From the IMG/VR virus record IMGVR_UViG_3300008464_000003, positions 1 to 36,835 of that record: a stretch of DNA of 36,835 bases. One strand, given 5' to 3'. A model generated the notes under the pieces. The model saw only the letters and a program-made list of their open reading frames with translations, did no database searches and was not told the DNA's origin. This DNA comes from a virus. Of this stretch, positions 1 through 36,835 are shown in pieces. Position 1 is the first letter of the stretch. Each line of letters begins with the position of its first letter. The position numbers were made by a program, and so were the translations under genes.

Positions 1-94
1 CCTCTATTTCTTGGTCTTTTTCTTCTATGGACTCATTGAGCTCACCAATTATTGTTATAAGCTCGTCAACGCTTTTGCTTTCTAAATCATCCAT
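1..94 (-). CDS. 5' part of the acidic coiled-coil small protein gene (duplicate of right end)
   Basis: This is the start of the gene that is complete at 36549-36815, repeated here because of the terminal redundancy. Its ATG is at 94, it reads leftward and it runs off the window edge. It begins MDDLESKSVDELI. It is not a separate gene if the genome is circular. Confidence 0.85.
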   Translation of the reverse strand, partial: MDDLESKSVDELITIIGELNESIEEKDQEIE

Positions 95-114
95 TGTTAA
101 AATTCCTCAATCAA
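1..114. repeat. 114-bp terminal direct repeat, left copy
   Basis: Bases 1-114 are identical to bases 36722-36835. The repeat lies inside coding sequence (the 5' part of a leftward 88-residue gene and the end of the next gene). This suggests an assembly overlap of a circular or circularly permuted genome rather than a true packaging repeat. Unique length is then 36721 bases. Confidence 0.95.
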
Positions 115-321
115 ACTATAAAAGTAATCATCATCCGTTTGCGTTTCTAGCGCCTTGATATCCAGCTTATCCTGAATAGCCTCTCGCTTTTGCCTAGCTT
201 TGCCATGAGATGAATCTAAACCACTATTAGCGTGTGTTAATGCGTTAGTGTTATTCTTTCTATCACTTGTGATTTTGCGTTGCTCCATTAGCTCGGTAGG
301 GCATAAAGTGTTAATTGACAT
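97..321 (-). CDS. hypothetical small charged protein
   Basis: A 74-residue hydrophilic protein rich in Lys, Arg, Asp and Glu, with an acidic C-terminus ending SLIEEF. It has no membrane segment or recognisable motif. It is the third gene of a leftward operon: its ATG overlaps the stop of the upstream gene by one base, and the next leftward gene starts three bases beyond its stop. That packing supports translation. Function unknown. Confidence 0.7.
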   Translation of the reverse strand: MSINTLCPTELMEQRKITSDRKNNTNALTHANSGLDSSHGKARQKREAIQDKLDIKALETQTDDDYFYSLIEEF

Positions 322-518
322 TATTTCACCTCACTACATTCAAGCACTACATTGTGCTTTGATTTAATTTCGAACGTCTTAACACATAATAACTGCTTAT
401 CATCGAGGTGCTTTTGTATTGCCTCTAGCTCAACAGTGTTCATGTAAGAGTTAAAGCCAAGCATTGTTATAATAAGCACGAACAATACGCCATTAAGTTT
501 TTTTGTTGCTGAGTCCAT
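321..518 (-). CDS. small single-TM membrane protein
   Basis: A 65-residue protein. A short basic N-terminus (MDSATKK) precedes one hydrophobic segment at about residues 8-26, followed by a charged soluble tail. This suggests a bitopic inner-membrane protein with its C-terminus outside. It has two cysteines in the tail (CVK, LEC). It overlaps both neighbouring genes by one base in the NinH-like operon. The family was not recognised; it could modify the host envelope, but nothing in the sequence shows this. Confidence 0.65.
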   Translation of the reverse strand: MDSATKKLNGVLFVLIITMLGFNSYMNTVELEAIQKHLDDKQLLCVKTFEIKSKHNVVLECSEVK

Positions 519-706
519 TATTTCTCTCCAGTTGATAATAGTGCGAATAAAACATACTTTCCATGCTGCTTTCTGATTATGTGCGATTCGCCAGATAGGT
601 CACTCATATACTTTCTTACGGTGCCACGGCTAACACCCAGTTCTTTAGCTAGTAAAGATTGGTTGTGGCGGTAGTAAGGCTTCATTAGTAAATCGTTAAT
701 TGTCAT
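518..706 (-). CDS. NinH-like helix-turn-helix DNA-binding protein
   Basis: A 62-residue protein carrying a Fis-type helix-turn-helix at about residues 16-35 (LLAKELGVSRGTVRKYMSDL). After it comes a short basic strand-rich tail (HIIRKQHGKYVLF). The layout, N-terminal TINDLL helix, HTH and then a histidine-containing hairpin, resembles the lambdoid NinH family. NinH is thought to be a Fis-like DNA-binding protein; its phage role is poorly defined. It is the first gene of the leftward transcript, about 30 bases downstream of a good sigma-70-type promoter. It may regulate the divergent recombination operon (inference). Confidence 0.7.
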   Translation of the reverse strand: MTINDLLMKPYYRHNQSLLAKELGVSRGTVRKYMSDLSGESHIIRKQHGKYVLFALLSTGEK

Positions 707-736
707 TTTATATGCTCGTTTGTTTAAGTTGATTAA

Positions 737-765
737 ATACTAGCGCTTATATAGGTAAATGTAAA
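737..765 (-). promoter_or_regulatory. predicted leftward sigma-70-type promoter (NinH-like operon)
   Basis: On the minus strand, TTTACA (760-765) is followed by a 17-base spacer and TAGTAT (737-742). This lies about 30 bases before the ATG of the NinH-like gene. It sits in an AT-rich gap with a divergent rightward promoter about 37 bases away, so one regulator could control both. Predicted from sequence only. Confidence 0.6.
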
Positions 766-801
766 GTGCAAATAAAAAACAATAAAAGTTAAAATAAATA
801 C

Positions 802-829
802 TTGCGTTGTAGAATCGTTGTGCTAATAT
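802..829 (+). promoter_or_regulatory. predicted rightward promoter of the recombination operon
   Basis: TTGCGT (802-807), a 16-base spacer and TAATAT (824-829) match sigma-70 elements. Transcription would start at about 836-839, right at the beginning of an 8-bp stem-loop. The first gene it serves starts at 929 behind a very strong ribosome site. Confidence 0.55.
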
Positions 830-838
830 TTCTACATC

Positions 839-880
839 GAGTGGTTAAGCAGGCAGCTAGCGTCATCCCGTCAACCACTC
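839..880 (+). promoter_or_regulatory. 5'-leader stem-loop of recombination operon
   Basis: GAGTGGTT (839-846) and AACCACTC (873-880) are perfect inverted repeats around a 26-base loop. The predicted transcript begins at or within a few bases of the left arm, so the mRNA would carry a hairpin at its 5' end. There is no T-run after it, so it is not a terminator. Roles could be mRNA protection, an operator or a protein-binding leader. Confidence 0.5.
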
Positions 881-928
881 AGAACAAAATGACTAAGCCA
901 ATACTAGCGACTAATTAAGGAGGGGGTT

Positions 929-1150
929 ATGAACGACATTTTAATCAGCGATAACGAAAGCAAGTTAAGTGCTATAGAAGCAATAGAGGCTTTAATTGAT
1001 AGAAACGATATAACCACTAAAGAAGTTGTGCTTGAGGTTATAGGTGAGTACAAGGCGGTTCTTGAGCTGCAAGTAAACACATTAAAAGGTGAGCAATACC
1101 AAGCTGACGCAAATGCTGACCATGTAACGGAGCAAATACCTAATGTCTAA
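929..1150 (+). CDS. hypothetical acidic protein, first gene of recombination operon
   Basis: A 73-residue acidic, helix-rich protein (MNDILISDNESKL... ending EQIPNV) with no cysteines and no membrane segment. The start is firm: AAGGAGGGGG lies just before the ATG. It overlaps the annealing-protein gene by 8 bases, so the two are translationally coupled. Its position suggests a small accessory factor of phage recombination, in the place where other phages keep a nuclease inhibitor, but no sequence match to one is visible. Function unknown. Confidence 0.8.
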   Translation: MNDILISDNESKLSAIEAIEALIDRNDITTKEVVLEVIGEYKAVLELQVNTLKGEQYQADANADHVTEQIPNV

Positions 1151-1721
1151 TTTAGATTTGTGGGACAAGGTTGAGAAAACCGACCCTAGCCACACTAAAA
1201 GCGCAAACGTTCGCGGCAACAAGATTACTGCTATAGCTCCACAGCGACAAATTAAGAACGCTACTGAGCAGTTCGGCGCTTACGGTATAGCATGGGGGTT
1301 TAAAGAGATTAAATTCGATTATGCGCTTGCTGAGGCTACGGGAATAGTTGTTTTTCACGGCGTATTTTATTTTCCTAAAGGTGAGTTTCCAATTACCTCA
1401 TCAATTAGCGCATATAAAGACGGAGCCAGAACAAAGCCTGACGCTGATTTTGCAAAGAAAGTTGAAACTGATGCATTGACAAAGGCACTTAGCAAGCTTG
1501 GCTTTAACGCTGATGTATTTATGGGGTTATTTGATGATCATAAATATGTACAGATGATGCAGGATGAATTTAACAAGCCTGTAACGCCACTAGAAATACA
1601 GAATGCAATTGATAATAACGATATTGAATACGTAAAAGCTAACTGGCAAACAACAATAGCTGCGGCATGGGGTAACTTACCAAGTGACGCAGTAACTAAA
1701 CTAAATGGGATGATCGGATAA
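1143..1721 (+). CDS. Rad52-superfamily single-strand annealing protein (predicted)
   Basis: A 192-residue protein predicted to bind ssDNA and anneal complementary strands in phage recombination. Seen: a pattern of a Trp-containing N-terminus, TKSANVRGNKITAI, an ATEQFGAYGIAWG segment at about residues 40-53, and a conserved-looking helix VETDALTKALSKLGFNAD at about 107-124. The last resembles the T/S-D-A-x-K-R-A-L helix of Rad52/Sak-type annealing proteins. Context is strong: a DEDDy exonuclease follows directly and SSB after that. The assignment rests on motif pattern and context, not alignment; an Erf-like protein is the alternative. Confidence 0.7.
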   Translation: MSNLDLWDKVEKTDPSHTKSANVRGNKITAIAPQRQIKNATEQFGAYGIAWGFKEIKFDYALAEATGIVVFHGVFYFPKGEFPITSSISAYKDGARTKPDADFAKKVETDALTKALSKLGFNADVFMGLFDDHKYVQMMQDEFNKPVTPLEIQNAIDNNDIEYVKANWQTTIAAAWGNLPSDAVTKLNGMIG

Positions 1722-2476
1722 TGAATATATTTATAGATATTGAAACACTACGCGCACCAGAAGAGACTCGACTTCAGATGCTAGAAGGCGTTAAGAGTAA
1801 CTTTAAGGCACCATCAACTTTAACCAAGGCACAAGCTGCTACTGATTTAGGGTTAACTGATGCTAAAGAAATTAAATTTACATCTAAAGACGATATGATC
1901 TCACGATGGGAAAAAGAGTTAGCAGAAACTAAAGCCGGTGAGGTAGCTAATGCAGCATGGGAGAAAACCAGCTTTAACCCTGATGTAGCACCGATAGCTT
2001 GTATTTGTATCGGTTGGTATGACGATGGGGTTTATCGCGCCAATGAATTTGATTTGATTTCATATGGTGATGAGCAATCAATGCTTGATGAATTTCATTT
2101 GCAGATTATCGAAATATGCTCAAAGAATGGAGCAATGATTAGCAAGCCTAATTTTATAGGTCACTATATCACCAAGTTTGACTTGCCTTTTATCTGGAAG
2201 AGGTCGGTAATAAATAACGTATCTACCGCAAGCGATGTTAAATGGGTTGATGCAAAGCATGGCTATAATTGCTATGACACACTAACCGCTTGGGCTGGGT
2301 ACGGAAATTCAATAAGCATGGATAATCTAGCCGATATACTTGGCATAAAAGGCAAAGGAGATATTGACGGCTCAATGGTTTACGATGAGTGGCAAAAATA
2401 CCCACAAAAAGTAATCGGATACTGCCATGCAGATGTTGAAATGGTAAAGGCAATTTACGAACGATTAACTAAATAA
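1721..2476 (+). CDS. DEDDy-type 3'-5' exonuclease (DnaQ-like fold)
   Basis: A 251-residue predicted metal-dependent 3'-5' DNA exonuclease. The Exo I motif is FIDIET (D6, E8), Exo II is in HYITKFDLPF (D154), a conserved CYDTL follows (D186), and Exo III is YCHAD (Y234, D238), which defines the DEDDy type. It resembles the stand-alone exonucleases related to the PolB proofreading domain. Its ATG overlaps the stop of the annealing-protein gene by one base, so the two probably act as an exonuclease/annealase pair. This differs from the 5'-3' exonucleases of lambda or RecE type. Confidence 0.85.
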   Translation: MNIFIDIETLRAPEETRLQMLEGVKSNFKAPSTLTKAQAATDLGLTDAKEIKFTSKDDMISRWEKELAETKAGEVANAAWEKTSFNPDVAPIACICIGWYDDGVYRANEFDLISYGDEQSMLDEFHLQIIEICSKNGAMISKPNFIGHYITKFDLPFIWKRSVINNVSTASDVKWVDAKHGYNCYDTLTAWAGYGNSISMDNLADILGIKGKGDIDGSMVYDEWQKYPQKVIGYCHADVEMVKAIYERLTK

Positions 2477-2505
2477 CAATTAACTACTAAAGAAGGTAAG
2501 CAGAA

Positions 2506-3006
2506 ATGGCAGGTATTAACAAAGTAATTCTAGTTGGCAATTTAGGGCAAGATCCCGAAGTTAAATTTATGCCAAGCGGTGAGGCAGTTGCTAACATATC
2601 AATAGCTACCTCTGAAAGCTGGAAGGATAAACAAACAGGCGAGCAGAAGGAAAAGACCGAATGGCATCGTGTGTCGATGTTCGGTAAGTTAGCGGAAATA
2701 GCTGGCGAGTATTTAAAGAAAGGATCAAAGGTTTATATTGAGGGTAAGTTACAAACCCGTAAATGGACCAATCAACAAGGGCAAGATCAATACACTACTG
2801 AAATTGTGCTACAAGGTTTTAATGGTGTAATGCAAATGCTGGATGGTAAACAAGGTGGCGCACCAGCTAATCAAGGGCAGCAACAGCAAGGAGGTTTTGC
2901 ACCTCAACAACAAGCGCCAGCTCAACAGGGCGGCTTTGCTAACCAAGGTCAGCAGCAACAAGCACCAAGTCAGCAAGGTGGATGGCCTCACGGTAACAAC
3001 CAGTAG
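2506..3006 (+). CDS. ssb: single-stranded DNA-binding protein
   Basis: A 166-residue SSB. The OB fold occupies residues 1-112, starting [18 protein letters not shown] and containing NISIAT, EWHRV and GKLQTRKW. A linker of Gly, Gln, Ala and Pro repeats (QGQQQQ, FAPQQQ) follows. It protects ssDNA during phage replication and recombination. The C-terminus is GGWPHGNNQ; the usual acidic tip ending DDDIPF is missing, so the normal docking site for host repair proteins is absent. The start has AAGAAGG upstream. The 124-base gap after it (3007-3142) holds only a weak imperfect hairpin near 3015-3038. Confidence 0.95.
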
Positions 3007-3142
3007 CAGTTAACGCGCATCTTCAAGGATGAGGGCGCACCAATAACTAGACCAAATAATAACGAACATAACCAGAGTTAATAGGCATAGTAAGCGGTAT
3101 ATGTGTCTATTAATGTTACGGTAAACTTTTATGGAGCATATT

Positions 3143-3520
3143 ATGGAATTATCAGATTTAGAAATTTGTAAACGAATTGCTGAGATTGAAGGTGTTGAGT
3201 TCGTAAGCGATAGAGGTGTGATTGTTTTATCTGAAAATTACAATGAGCTTATCAATACAATATGTAGTGGTAGGTATTCACCTGAACAGGTTGTGAAAAT
3301 TACAGATAAGGCAGCGTATAACCCGCTAGAAGATGATGCCTTGTGTTTTAGACTAATGATAGGACATGGTGTTTTACGTGAGCTTTGTGGTGATAATCAT
3401 CGTTTCGTCATGCCTAAGTGGAATGGTACACCAGAATATTTCAGGGTAACAGATAAATCACCTAACAAAGCGTTGTGCTTAGTGATAATAAAAGCCAATG
3501 AACCAATCACACAAAAGTAG
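3143..3520 (+). CDS. hypothetical phage protein
   Basis: A 125-residue soluble protein. I prefer the ATG at 3143 because GGAG lies 6 bases before it; an in-frame ATG at 3131 has a poor ribosome site. It contains a phage-like segment NPLEDDALCFRLMI at about residues 75-90, which often marks small accessory proteins of unknown role. There is no membrane segment or catalytic motif. It starts a run of small genes between SSB and the lysis region. Confidence 0.7.
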   Translation: MELSDLEICKRIAEIEGVEFVSDRGVIVLSENYNELINTICSGRYSPEQVVKITDKAAYNPLEDDALCFRLMIGHGVLRELCGDNHRFVMPKWNGTPEYFRVTDKSPNKALCLVIIKANEPITQK

Positions 3521-3558
3521 GCTTTGCCTACAAAGAATTGTACTTAAAAGGAATTGTT

Positions 3559-3816
3559 ATGAAATTTTTCAAAAAGAACTACAACAGGTTTAAGCTCTAT
3601 TTTGTCATTAAGAAAACTAAGCGTTGGGCTTTAACCTGTACAGACCCGTTAAAGAAAGCCATGTGCGTTGGTATGTACAATATGATGGTTGAGCCATATA
3701 ACGCAATGATGCCAAATTGGATAAAGAAAATCGAAGTTATACCTACAGAAACCACCATGACTGACATTAAAAGCATGGCTGACGGTTATAAACCACCAAT
3801 GAATCTACAGGCGTAA
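3559..3816 (+). CDS. hypothetical basic small protein
   Basis: An 85-residue protein beginning MKFFKKNYNRFKLYF, with a strongly basic aromatic N-terminus and a later MCVGMYNMMVEPYNAMM stretch. The ATG at 3559 is preceded by AAAGGA at good spacing, so it is preferred over an upstream TTG at 3538. No family recognised. The basic N-terminus could bind nucleic acid or membrane, but nothing decides this. Confidence 0.65.
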   Translation: MKFFKKNYNRFKLYFVIKKTKRWALTCTDPLKKAMCVGMYNMMVEPYNAMMPNWIKKIEVIPTETTMTDIKSMADGYKPPMNLQA

Positions 3817-3874
3817 AGCGCTTATATTAAGGTAGACACATAAACTCACTTAGTAAACCTTAACGGAGAATATT

Positions 3875-4054
3875 ATGAAAAAAGCAAAGTTTAGCGAGAA
3901 AGATAGTCGTGGTCATGTTTTTGTTGATTGTACAGAGTGTGAGCGAGGGTTTAACGGCACTGATAAAGATAAGTGTTCGAGTGGCTTTAAGCATAAAAAA
4001 GGTCACAAGGGCGGCTGTTTTAGCGGTGAGTTACTGGCTGTTTTAGAGGTTTAA
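3875..4054 (+). CDS. small Cys-rich putative zinc-binding protein
   Basis: A 59-residue protein beginning MKKAKFSEKDSRGHVF. The ATG has CGGAG 6 bases upstream. Cysteines at 19, 22, 34 and 48 with nearby histidines (CTEC, KCSSG, HKKGHKGGC) suggest one zinc site. The lower half is rich in Lys and Gly. It is one of two successive small zinc-site genes before the lysis region. The family was not recognised; such proteins are common phage modulators of host factors, but no target can be named. Confidence 0.65.
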   Translation: MKKAKFSEKDSRGHVFVDCTECERGFNGTDKDKCSSGFKHKKGHKGGCFSGELLAVLEV

Positions 4055-4090
4055 AACCAACAACACCAAAGTAGACAAAAAGGAATAACC

Positions 4091-4252
4091 ATGGCATTTC
4101 AATATAAAGCTAAACAAAACATACCCTGCTCTATATGTAACAAAGACATTCAAAGGGTAGAATTGAGAAAGGTTGATTTAGGTCAGCATAGTCACTTATG
4201 GCACTATATTAAAAAGCCGGTTGTTGATGGGCCGTGGCTGCTTGTAGCATAA
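4091..4252 (+). CDS. small zinc-ribbon-like protein
   Basis: A 53-residue protein beginning MAFQYKAKQN, with AAAGGA before the ATG. A CSIC knuckle (C13, C16) and a histidine cluster HSHLWH (H33, H35, H38) could make a single Cys2His2 site. It ends PWLLVA. It lies in the same run as the preceding Cys-rich gene. Function unknown. Confidence 0.6.
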   Translation: MAFQYKAKQNIPCSICNKDIQRVELRKVDLGQHSHLWHYIKKPVVDGPWLLVA

Positions 4253-4281
4253 TTAATTTAAACGGATAGGAGAGTAATAGA

Positions 4282-4671
4282 ATGAAGTTAAAATTAATAA
4301 CTTTCAGTAACAACGTATGTACAATGGGCAAGCTATACCATGATAAAGAATTAATCTGTCATACGTTTGAATTGCCATGGCTAAAGAATGCGCGGAACGT
4401 TAGTTGTATTCCTGCTGGTGAGTATCTAATTAAAATGACCAATTCAAACAAGTTTGGGCCAAGCTATGAAGTTAAAAGCGTAGTAGGTCGAAGTAACATA
4501 CTTATCCATAAAGGTAATATGGTCGATGATACACAAGGCTGTATTATGCCTGTATCGGGATTTGGTGTTAACGGTGGTGTATGGATGGGGTTATCAAGTA
4601 GAAAAGCTTACACTAGGCTAATGCACTTGCTAGGCGGCGAGTCTCACACTTTAATAATAGAGAGGCATTAA
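4282..4671 (+). CDS. DUF5675 family protein, candidate lysis enzyme
   Basis: A 129-residue protein matching the DUF5675 pattern: early TMGKLYHDKELICHTFELPW, then ARNVSCIPAGEY, FGPSYEV, VVGRSNILIHKGN and DDTQGCIM. H76 and C87, in the IHKGN...TQGC arrangement, resemble the His...Ser-His-Gly-Cys site of L,D-transpeptidases (YkuD fold). That likeness is inference; biochemical activity of the family is not known to me. It lies two bases before the 3-TM holin gene, where an endolysin is expected, and no standard endolysin is visible elsewhere. Confidence 0.8.
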   Translation: MKLKLITFSNNVCTMGKLYHDKELICHTFELPWLKNARNVSCIPAGEYLIKMTNSNKFGPSYEVKSVVGRSNILIHKGNMVDDTQGCIMPVSGFGVNGGVWMGLSSRKAYTRLMHLLGGESHTLIIERH

Positions 4672-4673
4672 TT

Positions 4674-5117
4674 ATGGCTTTAGATCCAATTACAGCAGCA
4701 CTAGACGTTGGTAAAGTATTAATAGAAAAGATATGGCCCAATGTTGTAGACCAAGCAAGAGAAATTAGATTACTGGAAGAGTTACATCAAAAAGGCGACT
4801 TGGCAGAGTTAAACGCTAAGGTTGAAGCACTAAGAGGTCAACTGGAAATAAACAAGGTCGAAGCAGGTCATAAAAGTATTTTTGTTGCTGGCTGGCGTCC
4901 TTTTGTCGGCTGGGTATGTGGATTTGGCTTGTTATACGCTACTATTTTAGAGCCTATAATGCGATTTATTGCGACTATGTGCGGGTATGAAGGGGGTTTT
5001 CCTGTTATTGATACCACTTTAACAATGCAGGTTCTTATTGGTATGCTTGGCTTGGTTGCATCTAGAACAAGAGAAAAAGAAAAGGGTGTTCACAAAGACA
5101 CGCTGAAAGTAGTATAA
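4674..5117 (+). CDS. 3-TM holin of the GTA_holin_3TM type
   Basis: A 147-residue predicted holin. An N-terminal amphipathic helical region (residues 1-65) precedes the family hallmark VAGWRPFVGWVCGFGLLYA at about 71-90, then hydrophobic stretches at about 90-105 and 114-131, and a basic tail (RTREKEKG). Holins form lesions in the inner membrane and time lysis. It directly follows the DUF5675 gene. Family assignment rests on the WRPFVGW signature and topology. Confidence 0.85.
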   Translation: MALDPITAALDVGKVLIEKIWPNVVDQAREIRLLEELHQKGDLAELNAKVEALRGQLEINKVEAGHKSIFVAGWRPFVGWVCGFGLLYATILEPIMRFIATMCGYEGGFPVIDTTLTMQVLIGMLGLVASRTREKEKGVHKDTLKVV

Positions 5118-5119
5118 TT

Positions 5120-5692
5120 ATGGATACCGGAATAGTAACTGAGGTATTAATATGGGTAGCCCAATCAAGCCACCACCACCGCCACCTGTTGACCCTAAAT
5201 AGTGTAAATATACAGAGCGTGGGTATAACTAATATAATTACGTTCCTGTATATTTTAGCTTTAGTTTTTAATCGTAAAGGTCGCTATATTGCGGCCTTTT
5301 TATTATGTGACTTGTTTGCTAGCGTATATACATACTCAAGCCGTACAGGTTACGAGATATATTTTGGATATGTATTTGTATACTCAATCCTTTATTGGGT
5401 TATAACTATTGACAAAGCGCAATTAAAAACTCGCCTTGCTTGTGGTATCATTGTTCTTTTTGATGCGAGAATGACTTTGCATGCATACTTTGATGGAGGT
5501 TATGAGGCGTTTATTTACGTTAATTACGAGTATATCACTCTGCTTACTCATATATGTCTCATTGCTACACTACTTCCGTGGAAACTCATTAGGAGAAGTG
5601 TGGGGGATTATTGTAGAGGTTTGTATGGTAAGTTTCGTTATAGTGACGGTATTGCATATATTTGTTATAATTGTTCCAAACAAACAAGTTAA
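5120..5692 (+). CDS. multi-pass membrane protein (start uncertain)
   Basis: A 190-residue reading frame with about four hydrophobic segments (about residues 36-50, 57-70, 80-95, 136-152). The ATG at 5120 comes two bases after the holin stop but has no clear ribosome site. An in-frame GTG at 5219 is an alternative start giving about 157 residues. The 5' part overlaps a 16-codon polyproline ORF with a better ribosome site, and a terminator-like hairpin lies within the frame at 5276-5301. A third frame (5481-5711) is also hydrophobic and ends overlapping the next gene, so a frameshift is possible. Possibly lysis-related. Confidence 0.55.
   Translation: MDTGIVTEVLIWVAQSSHHHRHLLTLNSVNIQSVGITNIITFLYILALVFNRKGRYIAAFLLCDLFASVYTYSSRTGYEIYFGYVFVYSILYWVITIDKAQLKTRLACGIIVLFDARMTLHAYFDGGYEAFIYVNYEYITLLTHICLIATLLPWKLIRRSVGDYCRGLYGKFRYSDGIAYICYNCSKQTS
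5152..5202 (+). CDS. possible 16-residue polyproline peptide
   Basis: ATG at 5152 has GAGG 7 bases upstream and encodes MGSPIKPPPPPPVDPK. It overlaps the first part of the 190-residue membrane frame in another frame. Short proline-rich ORFs beginning MGxxxKPPPPP occur in tailed phages, sometimes as the start of longer virion proteins, so this may be a real peptide or a decayed relic. The ribosome site is the main support. Confidence 0.4.
   Translation: MGSPIKPPPPPPVDPK
5276..5301 (+). terminator. terminator-like hairpin inside membrane gene
   Basis: AAAGGTCGC (5276-5284), a 6-base loop and GCGGCCTTT (5291-5299) pair over 9 bp with one G-U, and the T-run reaches 5301. This has the form of a rho-independent terminator and would end the DUF5675-holin transcript. 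It lies inside the 190-residue reading frame, so one of the two may be coincidental. Confidence 0.5.
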
Positions 5693-5703
5693 CCGGAAAG
5701 AAA

Positions 5704-6030
5704 ATGAGTAATCCTGATTTAGTTTTATTGATAACTGAGCTTATTTCGTCTCAAAAAGACACGAATGAAAGCATTAAAGAAACCAATAAGGCTGTCAATC
5801 ATCTATCCAGCTCTGTTGATAAGTTAATAACTGACAACAAGGTTAGGGAGGAAAAGGACAAGCATCAGGACGAAAAGAACACCTCATTTTTAAAACATAT
5901 GGAAAAAACAAACCCAACGGTTAACCGATTAAAGCTAGTGTTTGGCACGTGGGATAAAGTAAAAATACCCTTGATAGTGGGGTTTATAATATTGGTTATG
6001 ACCGCATTAAACTTTAATTTCGCAGGCTAA
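5704..6030 (+). CDS. coiled-coil protein with C-terminal TM anchor (XhlA-like layout)
   Basis: A 108-residue protein. I choose the ATG at 5704 (GGAAAG upstream) over one at 5671. Residues 15-75 form a charged heptad-like helix (KDTNESIKETNKAVNHLSSS, then KVREEKDKHQ). One hydrophobic segment, IPLIVGFIILVMTALNF, lies near the C-terminus. A cytoplasmic coiled coil plus C-terminal anchor is the layout of XhlA-type haemolysin and holin-associated proteins. Being near the holin supports a lysis role, but sequence identity to XhlA is not evident. Confidence 0.65.
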   Translation: MSNPDLVLLITELISSQKDTNESIKETNKAVNHLSSSVDKLITDNKVREEKDKHQDEKNTSFLKHMEKTNPTVNRLKLVFGTWDKVKIPLIVGFIILVMTALNFNFAG

Positions 6031-6042
6031 CAAGGCTAAACA

Positions 6043-6744
6043 ATGACAATTACACGCTCAATAACAAGCTCTATCACTCGTAGCATTACTAGCTCTATAA
6101 GTGGCGCTATAACTCGCTACTTCTCAACACTAGACCCAGTACTAAATAGTCACTATGTAATAGCTAACCCTATCGCGTTTACTGGGGATTTTGAGATTAG
6201 ACTAGATTTCGCGGGACCAAATCAAGCTAAAATACTTCTAGGTGATTCACATGCTACATCTTATTACTTTAATGTTGATGCAACCAACCTAACAGTTAGA
6301 ATTGCTGGCGTTCCAACAGAGTTTGCACACGCAGGTAGTAATCTTTTTGACGGAAAGCTACATACGATAACATACAGGTTAACAGGCACCAGCTTTGAAG
6401 TTTTAGTTGATACGTTATCTCTAGGTTCTCAGGTTGTAGTCCCGTATACAGGCGCAAACAACTTCTTATTAGGTAGCTCTAATAGCATAGCTACCTATCT
6501 AGATGGAATCCTAGCTAACCCTAAATTTACAGATAACTCAGGCACACCAGTAACCACAACATTCACACTAGGCAATGCACCAGGTGTTGATGCAGAATTA
6601 TCAGCGGAAGGTAATAACACAGCAACTCGCGTTAATGTTGCACTAGCTAACACTGAGAACTTCCAGCTATCTAACGATAAAACTCAATGGGATAACATAA
6701 GCCCAGACCCTAAACAATTACCTGTAATTATCGAGATAGCATGA
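6043..6744 (+). CDS. virion-associated protein with Ser-Ile-Thr repeats and a lectin-like domain
   Basis: A 233-residue protein. The first 26 residues are short tandem repeats of the form (T/R)SIT(S/R)SI, a pattern seen at the N-terminus of phage tail-associated proteins. Residues 35-165 look like a concanavalin/LamG-type beta sandwich (FEIRLDFAG, ILLGDSH, GKLHTITYRL, YLDGILANPKF). The rest is beta-rich and acidic. It probably binds glycans on the virion or serves as a short fibre (inference). It is the first of three accessory genes before the terminase. Confidence 0.65.
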   Translation: MTITRSITSSITRSITSSISGAITRYFSTLDPVLNSHYVIANPIAFTGDFEIRLDFAGPNQAKILLGDSHATSYYFNVDATNLTVRIAGVPTEFAHAGSNLFDGKLHTITYRLTGTSFEVLVDTLSLGSQVVVPYTGANNFLLGSSNSIATYLDGILANPKFTDNSGTPVTTTFTLGNAPGVDAELSAEGNNTATRVNVALANTENFQLSNDKTQWDNISPDPKQLPVIIEIA

Positions 6745-7076
6745 TGAAATACTTTTACGCTGTGATGTATACTGTAAATTCAGAGTTCTTAGTTAGTGGT
6801 GCCAAGTACGTTGAGGGCAAGGTTACGCTAAAGGGCTTAACTGAAGCTGAGATAGTCGAGTACAAGGGTGATGTTAACAGAATTGACCATAAAGGTTTTA
6901 ATCCTGATAACGACCCTGAGCAAGAAGGGCTATCGACTGAACAACTTAGTACTATGATGACAGGGCTAGCTAATCAAGAGCCTAACACTGTATTAGGTGT
7001 GCTTAGTATTCCACAAGGCAAATGGTTATATGCTAACCACGAAGCATTCAAGCCTAAGCAAGAACAATCAATTTAA
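6741..7076 (+). CDS. hypothetical protein coupled to the lectin-like gene
   Basis: A 111-residue soluble protein. Its ATG overlaps the stop of the preceding gene by four bases (ATGATGA), which indicates coupled translation; a second ATG at 6744 could be the start. It begins with a strand-rich MKYFYAVMYTVNSEF and has an acidic middle and a Gln/Lys-rich end. It could be a chaperone or partner of the upstream fibre-like protein. Family not recognised. Confidence 0.7.
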   Translation: MMKYFYAVMYTVNSEFLVSGAKYVEGKVTLKGLTEAEIVEYKGDVNRIDHKGFNPDNDPEQEGLSTEQLSTMMTGLANQEPNTVLGVLSIPQGKWLYANHEAFKPKQEQSI

Positions 7077-7109
7077 TGTACAATGTAATTTTAATAAGAG
7101 GTTAAGAAG

Positions 7110-7337
7110 ATGACAACTTTAGTAAACAATCAAGTAACAAGGGTTGGACCTGGTACATATTCATTTGATGTTACCGGCGCTATGGAGTTACAAACAGATA
7201 AATCAGGAACCTTTAAAACTCTTAAAGATGGAACGTTCACAGGGGTTGATGATGATATAATAACACTGCCATCATGTAATATTAGAATAATCAATGCTGG
7301 CGCTAATGAGTTCATCTTCAATCTAGTTACATTATAA
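7110..7337 (+). CDS. small beta-rich protein, probable virion accessory
   Basis: A 75-residue protein that reads as alternating strands and turns (GPGTYSFDVTGAMELQTDK, SGTFKTLKDGTFTG, CNIRIINAGANEFIFNL). This resembles small beta-sandwich domains used on phage capsids or tails. Ribosome site AAGAGG precedes the ATG. Its final strand motif (IRIINAG) recalls the 93-residue gene at 15169. Function unknown. Confidence 0.6.
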   Translation: MTTLVNNQVTRVGPGTYSFDVTGAMELQTDKSGTFKTLKDGTFTGVDDDIITLPSCNIRIINAGANEFIFNLVTL

Positions 7338-7347
7338 TTTAAAATAA

Positions 7348-7370
7348 AGCGCTTTACAGTGTAAGGTGCT
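7348..7370 (+). other. stem-loop in front of the terminase genes
   Basis: AGCG-CTTTAC (7348-7357) pairs with GTAAGG-TGCT (7361-7370) around a 3-base loop, 10 bp with two G-U pairs. No T-run follows. It is the only notable structure in the 58-base gap before the small terminase gene. It could be a processing site or part of a packaging recognition region. Confidence 0.4.
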
Positions 7371-7395
7371 AGCTCATTTATGACGGGGTTATAAA

Positions 7396-7827
7396 ATGGC
7401 TAAGAAACTAACCTCAAAAGAAGAGTCTTTTGCACAGGCGTATGTATTTCATAAGAATGACTCTATTGAGGGTTATAGAAACTCTGAATACTCCCAAAGC
7501 TTAACCTCAGAACAAATGAGCGCACAAGCATACCGTTTACTTCATAAACCACATATAAACCATAGAATCAAAGAGCTTCAATTGAAAGCCTCTGTAATAG
7601 CTGAAAAAAAGTTCACAATAACCGTTGAGCAGCGCTTAACATGGTTGAAACAAATAACTGAAGCTGGTATGGCTGTTTACAATGATTCGACAGGTGCAGC
7701 TCGTAGAGAGTCTCTAACTGCTGCGCGTGGGGCAATAGAAACTATGAATACTATGCTAGGTGTTGATGAAGGTGCCGATAAAGTTAAGCCGGTTAAAATA
7801 TTCGTAGGTGTTAAAGATGCCTCTTGA
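7396..7827 (+). CDS. terminase small subunit
   Basis: A 143-residue protein predicted to recognise phage DNA for packaging. The N-terminal KLTSKEESFAQAYVFHKNDSIEGYRNSEY and the segment SAQAYRLLHKPHINHRIKEL at about residues 47-65 match the HTH-type pattern of TerS. A central helical region (VEQRLTWLKQITEAGM) would oligomerise, and a C-terminal tail may contact TerL. It overlaps the large-subunit gene by 11 bases. Confidence 0.85.
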   Translation: MAKKLTSKEESFAQAYVFHKNDSIEGYRNSEYSQSLTSEQMSAQAYRLLHKPHINHRIKELQLKASVIAEKKFTITVEQRLTWLKQITEAGMAVYNDSTGAARRESLTAARGAIETMNTMLGVDEGADKVKPVKIFVGVKDAS

Positions 7828-9163
7828 TTCTGAAGTTGGTGTAAGCCTCAATGTGCCTCAGTTTGAATTCTACTCAATGGATAAACAGTTTCGCGCATTC
7901 GTTGGAGGGTATCGCTCCGGTAAAACATACCTTGGTTGTGTTCGCCTTTGTATACTGGCATTAAGTTACCCGGGTATTAAATTAGGTTACTTTGCTCCTA
8001 CCTACCCGCAAATATCAGATATATTTTATGCAACAATAGAGGATGTAGCTGGTATGTTCGGCATGACTGCTGATGTAAAAGTGTCAATCAAGGAGGTAAC
8101 GCTTAGTTATTATGGTGATGTTCATGCTGTTGTTAAATGTAGATCAATGGAGCATCCGTCAAGAATAGTCGGCTTTGATATTAATCACGCTTTAATTGAT
8201 GAGATTGACACGCTTAAAAAAGAAAAGGCTGATGCAGCATGGAAAAAGATTATCGCCCGTTTATCATCGTCTGGCTTTGATGAGCAAAGATTATATGATG
8301 AAGAGGTTAATGCTGACTTAGTTATCGAGGCACTAGAGGAAAACACTGTAGACTTCACAACTACACCAGAGGGTTTTGGGTGGGTATATGATTTATTTGT
8401 CAAGCAGCTAAAAGGTGATGAAGATTTACAGCGTTATTACGGAATTGTTCACGCATCCACTAAACAGAATGCCAAGAACCTAGCAAAAGGTTATATTGAA
8501 TCACTTTACGCTACATACCCACCTAATTTAGTTGATGCTTACATTAACGGTAAGTTTACCAACCTTGTAAGTGGCACTATTTACACTTGCTATGATAGAA
8601 AGCTAAATAATACCAATCGAACTATAAAGAAAGACGACCATCTGCATATAGGTATGGATTTCAACGTTGGCAAAATGTCAGCTATCGTTCATGTTAAAGA
8701 TGAAGGCACTACCAGCGCAGTAGGTGAGCTAATGGGCTTACTCGATACTCCTGCTATGATTGATGCCATACAAGAAAGGTATCCTGACCATCGTGTTACA
8801 ATATACCCTGATGCAAGTGGGCAAAATAGAAAGTCAGCTAATGCCAGTGAAACAGATATCAGCCAATTAAAGGCCGCATTCAAGGTTAAGAATAAAAGCA
8901 AGAATCCATTTGTTAAAGATAGAATAGCAAGTGTTCAAGCTATGTTATGCAATGCGAATGGTGATAGGCGATACTTTATTAATGAAAATGAATGCCCTGA
9001 AACGTGCGATTCATTAGAGCAGCAGGTTTATAACAAAGCTGGCGAGCCTGACAAGTCACATGACAACGATCACCCTAACGATGCGTTAGGCTACTATATA
9101 CACAACAATTACCCTATAATACGTAAAGGGTTAACATCAAGCTTAGAAGTTACAGGATTTTAA
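7817..9163 (+). CDS. terminase large subunit (ATPase/nuclease)
   Basis: A 448-residue DNA-packaging motor. I prefer the ATG at 7817 (AGGTG upstream) to an in-frame GTG at 7808. Walker A is GGYRSGKT at residues 30-37 and Walker B is ALIDEID at about 125-131. A coupling-type TTTPEGFGW follows. The RNase H-like nuclease domain begins at about 270, with acidic residues in IGMDFNVGK (D281), YPDASG and HPNDALGY. The protein cuts concatemers and drives DNA into the prohead. Family length is normal. Confidence 0.95.
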   Translation: MPLDSEVGVSLNVPQFEFYSMDKQFRAFVGGYRSGKTYLGCVRLCILALSYPGIKLGYFAPTYPQISDIFYATIEDVAGMFGMTADVKVSIKEVTLSYYGDVHAVVKCRSMEHPSRIVGFDINHALIDEIDTLKKEKADAAWKKIIARLSSSGFDEQRLYDEEVNADLVIEALEENTVDFTTTPEGFGWVYDLFVKQLKGDEDLQRYYGIVHASTKQNAKNLAKGYIESLYATYPPNLVDAYINGKFTNLVSGTIYTCYDRKLNNTNRTIKKDDHLHIGMDFNVGKMSAIVHVKDEGTTSAVGELMGLLDTPAMIDAIQERYPDHRVTIYPDASGQNRKSANASETDISQLKAAFKVKNKSKNPFVKDRIASVQAMLCNANGDRRYFINENECPETCDSLEQQVYNKAGEPDKSHDNDHPNDALGYYIHNNYPIIRKGLTSSLEVTGF

Positions 9164-9164
9164 A

Positions 9165-10499
9165 ATGCCAATTAATACGAAATACAACGGATATGATGAG
9201 GCAATGAAAAAGGTTGCCAGAGTGCGCGACTTTGCCGAAGGCTCTGATGCTGTAAAGGGTGCTGGTGAAAAGTACTTACCTAAGCTTGGTGGTCAATCTA
9301 AGGATGATTACGATAGCTATAAAACTCGCGGCTATTTAATCCCTGCTGTGTCACCAACCGCTAAAGCGGTCAAAGGCTCAATTATGCGCCGACCTCCTGT
9401 ATTTAACCCTACTGGTGCAGAGTACTTGCTTGATAACTTCACCGGCACAGGTGTAAGTGTTAATGAGTTCGTTGGAGATATGATTACCGAGTTACTATAT
9501 GCCGGCGGTATTGGTTACTTAGTTGAATTCGATGAAATGCCATTTGCTAAACCATATACCCGCGAAAACATTATTAACTTCAGTAAAGATTATATTGTCC
9601 TATCGCAAAGCTATGTCGTGCAGAATGAGCAGGACAGATACGAGCAAGAAACTAAAACCGAATACCTAGAATTAACCTTTGATGAAGAGGGTAATTATAT
9701 ACAGCGTATTTGGCGTGAAACTGTAGGTGGTGGCAAGTTTGAGGTGCAAGGCGAGCCAACCATACCAACAAACCGTGGCGAACCATTAAAAGAGATCCCT
9801 TTTGTTTACTCTAGTGTTGGTAAAGTCGGCATTGTAAACACTGACCCAATTTTATTACACCTTACCAACGTGAATCATGACCAGTATTTATTATCTACTG
9901 ACCATCGACACGGATTGCACTGGACCGCATTGCCTACCATGTTTTTATTTGGTGAGATGGTTGATGATAAAGGCAAGCAAATACAAATTAAAGTTGGTCC
10001 TGGTAGTGCTAATCAAGTCGGTGATACTGATGCTCGAGCTGAATTACTAGAGTTTACCGGGCAAGGCTTAGGCTCAATCAAAACAGCGGTTGATGATGAT
10101 ATAAGCACTATGGCTAGTATTGGTGCTAAGATGATGACCAATGAGTCAGGCGGTGTTAAAGCGGCAGAGACAGCACGTATTGATGCAAGCAGCGAGACAG
10201 CTACATTGACGGTAATTGCTAACAGTGTTGATCAAACGATGCTTCAACTATTAACAATAATGAGTGAATGGGGCGGGTTTACGCAACCTGACTTTAAGAT
10301 CAATCGAGACTTCATTGATATTAAACTTGATCCACAAGCATTACTTGCACTGTTACAGACTTGGCAGTCGGGCGGTATGAGCTTAAACTCTTTCTTATAT
10401 CAATTAGAAAAGGGTGAGTTATTACCTCCTAAAGTAACGGCAGAAGATGAAGAGGACCGTATTGATACTGGTCCTGATTTTGACTTGGGTGGTGAATAA
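9165..10499 (+). CDS. portal protein (DUF4055 type)
   Basis: A 444-residue protein with features of the DUF4055 portal-like family: an N-terminal acidic/basic helix region, YKTRGYLIPAVSPTAKAVKG followed by IMRRPP, a YAGGIGYLVEFDE core, and the late helix segment NESGGVKAAETARIDAS at about residues 325-341. The portal forms the ring at the prohead vertex through which DNA enters. It starts one base after the terminase stop and is followed by a one-base overlap with a tiny zinc-site gene. Confidence 0.9.
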   Translation: MPINTKYNGYDEAMKKVARVRDFAEGSDAVKGAGEKYLPKLGGQSKDDYDSYKTRGYLIPAVSPTAKAVKGSIMRRPPVFNPTGAEYLLDNFTGTGVSVNEFVGDMITELLYAGGIGYLVEFDEMPFAKPYTRENIINFSKDYIVLSQSYVVQNEQDRYEQETKTEYLELTFDEEGNYIQRIWRETVGGGKFEVQGEPTIPTNRGEPLKEIPFVYSSVGKVGIVNTDPILLHLTNVNHDQYLLSTDHRHGLHWTALPTMFLFGEMVDDKGKQIQIKVGPGSANQVGDTDARAELLEFTGQGLGSIKTAVDDDISTMASIGAKMMTNESGGVKAAETARIDASSETATLTVIANSVDQTMLQLLTIMSEWGGFTQPDFKINRDFIDIKLDPQALLALLQTWQSGGMSLNSFLYQLEKGELLPPKVTAEDEEDRIDTGPDFDLGGE

Positions 10500-10666
10500 T
10501 GAAGATTTACCTACACTTTAAATGTGAGACAGGTGCGATTATAGAGCGTTATATTGATAGAGATACTAAGCAGACTAATTGCGAGTGTGGCAAGGTGGCA
10601 AAGAAAACTATCTCTACACCTCGTTATTTATCCAACAGTACCGGCAAGTCACCAGCGAGACATTAA
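10499..10666 (+). CDS. FmdB-like small zinc-ribbon protein
   Basis: A 55-residue protein beginning MKIYLHFKCETGAIIERYI. Cysteines at 9, 28 and 30 plus the CECGKVAKKTISTPRYL segment resemble FmdB-type zinc ribbons found in phages (C..x..C-x-CG-x-A then a basic tail). Its ATG overlaps the portal stop, and its stop overlaps the next ATG (TAATG at both ends), so translation is tightly coupled. It may assist head assembly or be a regulatory passenger. Confidence 0.75.
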   Translation: MKIYLHFKCETGAIIERYIDRDTKQTNCECGKVAKKTISTPRYLSNSTGKSPARH

Positions 10667-11721
10667 TGGCAATTAAAGACGATTTCAGCAGACACGCGCA
10701 TTTCATCGAGCAATACAAGAACGGCAACGTCAATAAGTTCGAGGCTTTCTTGCGCCGTGTTGCAAAGGGTTTGCGTGGTGAGCTATTAAAGACTAATACA
10801 GTCACCAGCCAATCACGCATTGAAGCAAAGCTTAAATTCGTTGAGGATTTAATTACAACTGAATTCACAGCTTACACTGATGAGATAGCCGAACAAATAG
10901 AATTGTTCGCAGTTAGCGAAGCTGGTTTTGTTGCTGAAACCGTCAAAAATGCTTCAGGTGTTAGCTTTACACTACCTAGTGACGCGCAATTAATAGCCGC
11001 CGTTAATGCTAGGCCATTTAATACTAAGCTGCTAAAAGATTATCTGAAAGACTTTACTAGCCAACAAGCAAAAGCCGTTAGTAATGCCGTTAGCATGGGT
11101 TTTTATGAAGGTAAAACAACACCTGAGATAGTACGCGATATTATCGGCACTAAAGCGCAGAACTTTAAGAATGGCACGCTGCACACTTCACGCACAAGCG
11201 CTGAAACAATGGTAAGAACTGCATTGAGTCATACCTCTTCAGTAGCACGTAATAAAACCTATGAGGATAATGATGATTTAATACCTTACTATGAGTGGGT
11301 ATCAACCCTAGACGGTCGCACATCACCAATATGCCGTAGTCGTGATGGAATGGTATGGAAGGTTAACAAGGGGCCATTGCCACCTGCACACCCGAATTGC
11401 CGAAGCACTACAGCTCCGTTATTCAAAGAAGATGTAAAAGTAACTAAAGGAAGTACGAAAACGGGTCCAGAAAAGCTAACTAAAATACCAGAGGGCGGCA
11501 CACGCGCAAGTATTGACGGGCAAGTAAGCGCTGATTTGACTTATAACGATTGGCTAAAGCGTCAAACTAAAGCTTTTCAGGTAGATGTATTAGGCAAGCA
11601 GAAAGCCGAGCTATTCCGTAAAGGTGGGTTAACGATGGATCAATTTGTTAATAATAAAGGTCAAGAGCTAACCCTTGACCAGTTACAAGCTAAATACCCT
11701 ACTGCATGGGGTAAGATTTAG
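10666..11721 (+). CDS. MuF/SPP1 gp7-like minor head protein
   Basis: A 351-residue protein starting MAIKDDFSRHAHFI at the TAATG overlap. A longer frame from 10579 lacks support. The C-terminal half carries the family signature: TSAETMVRTALSHTSSVARN, then WVSTLDGRTSPICRSRDG and PPAHPNCRSTT. These proteins bind the portal inside the prohead and are carried in the virion. The final about 60 residues (LTYNDWLKRQTKAFQVDVLG) complete the usual domain. Its last 23 bases overlap the first leftward cassette gene. Confidence 0.9.
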   Translation: MAIKDDFSRHAHFIEQYKNGNVNKFEAFLRRVAKGLRGELLKTNTVTSQSRIEAKLKFVEDLITTEFTAYTDEIAEQIELFAVSEAGFVAETVKNASGVSFTLPSDAQLIAAVNARPFNTKLLKDYLKDFTSQQAKAVSNAVSMGFYEGKTTPEIVRDIIGTKAQNFKNGTLHTSRTSAETMVRTALSHTSSVARNKTYEDNDDLIPYYEWVSTLDGRTSPICRSRDGMVWKVNKGPLPPAHPNCRSTTAPLFKEDVKVTKGSTKTGPEKLTKIPEGGTRASIDGQVSADLTYNDWLKRQTKAFQVDVLGKQKAELFRKGGLTMDQFVNNKGQELTLDQLQAKYPTAWGKI

Positions 11722-11890
11722 TTAAACCTAAATACTCAAACTCATCCTTGGTGTTGTAATCGCTAATTACCTTTACGCCATTACATTCGCCATAAATCTC
11801 ATTCTGACCACAGCAGACATAATCAACTAGGAATACCTCGCCTGTAGCGTTATTTCTGTAGTAGCCTAGCTTTGGAATTAATACACTCAT
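11699..11890 (-). CDS. hypothetical small protein of leftward cassette
   Basis: A 63-residue protein starting MSVLIPKLGYYRN. ATG at 11890 has GGAGGTGGG upstream, so it is preferred to the GTG at 11893. It has a VCCGQ segment with two adjacent cysteines and reads as a beta-strand-rich domain of the kind that displays a small phage-specific fold. It is the last gene of the leftward cassette and its 3' end overlaps the MuF-like gene on the other strand. Function unknown. Confidence 0.7.
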   Translation of the reverse strand: MSVLIPKLGYYRNNATGEVFLVDYVCCGQNEIYGECNGVKVISDYNTKDEFEYLGLTKSYPMQ

Positions 11891-12084
11891 CACCCACCTC
11901 CAAATTTCACATAGTAATTAACAATAGCAAGATAGCAATCACCCACCTCGTTACACCTAGGGTATATATCATGCAATTCGACAAAATAACCAGCAACATC
12001 TAACGCTGACTGAATGTTTACTAATAGGTTAGAATCCCATGCTATCGGGACCCTAAAATAAAAATGCTCAGAAGGTAGGCTCAT
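11890..12084 (-). CDS. hypothetical protein of leftward cassette
   Basis: A 64-residue protein starting MSLPSEHFYFRVPIAWDSNL. ATG at 12084 has GGAGGT five bases upstream, better than the GTG at 12087. It is a mixed alpha/beta-looking sequence with two cysteines (PRCNEVGDCYLAI). The stop overlaps the next start. No family recognised. Confidence 0.7.
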   Translation of the reverse strand: MSLPSEHFYFRVPIAWDSNLLVNIQSALDVAGYFVELHDIYPRCNEVGDCYLAIVNYYVKFGGG

Positions 12085-12143
12085 CACTTACCTCCAAATA
12101 TGCGCTTAAAATCTTCTTCTAACTCTTTTGGTAGTTCAGTCAT
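12084..12143 (-). CDS. possible 19-residue peptide in leftward cassette
   Basis: ATG at 12143 encodes MTELPKELEEDFKRIFGGK and ends in a TGATG overlap with the next gene. A GGAGAG lies upstream. Its last codons contain the strong ribosome site of the gene after it, so it may only be a translational coupler or a coincidence. Amphipathic helix by eye. Confidence 0.4.
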   Translation of the reverse strand: MTELPKELEEDFKRIFGGK

Positions 12144-12145
12144 CT

Positions 12146-12490
12146 TTACTCTCCTCTATCAATGAACCTATTAACACCTAAGTCGATATCATCAACATTG
12201 ATGCCTTCACCGAATGACTTGGTCTTGCCCCCTTCATATTGAACACAGCCAAAATCACTCATGACATACAGTGTTGCTTTGTAATCACTGCCATCTTGAA
12301 CGAATGCTTTATGATCCTTGTACTTATCCATCAACTCTCTATTGCAATAATTTTCAGACTCAACATCATCATTCCAATCAGTACAGTCGTAAAACATACG
12401 GACCTTTGTGCAAGGCTTTAAACTCCCGTTAAGCTTGTTGTCATCATCATCACCAGTACCCCAGTATTTACATGATTCACAGCTATCCAT
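12146..12490 (-). CDS. Cys-rich putative zinc-binding protein
   Basis: A 114-residue acidic protein beginning MDSCESCKYWG. CxxC (C4, C7) followed by cysteines at 27, 36, 49 and 82 suggests metal binding. The N-terminal CxxCxYW with a later C...DC..W pattern is common in small phage proteins of unknown role. It overlaps the HTH-like gene upstream by eight bases within the leftward cassette. Confidence 0.7.
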   Translation of the reverse strand: MDSCESCKYWGTGDDDDNKLNGSLKPCTKVRMFYDCTDWNDDVESENYCNRELMDKYKDHKAFVQDGSDYKATLYVMSDFGCVQYEGGKTKSFGEGINVDDIDLGVNRFIDRGE

Positions 12491-12653
12491 CGTGCTTACC
12501 CCTTAAATTATCAACCTCGTTTTTAATTAATTCATTCTGTTTATTATCTTTATTAGCGTGCTCACGATACCACCGCAACGAATAACCTATATGCTCGCAG
12601 AACTCTAAAAGCGTATAGCCTTTATTTCTAATCTTTCTTGTTAGCTTGTTCAT
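12483..12653 (-). CDS. small HTH-like protein
   Basis: A 56-residue protein beginning MNKLTRKIRNKGYTLLEF. I prefer ATG 12653, which overlaps the upstream stop (TAATG) and has GGGGTGG before it. The segment YTLLEFCEHIGYSLRWYREHAN fits a short XRE-type helix-turn-helix, followed by a charged helix. It could regulate this cassette or an inserted regulator gene. The fold call is tentative. Confidence 0.6.
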   Translation of the reverse strand: MNKLTRKIRNKGYTLLEFCEHIGYSLRWYREHANKDNKQNELIKNEVDNLRGKHDG

Positions 12654-12928
12654 TACCACCCCATTTGAATTAATAGGCTCAAGTCGCAACCAACAGACTC
12701 AAGCGTGAATGTTCGTACAGTTAAACTCATGTCCTTTGTCTTATATAAGATGTCGATAATAGACAAGAACTTACCATCAACTAAAAAACCCTCTTCTTCC
12801 ATTAATACAAACCAACCTTCATCCCTACACACTGACATGTTTCTAGGCAGACCTAAAGGCGAGCATGTTGCATGGCAAGCCTCGCTTAAACGTAAATCCT
12901 TTTCTAAATCTAAAATCTTATCAATCAT
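12653..12928 (-). CDS. hypothetical protein, first gene of leftward cassette
   Basis: A 91-residue protein beginning MIDKILDLEKDLRLSEACHA. It has three cysteines in the first third and a strand-rich middle (GWFVLMEEEGFLVDGKF). AAAGGGG lies 8 bases before the ATG. As the leading gene of the cassette inserted between the MuF-like and scaffold genes, it is just downstream of repeated TATAAT-containing sequences. Function unknown. Confidence 0.7.
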   Translation of the reverse strand: MIDKILDLEKDLRLSEACHATCSPLGLPRNMSVCRDEGWFVLMEEEGFLVDGKFLSIIDILYKTKDMSLTVRTFTLESVGCDLSLLIQMGW

Positions 12929-12952
12929 TATAAACCCCTTTAATTATCATCT

Positions 12953-13025
12953 TTTGCATTATACTAGTTCACTATTTGCATTATATCAAGTGGCATTATT
13001 AAATTAATTATCACCATGCTATAAT
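12953..13025. promoter_or_regulatory. divergent control region with an 11-bp direct repeat
   Basis: TTTGCATTATA occurs at 12953-12963 and again at 12975-12985, a 22-bp period (about two helical turns). Each copy reads TATAAT on the minus strand and could be a leftward -10 element for the cassette, though -35 matches are poor. On the plus strand TATAAT at 13020-13025 could serve the scaffold-capsid genes. An operator role for the repeats is plausible. Confidence 0.4.
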
Positions 13026-13078
13026 CTATTTGACAATAACGGTTACAGCGTAGCCACCAATAATCCAGAGGATTAACA

Positions 13079-13777
13079 ATGTTACATTTCAAATTAAGCT
13101 CAGAAGACTTCGATAAACTAAACGATGTAGAAAAAACTTTATACGCTCAAGCTGGTGATGGCTATCAGTTACAGGTAGATGGAGCTGTAGATAAAGCCAA
13201 GCTAAACGAATTCAGAGCCACTAACACTGACTTGATGAAACAACAAGAGCAGTTTAAGGGTGTTAATTTAGAAAAGTATCGTGAGCTTGAAGCGCAAGAA
13301 CTTAAATTGCGCAACAAAGAATTAATTGACAAAGGTGAGTTTGATACATTACTTGCAGAAAATACAGCCAGCTTACATGCTGACTATAAAGGTCAAATTT
13401 CTAATCTAAACGATCAACTCAATAGTAATACAGGCCAATATAATAACCTTGTATCGAAGTATGAAATCGAAGGCGCAGCAACTAAAGCTTTTGCCACTCA
13501 TAAAATCAACCCTGATGCTTATGACGGTGTAATGGCTCAAATCAAATCTAAGTTTAGTATTGATAACGGCTTAGTGGTCGCTAAAGATGGTGATAGTATT
13601 CTTGCTGGTGCTGATGGTAACTTAACTGTTAGCGAGTTCGTAGCAAGTCAACCTGAAATATTTAAGATTCAAAGTAACGGCGGCAAAGCTACCGGCAGTG
13701 AAAGTAAAGGTGGTATGCAACAAGGTACGTCTAGCCAAGATAAAATCAAGTCTGGTTTAGCGGCTAGAATGGCTTAG
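13079..13777 (+). CDS. capsid scaffolding protein
   Basis: A 232-residue protein just before the major capsid gene. It is mostly charged helices (residues 45-130: FRATNTDLMKQQEQFKGV, ENTASLHADYKGQISNLND), then a small domain with GDSILAGADGNLTVSEFVA, and a C-terminal basic region (QDKIKSGLAARMA) that would contact the coat protein. Scaffolds guide prohead assembly and then leave or are degraded. Ribosome site AGAGG is 7 bases upstream. Confidence 0.85.
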   Translation: MLHFKLSSEDFDKLNDVEKTLYAQAGDGYQLQVDGAVDKAKLNEFRATNTDLMKQQEQFKGVNLEKYRELEAQELKLRNKELIDKGEFDTLLAENTASLHADYKGQISNLNDQLNSNTGQYNNLVSKYEIEGAATKAFATHKINPDAYDGVMAQIKSKFSIDNGLVVAKDGDSILAGADGNLTVSEFVASQPEIFKIQSNGGKATGSESKGGMQQGTSSQDKIKSGLAARMA

Positions 13778-13815
13778 TTGTAATAAAATAGTTACAGGAG
13801 TATAATTAATGTATT

Positions 13816-13890
13816 GACTCGGTGAGTCTTTAACAACTTATTCCATACAGCAGTGCTGTGATATAAAAATATCATGGCATTTTTTATGCC
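13816..13890 (+). other. array of four stem-loops before the major capsid gene
   Basis: In the 141-base gap before the capsid gene four inverted repeats follow each other: GACTC/GAGTC (13816-13828), ACAGCA/TGCTGT (13847-13859), GATAT/ATATC (13860-13873) and GGCAT/ATGCC (13876-13890). None is followed by a clean T-run. Just before them a good ribosome site (AGGAG) leads only to ATG TAT TGA (13809-13817). This may be a processed or protected leader that raises capsid mRNA levels. Confidence 0.5.
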
Positions 13891-13918
13891 TTGAACTTAA
13901 CAATTAAAGGTACAAATC

Positions 13919-14857
13919 ATGACTACTCAAACTTTAGCAGAAGCTAAAAAATTAATCCAAGACGATCTTGTTGCAGGTGTTGCAGAAGATATCTTTACAA
14001 CCTCACCTATCTGGAATGTAATGCCGTGGACTTCTACAGCAGGTCAAGCAATTCTAGTTAACCGTGAAGGCATCTTAGGTACGGCACAACATTTAGCTGT
14101 TGGCTCAACTATCACAGCGAAAGCGGCAGCAACATTCGTGCAAGATAGCTATTCACATACAACCACAATCGGTGATGCTGAATTAAACGGCTTGGTTAAA
14201 GCTACCTCTGCATCTGGTGGTGTTGACCAAATGGCTGTTGAGATTAGCTCTAAAGCTAAATCAGTAGGTCGCTTACTGCAAACAGGTCGTGCAACTGGTG
14301 ACGGTACAGGCGCTAATATGAATTCGCTTCATACTTTGGTTGATGCAACTCAATATACCAGCGCTTCAGCAGGTCAGGCATTAAGCTTTGAATTGCTAGA
14401 TGAATTACTAGATTTGGTTAAGGCTAAAGATGGCGAAGTTGATTACATCGAATTACCTAGCCGTACGTTACGTTCATATCGCACACTTGTTCGTGCTTTA
14501 GGTGGCGTTAATGAAACGATGGCATTCGATATGGGTAATGGTCGTACACGTAATATTGATGTTTATAACGGCATTCCAATGTTCCAAAACGATTACTTGT
14601 CAATTGCTGAAACTGCCAACGGTGCAGCCTTAACAGGTGGCGCGTTAACATCTATCTACGCTGGTTGTTTTGATGATGGCTCAAGCAAAATTGGTCAAGC
14701 GATGATTTACCCTGACGGTACTCCGATTGGTATTGACGTTTCTATGGTTGGTCTTGCTGAAGCGAAAGACGAAGAGATTGCACGTGTTAAGTCTTACAGT
14801 AACTTTGTAAACTTTAACCGCCGTGGCCTTGCTCGTTTACCTTCAATCAACAACTAG
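13919..14857 (+). CDS. major capsid protein (HK97 fold)
   Basis: A 312-residue coat protein. Features: N-terminal arm (TLAEAKKLIQDDLVAGVAED), ending in IWNVMPW; P-domain/spine region with TAGQAILVNREGILGT; an A-domain stretch DYIELPSRTLRSYRTLV; then VYNGIPMFQNDYL, and a C-terminal strand with SYSNFVNFNRRGLARL. It has no N-terminal delta domain, in keeping with the separate scaffold gene. Base use is more even and Ala/Thr-rich, as expected of a highly expressed gene. A terminator follows. Confidence 0.92.
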   Translation: MTTQTLAEAKKLIQDDLVAGVAEDIFTTSPIWNVMPWTSTAGQAILVNREGILGTAQHLAVGSTITAKAAATFVQDSYSHTTTIGDAELNGLVKATSASGGVDQMAVEISSKAKSVGRLLQTGRATGDGTGANMNSLHTLVDATQYTSASAGQALSFELLDELLDLVKAKDGEVDYIELPSRTLRSYRTLVRALGGVNETMAFDMGNGRTRNIDVYNGIPMFQNDYLSIAETANGAALTGGALTSIYAGCFDDGSSKIGQAMIYPDGTPIGIDVSMVGLAEAKDEEIARVKSYSNFVNFNRRGLARLPSINN

Positions 14858-14875
14858 AAATTAGTTGGTATTTAG

Positions 14876-14898
14876 AAGCGATTCATTGAGTCGCTTTT
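14876..14898 (+). terminator. rho-independent terminator after the capsid gene
   Basis: AAGCGAT (14876-14882) pairs with GTCGCTT (14890-14896) across a 7-base loop with one G-U pair, and TTTT ends at 14898. It lies 19 bases after the capsid stop. It could be partial, leaving some read-through to connector genes and giving the coat protein a surplus of mRNA. Confidence 0.65.
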
Positions 14899-14925
14899 AT
14901 AATATTAATCAATGGATAAAGCAGA

Positions 14926-15165
14926 ATGACTGAATCAAAAGTAGCACACTTCAAACTTAAACAAAAAAACCATGCTGGCGATGATCCATATTACGCTGGT
15001 ACAGGTTCATACTTCGGGCTTCACTTTGAACAAACTGGCGAAGAGTTAGTTGCTAGTGGTGACGAGAAAGATTTTGAATCATTAGTGAAAGCCAAGAAGA
15101 TTACCAAACTTAGTGCTAACGCTTTGAAAGAATTAAAAGCAGAAGCCAAAGAAGCGGAAGAATAA
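14926..15165 (+). CDS. hypothetical head-region protein
   Basis: A 79-residue protein beginning MTESKVAHFKLKQ. An SH3-like or small beta domain seems likely in residues 8-60 (FKLKQKNHAGD, GLHFEQTGEELVASG), with a C-terminal charged helix (LKELKAEAKEAEE). Small proteins placed between capsid and connectors are often head-decoration or head-closure factors; which one cannot be told. Confidence 0.7.
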   Translation: MTESKVAHFKLKQKNHAGDDPYYAGTGSYFGLHFEQTGEELVASGDEKDFESLVKAKKITKLSANALKELKAEAKEAEE

Positions 15166-15168
15166 TAT

Positions 15169-15450
15169 ATGGGCGTTCTAAGCATTGATCATAACTTTGC
15201 CGTTGATGGTAGTAGTGAGTCTTGGAACGTTCCCGTTTCTAATCAGTACATGTTTTATGCCGTAGGTGATTTTGGAAATGGCTGTTTATCGCTGGAGTCA
15301 TTGCCTAACGGTTTGGGTGATGATTGGTTTACTGTTGATCAACTAACTAAGCCTGGTAGATTAATTCGATACTTAGTAAGCGGCGAAAAAGTTAGATTAA
15401 GACTAATCAATGCCACTAATCCAGATGTTAACGCAGGTATTAGACAATGA
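15169..15450 (+). CDS. small beta-sandwich-like head protein
   Basis: A 93-residue protein beginning MGVLSIDHNFAVDGSSES. Alternating strands and a closing motif VRLRLINATNPDVNAGIRQ suggest a small beta sandwich. It starts three bases after the previous stop and overlaps the next gene by four bases. Possible decoration or connector-associated protein. It shares a loose pattern with the 75-residue gene at 7110. Confidence 0.65.
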   Translation: MGVLSIDHNFAVDGSSESWNVPVSNQYMFYAVGDFGNGCLSLESLPNGLGDDWFTVDQLTKPGRLIRYLVSGEKVRLRLINATNPDVNAGIRQ

Positions 15451-16256
15451 CCGAAAGCACTCAGCACGACAAAGAAGGCTTGCCAGATTATTTAATAGAA
15501 ACCAGTGGCAGGGGCAATTCAGCATTAAAGATATTCATGCAAGATCAAACGTCCTTCCCTCTGTCTGTTCCTTTACTCCAAGAAAGGAACGCCGCAACTC
15601 TAGCTATTGATGCTGTATTGGGTAGTCGAGATGTAACTCTTGTTGTTGGTCACAACGCTATAGTTGGTGATATATTGGAAATAGCACAGATTGCCACTGG
15701 TACGTTTTTGCAATCAGAAATAACCAATGTAAATGTAAATGTTATCACACTAGATCAACCTGTTAACTTTCCATATTTAACTACTGATGCAGTAGTCGTA
15801 TCAAGTAGAGAGATGGGCGTTAATGGCGCGATAACACCTCAAGTATTTTCTATACTTCCTTTACCAACACAAAAAGGCGACATGGTAAGGGTTACTTTTG
15901 AGATTCAAGATGACTCAGACATGGATTTTACAACATTCGGCGGGTCTGCAAAGTTACTTAATGGATGTGTTCTCAGAATAAAAAACGGCGATGGAACGTT
16001 TAGGAATATTTTCAACTTTAAAGGTAATGGAGATATTATAAATCAGTGTTTCGATCATTCCTTTTTACTGCCAAAGCAAGGTGGCTCAATAAGAGGGTTT
16101 ACAGCGAGACTGACATGGGGTGGGCAATCAAAGCATGGTGTGGTAATTCGCTTAGACGGCTCTTTAAGTGAAGAGTTACAAGTCGTAATACAAGATGACT
16201 TATCTGGCTTGACTAGATTTAGAATGATAGCCCAGGGGCATGAGTTACAGGAATAG
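15447..16256 (+). CDS. hypothetical virion structural protein
   Basis: A 269-residue protein with a charged N-terminus and a long beta-rich body. It contains VGHNAIVGDILEIAQIATGTF at about residues 72-92 and a jelly-roll-like second half (VRVTFEIQDDSDMDFTTFGG, then NFKGNGDIINQCFDHSF, LRLDG-type turns). Coupled to the preceding gene by an ATGA overlap. Its place between capsid and head-tail adaptor suggests a head fibre or decoration protein (inference). No named family recognised. Confidence 0.65.
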   Translation: MTESTQHDKEGLPDYLIETSGRGNSALKIFMQDQTSFPLSVPLLQERNAATLAIDAVLGSRDVTLVVGHNAIVGDILEIAQIATGTFLQSEITNVNVNVITLDQPVNFPYLTTDAVVVSSREMGVNGAITPQVFSILPLPTQKGDMVRVTFEIQDDSDMDFTTFGGSAKLLNGCVLRIKNGDGTFRNIFNFKGNGDIINQCFDHSFLLPKQGGSIRGFTARLTWGGQSKHGVVIRLDGSLSEELQVVIQDDLSGLTRFRMIAQGHELQE

Positions 16257-16258
16257 TT

Positions 16259-16741
16259 ATGTTAATAATTGAAGATGGCACACAGGTAGCGAACTCAAAC
16301 AGCTTTGTTACTGATTTAGAATATACGACCTATGCAACGCTTAAGGGTTTAACTATTGGCGTAGATGCAGCAGCAAGGAAAATTGATTTGCTTGCGGGTA
16401 TGGATTATATCCTATCGCAAGAGGATTGCCTGCAAGGTCGCAGAGTATCAAGTACTCAATCGGTAATGTTTCCTCGTGTTGGTGTTTACTTATTTGGTTA
16501 CGCTGTTAACTCTGATGTTATTCATGATTATGTTAAGAATTCACAAATGGAGGCAGCAGCATATAACACTAGCGGCACTCTATTAAGTAATATCGAAACA
16601 ACGAACGTACAACGCGAAAAGGTTGATATTTTAGAGCGAGAATACTTTAAAGGCGGCAAGCGTAGCAATGTCAATTTGCAGCGCGTTAATGCTTACCTTG
16701 AGCCATTACTCGAAGATACTAATAAACTGGTTAGAACATAA
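16259..16741 (+). CDS. head-tail adaptor (annotated in relatives as DnaT-like)
   Basis: A 160-residue protein. The opening MLIIEDGTQVANSNSFVTDLEY plus AARKIDLLAGMDYIL matches a phage family often labelled putative DnaT-like ssDNA-binding protein, whose genomic place is that of a gp6-type head-tail adaptor. It is helical, with a QGRRVSSTQSVMFPRVG loop. It would dock beneath the portal. It has a one-base overlap with the next gene. Confidence 0.75.
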   Translation: MLIIEDGTQVANSNSFVTDLEYTTYATLKGLTIGVDAAARKIDLLAGMDYILSQEDCLQGRRVSSTQSVMFPRVGVYLFGYAVNSDVIHDYVKNSQMEAAAYNTSGTLLSNIETTNVQREKVDILEREYFKGGKRSNVNLQRVNAYLEPLLEDTNKLVRT

Positions 16742-17094
16742 TGAGCTTAGATTTATCGGAAGTAGCAACAGAGCTAATGAAATCATTAGGAGATGAAGTC
16801 TATATAACTATCACCCGTAAATCAGGCGGTACATTTGACCCTGTTGCTGGTGAAACTACCGGCGAGGTTGCTAATATATTACCCGCTACCGGCGTAGTAA
16901 CTAAGCTAGATAGTCGATTAATTGACGGTACACGAATAAAAGCTAACGATAAAATGATTCTGCTCGACAAGGAAGTCACTCCCGTTTATACGGATTTAAT
17001 CACATTTGCAGGTGTTGATCATACTATCGTTGATATAGATGAGTTGAACCATGCCGGTATTGCCCAGTTATGGAAGGTTATATGTCGTGGCTAA
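16741..17094 (+). CDS. head closure / stopper protein
   Basis: A 117-residue protein: an N-terminal helix (LSEVATELMKSL) followed by strands (VYITITRKSGG, KANDKMILLDKEVTPVYTD, HTIVDIDELN). Size, fold pattern and position between adaptor and HK97 gp10-like gene fit the SPP1 gp16-type stopper that keeps packaged DNA inside. Its end overlaps the next start by eight bases. Confidence 0.65.
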   Translation: MSLDLSEVATELMKSLGDEVYITITRKSGGTFDPVAGETTGEVANILPATGVVTKLDSRLIDGTRIKANDKMILLDKEVTPVYTDLITFAGVDHTIVDIDELNHAGIAQLWKVICRG

Positions 17095-17533
17095 ATTAGT
17101 AAGTATGAGCAGCCTAAGTGATGAGCTATCAAAAGCCTTAGACAGTACCAGCGTTGAGGTTAAAGCGAGAGCTAACACAGCGTTGCGTGTTGCACTGATA
17201 AAGACTTGGGGTAAAATTATCAGAATGACCCCTGTTGATAGCGGTAGGGCGCGAAGCAATTGGTTTATTGGTTTGAGTGCAGGTAGTGAAGTTAGCGCGG
17301 TAAATCGTAGACGTGGCCCGCAATACATTGATAGGAATTTGCCGCAAGACTTACTGACTAATAAAGTATTTATGTATAACAATTTACCCTACATAGAAAC
17401 ATTAGAGTTCGGTGGTTATGGTGAAGGACCTAAAACAGCGGGTGGATTTTCAACCCAGGCGCCTCAAGGCTTCGTTAGAATATCCTTGCTAGGCTGGGGT
17501 AGAGCATTAAAGAAAGCATTTAAGGTAGCGTAA
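17087..17533 (+). CDS. HK97 gp10-like neck/tail completion protein
   Basis: A 148-residue protein. I choose GTG at 17087, with GGAAGG nine bases upstream and an eight-base overlap with the previous gene; an in-frame ATG at 17105 lacks a ribosome site. The motif MTPVDSGRARSNWFIG at about residues 56-71 and PYIETLEFGGYG at about 110-121 are typical of the HK97 gp10 family. It belongs to the neck connecting head and tail. A homing endonuclease gene lies immediately beyond it on the other strand. Confidence 0.8.
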   Translation: MAKLVSMSSLSDELSKALDSTSVEVKARANTALRVALIKTWGKIIRMTPVDSGRARSNWFIGLSAGSEVSAVNRRRGPQYIDRNLPQDLLTNKVFMYNNLPYIETLEFGGYGEGPKTAGGFSTQAPQGFVRISLLGWGRALKKAFKVA

Positions 17534-17616
17534 TGGCATATTTAGGTGGATCTACTCCAGCCTTGGTGGTGTTCGCTTTCTCCGCTACTAACTCTATACA
17601 TATCCCTTATGTTTAG
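17533..17616 (+). pseudogene. stranded start of tail-terminator gene (interrupted)
   Basis: TAATG at 17531-17535 overlaps the previous stop exactly as other gene junctions here do. It opens MAYLGG before running 27 codons into the antisense of the endonuclease gene. The intact downstream gene at 18348 starts MSYLSIH. The simplest reading is that the endonuclease DNA entered at this start and a new start now serves the tail-terminator gene. Inference from junction geometry and the matching first residues. Confidence 0.45.
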
Positions 17617-18201
17617 GTTGTTTTTCCTGCTAAACTCAGCAAGATTATAAACTTCAACAGAATCACCATTAGGGCCGATAAACTTATAGTGTTTAGCCGC
17701 CGCCTTTATTGAATTATCTGTCTTGCTTACAAATAGGCAGGTGCTTGGTGAATACACCCTGTTACCATCTATTTTTATATCTTTATCTAAGTGTTGGCCG
17801 TTAATGTAGTTTTCATCAAACCAACAAGCAAAGTTTTGAAAGTTGTGCCACTCATCGCATACGGTGCAGTCGATGTATGAAGGGCGTCTTTCGTGTAGCT
17901 CTATCGAGTAGCACCTCGTTATCATTGCGGACCAAATACTATACGCCTTGGTTTTAATGCCGTTAACTGATGGCTTATAGTTACCCTCGCCAATAAATCC
18001 GACACCGCAAGATGACGGAATGGTTAAGTCTTTTACGCCACCCTTCCTTATGTTATCAGATGTTGCGATTGTGGAGTATTTGGTCTTAATAAACTGAACA
18101 GTAACATTGTTTTTTTTAGCGTAATCGACAATACGTAAATCACCATAGTTGTTAGTTTTGTGTACAGTTCCCGCGATCATGTCTTTTGGTGTGGATTTCA
18201 T
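17542..18201 (-). CDS. homing endonuclease-like protein (HNH/NUMOD type)
   Basis: A 219-residue protein of a widespread free-standing phage endonuclease type. Seen: an N-terminal domain with NNYGDLRIVDY and IRKGGVKD (residues 18-59); a core with YSIWSAMITRCY, CTVCDEWHNFQNFACWF, LDKDIKIDGNRVYSPSTC; and a C-terminal repeat FIGPNGDSVEVYNLAEF...MYRVSSGE...HHQGW that looks like a NUMOD DNA-binding unit. It would cut a cognate gene lacking the insert and spread by repair. Leftward orientation inside the rightward neck operon and its own flanking hairpins mark it as an intruder. Confidence 0.75.
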   Translation of the reverse strand: MKSTPKDMIAGTVHKTNNYGDLRIVDYAKKNNVTVQFIKTKYSTIATSDNIRKGGVKDLTIPSSCGVGFIGEGNYKPSVNGIKTKAYSIWSAMITRCYSIELHERRPSYIDCTVCDEWHNFQNFACWFDENYINGQHLDKDIKIDGNRVYSPSTCLFVSKTDNSIKAAAKHYKFIGPNGDSVEVYNLAEFSRKNNLNIRDMYRVSSGESEHHQGWSRST

Positions 18202-18255
18202 AATTACCTCGTAGTAATTGCTCGTAAATGAAGTTTTGCACCAACCAGTTACGAG
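18202..18255. repeat. two nested inverted repeats beside the endonuclease start
   Basis: AATTAC/GTAATT (18202-18207, 18214-18219) contains the endonuclease ribosome site in its loop and stem. CTCGTAA/TTACGAG (18221-18227, 18249-18255) lies just upstream of it. The first could mask the ribosome site and hold the endonuclease low; the second could be an operator or an insertion-edge signature. Confidence 0.45.
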
Positions 18256-18286
18256 TTCAGGTATTCAGCCGCTAAGCCTAGGTGCA

Positions 18287-18315
18287 TTACCAATATATCA
18301 CAACTGTGTTAGAAT
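18287..18315 (+). promoter_or_regulatory. predicted promoter for tail genes after the endonuclease
   Basis: TTACCA (18287-18292), a 17-base spacer and TAGAAT (18310-18315) form a fair sigma-70-type promoter 32 bases before the tail-terminator ATG. It would restore rightward transcription after the reversed endonuclease gene. Confidence 0.5.
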
Positions 18316-18347
18316 ACTAATATAAAAACATTTATGGTGACTATATA

Positions 18348-18758
18348 ATGAGCTACTTGAGTATTCACAAGGCGTTAACTCAATCAGTTATTGATTTAGC
18401 TCTAGGCTTACCGGTAGCTTATGAGAATAGCGACTTTAACCCTGAAGTAGATGGTGGGGATCATTTTATAAAGATTGATATTTTATACGACGAGCAAAAC
18501 ACTGTTACAAAAACAGGGCTTGATGATGTTGACGGGTTCTTGCAGATAACTAGCAGGGTTAAATCTGGCACTAGTGTAAAAGCTATGTATGATTTAGTTG
18601 ATACGCTCAACGCTGCATATCCTCACGCTAAACAATTCACAGCAGGCACACAGGTTATAAACATTCAAAACATCGCGGTTAATAAGCGGAATAATATCAA
18701 TGGCTGGTATACTACCGATTTCACTATCAATTTCTGGACTGATTTAACGCGAGCTTAA
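18348..18758 (+). CDS. tail terminator protein (DUF4128-like)
   Basis: A 136-residue protein. The pattern MSYLSIHKALTQSVIDLA...LPVAYENSDFNP, followed by strands and a late GWYTTDFTINFW, fits the tail terminator fold that caps the tail tube and joins it to the neck. The ribosome site is weak (ATGGTGA at 18334-18340), unlike neighbouring genes. It probably lost its native coupled start to the endonuclease insertion. Confidence 0.75.
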   Translation: MSYLSIHKALTQSVIDLALGLPVAYENSDFNPEVDGGDHFIKIDILYDEQNTVTKTGLDDVDGFLQITSRVKSGTSVKAMYDLVDTLNAAYPHAKQFTAGTQVINIQNIAVNKRNNINGWYTTDFTINFWTDLTRA

Positions 18759-18803
18759 AACGTGTTAATATTACAATAATTAAACAACTAAAAGGCGTAT
18801 ATT

Positions 18804-19226
18804 ATGTCAGGCGAACTTAACGGCACAGCGATAGTTTTAAACAACACTACTGGAGAGGTTGTTGGACAAGGTGATTTTACTCATACTTTTGGCGGAACTC
18901 CAATCGAGATTGGCAACAAATCAACAGGTGATAATGTCGTGTATCTTGATGGTGAATTAGCCACTAAACAACATATATTTTCTGGTGAACTTACATACAA
19001 TAGCGATGCACAATTCAGAAAGGTTCGCGGCGATGCCTTTACTGGTACGCAAGACACTTACACTTTAACTTATGTAGGCTCTGGTGATGTGACCGATGAG
19101 TCATTTTCTGGTTTGTTTGTGCCTACAGGTCTTAGCGACGCAATACCTATGGGTGCAAAAGTAGCAACCACTCTATCATTTAACTCTAGCGGCGTTGTGA
19201 CCATAGTTGCAGCGGCAGACATTTAA
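18804..19226 (+). CDS. major tail tube protein
   Basis: A 140-residue beta-rich protein beginning MSGELNGTAIVLNNTTGEV. Strands such as KQHIFSGELTYNSDAQFRKV and a C-terminal MGAKVATTLSFNSSGVVTIVAA fit small tail tube proteins, which stack as hexamer rings. It sits between tail terminator and tail chaperone. AAGGCG precedes the ATG. The stop overlaps the chaperone start by one base. Confidence 0.85.
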   Translation: MSGELNGTAIVLNNTTGEVVGQGDFTHTFGGTPIEIGNKSTGDNVVYLDGELATKQHIFSGELTYNSDAQFRKVRGDAFTGTQDTYTLTYVGSGDVTDESFSGLFVPTGLSDAIPMGAKVATTLSFNSSGVVTIVAAADI

Positions 19227-19645
19227 TGATTAAGTTATGCTATGAGGAATATAAGTTCAAGATATCCTTGAATGCGTGTAAAGTATTTTATGATCAAACA
19301 GGTTTAGATTTACAAACTGTTTTTATGAAATACATTGCCCATTGCTCAAAGACTAATGAAATGGGGTTAGCTGAAAGGCTGGTTTCATTTTCTGAGTTAT
19401 ACACTAGAGATATTGCATGTAAAGCATTGCACGCTGTAATTGATGCGGGTTCGGATAGTATACCTCTAGCTGAAATTGAGGACGCTACCTATAGAGTTGG
19501 TTGGTTTGAGAACACAAAAGACGATGATATGAGCGAGCCTTGGCCTATGGTCATGCTTGCAACTGCATTGCAAATCAATGACTACTTTTCGGATAATACC
19601 CATATAAAAAAGCCGGATACCTCGGGTGCTTCGAGTCCGAGGTAG
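19226..19645 (+). CDS. tail assembly chaperone, short (G-like) product
   Basis: A 139-residue helical protein (CKVFYDQTGLDLQTVFMKYI, LVSFSELYTRDIACKALHAVI) ending NTHIKKPDTSGASSPR. It is predicted to bind the tape measure protein and recruit tail tube subunits. Near its end a slippery heptamer lets a share of ribosomes move to the -1 frame, making a longer G-T product of about 207 residues. Normal termination gives this form. Confidence 0.85.
   Translation: MIKLCYEEYKFKISLNACKVFYDQTGLDLQTVFMKYIAHCSKTNEMGLAERLVSFSELYTRDIACKALHAVIDAGSDSIPLAEIEDATYRVGWFENTKDDDMSEPWPMVMLATALQINDYFSDNTHIKKPDTSGASSPR
19606..19644 (+). other. programmed -1 ribosomal frameshift site
   Basis: A AAA AAG (19606-19612) lies in frame as ATA AAA AAG, the X XXY YYZ form. 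Five bases later an 8-bp stem TACCTCGG/CCGAGGTA (19618-19625, 19637-19644) follows. A -1 shift reads from 19612 as GYLGCFESEVGP and on into the 65-residue frame ending at 19848. This is the arrangement of lambda G/GT-type tail chaperones. Confidence 0.9.
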
Positions 19646-19650
19646 GCCCA

Positions 19651-19848
19651 GTGCCGTTTGATTATTGGCAATGGTGGCGAATATCAGTTACAGAATTAAA
19701 TATACAGCCAGAGCAAGCATGGAAGCTTGATTTTGTTGAGATACACAAGCTAATAAACACAAAAAGTTCAGTTAGTGATTTGTCTGTAATGCTTAACTAC
19801 AAAAGAATATTAAACGGGGCGTCAAAAAAATGGCTACAAGATCGTTAG
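19651..19848 (+). CDS. tail assembly chaperone, T-like C-terminal extension
   Basis: A 65-codon frame (from GTG 19651: PFDYWQWWRISVTELNIQPE...) that is reached from the preceding gene by -1 frameshifting. The open frame extends back to 19612, adding 78 residues to the first 129 of the G-like product. A Trp-rich start and a helical rest (LDFVEIHKLINTK) fit the T part that binds tail tube protein. Separate initiation at the GTG (GAGGTAGG upstream) cannot be excluded. It overlaps the tape measure gene by 19 bases. Confidence 0.8.
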   Translation: MPFDYWQWWRISVTELNIQPEQAWKLDFVEIHKLINTKSSVSDLSVMLNYKRILNGASKKWLQDR

Positions 19849-21665
19849 TTGTCGAGTTAGACGCTAAAACAAAAAAACTCGACGCCAAGCTCTCTAAAAC
19901 TGGTGATGGCTTTGATGACTTAGGCAGAAAAGCAAAGTCTACAGACTCATCATTTAGAAGCATGTCAGGCGCTGCCGGTTTAGTTGGTAAGGGCGTCTTA
20001 GCTGTTGGCGCTGCCGCAACAACCGCAACAATCACAATGATAGCACTTTCAAAGGCTGTCGGTGAATACTCCAAAGAGATCAAAATAGCGGCTAACCTAT
20101 CAGGTGTAGCGGTTGAAGAGTTGCAATTAATGGCTCATGCAACGGCAACTGTAGGAATAGGTATTGAGCAGCTTGGCGATATATCAAAAGACACGCGAGA
20201 GAAAATAGGCGACTTCCTAAACACAGGCGGTGGCGGCTTCATGGACTTTGTTGACGCTATGAAGCTCACAAAGAAAGAAGCGCGCGAAGTTGCTGTTGAA
20301 TTCTCTAAAATGTCTGGCCCTGCAATACTTCAAGAGATGGTTAGCCGAATGGAAGATGCTAATGTATCAGCCGTTCAAATGTCACACGCTCTTGAGGGCA
20401 TGGCATCAGATACAACAAAATTAATACCTTTACTCGCAGATAGCGGCGCAGAACTTAACAAGCTAAGCGATGCAGCGGCAAGAGTAACAATCCCCCTTAG
20501 CGATGAAGATATAGATTTATTTATCCGTATGGGCACAAGTACGGATATAGCGGCAGCAGCACTTAAAAGTCTTGGCGAGCAAACACTATTAAGTCTTGGC
20601 GAATCATTTATAAAAGCAGCAGAGGCAGCAGCATTCTTTTTTGCAGCGTTAAACGAAGGTACTGAGGCGCAGAAAACAAAACGATTAGCTGATATAGCAG
20701 AAGAAATAGAACAGATTCAAGAAAATTACGAACATCTTGATAACTGGTTTAATAGGGCAATAAGTAGTGAGGCAGGATTTCAGCAGCAACAAGCAGAAGG
20801 TGCAGAAAAAGTTAATGCGCTACTAAAAGAAAGGGCGCAACTGCAAGAGGATTTAGCAAAAAGCAGGTTCGGAATTGGTGAGGACTCAAGCGATGGCGCT
20901 GGTGGTGGAGCCGGTGAAGTCATACCTGGCTCGGTTAAATCAGCTGACGATAATGCAAGCGCAATACAGGCAATAAAAGATAGATTCAAAAGCGAAGAAG
21001 AGTTACTAACTGAGAAATTTGAGCGCGAGCTTGAGATGATTGGCGAAAACAATGAGCTAAAACTACAGTTAGAAAATGAATATGTAGACGCGTTATTTGA
21101 AATTACTGAAGCATCAGATGCTAGGGTTGCAGATGCAGCGGCGAGGGCAGAAAAAAAACGAGTTAAACAGGCAAAAAAGGATAACAAGGACGAGTTAAAA
21201 GACAAAAAAAACATGGAGCTACAAAAGCTAAATAACCAAGAGGCCGCCATAGGGTTAGGTAAGGCTTTAAATGAGTCGTTACTTGGTGATAACAAAGCAG
21301 TCGCAGCAGGTTTGATAATTGCAGATACCGCTGTAGGTATATCGAAGAGCTTATCAATTAGTCCTTACGATTATGTGAATGTAGGTATTATTGCTGCAAC
21401 TGGGGCTTTAAATTTAGCTAACGCATTAGGAGCAAGCAAAGGTGGCGGCTCCATATCAACTGGCGCATCTGGCGGCGGCTCTGGCGCTCCTCCTGTAGCA
21501 TCGCAACCTGATTTCCAGCAAGAAACAACGGGTCTTGAGTTTACTGATTCTGAAGCGGGCGGCTCTCAAACAAATACTATCAACTTCGGCACTGACTCAG
21601 GTGATGATTTAATTGACGCTATAGCCGCAGCACTAAATAAAGCACAAGTAGAAGGGCGCACTTAA
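19830..21665 (+). CDS. tail tape measure protein
   Basis: A 611-residue protein. Residues 1-50 are charged helix (VVELDAKTKKLDAKLSKTGD). A hydrophobic stretch at about 50-75 (GLVGKGVLAVGAAATTATIT) follows, then KIAANLSGVAVEELQLMAHA, typical of phage tape measures. Long charged coiled coils occupy about 280-480 and a second hydrophobic stretch lies at about 490-535. The end is Gly/Ser-rich. At roughly 1.5 angstrom per residue it predicts a tail of about 90 nm, a siphovirus. It sets tail length and helps DNA entry. Confidence 0.92.
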   Translation: MATRSLVVELDAKTKKLDAKLSKTGDGFDDLGRKAKSTDSSFRSMSGAAGLVGKGVLAVGAAATTATITMIALSKAVGEYSKEIKIAANLSGVAVEELQLMAHATATVGIGIEQLGDISKDTREKIGDFLNTGGGGFMDFVDAMKLTKKEAREVAVEFSKMSGPAILQEMVSRMEDANVSAVQMSHALEGMASDTTKLIPLLADSGAELNKLSDAAARVTIPLSDEDIDLFIRMGTSTDIAAAALKSLGEQTLLSLGESFIKAAEAAAFFFAALNEGTEAQKTKRLADIAEEIEQIQENYEHLDNWFNRAISSEAGFQQQQAEGAEKVNALLKERAQLQEDLAKSRFGIGEDSSDGAGGGAGEVIPGSVKSADDNASAIQAIKDRFKSEEELLTEKFERELEMIGENNELKLQLENEYVDALFEITEASDARVADAAARAEKKRVKQAKKDNKDELKDKKNMELQKLNNQEAAIGLGKALNESLLGDNKAVAAGLIIADTAVGISKSLSISPYDYVNVGIIAATGALNLANALGASKGGGSISTGASGGGSGAPPVASQPDFQQETTGLEFTDSEAGGSQTNTINFGTDSGDDLIDAIAAALNKAQVEGRT

Positions 21666-22447
21666 TGACAATTATAACTAATGTCGCAAGTCAAACCATT
21701 GCTAACGGGTTATCAATATCTACTAGTAATGTGCTTGTTGATCAAACGCCAGTAATAACTGATACAGGGATAGGAGAGATTGCTGCTAATATATCCGACC
21801 CTGACCACTCGCTTAATTACACCTGCGGCTCTAGTGTTGCAAATTTCACTGTTAGCTATGGCGCACAAACAAATATTAGTTATGTTGGTATTTCAGGCCA
21901 TAACGCAGCAACACCGGCACAAGCAACAATTGAGCTATACAACGATACAACCTTGATCGATAGCGTGGTATTAACTCGCAATCATAATGTTATGTTTACG
22001 TTTCCTGCTCAAGCATTCCAAGACTTGATAGTTAAATTTATTACTGTACCTGTAACTTATCAGGCAACTGTAAGCTTTATAGCGGCAGGGCAGCACTTAA
22101 CCATTGCCACAGGTGAGCAGTCAGGTTACAAGCGTTTATGGCAAAATAGACACACTACACAACGCACAACTACTAATTTACAAGTAGGTCCAATATCAGG
22201 CACAAGAAAAGCAAAAGCGTTAAAAGGCTCTCTTTCATTGCCTAACGAATTAGCTACATTTAGCGAGGGCTTATGGCAAACATTTATAGACTTTAGTTTT
22301 GAGCAGCCTTTTTTTATAAAGGAACAGCAAGATAAGCCACAGTCTACTTACATTTGTTACGATCCAAAGCATGGAGTATCAGCACACCCGCAAACTAGAC
22401 AGTTAAATGCTATCACTTTAAAATTCACAGCTTACAACGGGTTATAG
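21665..22447 (+). CDS. tail tip protein, distal-tail-like
   Basis: A 260-residue beta-rich protein. Residues 25-140 resemble a galactose-binding/discoidin-type sandwich (VANFTVSYGAQTNISYVGIS, IELYNDTTLIDSVVL). The second half includes KRLWQNRHTTQRTTTNLQVG and a C-terminal LNAITLKFTAYNGL, common in minor tail proteins next to the hub. It starts at the last base of the tape measure stop. It probably forms the distal ring joining tube and hub. Confidence 0.7.
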   Translation: MTIITNVASQTIANGLSISTSNVLVDQTPVITDTGIGEIAANISDPDHSLNYTCGSSVANFTVSYGAQTNISYVGISGHNAATPAQATIELYNDTTLIDSVVLTRNHNVMFTFPAQAFQDLIVKFITVPVTYQATVSFIAAGQHLTIATGEQSGYKRLWQNRHTTQRTTTNLQVGPISGTRKAKALKGSLSLPNELATFSEGLWQTFIDFSFEQPFFIKEQQDKPQSTYICYDPKHGVSAHPQTRQLNAITLKFTAYNGL

Positions 22448-22448
22448 A

Positions 22449-24827
22449 ATGGCATCTTTTGAAGCTACACAAAATATTAGAATGCAAGAGCATTTTGAGG
22501 TACTAGAAATAGACCTTCCTGTGATTACTGGCGCATGTACTATCGGTGGTAACGATGGGTTTGGAACTCCTTTAACTTGTGATCAAGCTTGGACCAATGA
22601 ATGGAAAACTTATAAATTCACTAATGAAAATTGCTCGATTATATTACCAGGTAGCCCTTGGAGGGTTATCAAGTCAATAGCTGAGACTGCTACAGAATTA
22701 AAGCCAGGTGATGGGCTGTCAGGTAGAGGATCATTAAAGATAGTTTTTACTGATAACGAAAAACAAGATCCAAACCCTGACGCACCAGGTGTGACCGCTT
22801 TAGTTAAAAATCAAGGTACTTTCTTTGGCAAGCTATCAGCAAGACAGATATTTGAAAATAAACCTGTACGACTAAAGTTGTATAGAGTGCAAGCTGATGG
22901 CTCTGTTGATTTAGTTAATGGCGCACAAACTCGTCATTATATTGCTGATACACTAACCACAAGCAGTAAAGGCACCTGGTCGCTATCCTGTAAAGATGTC
23001 TTATCACTTGCTAACTTAGGTGAGAAAACATGGCCAATACCAACGCAAAGTTTTTTGCGTCAGGATATTGACGATACAGTTACCTCTATCCCTGTTGATG
23101 GCGATACAGATTACTCGAGTGTTTTTGCTGTAAGGTCAGGCGATGAATTCATGGAAGTTACCGGTGTTACTGATAACTTACTTCCAACTGCTTCTTTAAC
23201 TGTTGCCGCTAGAGGTAGTGATATTTTAGCGCCAGTATCAGGTGAGCTATTAACCAAGACAGCAAAAGACGATCATAGCGCTGGTGATGAAGTGTTTTTA
23301 TGTGAATTATCAGATGATGAAACTATTGATTCGTTATTAACTCGGGTATTAGTTGATTCTGATTTCGATCCACTATTAATACCTGCTGCCGAATGGTCGG
23401 CAGAGGTGGCAGAGTGGCACGCCAATGATAAAATAAACACGTTGCATAGCGAATCAAAGGACGTTAATGAAGTATTAAAAAATATCCTAACAGGCTTTCT
23501 TATGGATTTATGGTTTTCAACTACTGAGAACCTAGCAAAACTATCAGCTATTAGTGTATGGAAACAATCAACAGCTACACTTGTTGAGGGTAAGGAGATT
23601 AACGCCTACACGGTTAATAAAAAGCCTCAAGAGTCGTTAAGAGCTTCAAGAGCGCTTGTTATCTATGATAAAAGAAACCTAACTGACGATGATAGTGTGG
23701 CGAGTTATAAAAAAGGCGCTCAGTTTAGCGATAGCTCTATTATTGGCCCGCAACTATTCTCTAAGCATAAAGATAAGCTATTCGAAAATAATCAATTAAT
23801 AGGCTCTGATGCTGCTGATTTATTAGTACAAAGATATGTTAGCCGGTTTAAGTTTACGCCATTCGTTCGAACCTTTGATACTGACGAGCGACACCTCACC
23901 TTTAAAGCTGGTGACGTTGTTGATATGCGTGCAACTATCGATCAAGCTGCTGACGGCTCAACATCTAGCAACGTTAGGGCGCAAATAACAAAAATAAACC
24001 CTAAATACACTAAAGACGGGCGAATGTATAAAGTTAGCGCTATGACTTACGAGGCAGCTTTTGAGGATGGTACAGAGATAGTTTTAGACTCTCCGTTAAG
24101 TGAATCTAGCTTGTATATACTTGCTGGCGCACCATCGCAAGCGGTAACTATTACCTTTGTGTTAACTGCTTATTCATTTGGGCTTACTGGTTTTCGTGCC
24201 GGTTCATTCCCTGTCGGCTCAAAAATAATATTAATCCTTGCTGATGGTTTTGACGGTCAAGCGCAAGGCGGTAGAGGCGGTAAAGGTGAGGGAATATTCT
24301 ATGAGGCAGAATCAAATATATGGGTCGGTGGATTTTCTAATAATGCCGGTGACGGTGGTATTGTTTACGATGCTCAAAATGTGGATACAGACATTTATTT
24401 TAGCGGTGCAACTCCCTCAGTAGCTTATCCAGTTGCAGACGGATACATTCGCGCCCCTGGCGCTGGTGGTGGTGGTAATACTTCACCTTCAACGGGTACT
24501 GATGATGCTACAGGTTACGGTGGTAATTCAGGTGGTGGTGGTGCTGGTCGTGCTGGTGGTATTGCTCCTTCAGGCGGCGCTGCTGATTCTGATTTACCAT
24601 CACGCCCTGGCGTTATTGGTGGTGCCGCTGCAAACGGTGATATAATCGGCAACGGTGGTGCGACAAACGACATACCTCAAAGTGCACCGGCTGAGGCTGG
24701 TGGTGATTGGGGTCAGGATACAGTAGCAGCATTAGCAGGTAAAGGCGTTGTTGATTCAGGCGCAACAGTAACATTTTTCGGCGATACGCCAACAAGATAC
24801 ATCAACGGCAATGGATCACACCCGTAA
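22449..24827 (+). CDS. baseplate hub-like protein with glycine-rich receptor-binding tail
   Basis: A 792-residue protein. The first about 550 residues look like a siphovirus hub: INITIAL strands with ITGACTIGGNDGFGTPLTC, a DVLSLANLGEKTWPIPTQ segment, an AGDEVFLCELSDDETIDSLL region and a LTFKAGDVVDMRATIDQA barrel-like part. From about residue 600 it becomes strikingly Gly/Ala/Ser-rich (QAQGGRGGKGEG, RAPGAGGGGNTSPSTG, GGNSGGGGAGRAGG). That resembles polyglycine-II adhesin domains such as T4-like gp38, in which loops between glycine helices bind the receptor. The C-terminal part is likely host-range determining (inference). Confidence 0.75.
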   Translation: MASFEATQNIRMQEHFEVLEIDLPVITGACTIGGNDGFGTPLTCDQAWTNEWKTYKFTNENCSIILPGSPWRVIKSIAETATELKPGDGLSGRGSLKIVFTDNEKQDPNPDAPGVTALVKNQGTFFGKLSARQIFENKPVRLKLYRVQADGSVDLVNGAQTRHYIADTLTTSSKGTWSLSCKDVLSLANLGEKTWPIPTQSFLRQDIDDTVTSIPVDGDTDYSSVFAVRSGDEFMEVTGVTDNLLPTASLTVAARGSDILAPVSGELLTKTAKDDHSAGDEVFLCELSDDETIDSLLTRVLVDSDFDPLLIPAAEWSAEVAEWHANDKINTLHSESKDVNEVLKNILTGFLMDLWFSTTENLAKLSAISVWKQSTATLVEGKEINAYTVNKKPQESLRASRALVIYDKRNLTDDDSVASYKKGAQFSDSSIIGPQLFSKHKDKLFENNQLIGSDAADLLVQRYVSRFKFTPFVRTFDTDERHLTFKAGDVVDMRATIDQAADGSTSSNVRAQITKINPKYTKDGRMYKVSAMTYEAAFEDGTEIVLDSPLSESSLYILAGAPSQAVTITFVLTAYSFGLTGFRAGSFPVGSKIILILADGFDGQAQGGRGGKGEGIFYEAESNIWVGGFSNNAGDGGIVYDAQNVDTDIYFSGATPSVAYPVADGYIRAPGAGGGGNTSPSTGTDDATGYGGNSGGGGAGRAGGIAPSGGAADSDLPSRPGVIGGAAANGDIIGNGGATNDIPQSAPAEAGGDWGQDTVAALAGKGVVDSGATVTFFGDTPTRYINGNGSHP

Positions 24828-24842
24828 CAATAAGGTTTTAAA

Positions 24843-27098
24843 ATGAAAGCATACCACGGTACAGCGATATTAAAGTTTGACGATGGAATCACAGGAAATT
24901 CAGCCAGTGGTGCATTAGTCACTGTGAGAATTAACTCAACGCAAGCGCTAGCAACTCTCTTTGATGTAGATGATATTGCAACAGCAAATCCATTAACGGC
25001 AGACTCAAATGGTAATTATTCATTTAAGGCTGCTGATAACATATACGACATAATAATTAGCGAGGGTATTGGTGACGAGGTAAAGCTTGAAAAGGTAGAA
25101 GTTGCAGAGATACCAACAGCACCTATTTTAATAAACGACCTGTCACAAATTTATGATTTTGAAACTGTCACAGAAATGACAGCAGCAGCAATAGACTTTC
25201 CTGTTAAAAAAGTCATTCGTGCATTAGATCGAGGGTTATTTACCGTTGTACTTACTTCAGGTGTAACACCGAATAACGACAATATAATTCAATCTTCAAG
25301 TGTGCCAGCAAATTCTTACAAGCAAAAAGAAAACTCAGAATATATAAACGTTCTTGAATCTGATAACGAGCGCTTACATCGTGGCGAGAATGGCGCAATT
25401 GTATTTATCTTTGATGATAATAAAAGGACAGTTTTTGATAACGGCTTGCCAGTGTTTCAGGCTCAAGGCGAAGTGGCTAACATGGCATTAATTGCAGATC
25501 GCTTAATTGTTCGTGAGCCATGGGATGCTGCAACGGCCAGCTTAGCTGATTGGTTATTTGCTCAAGATTCAGGCTGGGAAGCTATTTCTCACGGTTACTA
25601 TATCTCTACAGTTTTCAACTCTGGTTTAGATTTAGCTGTTGGCGAGGAAGAATTGCAACAATCTTTCAATTATCTTAATGCTGTAGGCTTAAAGGTTAAA
25701 CAGTTTGTTGCACCTTCAAGCACTTTAGATAGCAAATTCTTACCGAAAGTTGGCGAGATTTACAGCGGCGCTCACATTGGTTCAAACACTTCTGATCCAG
25801 CAGTTGCCACACCGAACAACGGCAATGACGCTTATGATCTTAGACGTGTATCATTAGAAGAAAATTTAACTAGTGATGTGTTATTTAATGCTTTTGTTGA
25901 TTACTGTAAAGCTAACAACACATTAGGCGTGGTTTATGCTCATGAAGTTGATGGTGTTTTTGGCTCAGTGCCATTAACAACCGCCCGTTTAAATTCGCAC
26001 ATTGATTACTGTCAATCTGAAAACGTTGATATATTAACTGTTAGCGATGCGTTACAGCGTTACAACACAAACACAGTTAGAAACGAATTTTTAGGCGGTG
26101 AAGCTCCAGAAGAAATATCAGCGTTTAAAATTAAGAATAGTAATTTACTATCAGGCTCAGGCTTTAACGATGATTTAACCGCTTCATGGGTGTTTGCTGC
26201 CGGTACAGTTGGCGCTACAAGTCGTGTTGATGGTGCGAATATTGCTGGTCAGTTCGTGTTTGAAATTGGCGGAGGTGCTGGTAGTGGTACGACTCAACTT
26301 AGTCAAATAGCAACACTACCAACTAGTAAAACTTCACTACCTATTTTTGGATCAGTATTTGCTGGAAGGGTTAGCGGCACATTAGACGATCAAGATTTAA
26401 TTATTGATATCGTTTATCGCAGGTTAGGCGCTCCAATCGCTAACGGCACTAAAACATTAACATTCCCGTTAACCAATGTCATGACAGAATATAGCCTTGA
26501 TGACTTTATCAAGTTCGATACTGTTGCCGAAGAAATCCAATTAGTTATTAAAGTTGCCAATAATAACCCTGGCCAAGCTGTAGATATTGCCATTCAAAAA
26601 CCGAACTTAGGCTTTGACGATGGCGCATGGTTCGCTGCTGACAATAAAACTTATGTTAGAAGCCGTAGGACCACAACACAAGGCGGCGTAACAAGTGCCG
26701 GCGCTGTTGTTGCATTTGCCACTACAGCAGAGGACAGGCTCGGAGAGTATGACGATGCAGGACTGTTTACAGCATCAAGGACAGGAACATTAACCGTAAA
26801 TGCTAGTGTAATGATTAACGACCTTGGTTTTGCTTATGATATTACTAAGCTACTACTTGATATACGAAAAAATACAACCGCAGTTGTTAGAGGTAGCACT
26901 CTAATAGATATTGCAACAGCAGTAGCAGGCGGGGCTAGTGTTGCAGGTAGTAGATTTTCTGAGCCTGAAGTTGCTGTGTCAGCTTCTATTGATGTAGTTG
27001 CCGGTGATACTATTGATATATTCATTAGTCATAACGGCACAACCACAATGATATTAGATCCTAATGATAATGCAACTTGGTTAACAATATCAGCATAA
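24843..27098 (+). CDS. tail fibre with polysaccharide deacetylase-like domain
   Basis: A 751-residue fibre. The N-terminal about 130 residues would attach to the tail. Residues 183-410 look like a NodB/CE4 domain: AIVFIFDDNKRT (D191, D192) and SHGYY (H250), with later AHEVDG. The second His of the usual HxxxH is Ile254, so metal binding may be altered. Residues 430-610 fit a carbohydrate-binding sandwich, and the C-terminal 140 residues a C1q/TNF-like trimer domain (LGEYDDAGLFTASRTGTLTV). It probably modifies or binds acetylated surface glycans of the host. Confidence 0.8.
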   Translation: MKAYHGTAILKFDDGITGNSASGALVTVRINSTQALATLFDVDDIATANPLTADSNGNYSFKAADNIYDIIISEGIGDEVKLEKVEVAEIPTAPILINDLSQIYDFETVTEMTAAAIDFPVKKVIRALDRGLFTVVLTSGVTPNNDNIIQSSSVPANSYKQKENSEYINVLESDNERLHRGENGAIVFIFDDNKRTVFDNGLPVFQAQGEVANMALIADRLIVREPWDAATASLADWLFAQDSGWEAISHGYYISTVFNSGLDLAVGEEELQQSFNYLNAVGLKVKQFVAPSSTLDSKFLPKVGEIYSGAHIGSNTSDPAVATPNNGNDAYDLRRVSLEENLTSDVLFNAFVDYCKANNTLGVVYAHEVDGVFGSVPLTTARLNSHIDYCQSENVDILTVSDALQRYNTNTVRNEFLGGEAPEEISAFKIKNSNLLSGSGFNDDLTASWVFAAGTVGATSRVDGANIAGQFVFEIGGGAGSGTTQLSQIATLPTSKTSLPIFGSVFAGRVSGTLDDQDLIIDIVYRRLGAPIANGTKTLTFPLTNVMTEYSLDDFIKFDTVAEEIQLVIKVANNNPGQAVDIAIQKPNLGFDDGAWFAADNKTYVRSRRTTTQGGVTSAGAVVAFATTAEDRLGEYDDAGLFTASRTGTLTVNASVMINDLGFAYDITKLLLDIRKNTTAVVRGSTLIDIATAVAGGASVAGSRFSEPEVAVSASIDVVAGDTIDIFISHNGTTTMILDPNDNATWLTISA

Positions 27099-27103
27099 AA
27101 GGT

Positions 27104-27132
27104 AAAGCCTTACCTAGTCAGTAAGGCTTTTT
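27104..27132. terminator. terminator between convergent operons
   Basis: AAAGCCTTAC (27104-27113) pairs perfectly with GTAAGGCTTT (27121-27130) around a 7-base loop and is followed by TT. It ends rightward transcription after the tail fibre. On the other strand the arms also finish in TTT, so it may work in both directions. The leftward gene's stop codon falls in its loop. Confidence 0.85.
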
Positions 27133-27471
27133 GCTATAAACCATCTCATACAGTAACTCGCTACCATAATCACCTGTAGCAACGGGCCAATTAATCTCAT
27201 TATCGTAAACCAAGCCATCTTTTAATAATACAGCGTGTGGTCCGTACCATCGTTTCGTGTACATCACCTTGCCGCCTATTTGAAGTTGCAGAGTAAAAGC
27301 GAAATCTTCACAGTCACCCGCAAAAGGCTTATCGATACTATCAAACCTATTCCATAAACCTTCGTGGCTATCTGCTTTATAAGTGAAATTACTCAGCGCC
27401 TTATGTAACATCTGAGTATCTTCAGGTATCGCACTACAGCCAATTAATAGGATGATCAATAAGTATTTCAT
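27118..27471 (-). CDS. lipoprotein with a Cys-His-Asp/Asn peptidase-like arrangement
   Basis: A 117-residue protein. I prefer ATG at 27471 (AGGA eight bases upstream); a start at 27480 adds three residues. MKYLLIILLIGC is a lipoprotein signal with C12 as the lipidated residue. Then AGDCEDFAFTLQLQIGG (C54) and YGPHAVLLKDGLVYDNE (H79, D90 or N91) give the Cys, His, Asp/Asn order of transglutaminase-like or papain-like enzymes. It would sit in the host envelope. Possible roles are a wall or protein hydrolase, or exclusion of other phages. It overlaps the upstream gene by four bases. Confidence 0.65.
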   Translation of the reverse strand: MKYLLIILLIGCSAIPEDTQMLHKALSNFTYKADSHEGLWNRFDSIDKPFAGDCEDFAFTLQLQIGGKVMYTKRWYGPHAVLLKDGLVYDNEINWPVATGDYGSELLYEMVYSKKPY

Positions 27472-27905
27472 TTTGAGCATCCTAGCCAGCCAAAGTAAGC
27501 CGCACTTCTAGTGTCTTCATTGCTGCGACCTTTCCACCCTGTAACCTTTTCAAATTGCGCCTTGTCCTTTTTCCACATCTTAGATATTTTATGCTTAACA
27601 ACTGGTAACTCCCACCACTCAGCCAACCTCTCCAACTCAACCTGTGACTGCTGAACCATGCCTAGACGTCTGGCTATGGACTGTTGAACGCTGACATTAT
27701 TTCCCTTTCTGAATATGGCGTTATTAGCGCAAACATCTTCAACATGAAACTCAACAGTTAGCCTTTCTTCTGTACTCATCTCAAACAATAGATTGTGAAT
27801 ATCAAAAAGCTCAAAGCAGTCTAGCTCAGTTATTTTTTTATCCTTGTAGACTGCCACGCCATGCTTTTTACTATCTGGGTCAATACCAATAATTATTTTA
27901 CTCAT
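27468..27905 (-). CDS. RuvC-like Holliday junction resolvase (RNase H fold)
   Basis: A 145-residue protein. IIIGIDPDSKKHGVAVY at residues 4-20 gives the first acidic strand (D9, D11). VEFHVEDVC gives a second acidic site (E52, E56, D57), and RSNEDTRSAAYFGWLG a C-terminal acidic helix (E130, D131). This order is that of RuvC and related phage resolvases, which cut branched DNA before packaging. Overlaps the Ref-like gene upstream by four bases. Confidence 0.8.
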   Translation of the reverse strand: MSKIIIGIDPDSKKHGVAVYKDKKITELDCFELFDIHNLLFEMSTEERLTVEFHVEDVCANNAIFRKGNNVSVQQSIARRLGMVQQSQVELERLAEWWELPVVKHKISKMWKKDKAQFEKVTGWKGRSNEDTRSAAYFGWLGCSK

Positions 27906-28276
27906 ACTCTTGTATCCATAATTGCAGTTATCACATCAGGGTTTGGTGTTTCGTAACCATAATCTTCCATACTATTAAGCATCTTAATAAACAAATAACT
28001 TTGCCTAAAATACCTTTTTGTAAAATTATTTTTGAAATGAGTTACATTGTCAGGATGATTGCTACTAACATCATGCAACTCAAACGGAACAGGCAAAATA
28101 AAATAATGCCCTATCGCCACCTTGTTGTGTTTAGCGCTCCTGCCTAGCACGTGGTGAAGCTGAATAGGCTTGTTTGACCATTCATCACCGTAAAGTATTT
28201 GTATGTTATTTTCTGCCCATTCAACTATATCTTTCATCCACTGCTTTTGTGCAGCATTCGCTTGTTTCATCGCCAT
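27902..28276 (-). CDS. Ref-like HNH nuclease
   Basis: A 124-residue protein. IQLHHVLGRSAKHNKVAIGHYFILPVPFELHD (from about residue 38, given in part) and HPDNVTHFKNNF at 74-85 match the pattern of the phage P1 Ref family, a RecA-dependent HNH nuclease that cuts at D-loops. H41/H42 and H68 are likely metal or catalytic residues. Next to a RuvC-like resolvase it fits a recombination role. It might be any member of the wider HNH group. Confidence 0.75.
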   Translation of the reverse strand: MAMKQANAAQKQWMKDIVEWAENNIQILYGDEWSNKPIQLHHVLGRSAKHNKVAIGHYFILPVPFELHDVSSNHPDNVTHFKNNFTKRYFRQSYLFIKMLNSMEDYGYETPNPDVITAIMDTRV

Positions 28277-28277
28277 A

Positions 28278-28379
28278 TCAATACACCCACATCATAGAAT
28301 AAGAAATACTAGCCGCTATAAGTAGAGCTACAATAATTCTACACCCTACCCAACATAATGCCTCTTGATATATTTTCAT
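28278..28379 (-). CDS. 33-residue single-TM peptide
   Basis: ATG at 28379 with AAGGA six bases upstream encodes MKIYQEALCWVGCRIIVALL, a hydrophobic stretch and an end SYSMMWVY. Most of residues 9-28 would span the membrane. It ends just before the Ref-like ATG in the operon. The strong ribosome site and fit between neighbours support it; role unknown. Confidence 0.6.
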   Translation of the reverse strand: MKIYQEALCWVGCRIIVALLIAASISYSMMWVY

Positions 28380-28381
28380 CA

Positions 28382-28819
28382 TTAATCCTTAAATTTAATC
28401 ATTACACCCAAATCATTATAGTAATAAATCATCTGCTCCATATACTGTTTCGATTCAGCGGTATTAAATAAGCTTGTAACCTCCAGGCACTGTATTAACT
28501 TCATTCTGCTTTCGTGGCTGTGACGATAGTAATCAAGCTTACACAGTAGGAATTCGAGCTTATCACCATGATTAACGCTATTTAACAGTATCGGCAACCC
28601 TATTGCATCCTTGCAGAAACTTTTAACCTCTAACGCTGTACGGTCGCCATAATGGTTTGCTATGTCAGAGTACCACCGGTGTTGTTGAGCGTTAGCACTT
28701 AGCCCTCGCTTCTCCTTCCAAGGTGTTACCACTAACCGCCATGACTTACTATCATCAAGCTTTGATAACTCTTGCTTGATGTAGTCGCCATTACCGGTTT
28801 TATATTGTAGGTCTTTCAC
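28382..28819 (-). CDS. NinB-like recombination protein
   Basis: A 145-residue protein. I choose GTG at 28819, overlapping the upstream stop (GTGA) with AAGGG before it; a TTG at 28825 is possible. The segment SWRLVVTPWKEKRGLSANAQ followed by HRWYSDIANHYGD resembles the NinB/Orf-type family (W.v....K..R...N...H....). Lambda NinB (Orf) helps load proteins on ssDNA. The C-terminal MEQMIYYYNDLGVMI is a helix plus strand. Family call moderate. Confidence 0.55.
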   Translation of the reverse strand: MKDLQYKTGNGDYIKQELSKLDDSKSWRLVVTPWKEKRGLSANAQQHRWYSDIANHYGDRTALEVKSFCKDAIGLPILLNSVNHGDKLEFLLCKLDYYRHSHESRMKLIQCLEVTSLFNTAESKQYMEQMIYYYNDLGVMIKFKD

Positions 28820-28956
28820 TTGCAAAACCCTTTTAAATACTCTTTATAATCTGGTTTTAGCTTCTTAGCTGCTGCCATATCTTTTTTAGCGTCACCAGTA
28901 GGGGTAACGCCTTTTCGCTCTAATAGTTCGCGTATTGCCTTACTGGTGGTAGTCAT
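28816..28956 (-). CDS. 46-residue hypothetical protein
   Basis: ATG at 28956 encodes MTTTSKAIRELLERKGVTPT then a Lys-rich helical half ending EYLKGFCK. It overlaps the methyltransferase stop by four bases at its start and the NinB-like gene at its end. AAGGG precedes the ATG. Soluble and basic; function unknown. Confidence 0.65.
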   Translation of the reverse strand: MTTTSKAIRELLERKGVTPTGDAKKDMAAAKKLKPDYKEYLKGFCK

Positions 28957-29810
28957 AATAAACCCTTAAAAATATGAGTGACTGTCCTACATTCCCACCC
29001 GTTACCTATCATTTCATAAGCCTGAGTATTGCTAACTGATTTCGTGTAACCATCTGGTAGGCCGTGGCATCTTTCACATTCAACTACTGTAGGGTATCTA
29101 ATTCCTTTGTGATCAAGTACACCAAAAAACCTTTGTGAGGAATACTTCTTATACATTGTAGCTTCAAGCATTTGCATTTTACCTGAGTTAGTAAATACCT
29201 TTAAATCCTTGCCTTTCCTTTTTGCGTGATTAGATAACCAGTTAAAAGCCGCTTCTGAGTAATAAAAATTATCTGCAGCATTCCATTCCCTTATATCTCC
29301 AAACGATGATTTGACAGGTGTTATTTCTTCGAACTCAATGTTAGTCCAGTAGTTACGCTTCCTATCGACAGGGGCTATCTGGTTGCTTTCTATCTTGTGA
29401 GGCTTAACCCCAAACAGTTCATTTATGAAGTTTTCATACTTAGCTTTCATAAAGACGTTTTCAAAAAAGAATTTTACACCAGGGTTTAATGACTTTACAT
29501 GCTCGAATATCTCTATCAACACTAAAACAAGAGCGCCTCTCGGGTCATCTAGTCCGCCTTGATCTCCAGAAAAAGACCATGCCTGACAAGGAAAACCAGC
29601 CATAATTAAATCAATGCTTGCCCAATCAATAAGCCACTCTCGCCAGTTATTAATATCACCTAAGTTAATTGCCTTGGGGAAGTTATCATCTGCCACCTGT
29701 ATAGCGTACTTATTTATATCTGATGCGTAATACTTATTAACCTTAATGCCTGCTTGTTGTAGGCAGTAAGCACCGCACCGCATACCATCAAATAAACTCA
29801 ATACATTCAT
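28953..29810 (-). CDS. C5-cytosine DNA methyltransferase
   Basis: A 285-residue enzyme. I prefer ATG 29810 (MNVLSLFDGMRCG; GGAGAG seven bases upstream) to one at 29825. Motif I is LFDGMRCGAY, motif IV GFPCQAWSF (catalytic Cys at about 75), motif VI FFENV (Glu at about 117), motif VIII APVDRKRNYW, and motifs IX-X SNTQAYEMIGNGW. It transfers methyl groups from SAM to cytosine C5. No restriction enzyme lies nearby, so it probably protects phage DNA from host restriction or alters packaging or expression. Target sequence unknown. Confidence 0.93.
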   Translation of the reverse strand: MNVLSLFDGMRCGAYCLQQAGIKVNKYYASDINKYAIQVADDNFPKAINLGDINNWREWLIDWASIDLIMAGFPCQAWSFSGDQGGLDDPRGALVLVLIEIFEHVKSLNPGVKFFFENVFMKAKYENFINELFGVKPHKIESNQIAPVDRKRNYWTNIEFEEITPVKSSFGDIREWNAADNFYYSEAAFNWLSNHAKRKGKDLKVFTNSGKMQMLEATMYKKYSSQRFFGVLDHKGIRYPTVVECERCHGLPDGYTKSVSNTQAYEMIGNGWECRTVTHIFKGLL

Positions 29811-29859
29811 AATCATTCTCTCCATTAATTAAATTCAAACTAACTATAACCTATAAACC

Positions 29860-29891
29860 TTGATTCACTGCTCCGACCAGTGACAAGTCAA
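29860..29891. promoter_or_regulatory. interrupted inverted repeat upstream of methyltransferase
   Basis: TTGA-TT-CACTG (29860-29870) mirrors CAGTG-ACAAG-TCAA (29878-29891) around a 7-base centre. It lies in the 82-base gap between the winged-helix genes and the methyltransferase, so it could be an operator or an mRNA hairpin regulating the enzyme. No T-run follows on either strand. Confidence 0.4.
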
Positions 29892-29892
29892 T

Positions 29893-30198
29893 CTAAACCC
29901 CTTTCAATTTATAGGAAGTGCTTTTGAGTCTACCTTCCCATATGGTTTCTTTAATAATAACTCCCTCGTCAAGTAAGTGGCTCGCTGCACGACTAATAGT
30001 TCCTTTTGATAGCCCCGTGAAGGTCACAACGTCCTTATAGGTAATCCACGCATCTAAGGTAAGGACTAGAATAAATCTATCCCTTGTATCCCTACTAGAT
30101 GACTGCATCTTATGCCCTTTCTTTACTGTTAACTTGCGCTCCACTTTCTTAATGAAGAAAGGAGGGTTTATCTTTTGTATTAAGTCAAAGTTTAACAT
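29893..30198 (-). CDS. winged-helix transcription factor-like protein, copy 1
   Basis: A 101-residue protein. Residues 48-78 (LDAWITYKDVVTFTGLSKGT then ISRAASHLLDEGVI) form a MarR-like winged helix-turn-helix, followed by a wing (IIKETIWEGRLKSTSYKL). AAGGA is six bases before the ATG. It shares its start (MLN, then an I-x-P segment) and domain layout with the next gene upstream, so they look like a tandem duplication. Probably a phage regulator. Confidence 0.7.
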   Translation of the reverse strand: MLNFDLIQKINPPFFIKKVERKLTVKKGHKMQSSSRDTRDRFILVLTLDAWITYKDVVTFTGLSKGTISRAASHLLDEGVIIKETIWEGRLKSTSYKLKGV

Positions 30199-30503
30199 TT
30201 TACATCCTTAGCTATACTGTAAAAACCTACTGGCCTTTGAGAGTGTTGTAATTTAACTGTTTCAATAATCACAACGCCTTTGTCTTTCTGCGTAGTCAAT
30301 CTTCTTGCTATAGCTGCTCGACTTCTACCGGTTACCTTTGATAACTGAGGTATTGACATAGGCTTGTCTTTAATTGCTAGTAATATACTAGCTAGGAATC
30401 TATCGCCATCTTCAACTCTTGTACACCCTATTACATCGCCCGATGTATAATCATCAACACAGCCTAAAGGTTTAATTCTTCTTAACGCTTTCATGTTTAA
30501 CAT
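30192..30503 (-). CDS. winged-helix transcription factor-like protein, copy 2
   Basis: A 103-residue protein beginning MLNMKALRRIKPLG. The domain at residues 35-80 (FLASILLAIKDKPMSIPQLS, RSRAAIARRLTTQKDKGVVI) is a winged helix with a basic recognition helix. It overlaps copy 1 by seven bases. It has two unusual cysteines (GCVDD, IGCTR). Role probably DNA binding in early control. Confidence 0.7.
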   Translation of the reverse strand: MLNMKALRRIKPLGCVDDYTSGDVIGCTRVEDGDRFLASILLAIKDKPMSIPQLSKVTGRSRAAIARRLTTQKDKGVVIIETVKLQHSQRPVGFYSIAKDVKC

Positions 30504-30634
30504 TGCTCTCCCTTCAACTCATCATTAATCTTAGCAACCTTAGCGCGGCATTCTATCAACTCTAATTCTGCCGCCTCATTCTCTGCTGCTGATTCTTTTT
30601 CTAAATCTGATAGTAAATCTGTTTCGTTACTCAT
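30497..30634 (-). CDS. 45-residue acidic coiled-coil peptide
   Basis: ATG at 30634 with GAGGAAGAG upstream encodes MSNETDLLSDLEKESAAENE followed by more Glu/Ala heptads and ends KGEQC. It is coupled to the DUF551-like gene (ATGA overlap) and to the winged-helix gene. It is likely an extended helix. Function unknown. Confidence 0.65.
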   Translation of the reverse strand: MSNETDLLSDLEKESAAENEAAELELIECRAKVAKINDELKGEQC

Positions 30635-30852
30635 AAGAACTCTTCCTCTATAATTTCACTTGATGGTTGCTTAGGTAACTCCTGCCAATACAATACGTCT
30701 ATCGAGCCTTGTTCGTGGTCAGTTCCTAACATTGCAAATTCTTCATCGTGAGGTTGCCACATACCCAACCAATAACAACCATCTTCACATACACATAAAT
30801 ACTCGATTTCTTCAGTTGGTTGCTCATCATCAATATTAATCCAGTTACTCAT
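30631..30852 (-). CDS. DUF551-like protein
   Basis: A 73-residue protein: MSNWINIDDEQPTEEIEYLC, then YWLGMWQPHDEEF and a closing DVLYWQELPKQPSSE. The W-I-x-x-x-D-E-x-P start and the yWxxLPxxP end are the hallmark of DUF551, common in phage early regions. No function is established. AGAGGG lies before the ATG. Confidence 0.75.
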   Translation of the reverse strand: MSNWINIDDEQPTEEIEYLCVCEDGCYWLGMWQPHDEEFAMLGTDHEQGSIDVLYWQELPKQPSSEIIEEEFL

Positions 30853-30874
30853 TCTCTCTACCCTCTTTATAGTG

Positions 30875-31255
30875 TTACTGGTTGGTTAACTTGCGCCCGA
30901 CTCTAGTAATCGCGCCTCTGATTTGACCTAACTTAGTGCCAATAAAGCCCATTTCTATTTTAAGCTTTCTTGCTCTGATGCAGGACTCGCAACCATACAT
31001 ATGCAAAACTTCATCATACCCGTAAGCCTCGTATTCATATGCATCACGATTTAATATCTTTACCGCTTCATAAGCATGATTACCGCAAGTGCCGTAAATT
31101 ACATCTTCATTACTTAGCTTATCTTTACCGTCAAATACATCTTCAAATAAATCACTATATTTATGATTAGATAATTCAACGCCAATCTTACGCTTTAAGT
31201 CGCTTTTTAAATCTGCATACTTGGCGTGTTTAATAACAAGGCTCTCAATACTCAT
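30875..31255 (-). CDS. hypothetical early protein with CxxC
   Basis: A 126-residue protein. ATG at 31255 (MSIESLVIKHAKYADL) has AGGAGA upstream and is preferred to 31273. It contains YGTCGNHAYEAVKIL and MYGCESCIRARKLK; the cysteines could bind zinc. The latter half is basic (GAITRVGRKLTNQ). Family not recognised. Confidence 0.65.
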   Translation of the reverse strand: MSIESLVIKHAKYADLKSDLKRKIGVELSNHKYSDLFEDVFDGKDKLSNEDVIYGTCGNHAYEAVKILNRDAYEYEAYGYDEVLHMYGCESCIRARKLKIEMGFIGTKLGQIRGAITRVGRKLTNQ

Positions 31256-31307
31256 ACTATCTCCTATTGCCATTAGGCTTAAACGCTATGCGCTATGCGT
31301 TGGTTAT

Positions 31308-31673
31308 TTAGCGCTTATTTACTAAATCATAATACTTGGTCATAAATTCATCGCGTGATTTCTGCGCGCTGTTAAGTGTTCGTTCTAATGCTGATATCTC
31401 TTTTTCTGCTATCTTGCTACTTGATTGAGCAACTAGCCTTGTGGCATTATCTAGCGCTGTAGACACATTCGCATCACAAGACGTCCAGCCACCATAGCCA
31501 CCATCTGTTAATCCGTTAATTATCTGGTCGGCAACGTGTTTTATTATCGTATCACTACAACTTAACTGCTCTATAAGTTGTTGCTCTTGCTCGCCTGATA
31601 GACTACTTAATATATCAACTATATTAATAGTTAGGTTATCACCTGTTAATTTTGCTTCAATACTCATGTCCAT
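31308..31673 (-). CDS. hypothetical early protein
   Basis: A 121-residue protein, mainly helical, with a charged C-terminal coiled coil (SKIAEKEISALERTLNSAQK). Two in-frame starts (31673, 31667) are close and both have GAGAG upstream; a short GGYGGWTSC loop lies in the middle. Unknown function. The 52-base gap to the next gene holds a tandem CGCTATG repeat. Confidence 0.6.
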   Translation of the reverse strand: MDMSIEAKLTGDNLTINIVDILSSLSGEQEQQLIEQLSCSDTIIKHVADQIINGLTDGGYGGWTSCDANVSTALDNATRLVAQSSSKIAEKEISALERTLNSAQKSRDEFMTKYYDLVNKR

Positions 31674-31731
31674 CTCTCTTGTTGCTTGTTAAGTTGAGCA
31701 ACCATTGCACTGCAACAGCTGCTAGTGGGTG

Positions 31732-32124
31732 TTACTTTTCTATAACCTGTGGGCAATACTTGTTTTTCCATGCTGAATAAGCGTTAACTGTATTTGACAG
31801 TGCACCAGTCGGGTTTTCTTCCATGGTGTCACTGGCTTTTATATGAGTAAAAGCAATAGCCACAATAGCTGAAACTATAACTACAGTAACTGTAAGGATA
31901 GTGATTGGCATTGTCCATATAACATAACCAACAGATATTGACGCTGCAATTCCTGCAAACAAACACCCAAGAAAAGCGCCAGTCAATATCGCCCCTACTG
32001 ATACCATTATAAAACCCCAAAATACCGACCAGAACAAACTGCAAAAATTTGATGATACACAATCATTACCCCAGTTCGTGTCTAACTTCCAAATACTTGA
32101 TCCTTTCTTAACTGTAATATTCAT
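31732..32124 (-). CDS. membrane protein with two or three TM segments
   Basis: A 130-residue protein, the first gene of the leftward early operon. Hydrophobic stretches at about residues 30-45 (LFWSVFWGFIMVSVGAI), 46-70 and 72-93 (MPITILTVTVVIVSAIVAIA) are followed by a soluble tail with NKYCPQ. Immediate-early membrane proteins in phages sometimes block superinfection, but no family is recognised here. Confidence 0.7.
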   Translation of the reverse strand: MNITVKKGSSIWKLDTNWGNDCVSSNFCSLFWSVFWGFIMVSVGAILTGAFLGCLFAGIAASISVGYVIWTMPITILTVTVVIVSAIVAIAFTHIKASDTMEENPTGALSNTVNAYSAWKNKYCPQVIEK

Positions 32125-32169
32125 CTTTATCTCTCTCTATTGGTTGGTTGTATTTTGTAACTGAGACTA

Positions 32170-32198
32170 ACTTTAGCGGGTATCGTTTAATGTGTCAA
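32170..32198 (-). promoter_or_regulatory. predicted leftward early promoter
   Basis: On the minus strand TTGACA (32193-32198), a 17-base spacer and TAAAGT (32170-32175) give a consensus -35 and fair -10, 46 bases before the first leftward gene. It faces away from the replication operon promoter across an AT-rich operator-like segment. Confidence 0.7.
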
Positions 32199-32207
32199 TA
32201 TAAAATA

Positions 32208-32227
32208 TTATATAAATTACTATATAA
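32208..32227. promoter_or_regulatory. perfect inverted repeat between divergent promoters
   Basis: TTATATA (32208-32214) and TATATAA (32221-32227) flank six bases. It lies just upstream of both divergent -35 elements, a natural place for an operator. The RHH regulator encoded at 32293 is the obvious candidate to bind it. The surrounding 70 bases are very AT-rich, so it could also be an unwinding element. Confidence 0.5.
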
Positions 32228-32232
32228 AATCC

Positions 32233-32261
32233 TTTACTGTTTTATATGTATATGCAATACT
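32233..32261 (+). promoter_or_regulatory. predicted rightward promoter of the replication operon
   Basis: TTTACT (32233-32238), 17 bases, AATACT (32256-32261). It lies 32 bases before the RHH regulator gene and drives the replication operon. Confidence 0.5.
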
Positions 32262-32292
32262 TCAGCTGTCTTTTACGAATAGGAATAATTAT

Positions 32293-32490
32293 ATGAAAAT
32301 GTTAGGTATACAGTTCAGCGACACCCAAGCGTTAAAAATTAAAGATACTGCTTTAGTTGTGAATTCAGATTCTAGTAAGGTAGCAAGGGCAGCTATGCGT
32401 TTAGGGTTGATGCAGATTAATGCTTTAGCTGCTAGGGATATAGATAAGGCTGTAGATTTGGTTTTGATCAATGACGTTAAGTCTAGATAG
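32293..32490 (+). CDS. ribbon-helix-helix (Arc/CopG-like) regulator
   Basis: A 65-residue protein. A short strand (MKMLGIQFSD) is followed by helices TQALKIKDTAL and SDSSKVARAAMRLGLMQINAL, the pattern of ribbon-helix-helix dimers, in which the paired strand sits in the DNA major groove. It is the first gene after the divergent control region and so probably controls early transcription. AGGAATAATT precedes the ATG. Fold call from pattern only. Confidence 0.65.
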   Translation: MKMLGIQFSDTQALKIKDTALVVNSDSSKVARAAMRLGLMQINALAARDIDKAVDLVLINDVKSR

Positions 32491-32504
32491 CGCACATAAA
32501 AAAA
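32488..32504. repeat. 17-bp repeat shared by two leftward terminators, copy 1
   Basis: TAGCGCACATAAAAAAA at 32488-32504 is identical to 36251-36267. In both places it forms the downstream T-tract and following bases of a leftward terminator on the minus strand. Confidence 0.8.
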
Positions 32505-32524
32505 GCTCCCGTCCAAAAGAGCTT
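32498..32524 (-). terminator. leftward rho-independent terminator
   Basis: On the minus strand AAGCTC (complement of 32519-32524), a 10-base loop and GAGCTT (complement of 32503-32508) are followed by five more T (complement of 32498-32502). It would stop antisense transcription entering the regulator gene from the replication operon side. Confidence 0.7.
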
Positions 32525-32547
32525 AGTTAGCAACGAGGTAATTATAC

Positions 32548-33270
32548 ATGAAATGGTTTAAGCATGATACTGATGCAAACATGGACGCTAAACTTCAAGA
32601 GGTAATGCTTGATTACGGTTTAGAGGGTTATGGGTTGTATTGGTATTGCATAGAGTTAATAGCGCAAAGAGTTAACGGTGATAACTTAACATTTGAGCTT
32701 GAGCATGATTGCAGAATCATAGCCAGAAATACAGGCTCAACACCTCAGAAAGTTGAGCAGATGATGAAGTCATTTATTAACTTAGGTTTATTAAATGCAG
32801 ATAACGGGCATGTTTTTTGTTTGAAACTAGCCTCTCGTTGTGATGACTTTACAGCAAAGGCAGTTAGACGGAATGGAGTAAAACCCGTTACAAATCAAGA
32901 GGTCGGAGTATGTCCGAGTTTGTCGGTTTTTGTCCCTCTAGAAGAAGAAGTAAGAAATAGAAGTAAGAAGAAGAGTATAGATATATGTCAACTTGTCGTT
33001 GACGAGTTCAATTCTAAGTTATCTGAATTAGGACAGGTTAAGGTTTTATCTGATAAGCGTAAAGCTTGGATTAAAGGCTCGATTAAGCAGATGGAAAAAA
33101 CAGATAATGATTTCTCTCAGATTGAAACGTGGGTAAGATATTTTAACTTTGTTTCAGAGCAAGATTTTCTTATGGGTAGAAAAGCAAATTCAGATTTCAC
33201 TGCAAGCTTTGATTTCCTGGTAAACAAAAATAACTTATTAAAAGTGGTAGAGGGAAATTATGATAATTAA
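32548..33270 (+). CDS. replication initiator-like protein (DUF4373-type N-terminus)
   Basis: A 240-residue protein. MKWFKHDTDANMDAKLQEVM followed by YGLEGYGLYWYCIELIAQR is the Lin1244/DUF4373 pattern found in phage replication proteins, a winged-helix domain. The middle is variable (EEEVRNRSKKKS). The C-terminal half (IKQMEKTDNDFSQIETWVRY, DFTASFDFLVNKNNLLKV) resembles the helicase-loading end of DnaD-like or lambda O-like proteins. The DnaB gene overlaps its end by 11 bases. It probably recognises the phage origin and brings the helicase to it. Confidence 0.75.
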   Translation: MKWFKHDTDANMDAKLQEVMLDYGLEGYGLYWYCIELIAQRVNGDNLTFELEHDCRIIARNTGSTPQKVEQMMKSFINLGLLNADNGHVFCLKLASRCDDFTAKAVRRNGVKPVTNQEVGVCPSLSVFVPLEEEVRNRSKKKSIDICQLVVDEFNSKLSELGQVKVLSDKRKAWIKGSIKQMEKTDNDFSQIETWVRYFNFVSEQDFLMGRKANSDFTASFDFLVNKNNLLKVVEGNYDN

Positions 33271-34633
33271 CGAGCCACCAAAAAACACCGAAGTTGAACA
33301 GCAAATAATTGGCGCACTAATTAAAGATCCAACGCATTCAAACAGTAGAGAAACAATTGACAGCCTTTGTGATGATGATTTCTTTAGTATGGCTCACAGG
33401 TTAATTTTTAACGAAATAAAAACCATGAGCGAAAACAAAGAAGCTATTGACTTGGTAACTGTTGATAATAATCTTTCAAAGAAAACTGATCAATACGGTG
33501 GTTTTGTTTATCTTGCAGACTTAAACAAAAACACAACTGGTAATTACAATCTACCCGCTTACGTGGCTATTATTAAAAAATGCTCACAACTAAGAAAACT
33601 ATCAAAGATATTGTTTGATGCTGCTGAAATGATAAACCAAGGCGCTGAGCCTGTAGAAATCACAGAGATAATTGACAACGAGCTTAAAGATGCCGCTGTA
33701 AGCTCGTCAGGGGCAGAATTAAGGCATATTCAAACGGTAGAAGGTGATTGGTTAGATAGGCTACAAGATCGCATGGATAGAGGCGGTGCAATCTCTGGCT
33801 TGACTACAGGTATAGATAAGCTAGATGAGAGAATTAACGGCATTGGTGATGAATCTTTGGTGGTTGTTGCTGGCGCTCCTTCAATGGGTAAGACTTTATT
33901 CTGTCAAACTCTTGCGGCTAACGTGGGTGTTGATCAAAAGAAAAATGTAATGTTTTTCTCGTTGGAAATGTCAGAGATTGAATTATTTGAAAGATTCGTT
34001 TCAGGTGTGGGGAATATACCCGCTAACAATTTAAGGTCAGCTAGGCTTGGTGATGATGGTTTTGGCAAAGCAGAAACCGCGCTTGCAGCTTTAAGGCAGT
34101 CTGGCATATATATTACAGACCAGCCGAAGCAATCAGTCGGACAAATACGGGCAAAGGTTCGCAGGCATAAAGTAAAACACCCTGACTTATCAGCTATTTT
34201 TATTGATTACCTTGGCTTAATGAAATTAGGTAAAGCTGATAGGCATGATATTGCAGTTGGTAACATTACGCGCGACCTTAAAGAATTAGCTAAAGAAGTT
34301 AAAGTCCCTATTATTTTATGTGTTCAAGCAAACCGATATAAAGCACCAATGCGCCCTAATATGTCAAACCTGAAAGACTCAAGCTGTATTGAAGCTGATG
34401 CAGACTTAATTATGTTCGTACATCGTCAAGAAGTATTAGAACCCGAAACATTGTTAAAAGGTGTGACTGAATTAATCATAGCTAAAGATCGGCACAGTGA
34501 TGGTAACGGAACTGTTTACCTAGAAAAGATTAACGGGGCGTTTATACCGCTATCAGAAAATCAAGTCGCACAAATGGCGCACGAAGAAGAGAAAAGATTA
34601 AACCCAGCACCGCCAACGCGCGGAATGAAATAA
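33260..34633 (+). CDS. dnaB: replicative DNA helicase
   Basis: A 457-residue DnaB-family helicase. N-terminal domain: EVEQQIIGALIKDP and FFSMAHRLIFNEIK (residues 11-55). The linker is GLTTGIDKLDERINGI. Walker A is GAPSMGKT (205-212), followed by FFSLEMS and Walker B AIFIDYLGLMKL. The H4 region is VQANRYKAPMRPNMSNLKDS with IEADADLIMFVHR, where usual DnaB has SQLNR; Ser-Gln-Leu is replaced by Val-Gln-Ala. It unwinds DNA ahead of the phage fork. Length is typical. Confidence 0.95.
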   Translation: MIINEPPKNTEVEQQIIGALIKDPTHSNSRETIDSLCDDDFFSMAHRLIFNEIKTMSENKEAIDLVTVDNNLSKKTDQYGGFVYLADLNKNTTGNYNLPAYVAIIKKCSQLRKLSKILFDAAEMINQGAEPVEITEIIDNELKDAAVSSSGAELRHIQTVEGDWLDRLQDRMDRGGAISGLTTGIDKLDERINGIGDESLVVVAGAPSMGKTLFCQTLAANVGVDQKKNVMFFSLEMSEIELFERFVSGVGNIPANNLRSARLGDDGFGKAETALAALRQSGIYITDQPKQSVGQIRAKVRRHKVKHPDLSAIFIDYLGLMKLGKADRHDIAVGNITRDLKELAKEVKVPIILCVQANRYKAPMRPNMSNLKDSSCIEADADLIMFVHRQEVLEPETLLKGVTELIIAKDRHSDGNGTVYLEKINGAFIPLSENQVAQMAHEEEKRLNPAPPTRGMK

Positions 34634-34663
34634 AACAAACCAAATAAACAAAGAGGGTATAAG

Positions 34664-35083
34664 ATGAATAAATTCAAGCAAGGGGATACATTCGATATTG
34701 AATACCCTTTTCATAATCAAGGCTGTGGATTTTATAACGGGGTTATCGAAACAATGTTAACTCCAGGTTGTCACCGCGACACTGAGCAAGAAGATCAAGG
34801 ATGGGGTTATCAGGAGTGTGTTTATTGGACTGCTAATTTTATGGGTAAAATAAGCTATGAGGTAATGGCTATTGCAGAAATGCCCGGTAAATACATGAAT
34901 AGAGTTATCGTTAAATATCATTACATTTTACCAGGCGGTGAAGTTTACGGAAGATCACAAATGAAAACGCTAACGGTTGGTAAGTTATCAAAGCAGATTG
35001 AAAACGATAGTGTATTTCCTTGTGAGTATGAAATAGAAGAGAGCCACCAATCATATAAAAAAACAGCAAGCAACAGTTTTTAA
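34664..35083 (+). CDS. hypothetical protein of replication operon
   Basis: A 139-residue protein beginning MNKFKQGDTFDIEYPFHNQG. It has a beta-barrel-like start and aromatic segments (GWGYQECVYWTANFMG). It has three or four cysteines and a Ser/Lys-rich end. GAGGG precedes the ATG. Family not recognised; placed directly after dnaB. Confidence 0.7.
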   Translation: MNKFKQGDTFDIEYPFHNQGCGFYNGVIETMLTPGCHRDTEQEDQGWGYQECVYWTANFMGKISYEVMAIAEMPGKYMNRVIVKYHYILPGGEVYGRSQMKTLTVGKLSKQIENDSVFPCEYEIEESHQSYKKTASNSF

Positions 35084-35108
35084 CTAACAATACAAAAGGA
35101 GAGTAGTA

Positions 35109-35297
35109 ATGAGTGAACAAAGAATCCTGCTTTTAACATTAAGAACCAAGAGGGATGCTAAAATTATATCTAAAGCTGTCGAATGGAATTTTGGTGTATG
35201 CCCTCAAGATGAGTGGTTTGATGATTTAGTTGAAAAAACAGGATTGGATAATATCGAACTAACAAAGCTAAAAATAGAAAAATGGCCTAACACATAA
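35109..35297 (+). CDS. hypothetical small protein
   Basis: A 62-residue protein beginning MSEQRILLLTLRTKRDAKII. It reads as strand-helix-helix and ends LKIEKWPNT. AAAGGAGAG lies before the ATG. No recognised family. Confidence 0.7.
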   Translation: MSEQRILLLTLRTKRDAKIISKAVEWNFGVCPQDEWFDDLVEKTGLDNIELTKLKIEKWPNT

Positions 35298-35322
35298 ACT
35301 AAAACAGATAGAGGTAATAGAG

Positions 35323-35496
35323 ATGAAGGTATTAGTTTGCGGGAACGATCAAGGTTTAGCTCAACTAATTAAAAATATATTGCGTGATGCTGAAATGCTA
35401 GCAAACGAACCTAAGCCAAACATAGAAATAATCCAGCATGATTATGGGTGGTATAGAAAGTTCGAAAAGAAAGATAAGAAGCGTAATTTTAAATAA
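35323..35496 (+). CDS. hypothetical 57-residue protein
   Basis: ATG at 35323 with GAGG nine bases upstream encodes MKVLVCGNDQGLAQLIKNIL, a strand-helix start like a small Rossmann unit, then a strand (IEIIQHDYGWY) and a strongly basic tail (KFEKKDKKRNFK). It lies in the gap between two small genes of the replication operon. Function unknown. Confidence 0.65.
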   Translation: MKVLVCGNDQGLAQLIKNILRDAEMLANEPKPNIEIIQHDYGWYRKFEKKDKKRNFK

Positions 35497-35519
35497 CCAA
35501 CATAAGAGAGGGTAAGAGA

Positions 35520-35729
35520 ATGATTAAATGTGGCAAAGTTTGCCATGGAACAAAAAGCAGAGCCAAGCTTGCAATTAAGCAATTGAGAAATAAAGGTCAC
35601 AGCAGAAAGCTAAGAATTTACTTTTGTGATAATTGCGAGTGTTGGCATACAACAAGCTTTACCGCTAAGGCGATAGCTGAAATGAAAGATAAACGAATGG
35701 AGAATATAAATGACGACAATAGTCTATGA
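35520..35729 (+). CDS. small zinc-ribbon protein
   Basis: A 69-residue basic protein beginning MIKCGKVCHGTKSRAKLAIK. A CxxxC at residues 4-8 and FCDNCECWHTTS at about 35-46 form a treble-clef-like or ribbon zinc site; phage proteins with a C..C..WHlTS motif are common. It overlaps the HslV-like gene by 20 bases. It may bind nucleic acid. Confidence 0.7.
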   Translation: MIKCGKVCHGTKSRAKLAIKQLRNKGHSRKLRIYFCDNCECWHTTSFTAKAIAEMKDKRMENINDDNSL

Positions 35730-36150
35730 TCATAAAAACAAACAAGTAGCGTGTGACAGCAGAGAAACTGGTGGAGGCGTCTTATTTACAGATGAGGCAA
35801 TCAAATATAAGGTAGTCGGTGATGATGTGTGGTTTATCTGCGGCAGCAAGTCAGACGTAGCTATATTTATTGATACCTTTGAACATAACTCGCATTCGCC
35901 TGATAACGTTAACTGTGGCGGGATAGTTGTTCGTGATGGCGTCTGCTACAAAGCGTGTAACGAAGATGGAGTGTATAAGCTTGACGAACTGCCATGCAAT
36001 GAATCTTTAGGCTCTGGCGGTTGGTTGGCAATGGCTGCTGTTGATTTAGGTAAAACAGCAAGGCAAGCGGTTAAGTATGCAATGACTCGGGATTTATATA
36101 CTGGCGGTAAAGTTCATGTTTACGACATTGAAAAGGGTGAGTTTATCTAG
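35710..36150 (+). CDS. HslV/20S proteasome-like Ntn hydrolase
   Basis: A 146-residue protein resembling HslV. It starts MTTIVYDHKNKQVACDS; if Met is removed Thr2 is the N-terminal nucleophile. D16 in ACDSR and K32 or K34 in EAIKYKV occupy the places of HslV Asp17 and Lys33. Later SLGSGGWLAMAAVDLGKTAR matches the GSGG...A.AA helix region, and a TGGKVHVYDIEKGEF end matches the last strands. GGAGAA precedes the ATG. It may be a protease, or a proteasome-like shell with a new role. No HslU-like ATPase is visible in the phage, so host HslU or none would assist. Confidence 0.8.
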   Translation: MTTIVYDHKNKQVACDSRETGGGVLFTDEAIKYKVVGDDVWFICGSKSDVAIFIDTFEHNSHSPDNVNCGGIVVRDGVCYKACNEDGVYKLDELPCNESLGSGGWLAMAAVDLGKTARQAVKYAMTRDLYTGGKVHVYDIEKGEFI

Positions 36151-36219
36151 TATAGTGAGATTATAAACTTCCTTGTTCGTTCCTTGGTTATTTATACTCT
36201 CTCCTTGTTGTAAAGCCTA

Positions 36220-36240
36220 GCCTAACCGTTAGGCTTTTTT
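36220..36240 (+). terminator. rho-independent terminator of the replication operon
   Basis: GCCTAA (36220-36225), a three-base loop and TTAGGC (36229-36234) are followed by six T (36235-36240). It lies 70 bases after the HslV-like gene. The intervening bases (36151-36219) hold no gene. Confidence 0.85.
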
Positions 36241-36250
36241 ATTACCGGAA

Positions 36251-36281
36251 TAGCGCACATAAAAAAACCAGCAAGCGCTGG
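36251..36281 (-). terminator. leftward terminator ending the NinH-like operon
   Basis: On the minus strand CCAGC (complement of 36277-36281), a four-base loop and GCTGG (complement of 36268-36272) are followed by seven T (complement of 36261-36267). The bases after it are those of the 17-bp repeat also found at 32488-32504. It ends leftward transcription that enters from 36815 and, on a circle, from 706. Confidence 0.8.
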
Positions 36282-36289
36282 CCTTTAAT

Positions 36290-36352
36290 CTAATCTAACT
36301 CTGGTATCCATGATATTAAACACTCTACCAGGTAATCATATAGGTTAGTCAT
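36290..36352 (-). CDS. possible 20-residue peptide
   Basis: ATG at 36352 encodes MTNLYDYLVECLISWIPELD, a short amphipathic sequence. It begins three bases before the stop of the upstream leftward gene. The ribosome site (AAGAAG) is weak and overlaps the Lys-rich end of that gene, so translation is uncertain. Confidence 0.3.
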   Translation of the reverse strand: MTNLYDYLVECLISWIPELD

Positions 36353-36354
36353 TG

Positions 36355-36549
36355 TTATTTTTTCTTCTTAACTATTAGTTTTTTAGCTTCAGCTATAGCG
36401 GTTTTAACTAGCGCTGACGGCTTGGTAAATTGATTGTTTTTATACTTTTGCAAGGTTGTTATTGCTGTATTCTTTGCTAATGTCTCATCACAGCCAGCTC
36501 GTAAACAGCCTTTGTACGTTTCATTGTAAATCATATCGTTAGGGCTCAT
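36355..36549 (-). CDS. hypothetical small basic protein
   Basis: A 64-residue protein beginning MSPNDMIYNETYKGCLRAGC and ending in a Lys run (AKKLIVKKKK). Two cysteines; mostly helical. Its start shares a base with the stop of the upstream gene. Function unknown, perhaps nucleic-acid binding from its charge. Confidence 0.7.
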   Translation of the reverse strand: MSPNDMIYNETYKGCLRAGCDETLAKNTAITTLQKYKNNQFTKPSALVKTAIAEAKKLIVKKKK

Positions 36550-36815
36550 TATATTCTCGCTAATATTTTATAGTTTAACCAAGAGCGCATACAGAGCTCA
36601 CCATTTTCATTCGCATCATAACCAGCATTAAAGGCGGCTTCTGCAACTTCCTCTTCATCAATTGAGCTCTCTTCGTAATTAACCATCTCTGAGCTCGCAT
36701 CTGCAACCTCAATTGATAATTCCTCTATTTCTTGGTCTTTTTCTTCTATGGACTCATTGAGCTCACCAATTATTGTTATAAGCTCGTCAACGCTTTTGCT
36801 TTCTAAATCATCCAT
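36549..36815 (-). CDS. acidic coiled-coil small protein
   Basis: An 88-residue protein beginning MDDLESKSVDELITIIGELN. Residues 12-60 are long acidic heptads (EEKDQEIEELSIEVADASSE), followed by AAFNAGYDANENGELCMRSWLNY. The latter NAGY...W pattern occurs in many short phage proteins. Its 5' part is repeated at 1-94. It continues the NinH-like leftward operon across the contig junction. Confidence 0.75.
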   Translation of the reverse strand: MDDLESKSVDELITIIGELNESIEEKDQEIEELSIEVADASSEMVNYEESSIDEEEVAEAAFNAGYDANENGELCMRSWLNYKILARI

Positions 36816-36835
36816 TGTTAAAATTCCTCAATCAA
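36722..36835. repeat. 114-bp terminal direct repeat, right copy
   Basis: Identical to bases 1-114. Joining the ends makes one continuous leftward operon from 706 to the terminator at about 36270. Confidence 0.95.

Follow-up and report, generated by a model that had tools for sequence, protein, structure and literature searches.

Miniature relatives of the proteasome subunits were described in phages of the Caudovirales by Fuchs, Alva and Lupas in 2021, who named the family PPH; its members comprise ~140 residues, have lost helix H2, lack an AAA+ partner and lie in an uninformative gene context (PMC8665760). The missing second helix is a feature given for both PPH and RPC, and cluster analysis put PPH in group I together with HslV and BPH (PMC8665760). 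HslV-like genes without HslU have also been noted in a Salmonella jumbo phage (PMC7823757). In the literature that we searched, with subscription papers mostly outside our reach, we found neither a biochemical study of PPH nor a report of peptidase activity or of an oligomer for any member. BPH, which is not listed for phages in Table 1 of PMC8665760, combines a complete active site with a ring and an exposed Thr1 and binds epoxomicin, yet it is inert on standard peptides and casein (PMC5777263), and thus an intact active site is no guarantee of activity in ordinary assays.

We analyzed a window of 36,835 nucleotides, the IMG/VR virus record IMGVR_UViG_3300008464_000003 from position 1 to 36,835, which carries a member of this family at 35710..36150 on the plus strand. 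The assignment of this gene as a 146-residue proteasome-like Ntn hydrolase draws on the open reading frame, PHROG 1040, tblastn, AlphaFold2, Foldseek, HMM and tree analysis, and alignment. Its product, MTTIVYDHKNKQVACDSRETGG...LGSGGWLAMAAVD...AMTRDLYTGGKVHVYDIEKGEFI, begins with Met-Thr-Thr-Ile and consists of a single proteasome-like domain, close to the PPH norm of ~140 residues. PHROG 1040, termed 'peptidase HslV family', covers the whole protein (E 2e-27). A tblastn search returned 58 phage records, 45 of them covering at least 80% of the query; the existing annotation of many reads proteasome subunit beta, HslV family peptidase or nucleophile aminohydrolase. Identity between the window protein and its close uncultivated relatives lies at 43-83%. 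A family profile built from 24 members matched solved 20S beta subunits (E 1.5e-12) with the residues of the active site in register, one side of this comparison being a single sequence. Pfam PF00227 scored under its cut-off (E 0.015), and no HslV model was among the matches listed in an NCBIfam search. Taken together, the PHROG match, the 45 phage records with high coverage and the 20S beta profile show that the reading frame is real and that its likeness to the proteasome family goes far beyond chance. Against the 83%-identical relative, the gene is under strong purifying selection (dN 0.11, dS ~2.8, the latter near saturation). Within the close subfamily, prophage copies in hosts were seen on one genome contig only, from a Robiginitomaculum MAG.

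To describe the putative active site, conservation was counted across 96 distinct sequences including the window protein, with denominators giving the sequences that have a residue at the position; because the set is skewed to relatives of one Pseudomonas-phage query, these counts are of sequences and not of independent events. The codon of Thr2 (35713..35715, plus strand, as are all active-site positions given here) aligns with 20S beta Thr1 and would specify the catalytic Thr1 after Met removal, a propeptide being absent. All 94 sequences covered have Thr at this position, directly preceded by Met in 92 of them. Asp16-Ser17-Arg18 (35755..35763) corresponds to proteasome Asp17 and Arg19 (Asp in 95/96, Arg in 92/96), whereas Lys32 (35803..35805) and Gly45 (35842..35844), equivalent to Lys33 and the oxyanion-hole Gly47, are retained in 96 of 96. 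The GSGG motif (residues 101-104; 36010..36021) places Ser102 at the position of proteasome Ser129, with Ser in 89/95 and N, C or T in the others. The earlier note had singled out the exposable Thr in an M-T-T-I-V start, an Asp and a Lys near HslV Asp17 and Lys33, and GSGG followed by an Ala-rich helix, and each of these agrees with the alignment or, for the helix, with the predicted structure. It had overlooked the C-terminal RDxY(S/T)GG motif, which reads RDLYTGG in the window protein (residues 127-133; 36088..36108), aligns with HRDSYSGG of 20S beta8 and covers 20S beta Asp166, Ser169 and Gly170. Asp is found at the 166 position in 95/95 sequences, Ser or Thr at the 169 position in 94/94, and Gly170 and Gly171 in 94/94; where 20S has Ser169, the window protein carries Thr131 followed by Gly-Gly. 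As judged by alignment, the proteasome active-site set is complete, comprising Thr2, Asp16, Arg18, Lys32, Gly45, Ser102, Asp128 and Thr131-Gly-Gly, a set shared with beta5 and beta8 of the 20S including Ser129, Asp166, Ser169 and Gly170. The near-invariance of the whole site in 96 relatives speaks for a use of its catalytic activity by phages. In a Vibrio breoganii phage PPH (L032, 6001-6441), Glu replaces the catalytic Asp (IAYESR), and this protein possibly has a divergent function.

The AlphaFold2 model, computed with 29 sequences, reached a mean pLDDT of 95.5 and a pTM of 0.88 and has the predicted proteasome/HslV Ntn-hydrolase fold. Its sole helices span residues 47-56, 104-112 and 117-126, the first being followed by strands, and they correspond to H1, H3 and H4; the second of them is the Ala-rich helix that follows GSGG, and H2 and H5 are absent. 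When the model was compared with the PDB by Foldseek, all 50 of the 50 best matches listed were proteasome-family chains (20S, HslV or BPH), with TM scores, normalized by query length, of up to 0.73 for 20S beta subunits, 0.66 for T. maritima HslV and 0.65 for BPH (5ovs). Neither of the two outcomes that, according to the earlier note, would have spoken against its reading, a fold other than alpha-beta-beta-alpha or the lack of an Ntn hydrolase match in profile searches, was seen. Compared to solved 20S beta5 and beta8, the phage-encoded protein is ~55 residues shorter and lacks the propeptide and H2, and with 146 residues and neither H2 nor H5 it does not have the full-length 20S beta fold of ~200 residues with H1-H5. 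BPH is likewise a group I homolog devoid of propeptide and partner ATPase, but it differs from the window protein by its H2 and its long acidic pore loop. A longer relative from Vibrio phage 424E50-1 (L037, 4001-4867), a likely example of RPC, has a homologous N-terminal domain and a C-terminal extension that is absent from the window protein; its gene lies near PhoH and ribonucleotide reductase genes.

In proteasomes, H3 and H4 form inter-ring contacts, and both helices are retained in the model. Their retention weighs against a rival reading that we consider unlikely, in which the protein would be a monomer or small oligomer that, in the manner of connectase, acts with high specificity as a peptidase or transpeptidase on one phage or host protein instead of breaking down many. 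The model also has no helix before residue 47 and hence no two-helix S3-S4 insertion of the connectase type. Nevertheless, the small size and the loss of H2 fit this reading, and connectase, a protein ligase of proteasome fold, illustrates that a protein of this fold can lose helices and turn into a specific monomer (PMC8665760). It is further favored by the variable gene context of the relatives, whose neighbors may be the NinG region, head genes or ribonucleotide reductase/PhoH, speaking for the lack of a shared degradation partner. As these neighbors include no consistent partner, we rejected shared gene neighborhood as a clue to function.

We next asked where the window protein stands with respect to HslV, as the earlier note had called it an HslV/proteasome-like Ntn hydrolase. 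Membership in the proteasome/HslV superfamily holds, and the protein is a phage-encoded Ntn hydrolase of that superfamily; the HslV-type label does not. The two share the proteasome fold, an N-terminal Thr after Met removal, the Asp and Lys positions and GSGG. However, the window protein is 30 residues shorter than E. coli HslV and lacks H2, carries RDxY(S/T)GG in place of the HslV C-terminal motif, and has no HslU encoded alongside. BLASTP against E. coli HslV was insignificant, with no detectable pairwise similarity, and HMM scores were 189 bits for the phage relatives, 5.7 for HslV and -2.8 for Anbu, the members of the PPH HMM and of the tree having been gathered in this analysis. By hhalign, with a single sequence on one side, 20S beta8 scored 80 versus 40 for E. 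coli HslV. In a maximum-likelihood tree, the window protein nests inside the phage clade, apart from separate clades of HslV (95/94) and Anbu (100/99). On the basis of BLASTP, HMM score, tree and C-terminal motif, we rejected membership in HslV. PPH is not strictly one clade in this tree, as the divergent, long-branched member L035 groups with 20S beta, which is likely a long-branch artefact; since the tree holds two 20S sequences only, it leaves the origin of PPH unsettled. The motif and profile results, as we read them, do not contradict descent of PPH from an HslV-like ancestor.

According to these data, the window protein belongs to PPH, a family of miniature, proteasome-like Ntn hydrolases of phages whose description dates from 2021. 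It shares with PHROG 1040 members the length of ~140 residues, the proteasome core fold without H2, the absence of a propeptide, the retained Thr1/Asp17/Lys33 and Gly47 positions, an origin in tailed phages and the absence of an AAA+ partner. Nothing decisive sets it apart from other PPH; it comes from an uncultivated phage, and its gene closes a replication operon.

The absence of a partner ATPase, as the earlier note had put it, was borne out by model searches of this genome: AAA_2 gave no match, and the only AAA match was the DnaB helicase, below cut-off. No ClpX/HslU-type AAA+ match was seen in this genome or in the records of six relatives, and we rejected a partner unfoldase in the phage on the AAA_2 and AAA results. 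A phage protein without its own unfoldase could instead bind host HslU or mix into host HslV rings as a decoy, disabling or redirecting HslVU. A PF00227 protein is present in 114 of 120 sampled Pseudomonadota genomes, and the best PF00227 loci examined are nearly all HslV-like sequences, so a host from this phylum would in many cases offer HslVU. Still, we regard the decoy as improbable. The face of HslV used for HslU docking carries H2, whose absence from the model makes competition for HslU unlikely; together with the undetectable similarity to HslV, this leaves the competition with host HslV for HslU proposed in the earlier note poorly supported. A decoy would have no need of the conserved, intact active site, and BPH, itself an HslV descendant, no longer interacts with HslU and did not pull it down (PMC5777263).

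The PPH gene is the final gene of a replication operon, as the earlier note had recognized. Upstream in the same operon and on the same plus strand lie genes for an O-like replication initiation or helicase-loader-like protein (32548..33270; phrog_345, E 6e-27) and a DnaB-like replicative helicase (33260..34633; phrog_19, E 8e-104). Downstream, a strong intrinsic terminator (36212..36240, plus strand; 10-pair stem and T-run, -12.8 kcal/mol, z -4.3) ends the operon, and the next genes are in opposite orientation. The start of the PPH frame overlaps the 3' end of the preceding small frame by 20 bases (35710-35729), and a plausible GGAGAA-like ribosome-binding site (35698..35703, plus strand), read from the sequence, lies within the end of that upstream frame. 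The small frame (35520-35729) encodes a 69-residue protein with CxxC-type cysteines (CDNCECWH); in one relative (L005), an ORF 38% identical to it is located directly upstream of the PPH gene. No convincing promoter was detected in the operon, promoter-like matches being fewer than in shuffles.

An identical direct repeat of 114 bases occupies both contig ends (1-114 and 36722-36835), suggesting that the genome is complete at ~36.7 kb and circularised or terminally redundant. The window contains terminase, portal, scaffold, capsid, tape measure, tail and tail fibre genes. Following the tail fibre gene is an ORF of 751 residues (24843-27098) with no PHROG match, and a Holliday junction resolvase gene (27468-27905) lies near a C-5 cytosine DNA methyltransferase gene on the minus strand (28953-29825; PF00145, E 5e-30). 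This gene complement bears on a further rival reading, in which the protein would be catalytically silent and serve the capsid as a scaffold or as a structural component; the earlier note had raised reuse as a scaffold. Such reuse would suit the Vibrio breoganii phages, in which the gene (L032) sits between head-completion and head-closure genes. In the window, a separate head scaffolding gene is present at 13079-13777, the PPH gene sits with replication genes, and context differs among phages; with the catalytic residues near-invariant as well, we consider this reading very improbable.

The protein is most likely an oligomeric, ATP-independent threonine peptidase, as far as its sequence features indicate. 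Met1 would be removed by host methionine aminopeptidase, as expected from the small second residue, which would directly free Thr2 as the N-terminal nucleophile and make a propeptide unneeded. By alignment, Thr2 would be activated by Asp16 and Lys32, Gly45 would provide the oxyanion hole, and Ser102, Asp128 and Thr131 would complete a 20S-type active site. The subunits would most likely assemble into a ring or another oligomer, which, with no unfoldase dedicated to it, would cleave proteins that are small, unfolded or recognised specifically. Its position in the operon suggests expression together with the replication genes, and hence action probably during phage takeover or genome replication. 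Counted against an oligomeric peptidase are the few relatives that depart from Ser at the Ser102 position, and without H2 a ring might be unable to form. We assign a probability of about 0.62 to this explanation as a whole, namely a miniature PPH Ntn hydrolase with Thr2 as nucleophile that forms an oligomer, cleaves without an unfoldase and is made with the replication genes. A more far-reaching version, in which an unfoldase-free miniature phage proteasome with a new, H2-less quaternary structure would selectively destroy host proteins or defence proteins while the genome is being replicated, is doubtful.

In sum, the gene is one more well-delimited PPH member, encoded in a probably complete small genome, and leaves existing knowledge unchanged. 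Given the near-invariant active site across 96 relatives, the PPH family is worth assaying.
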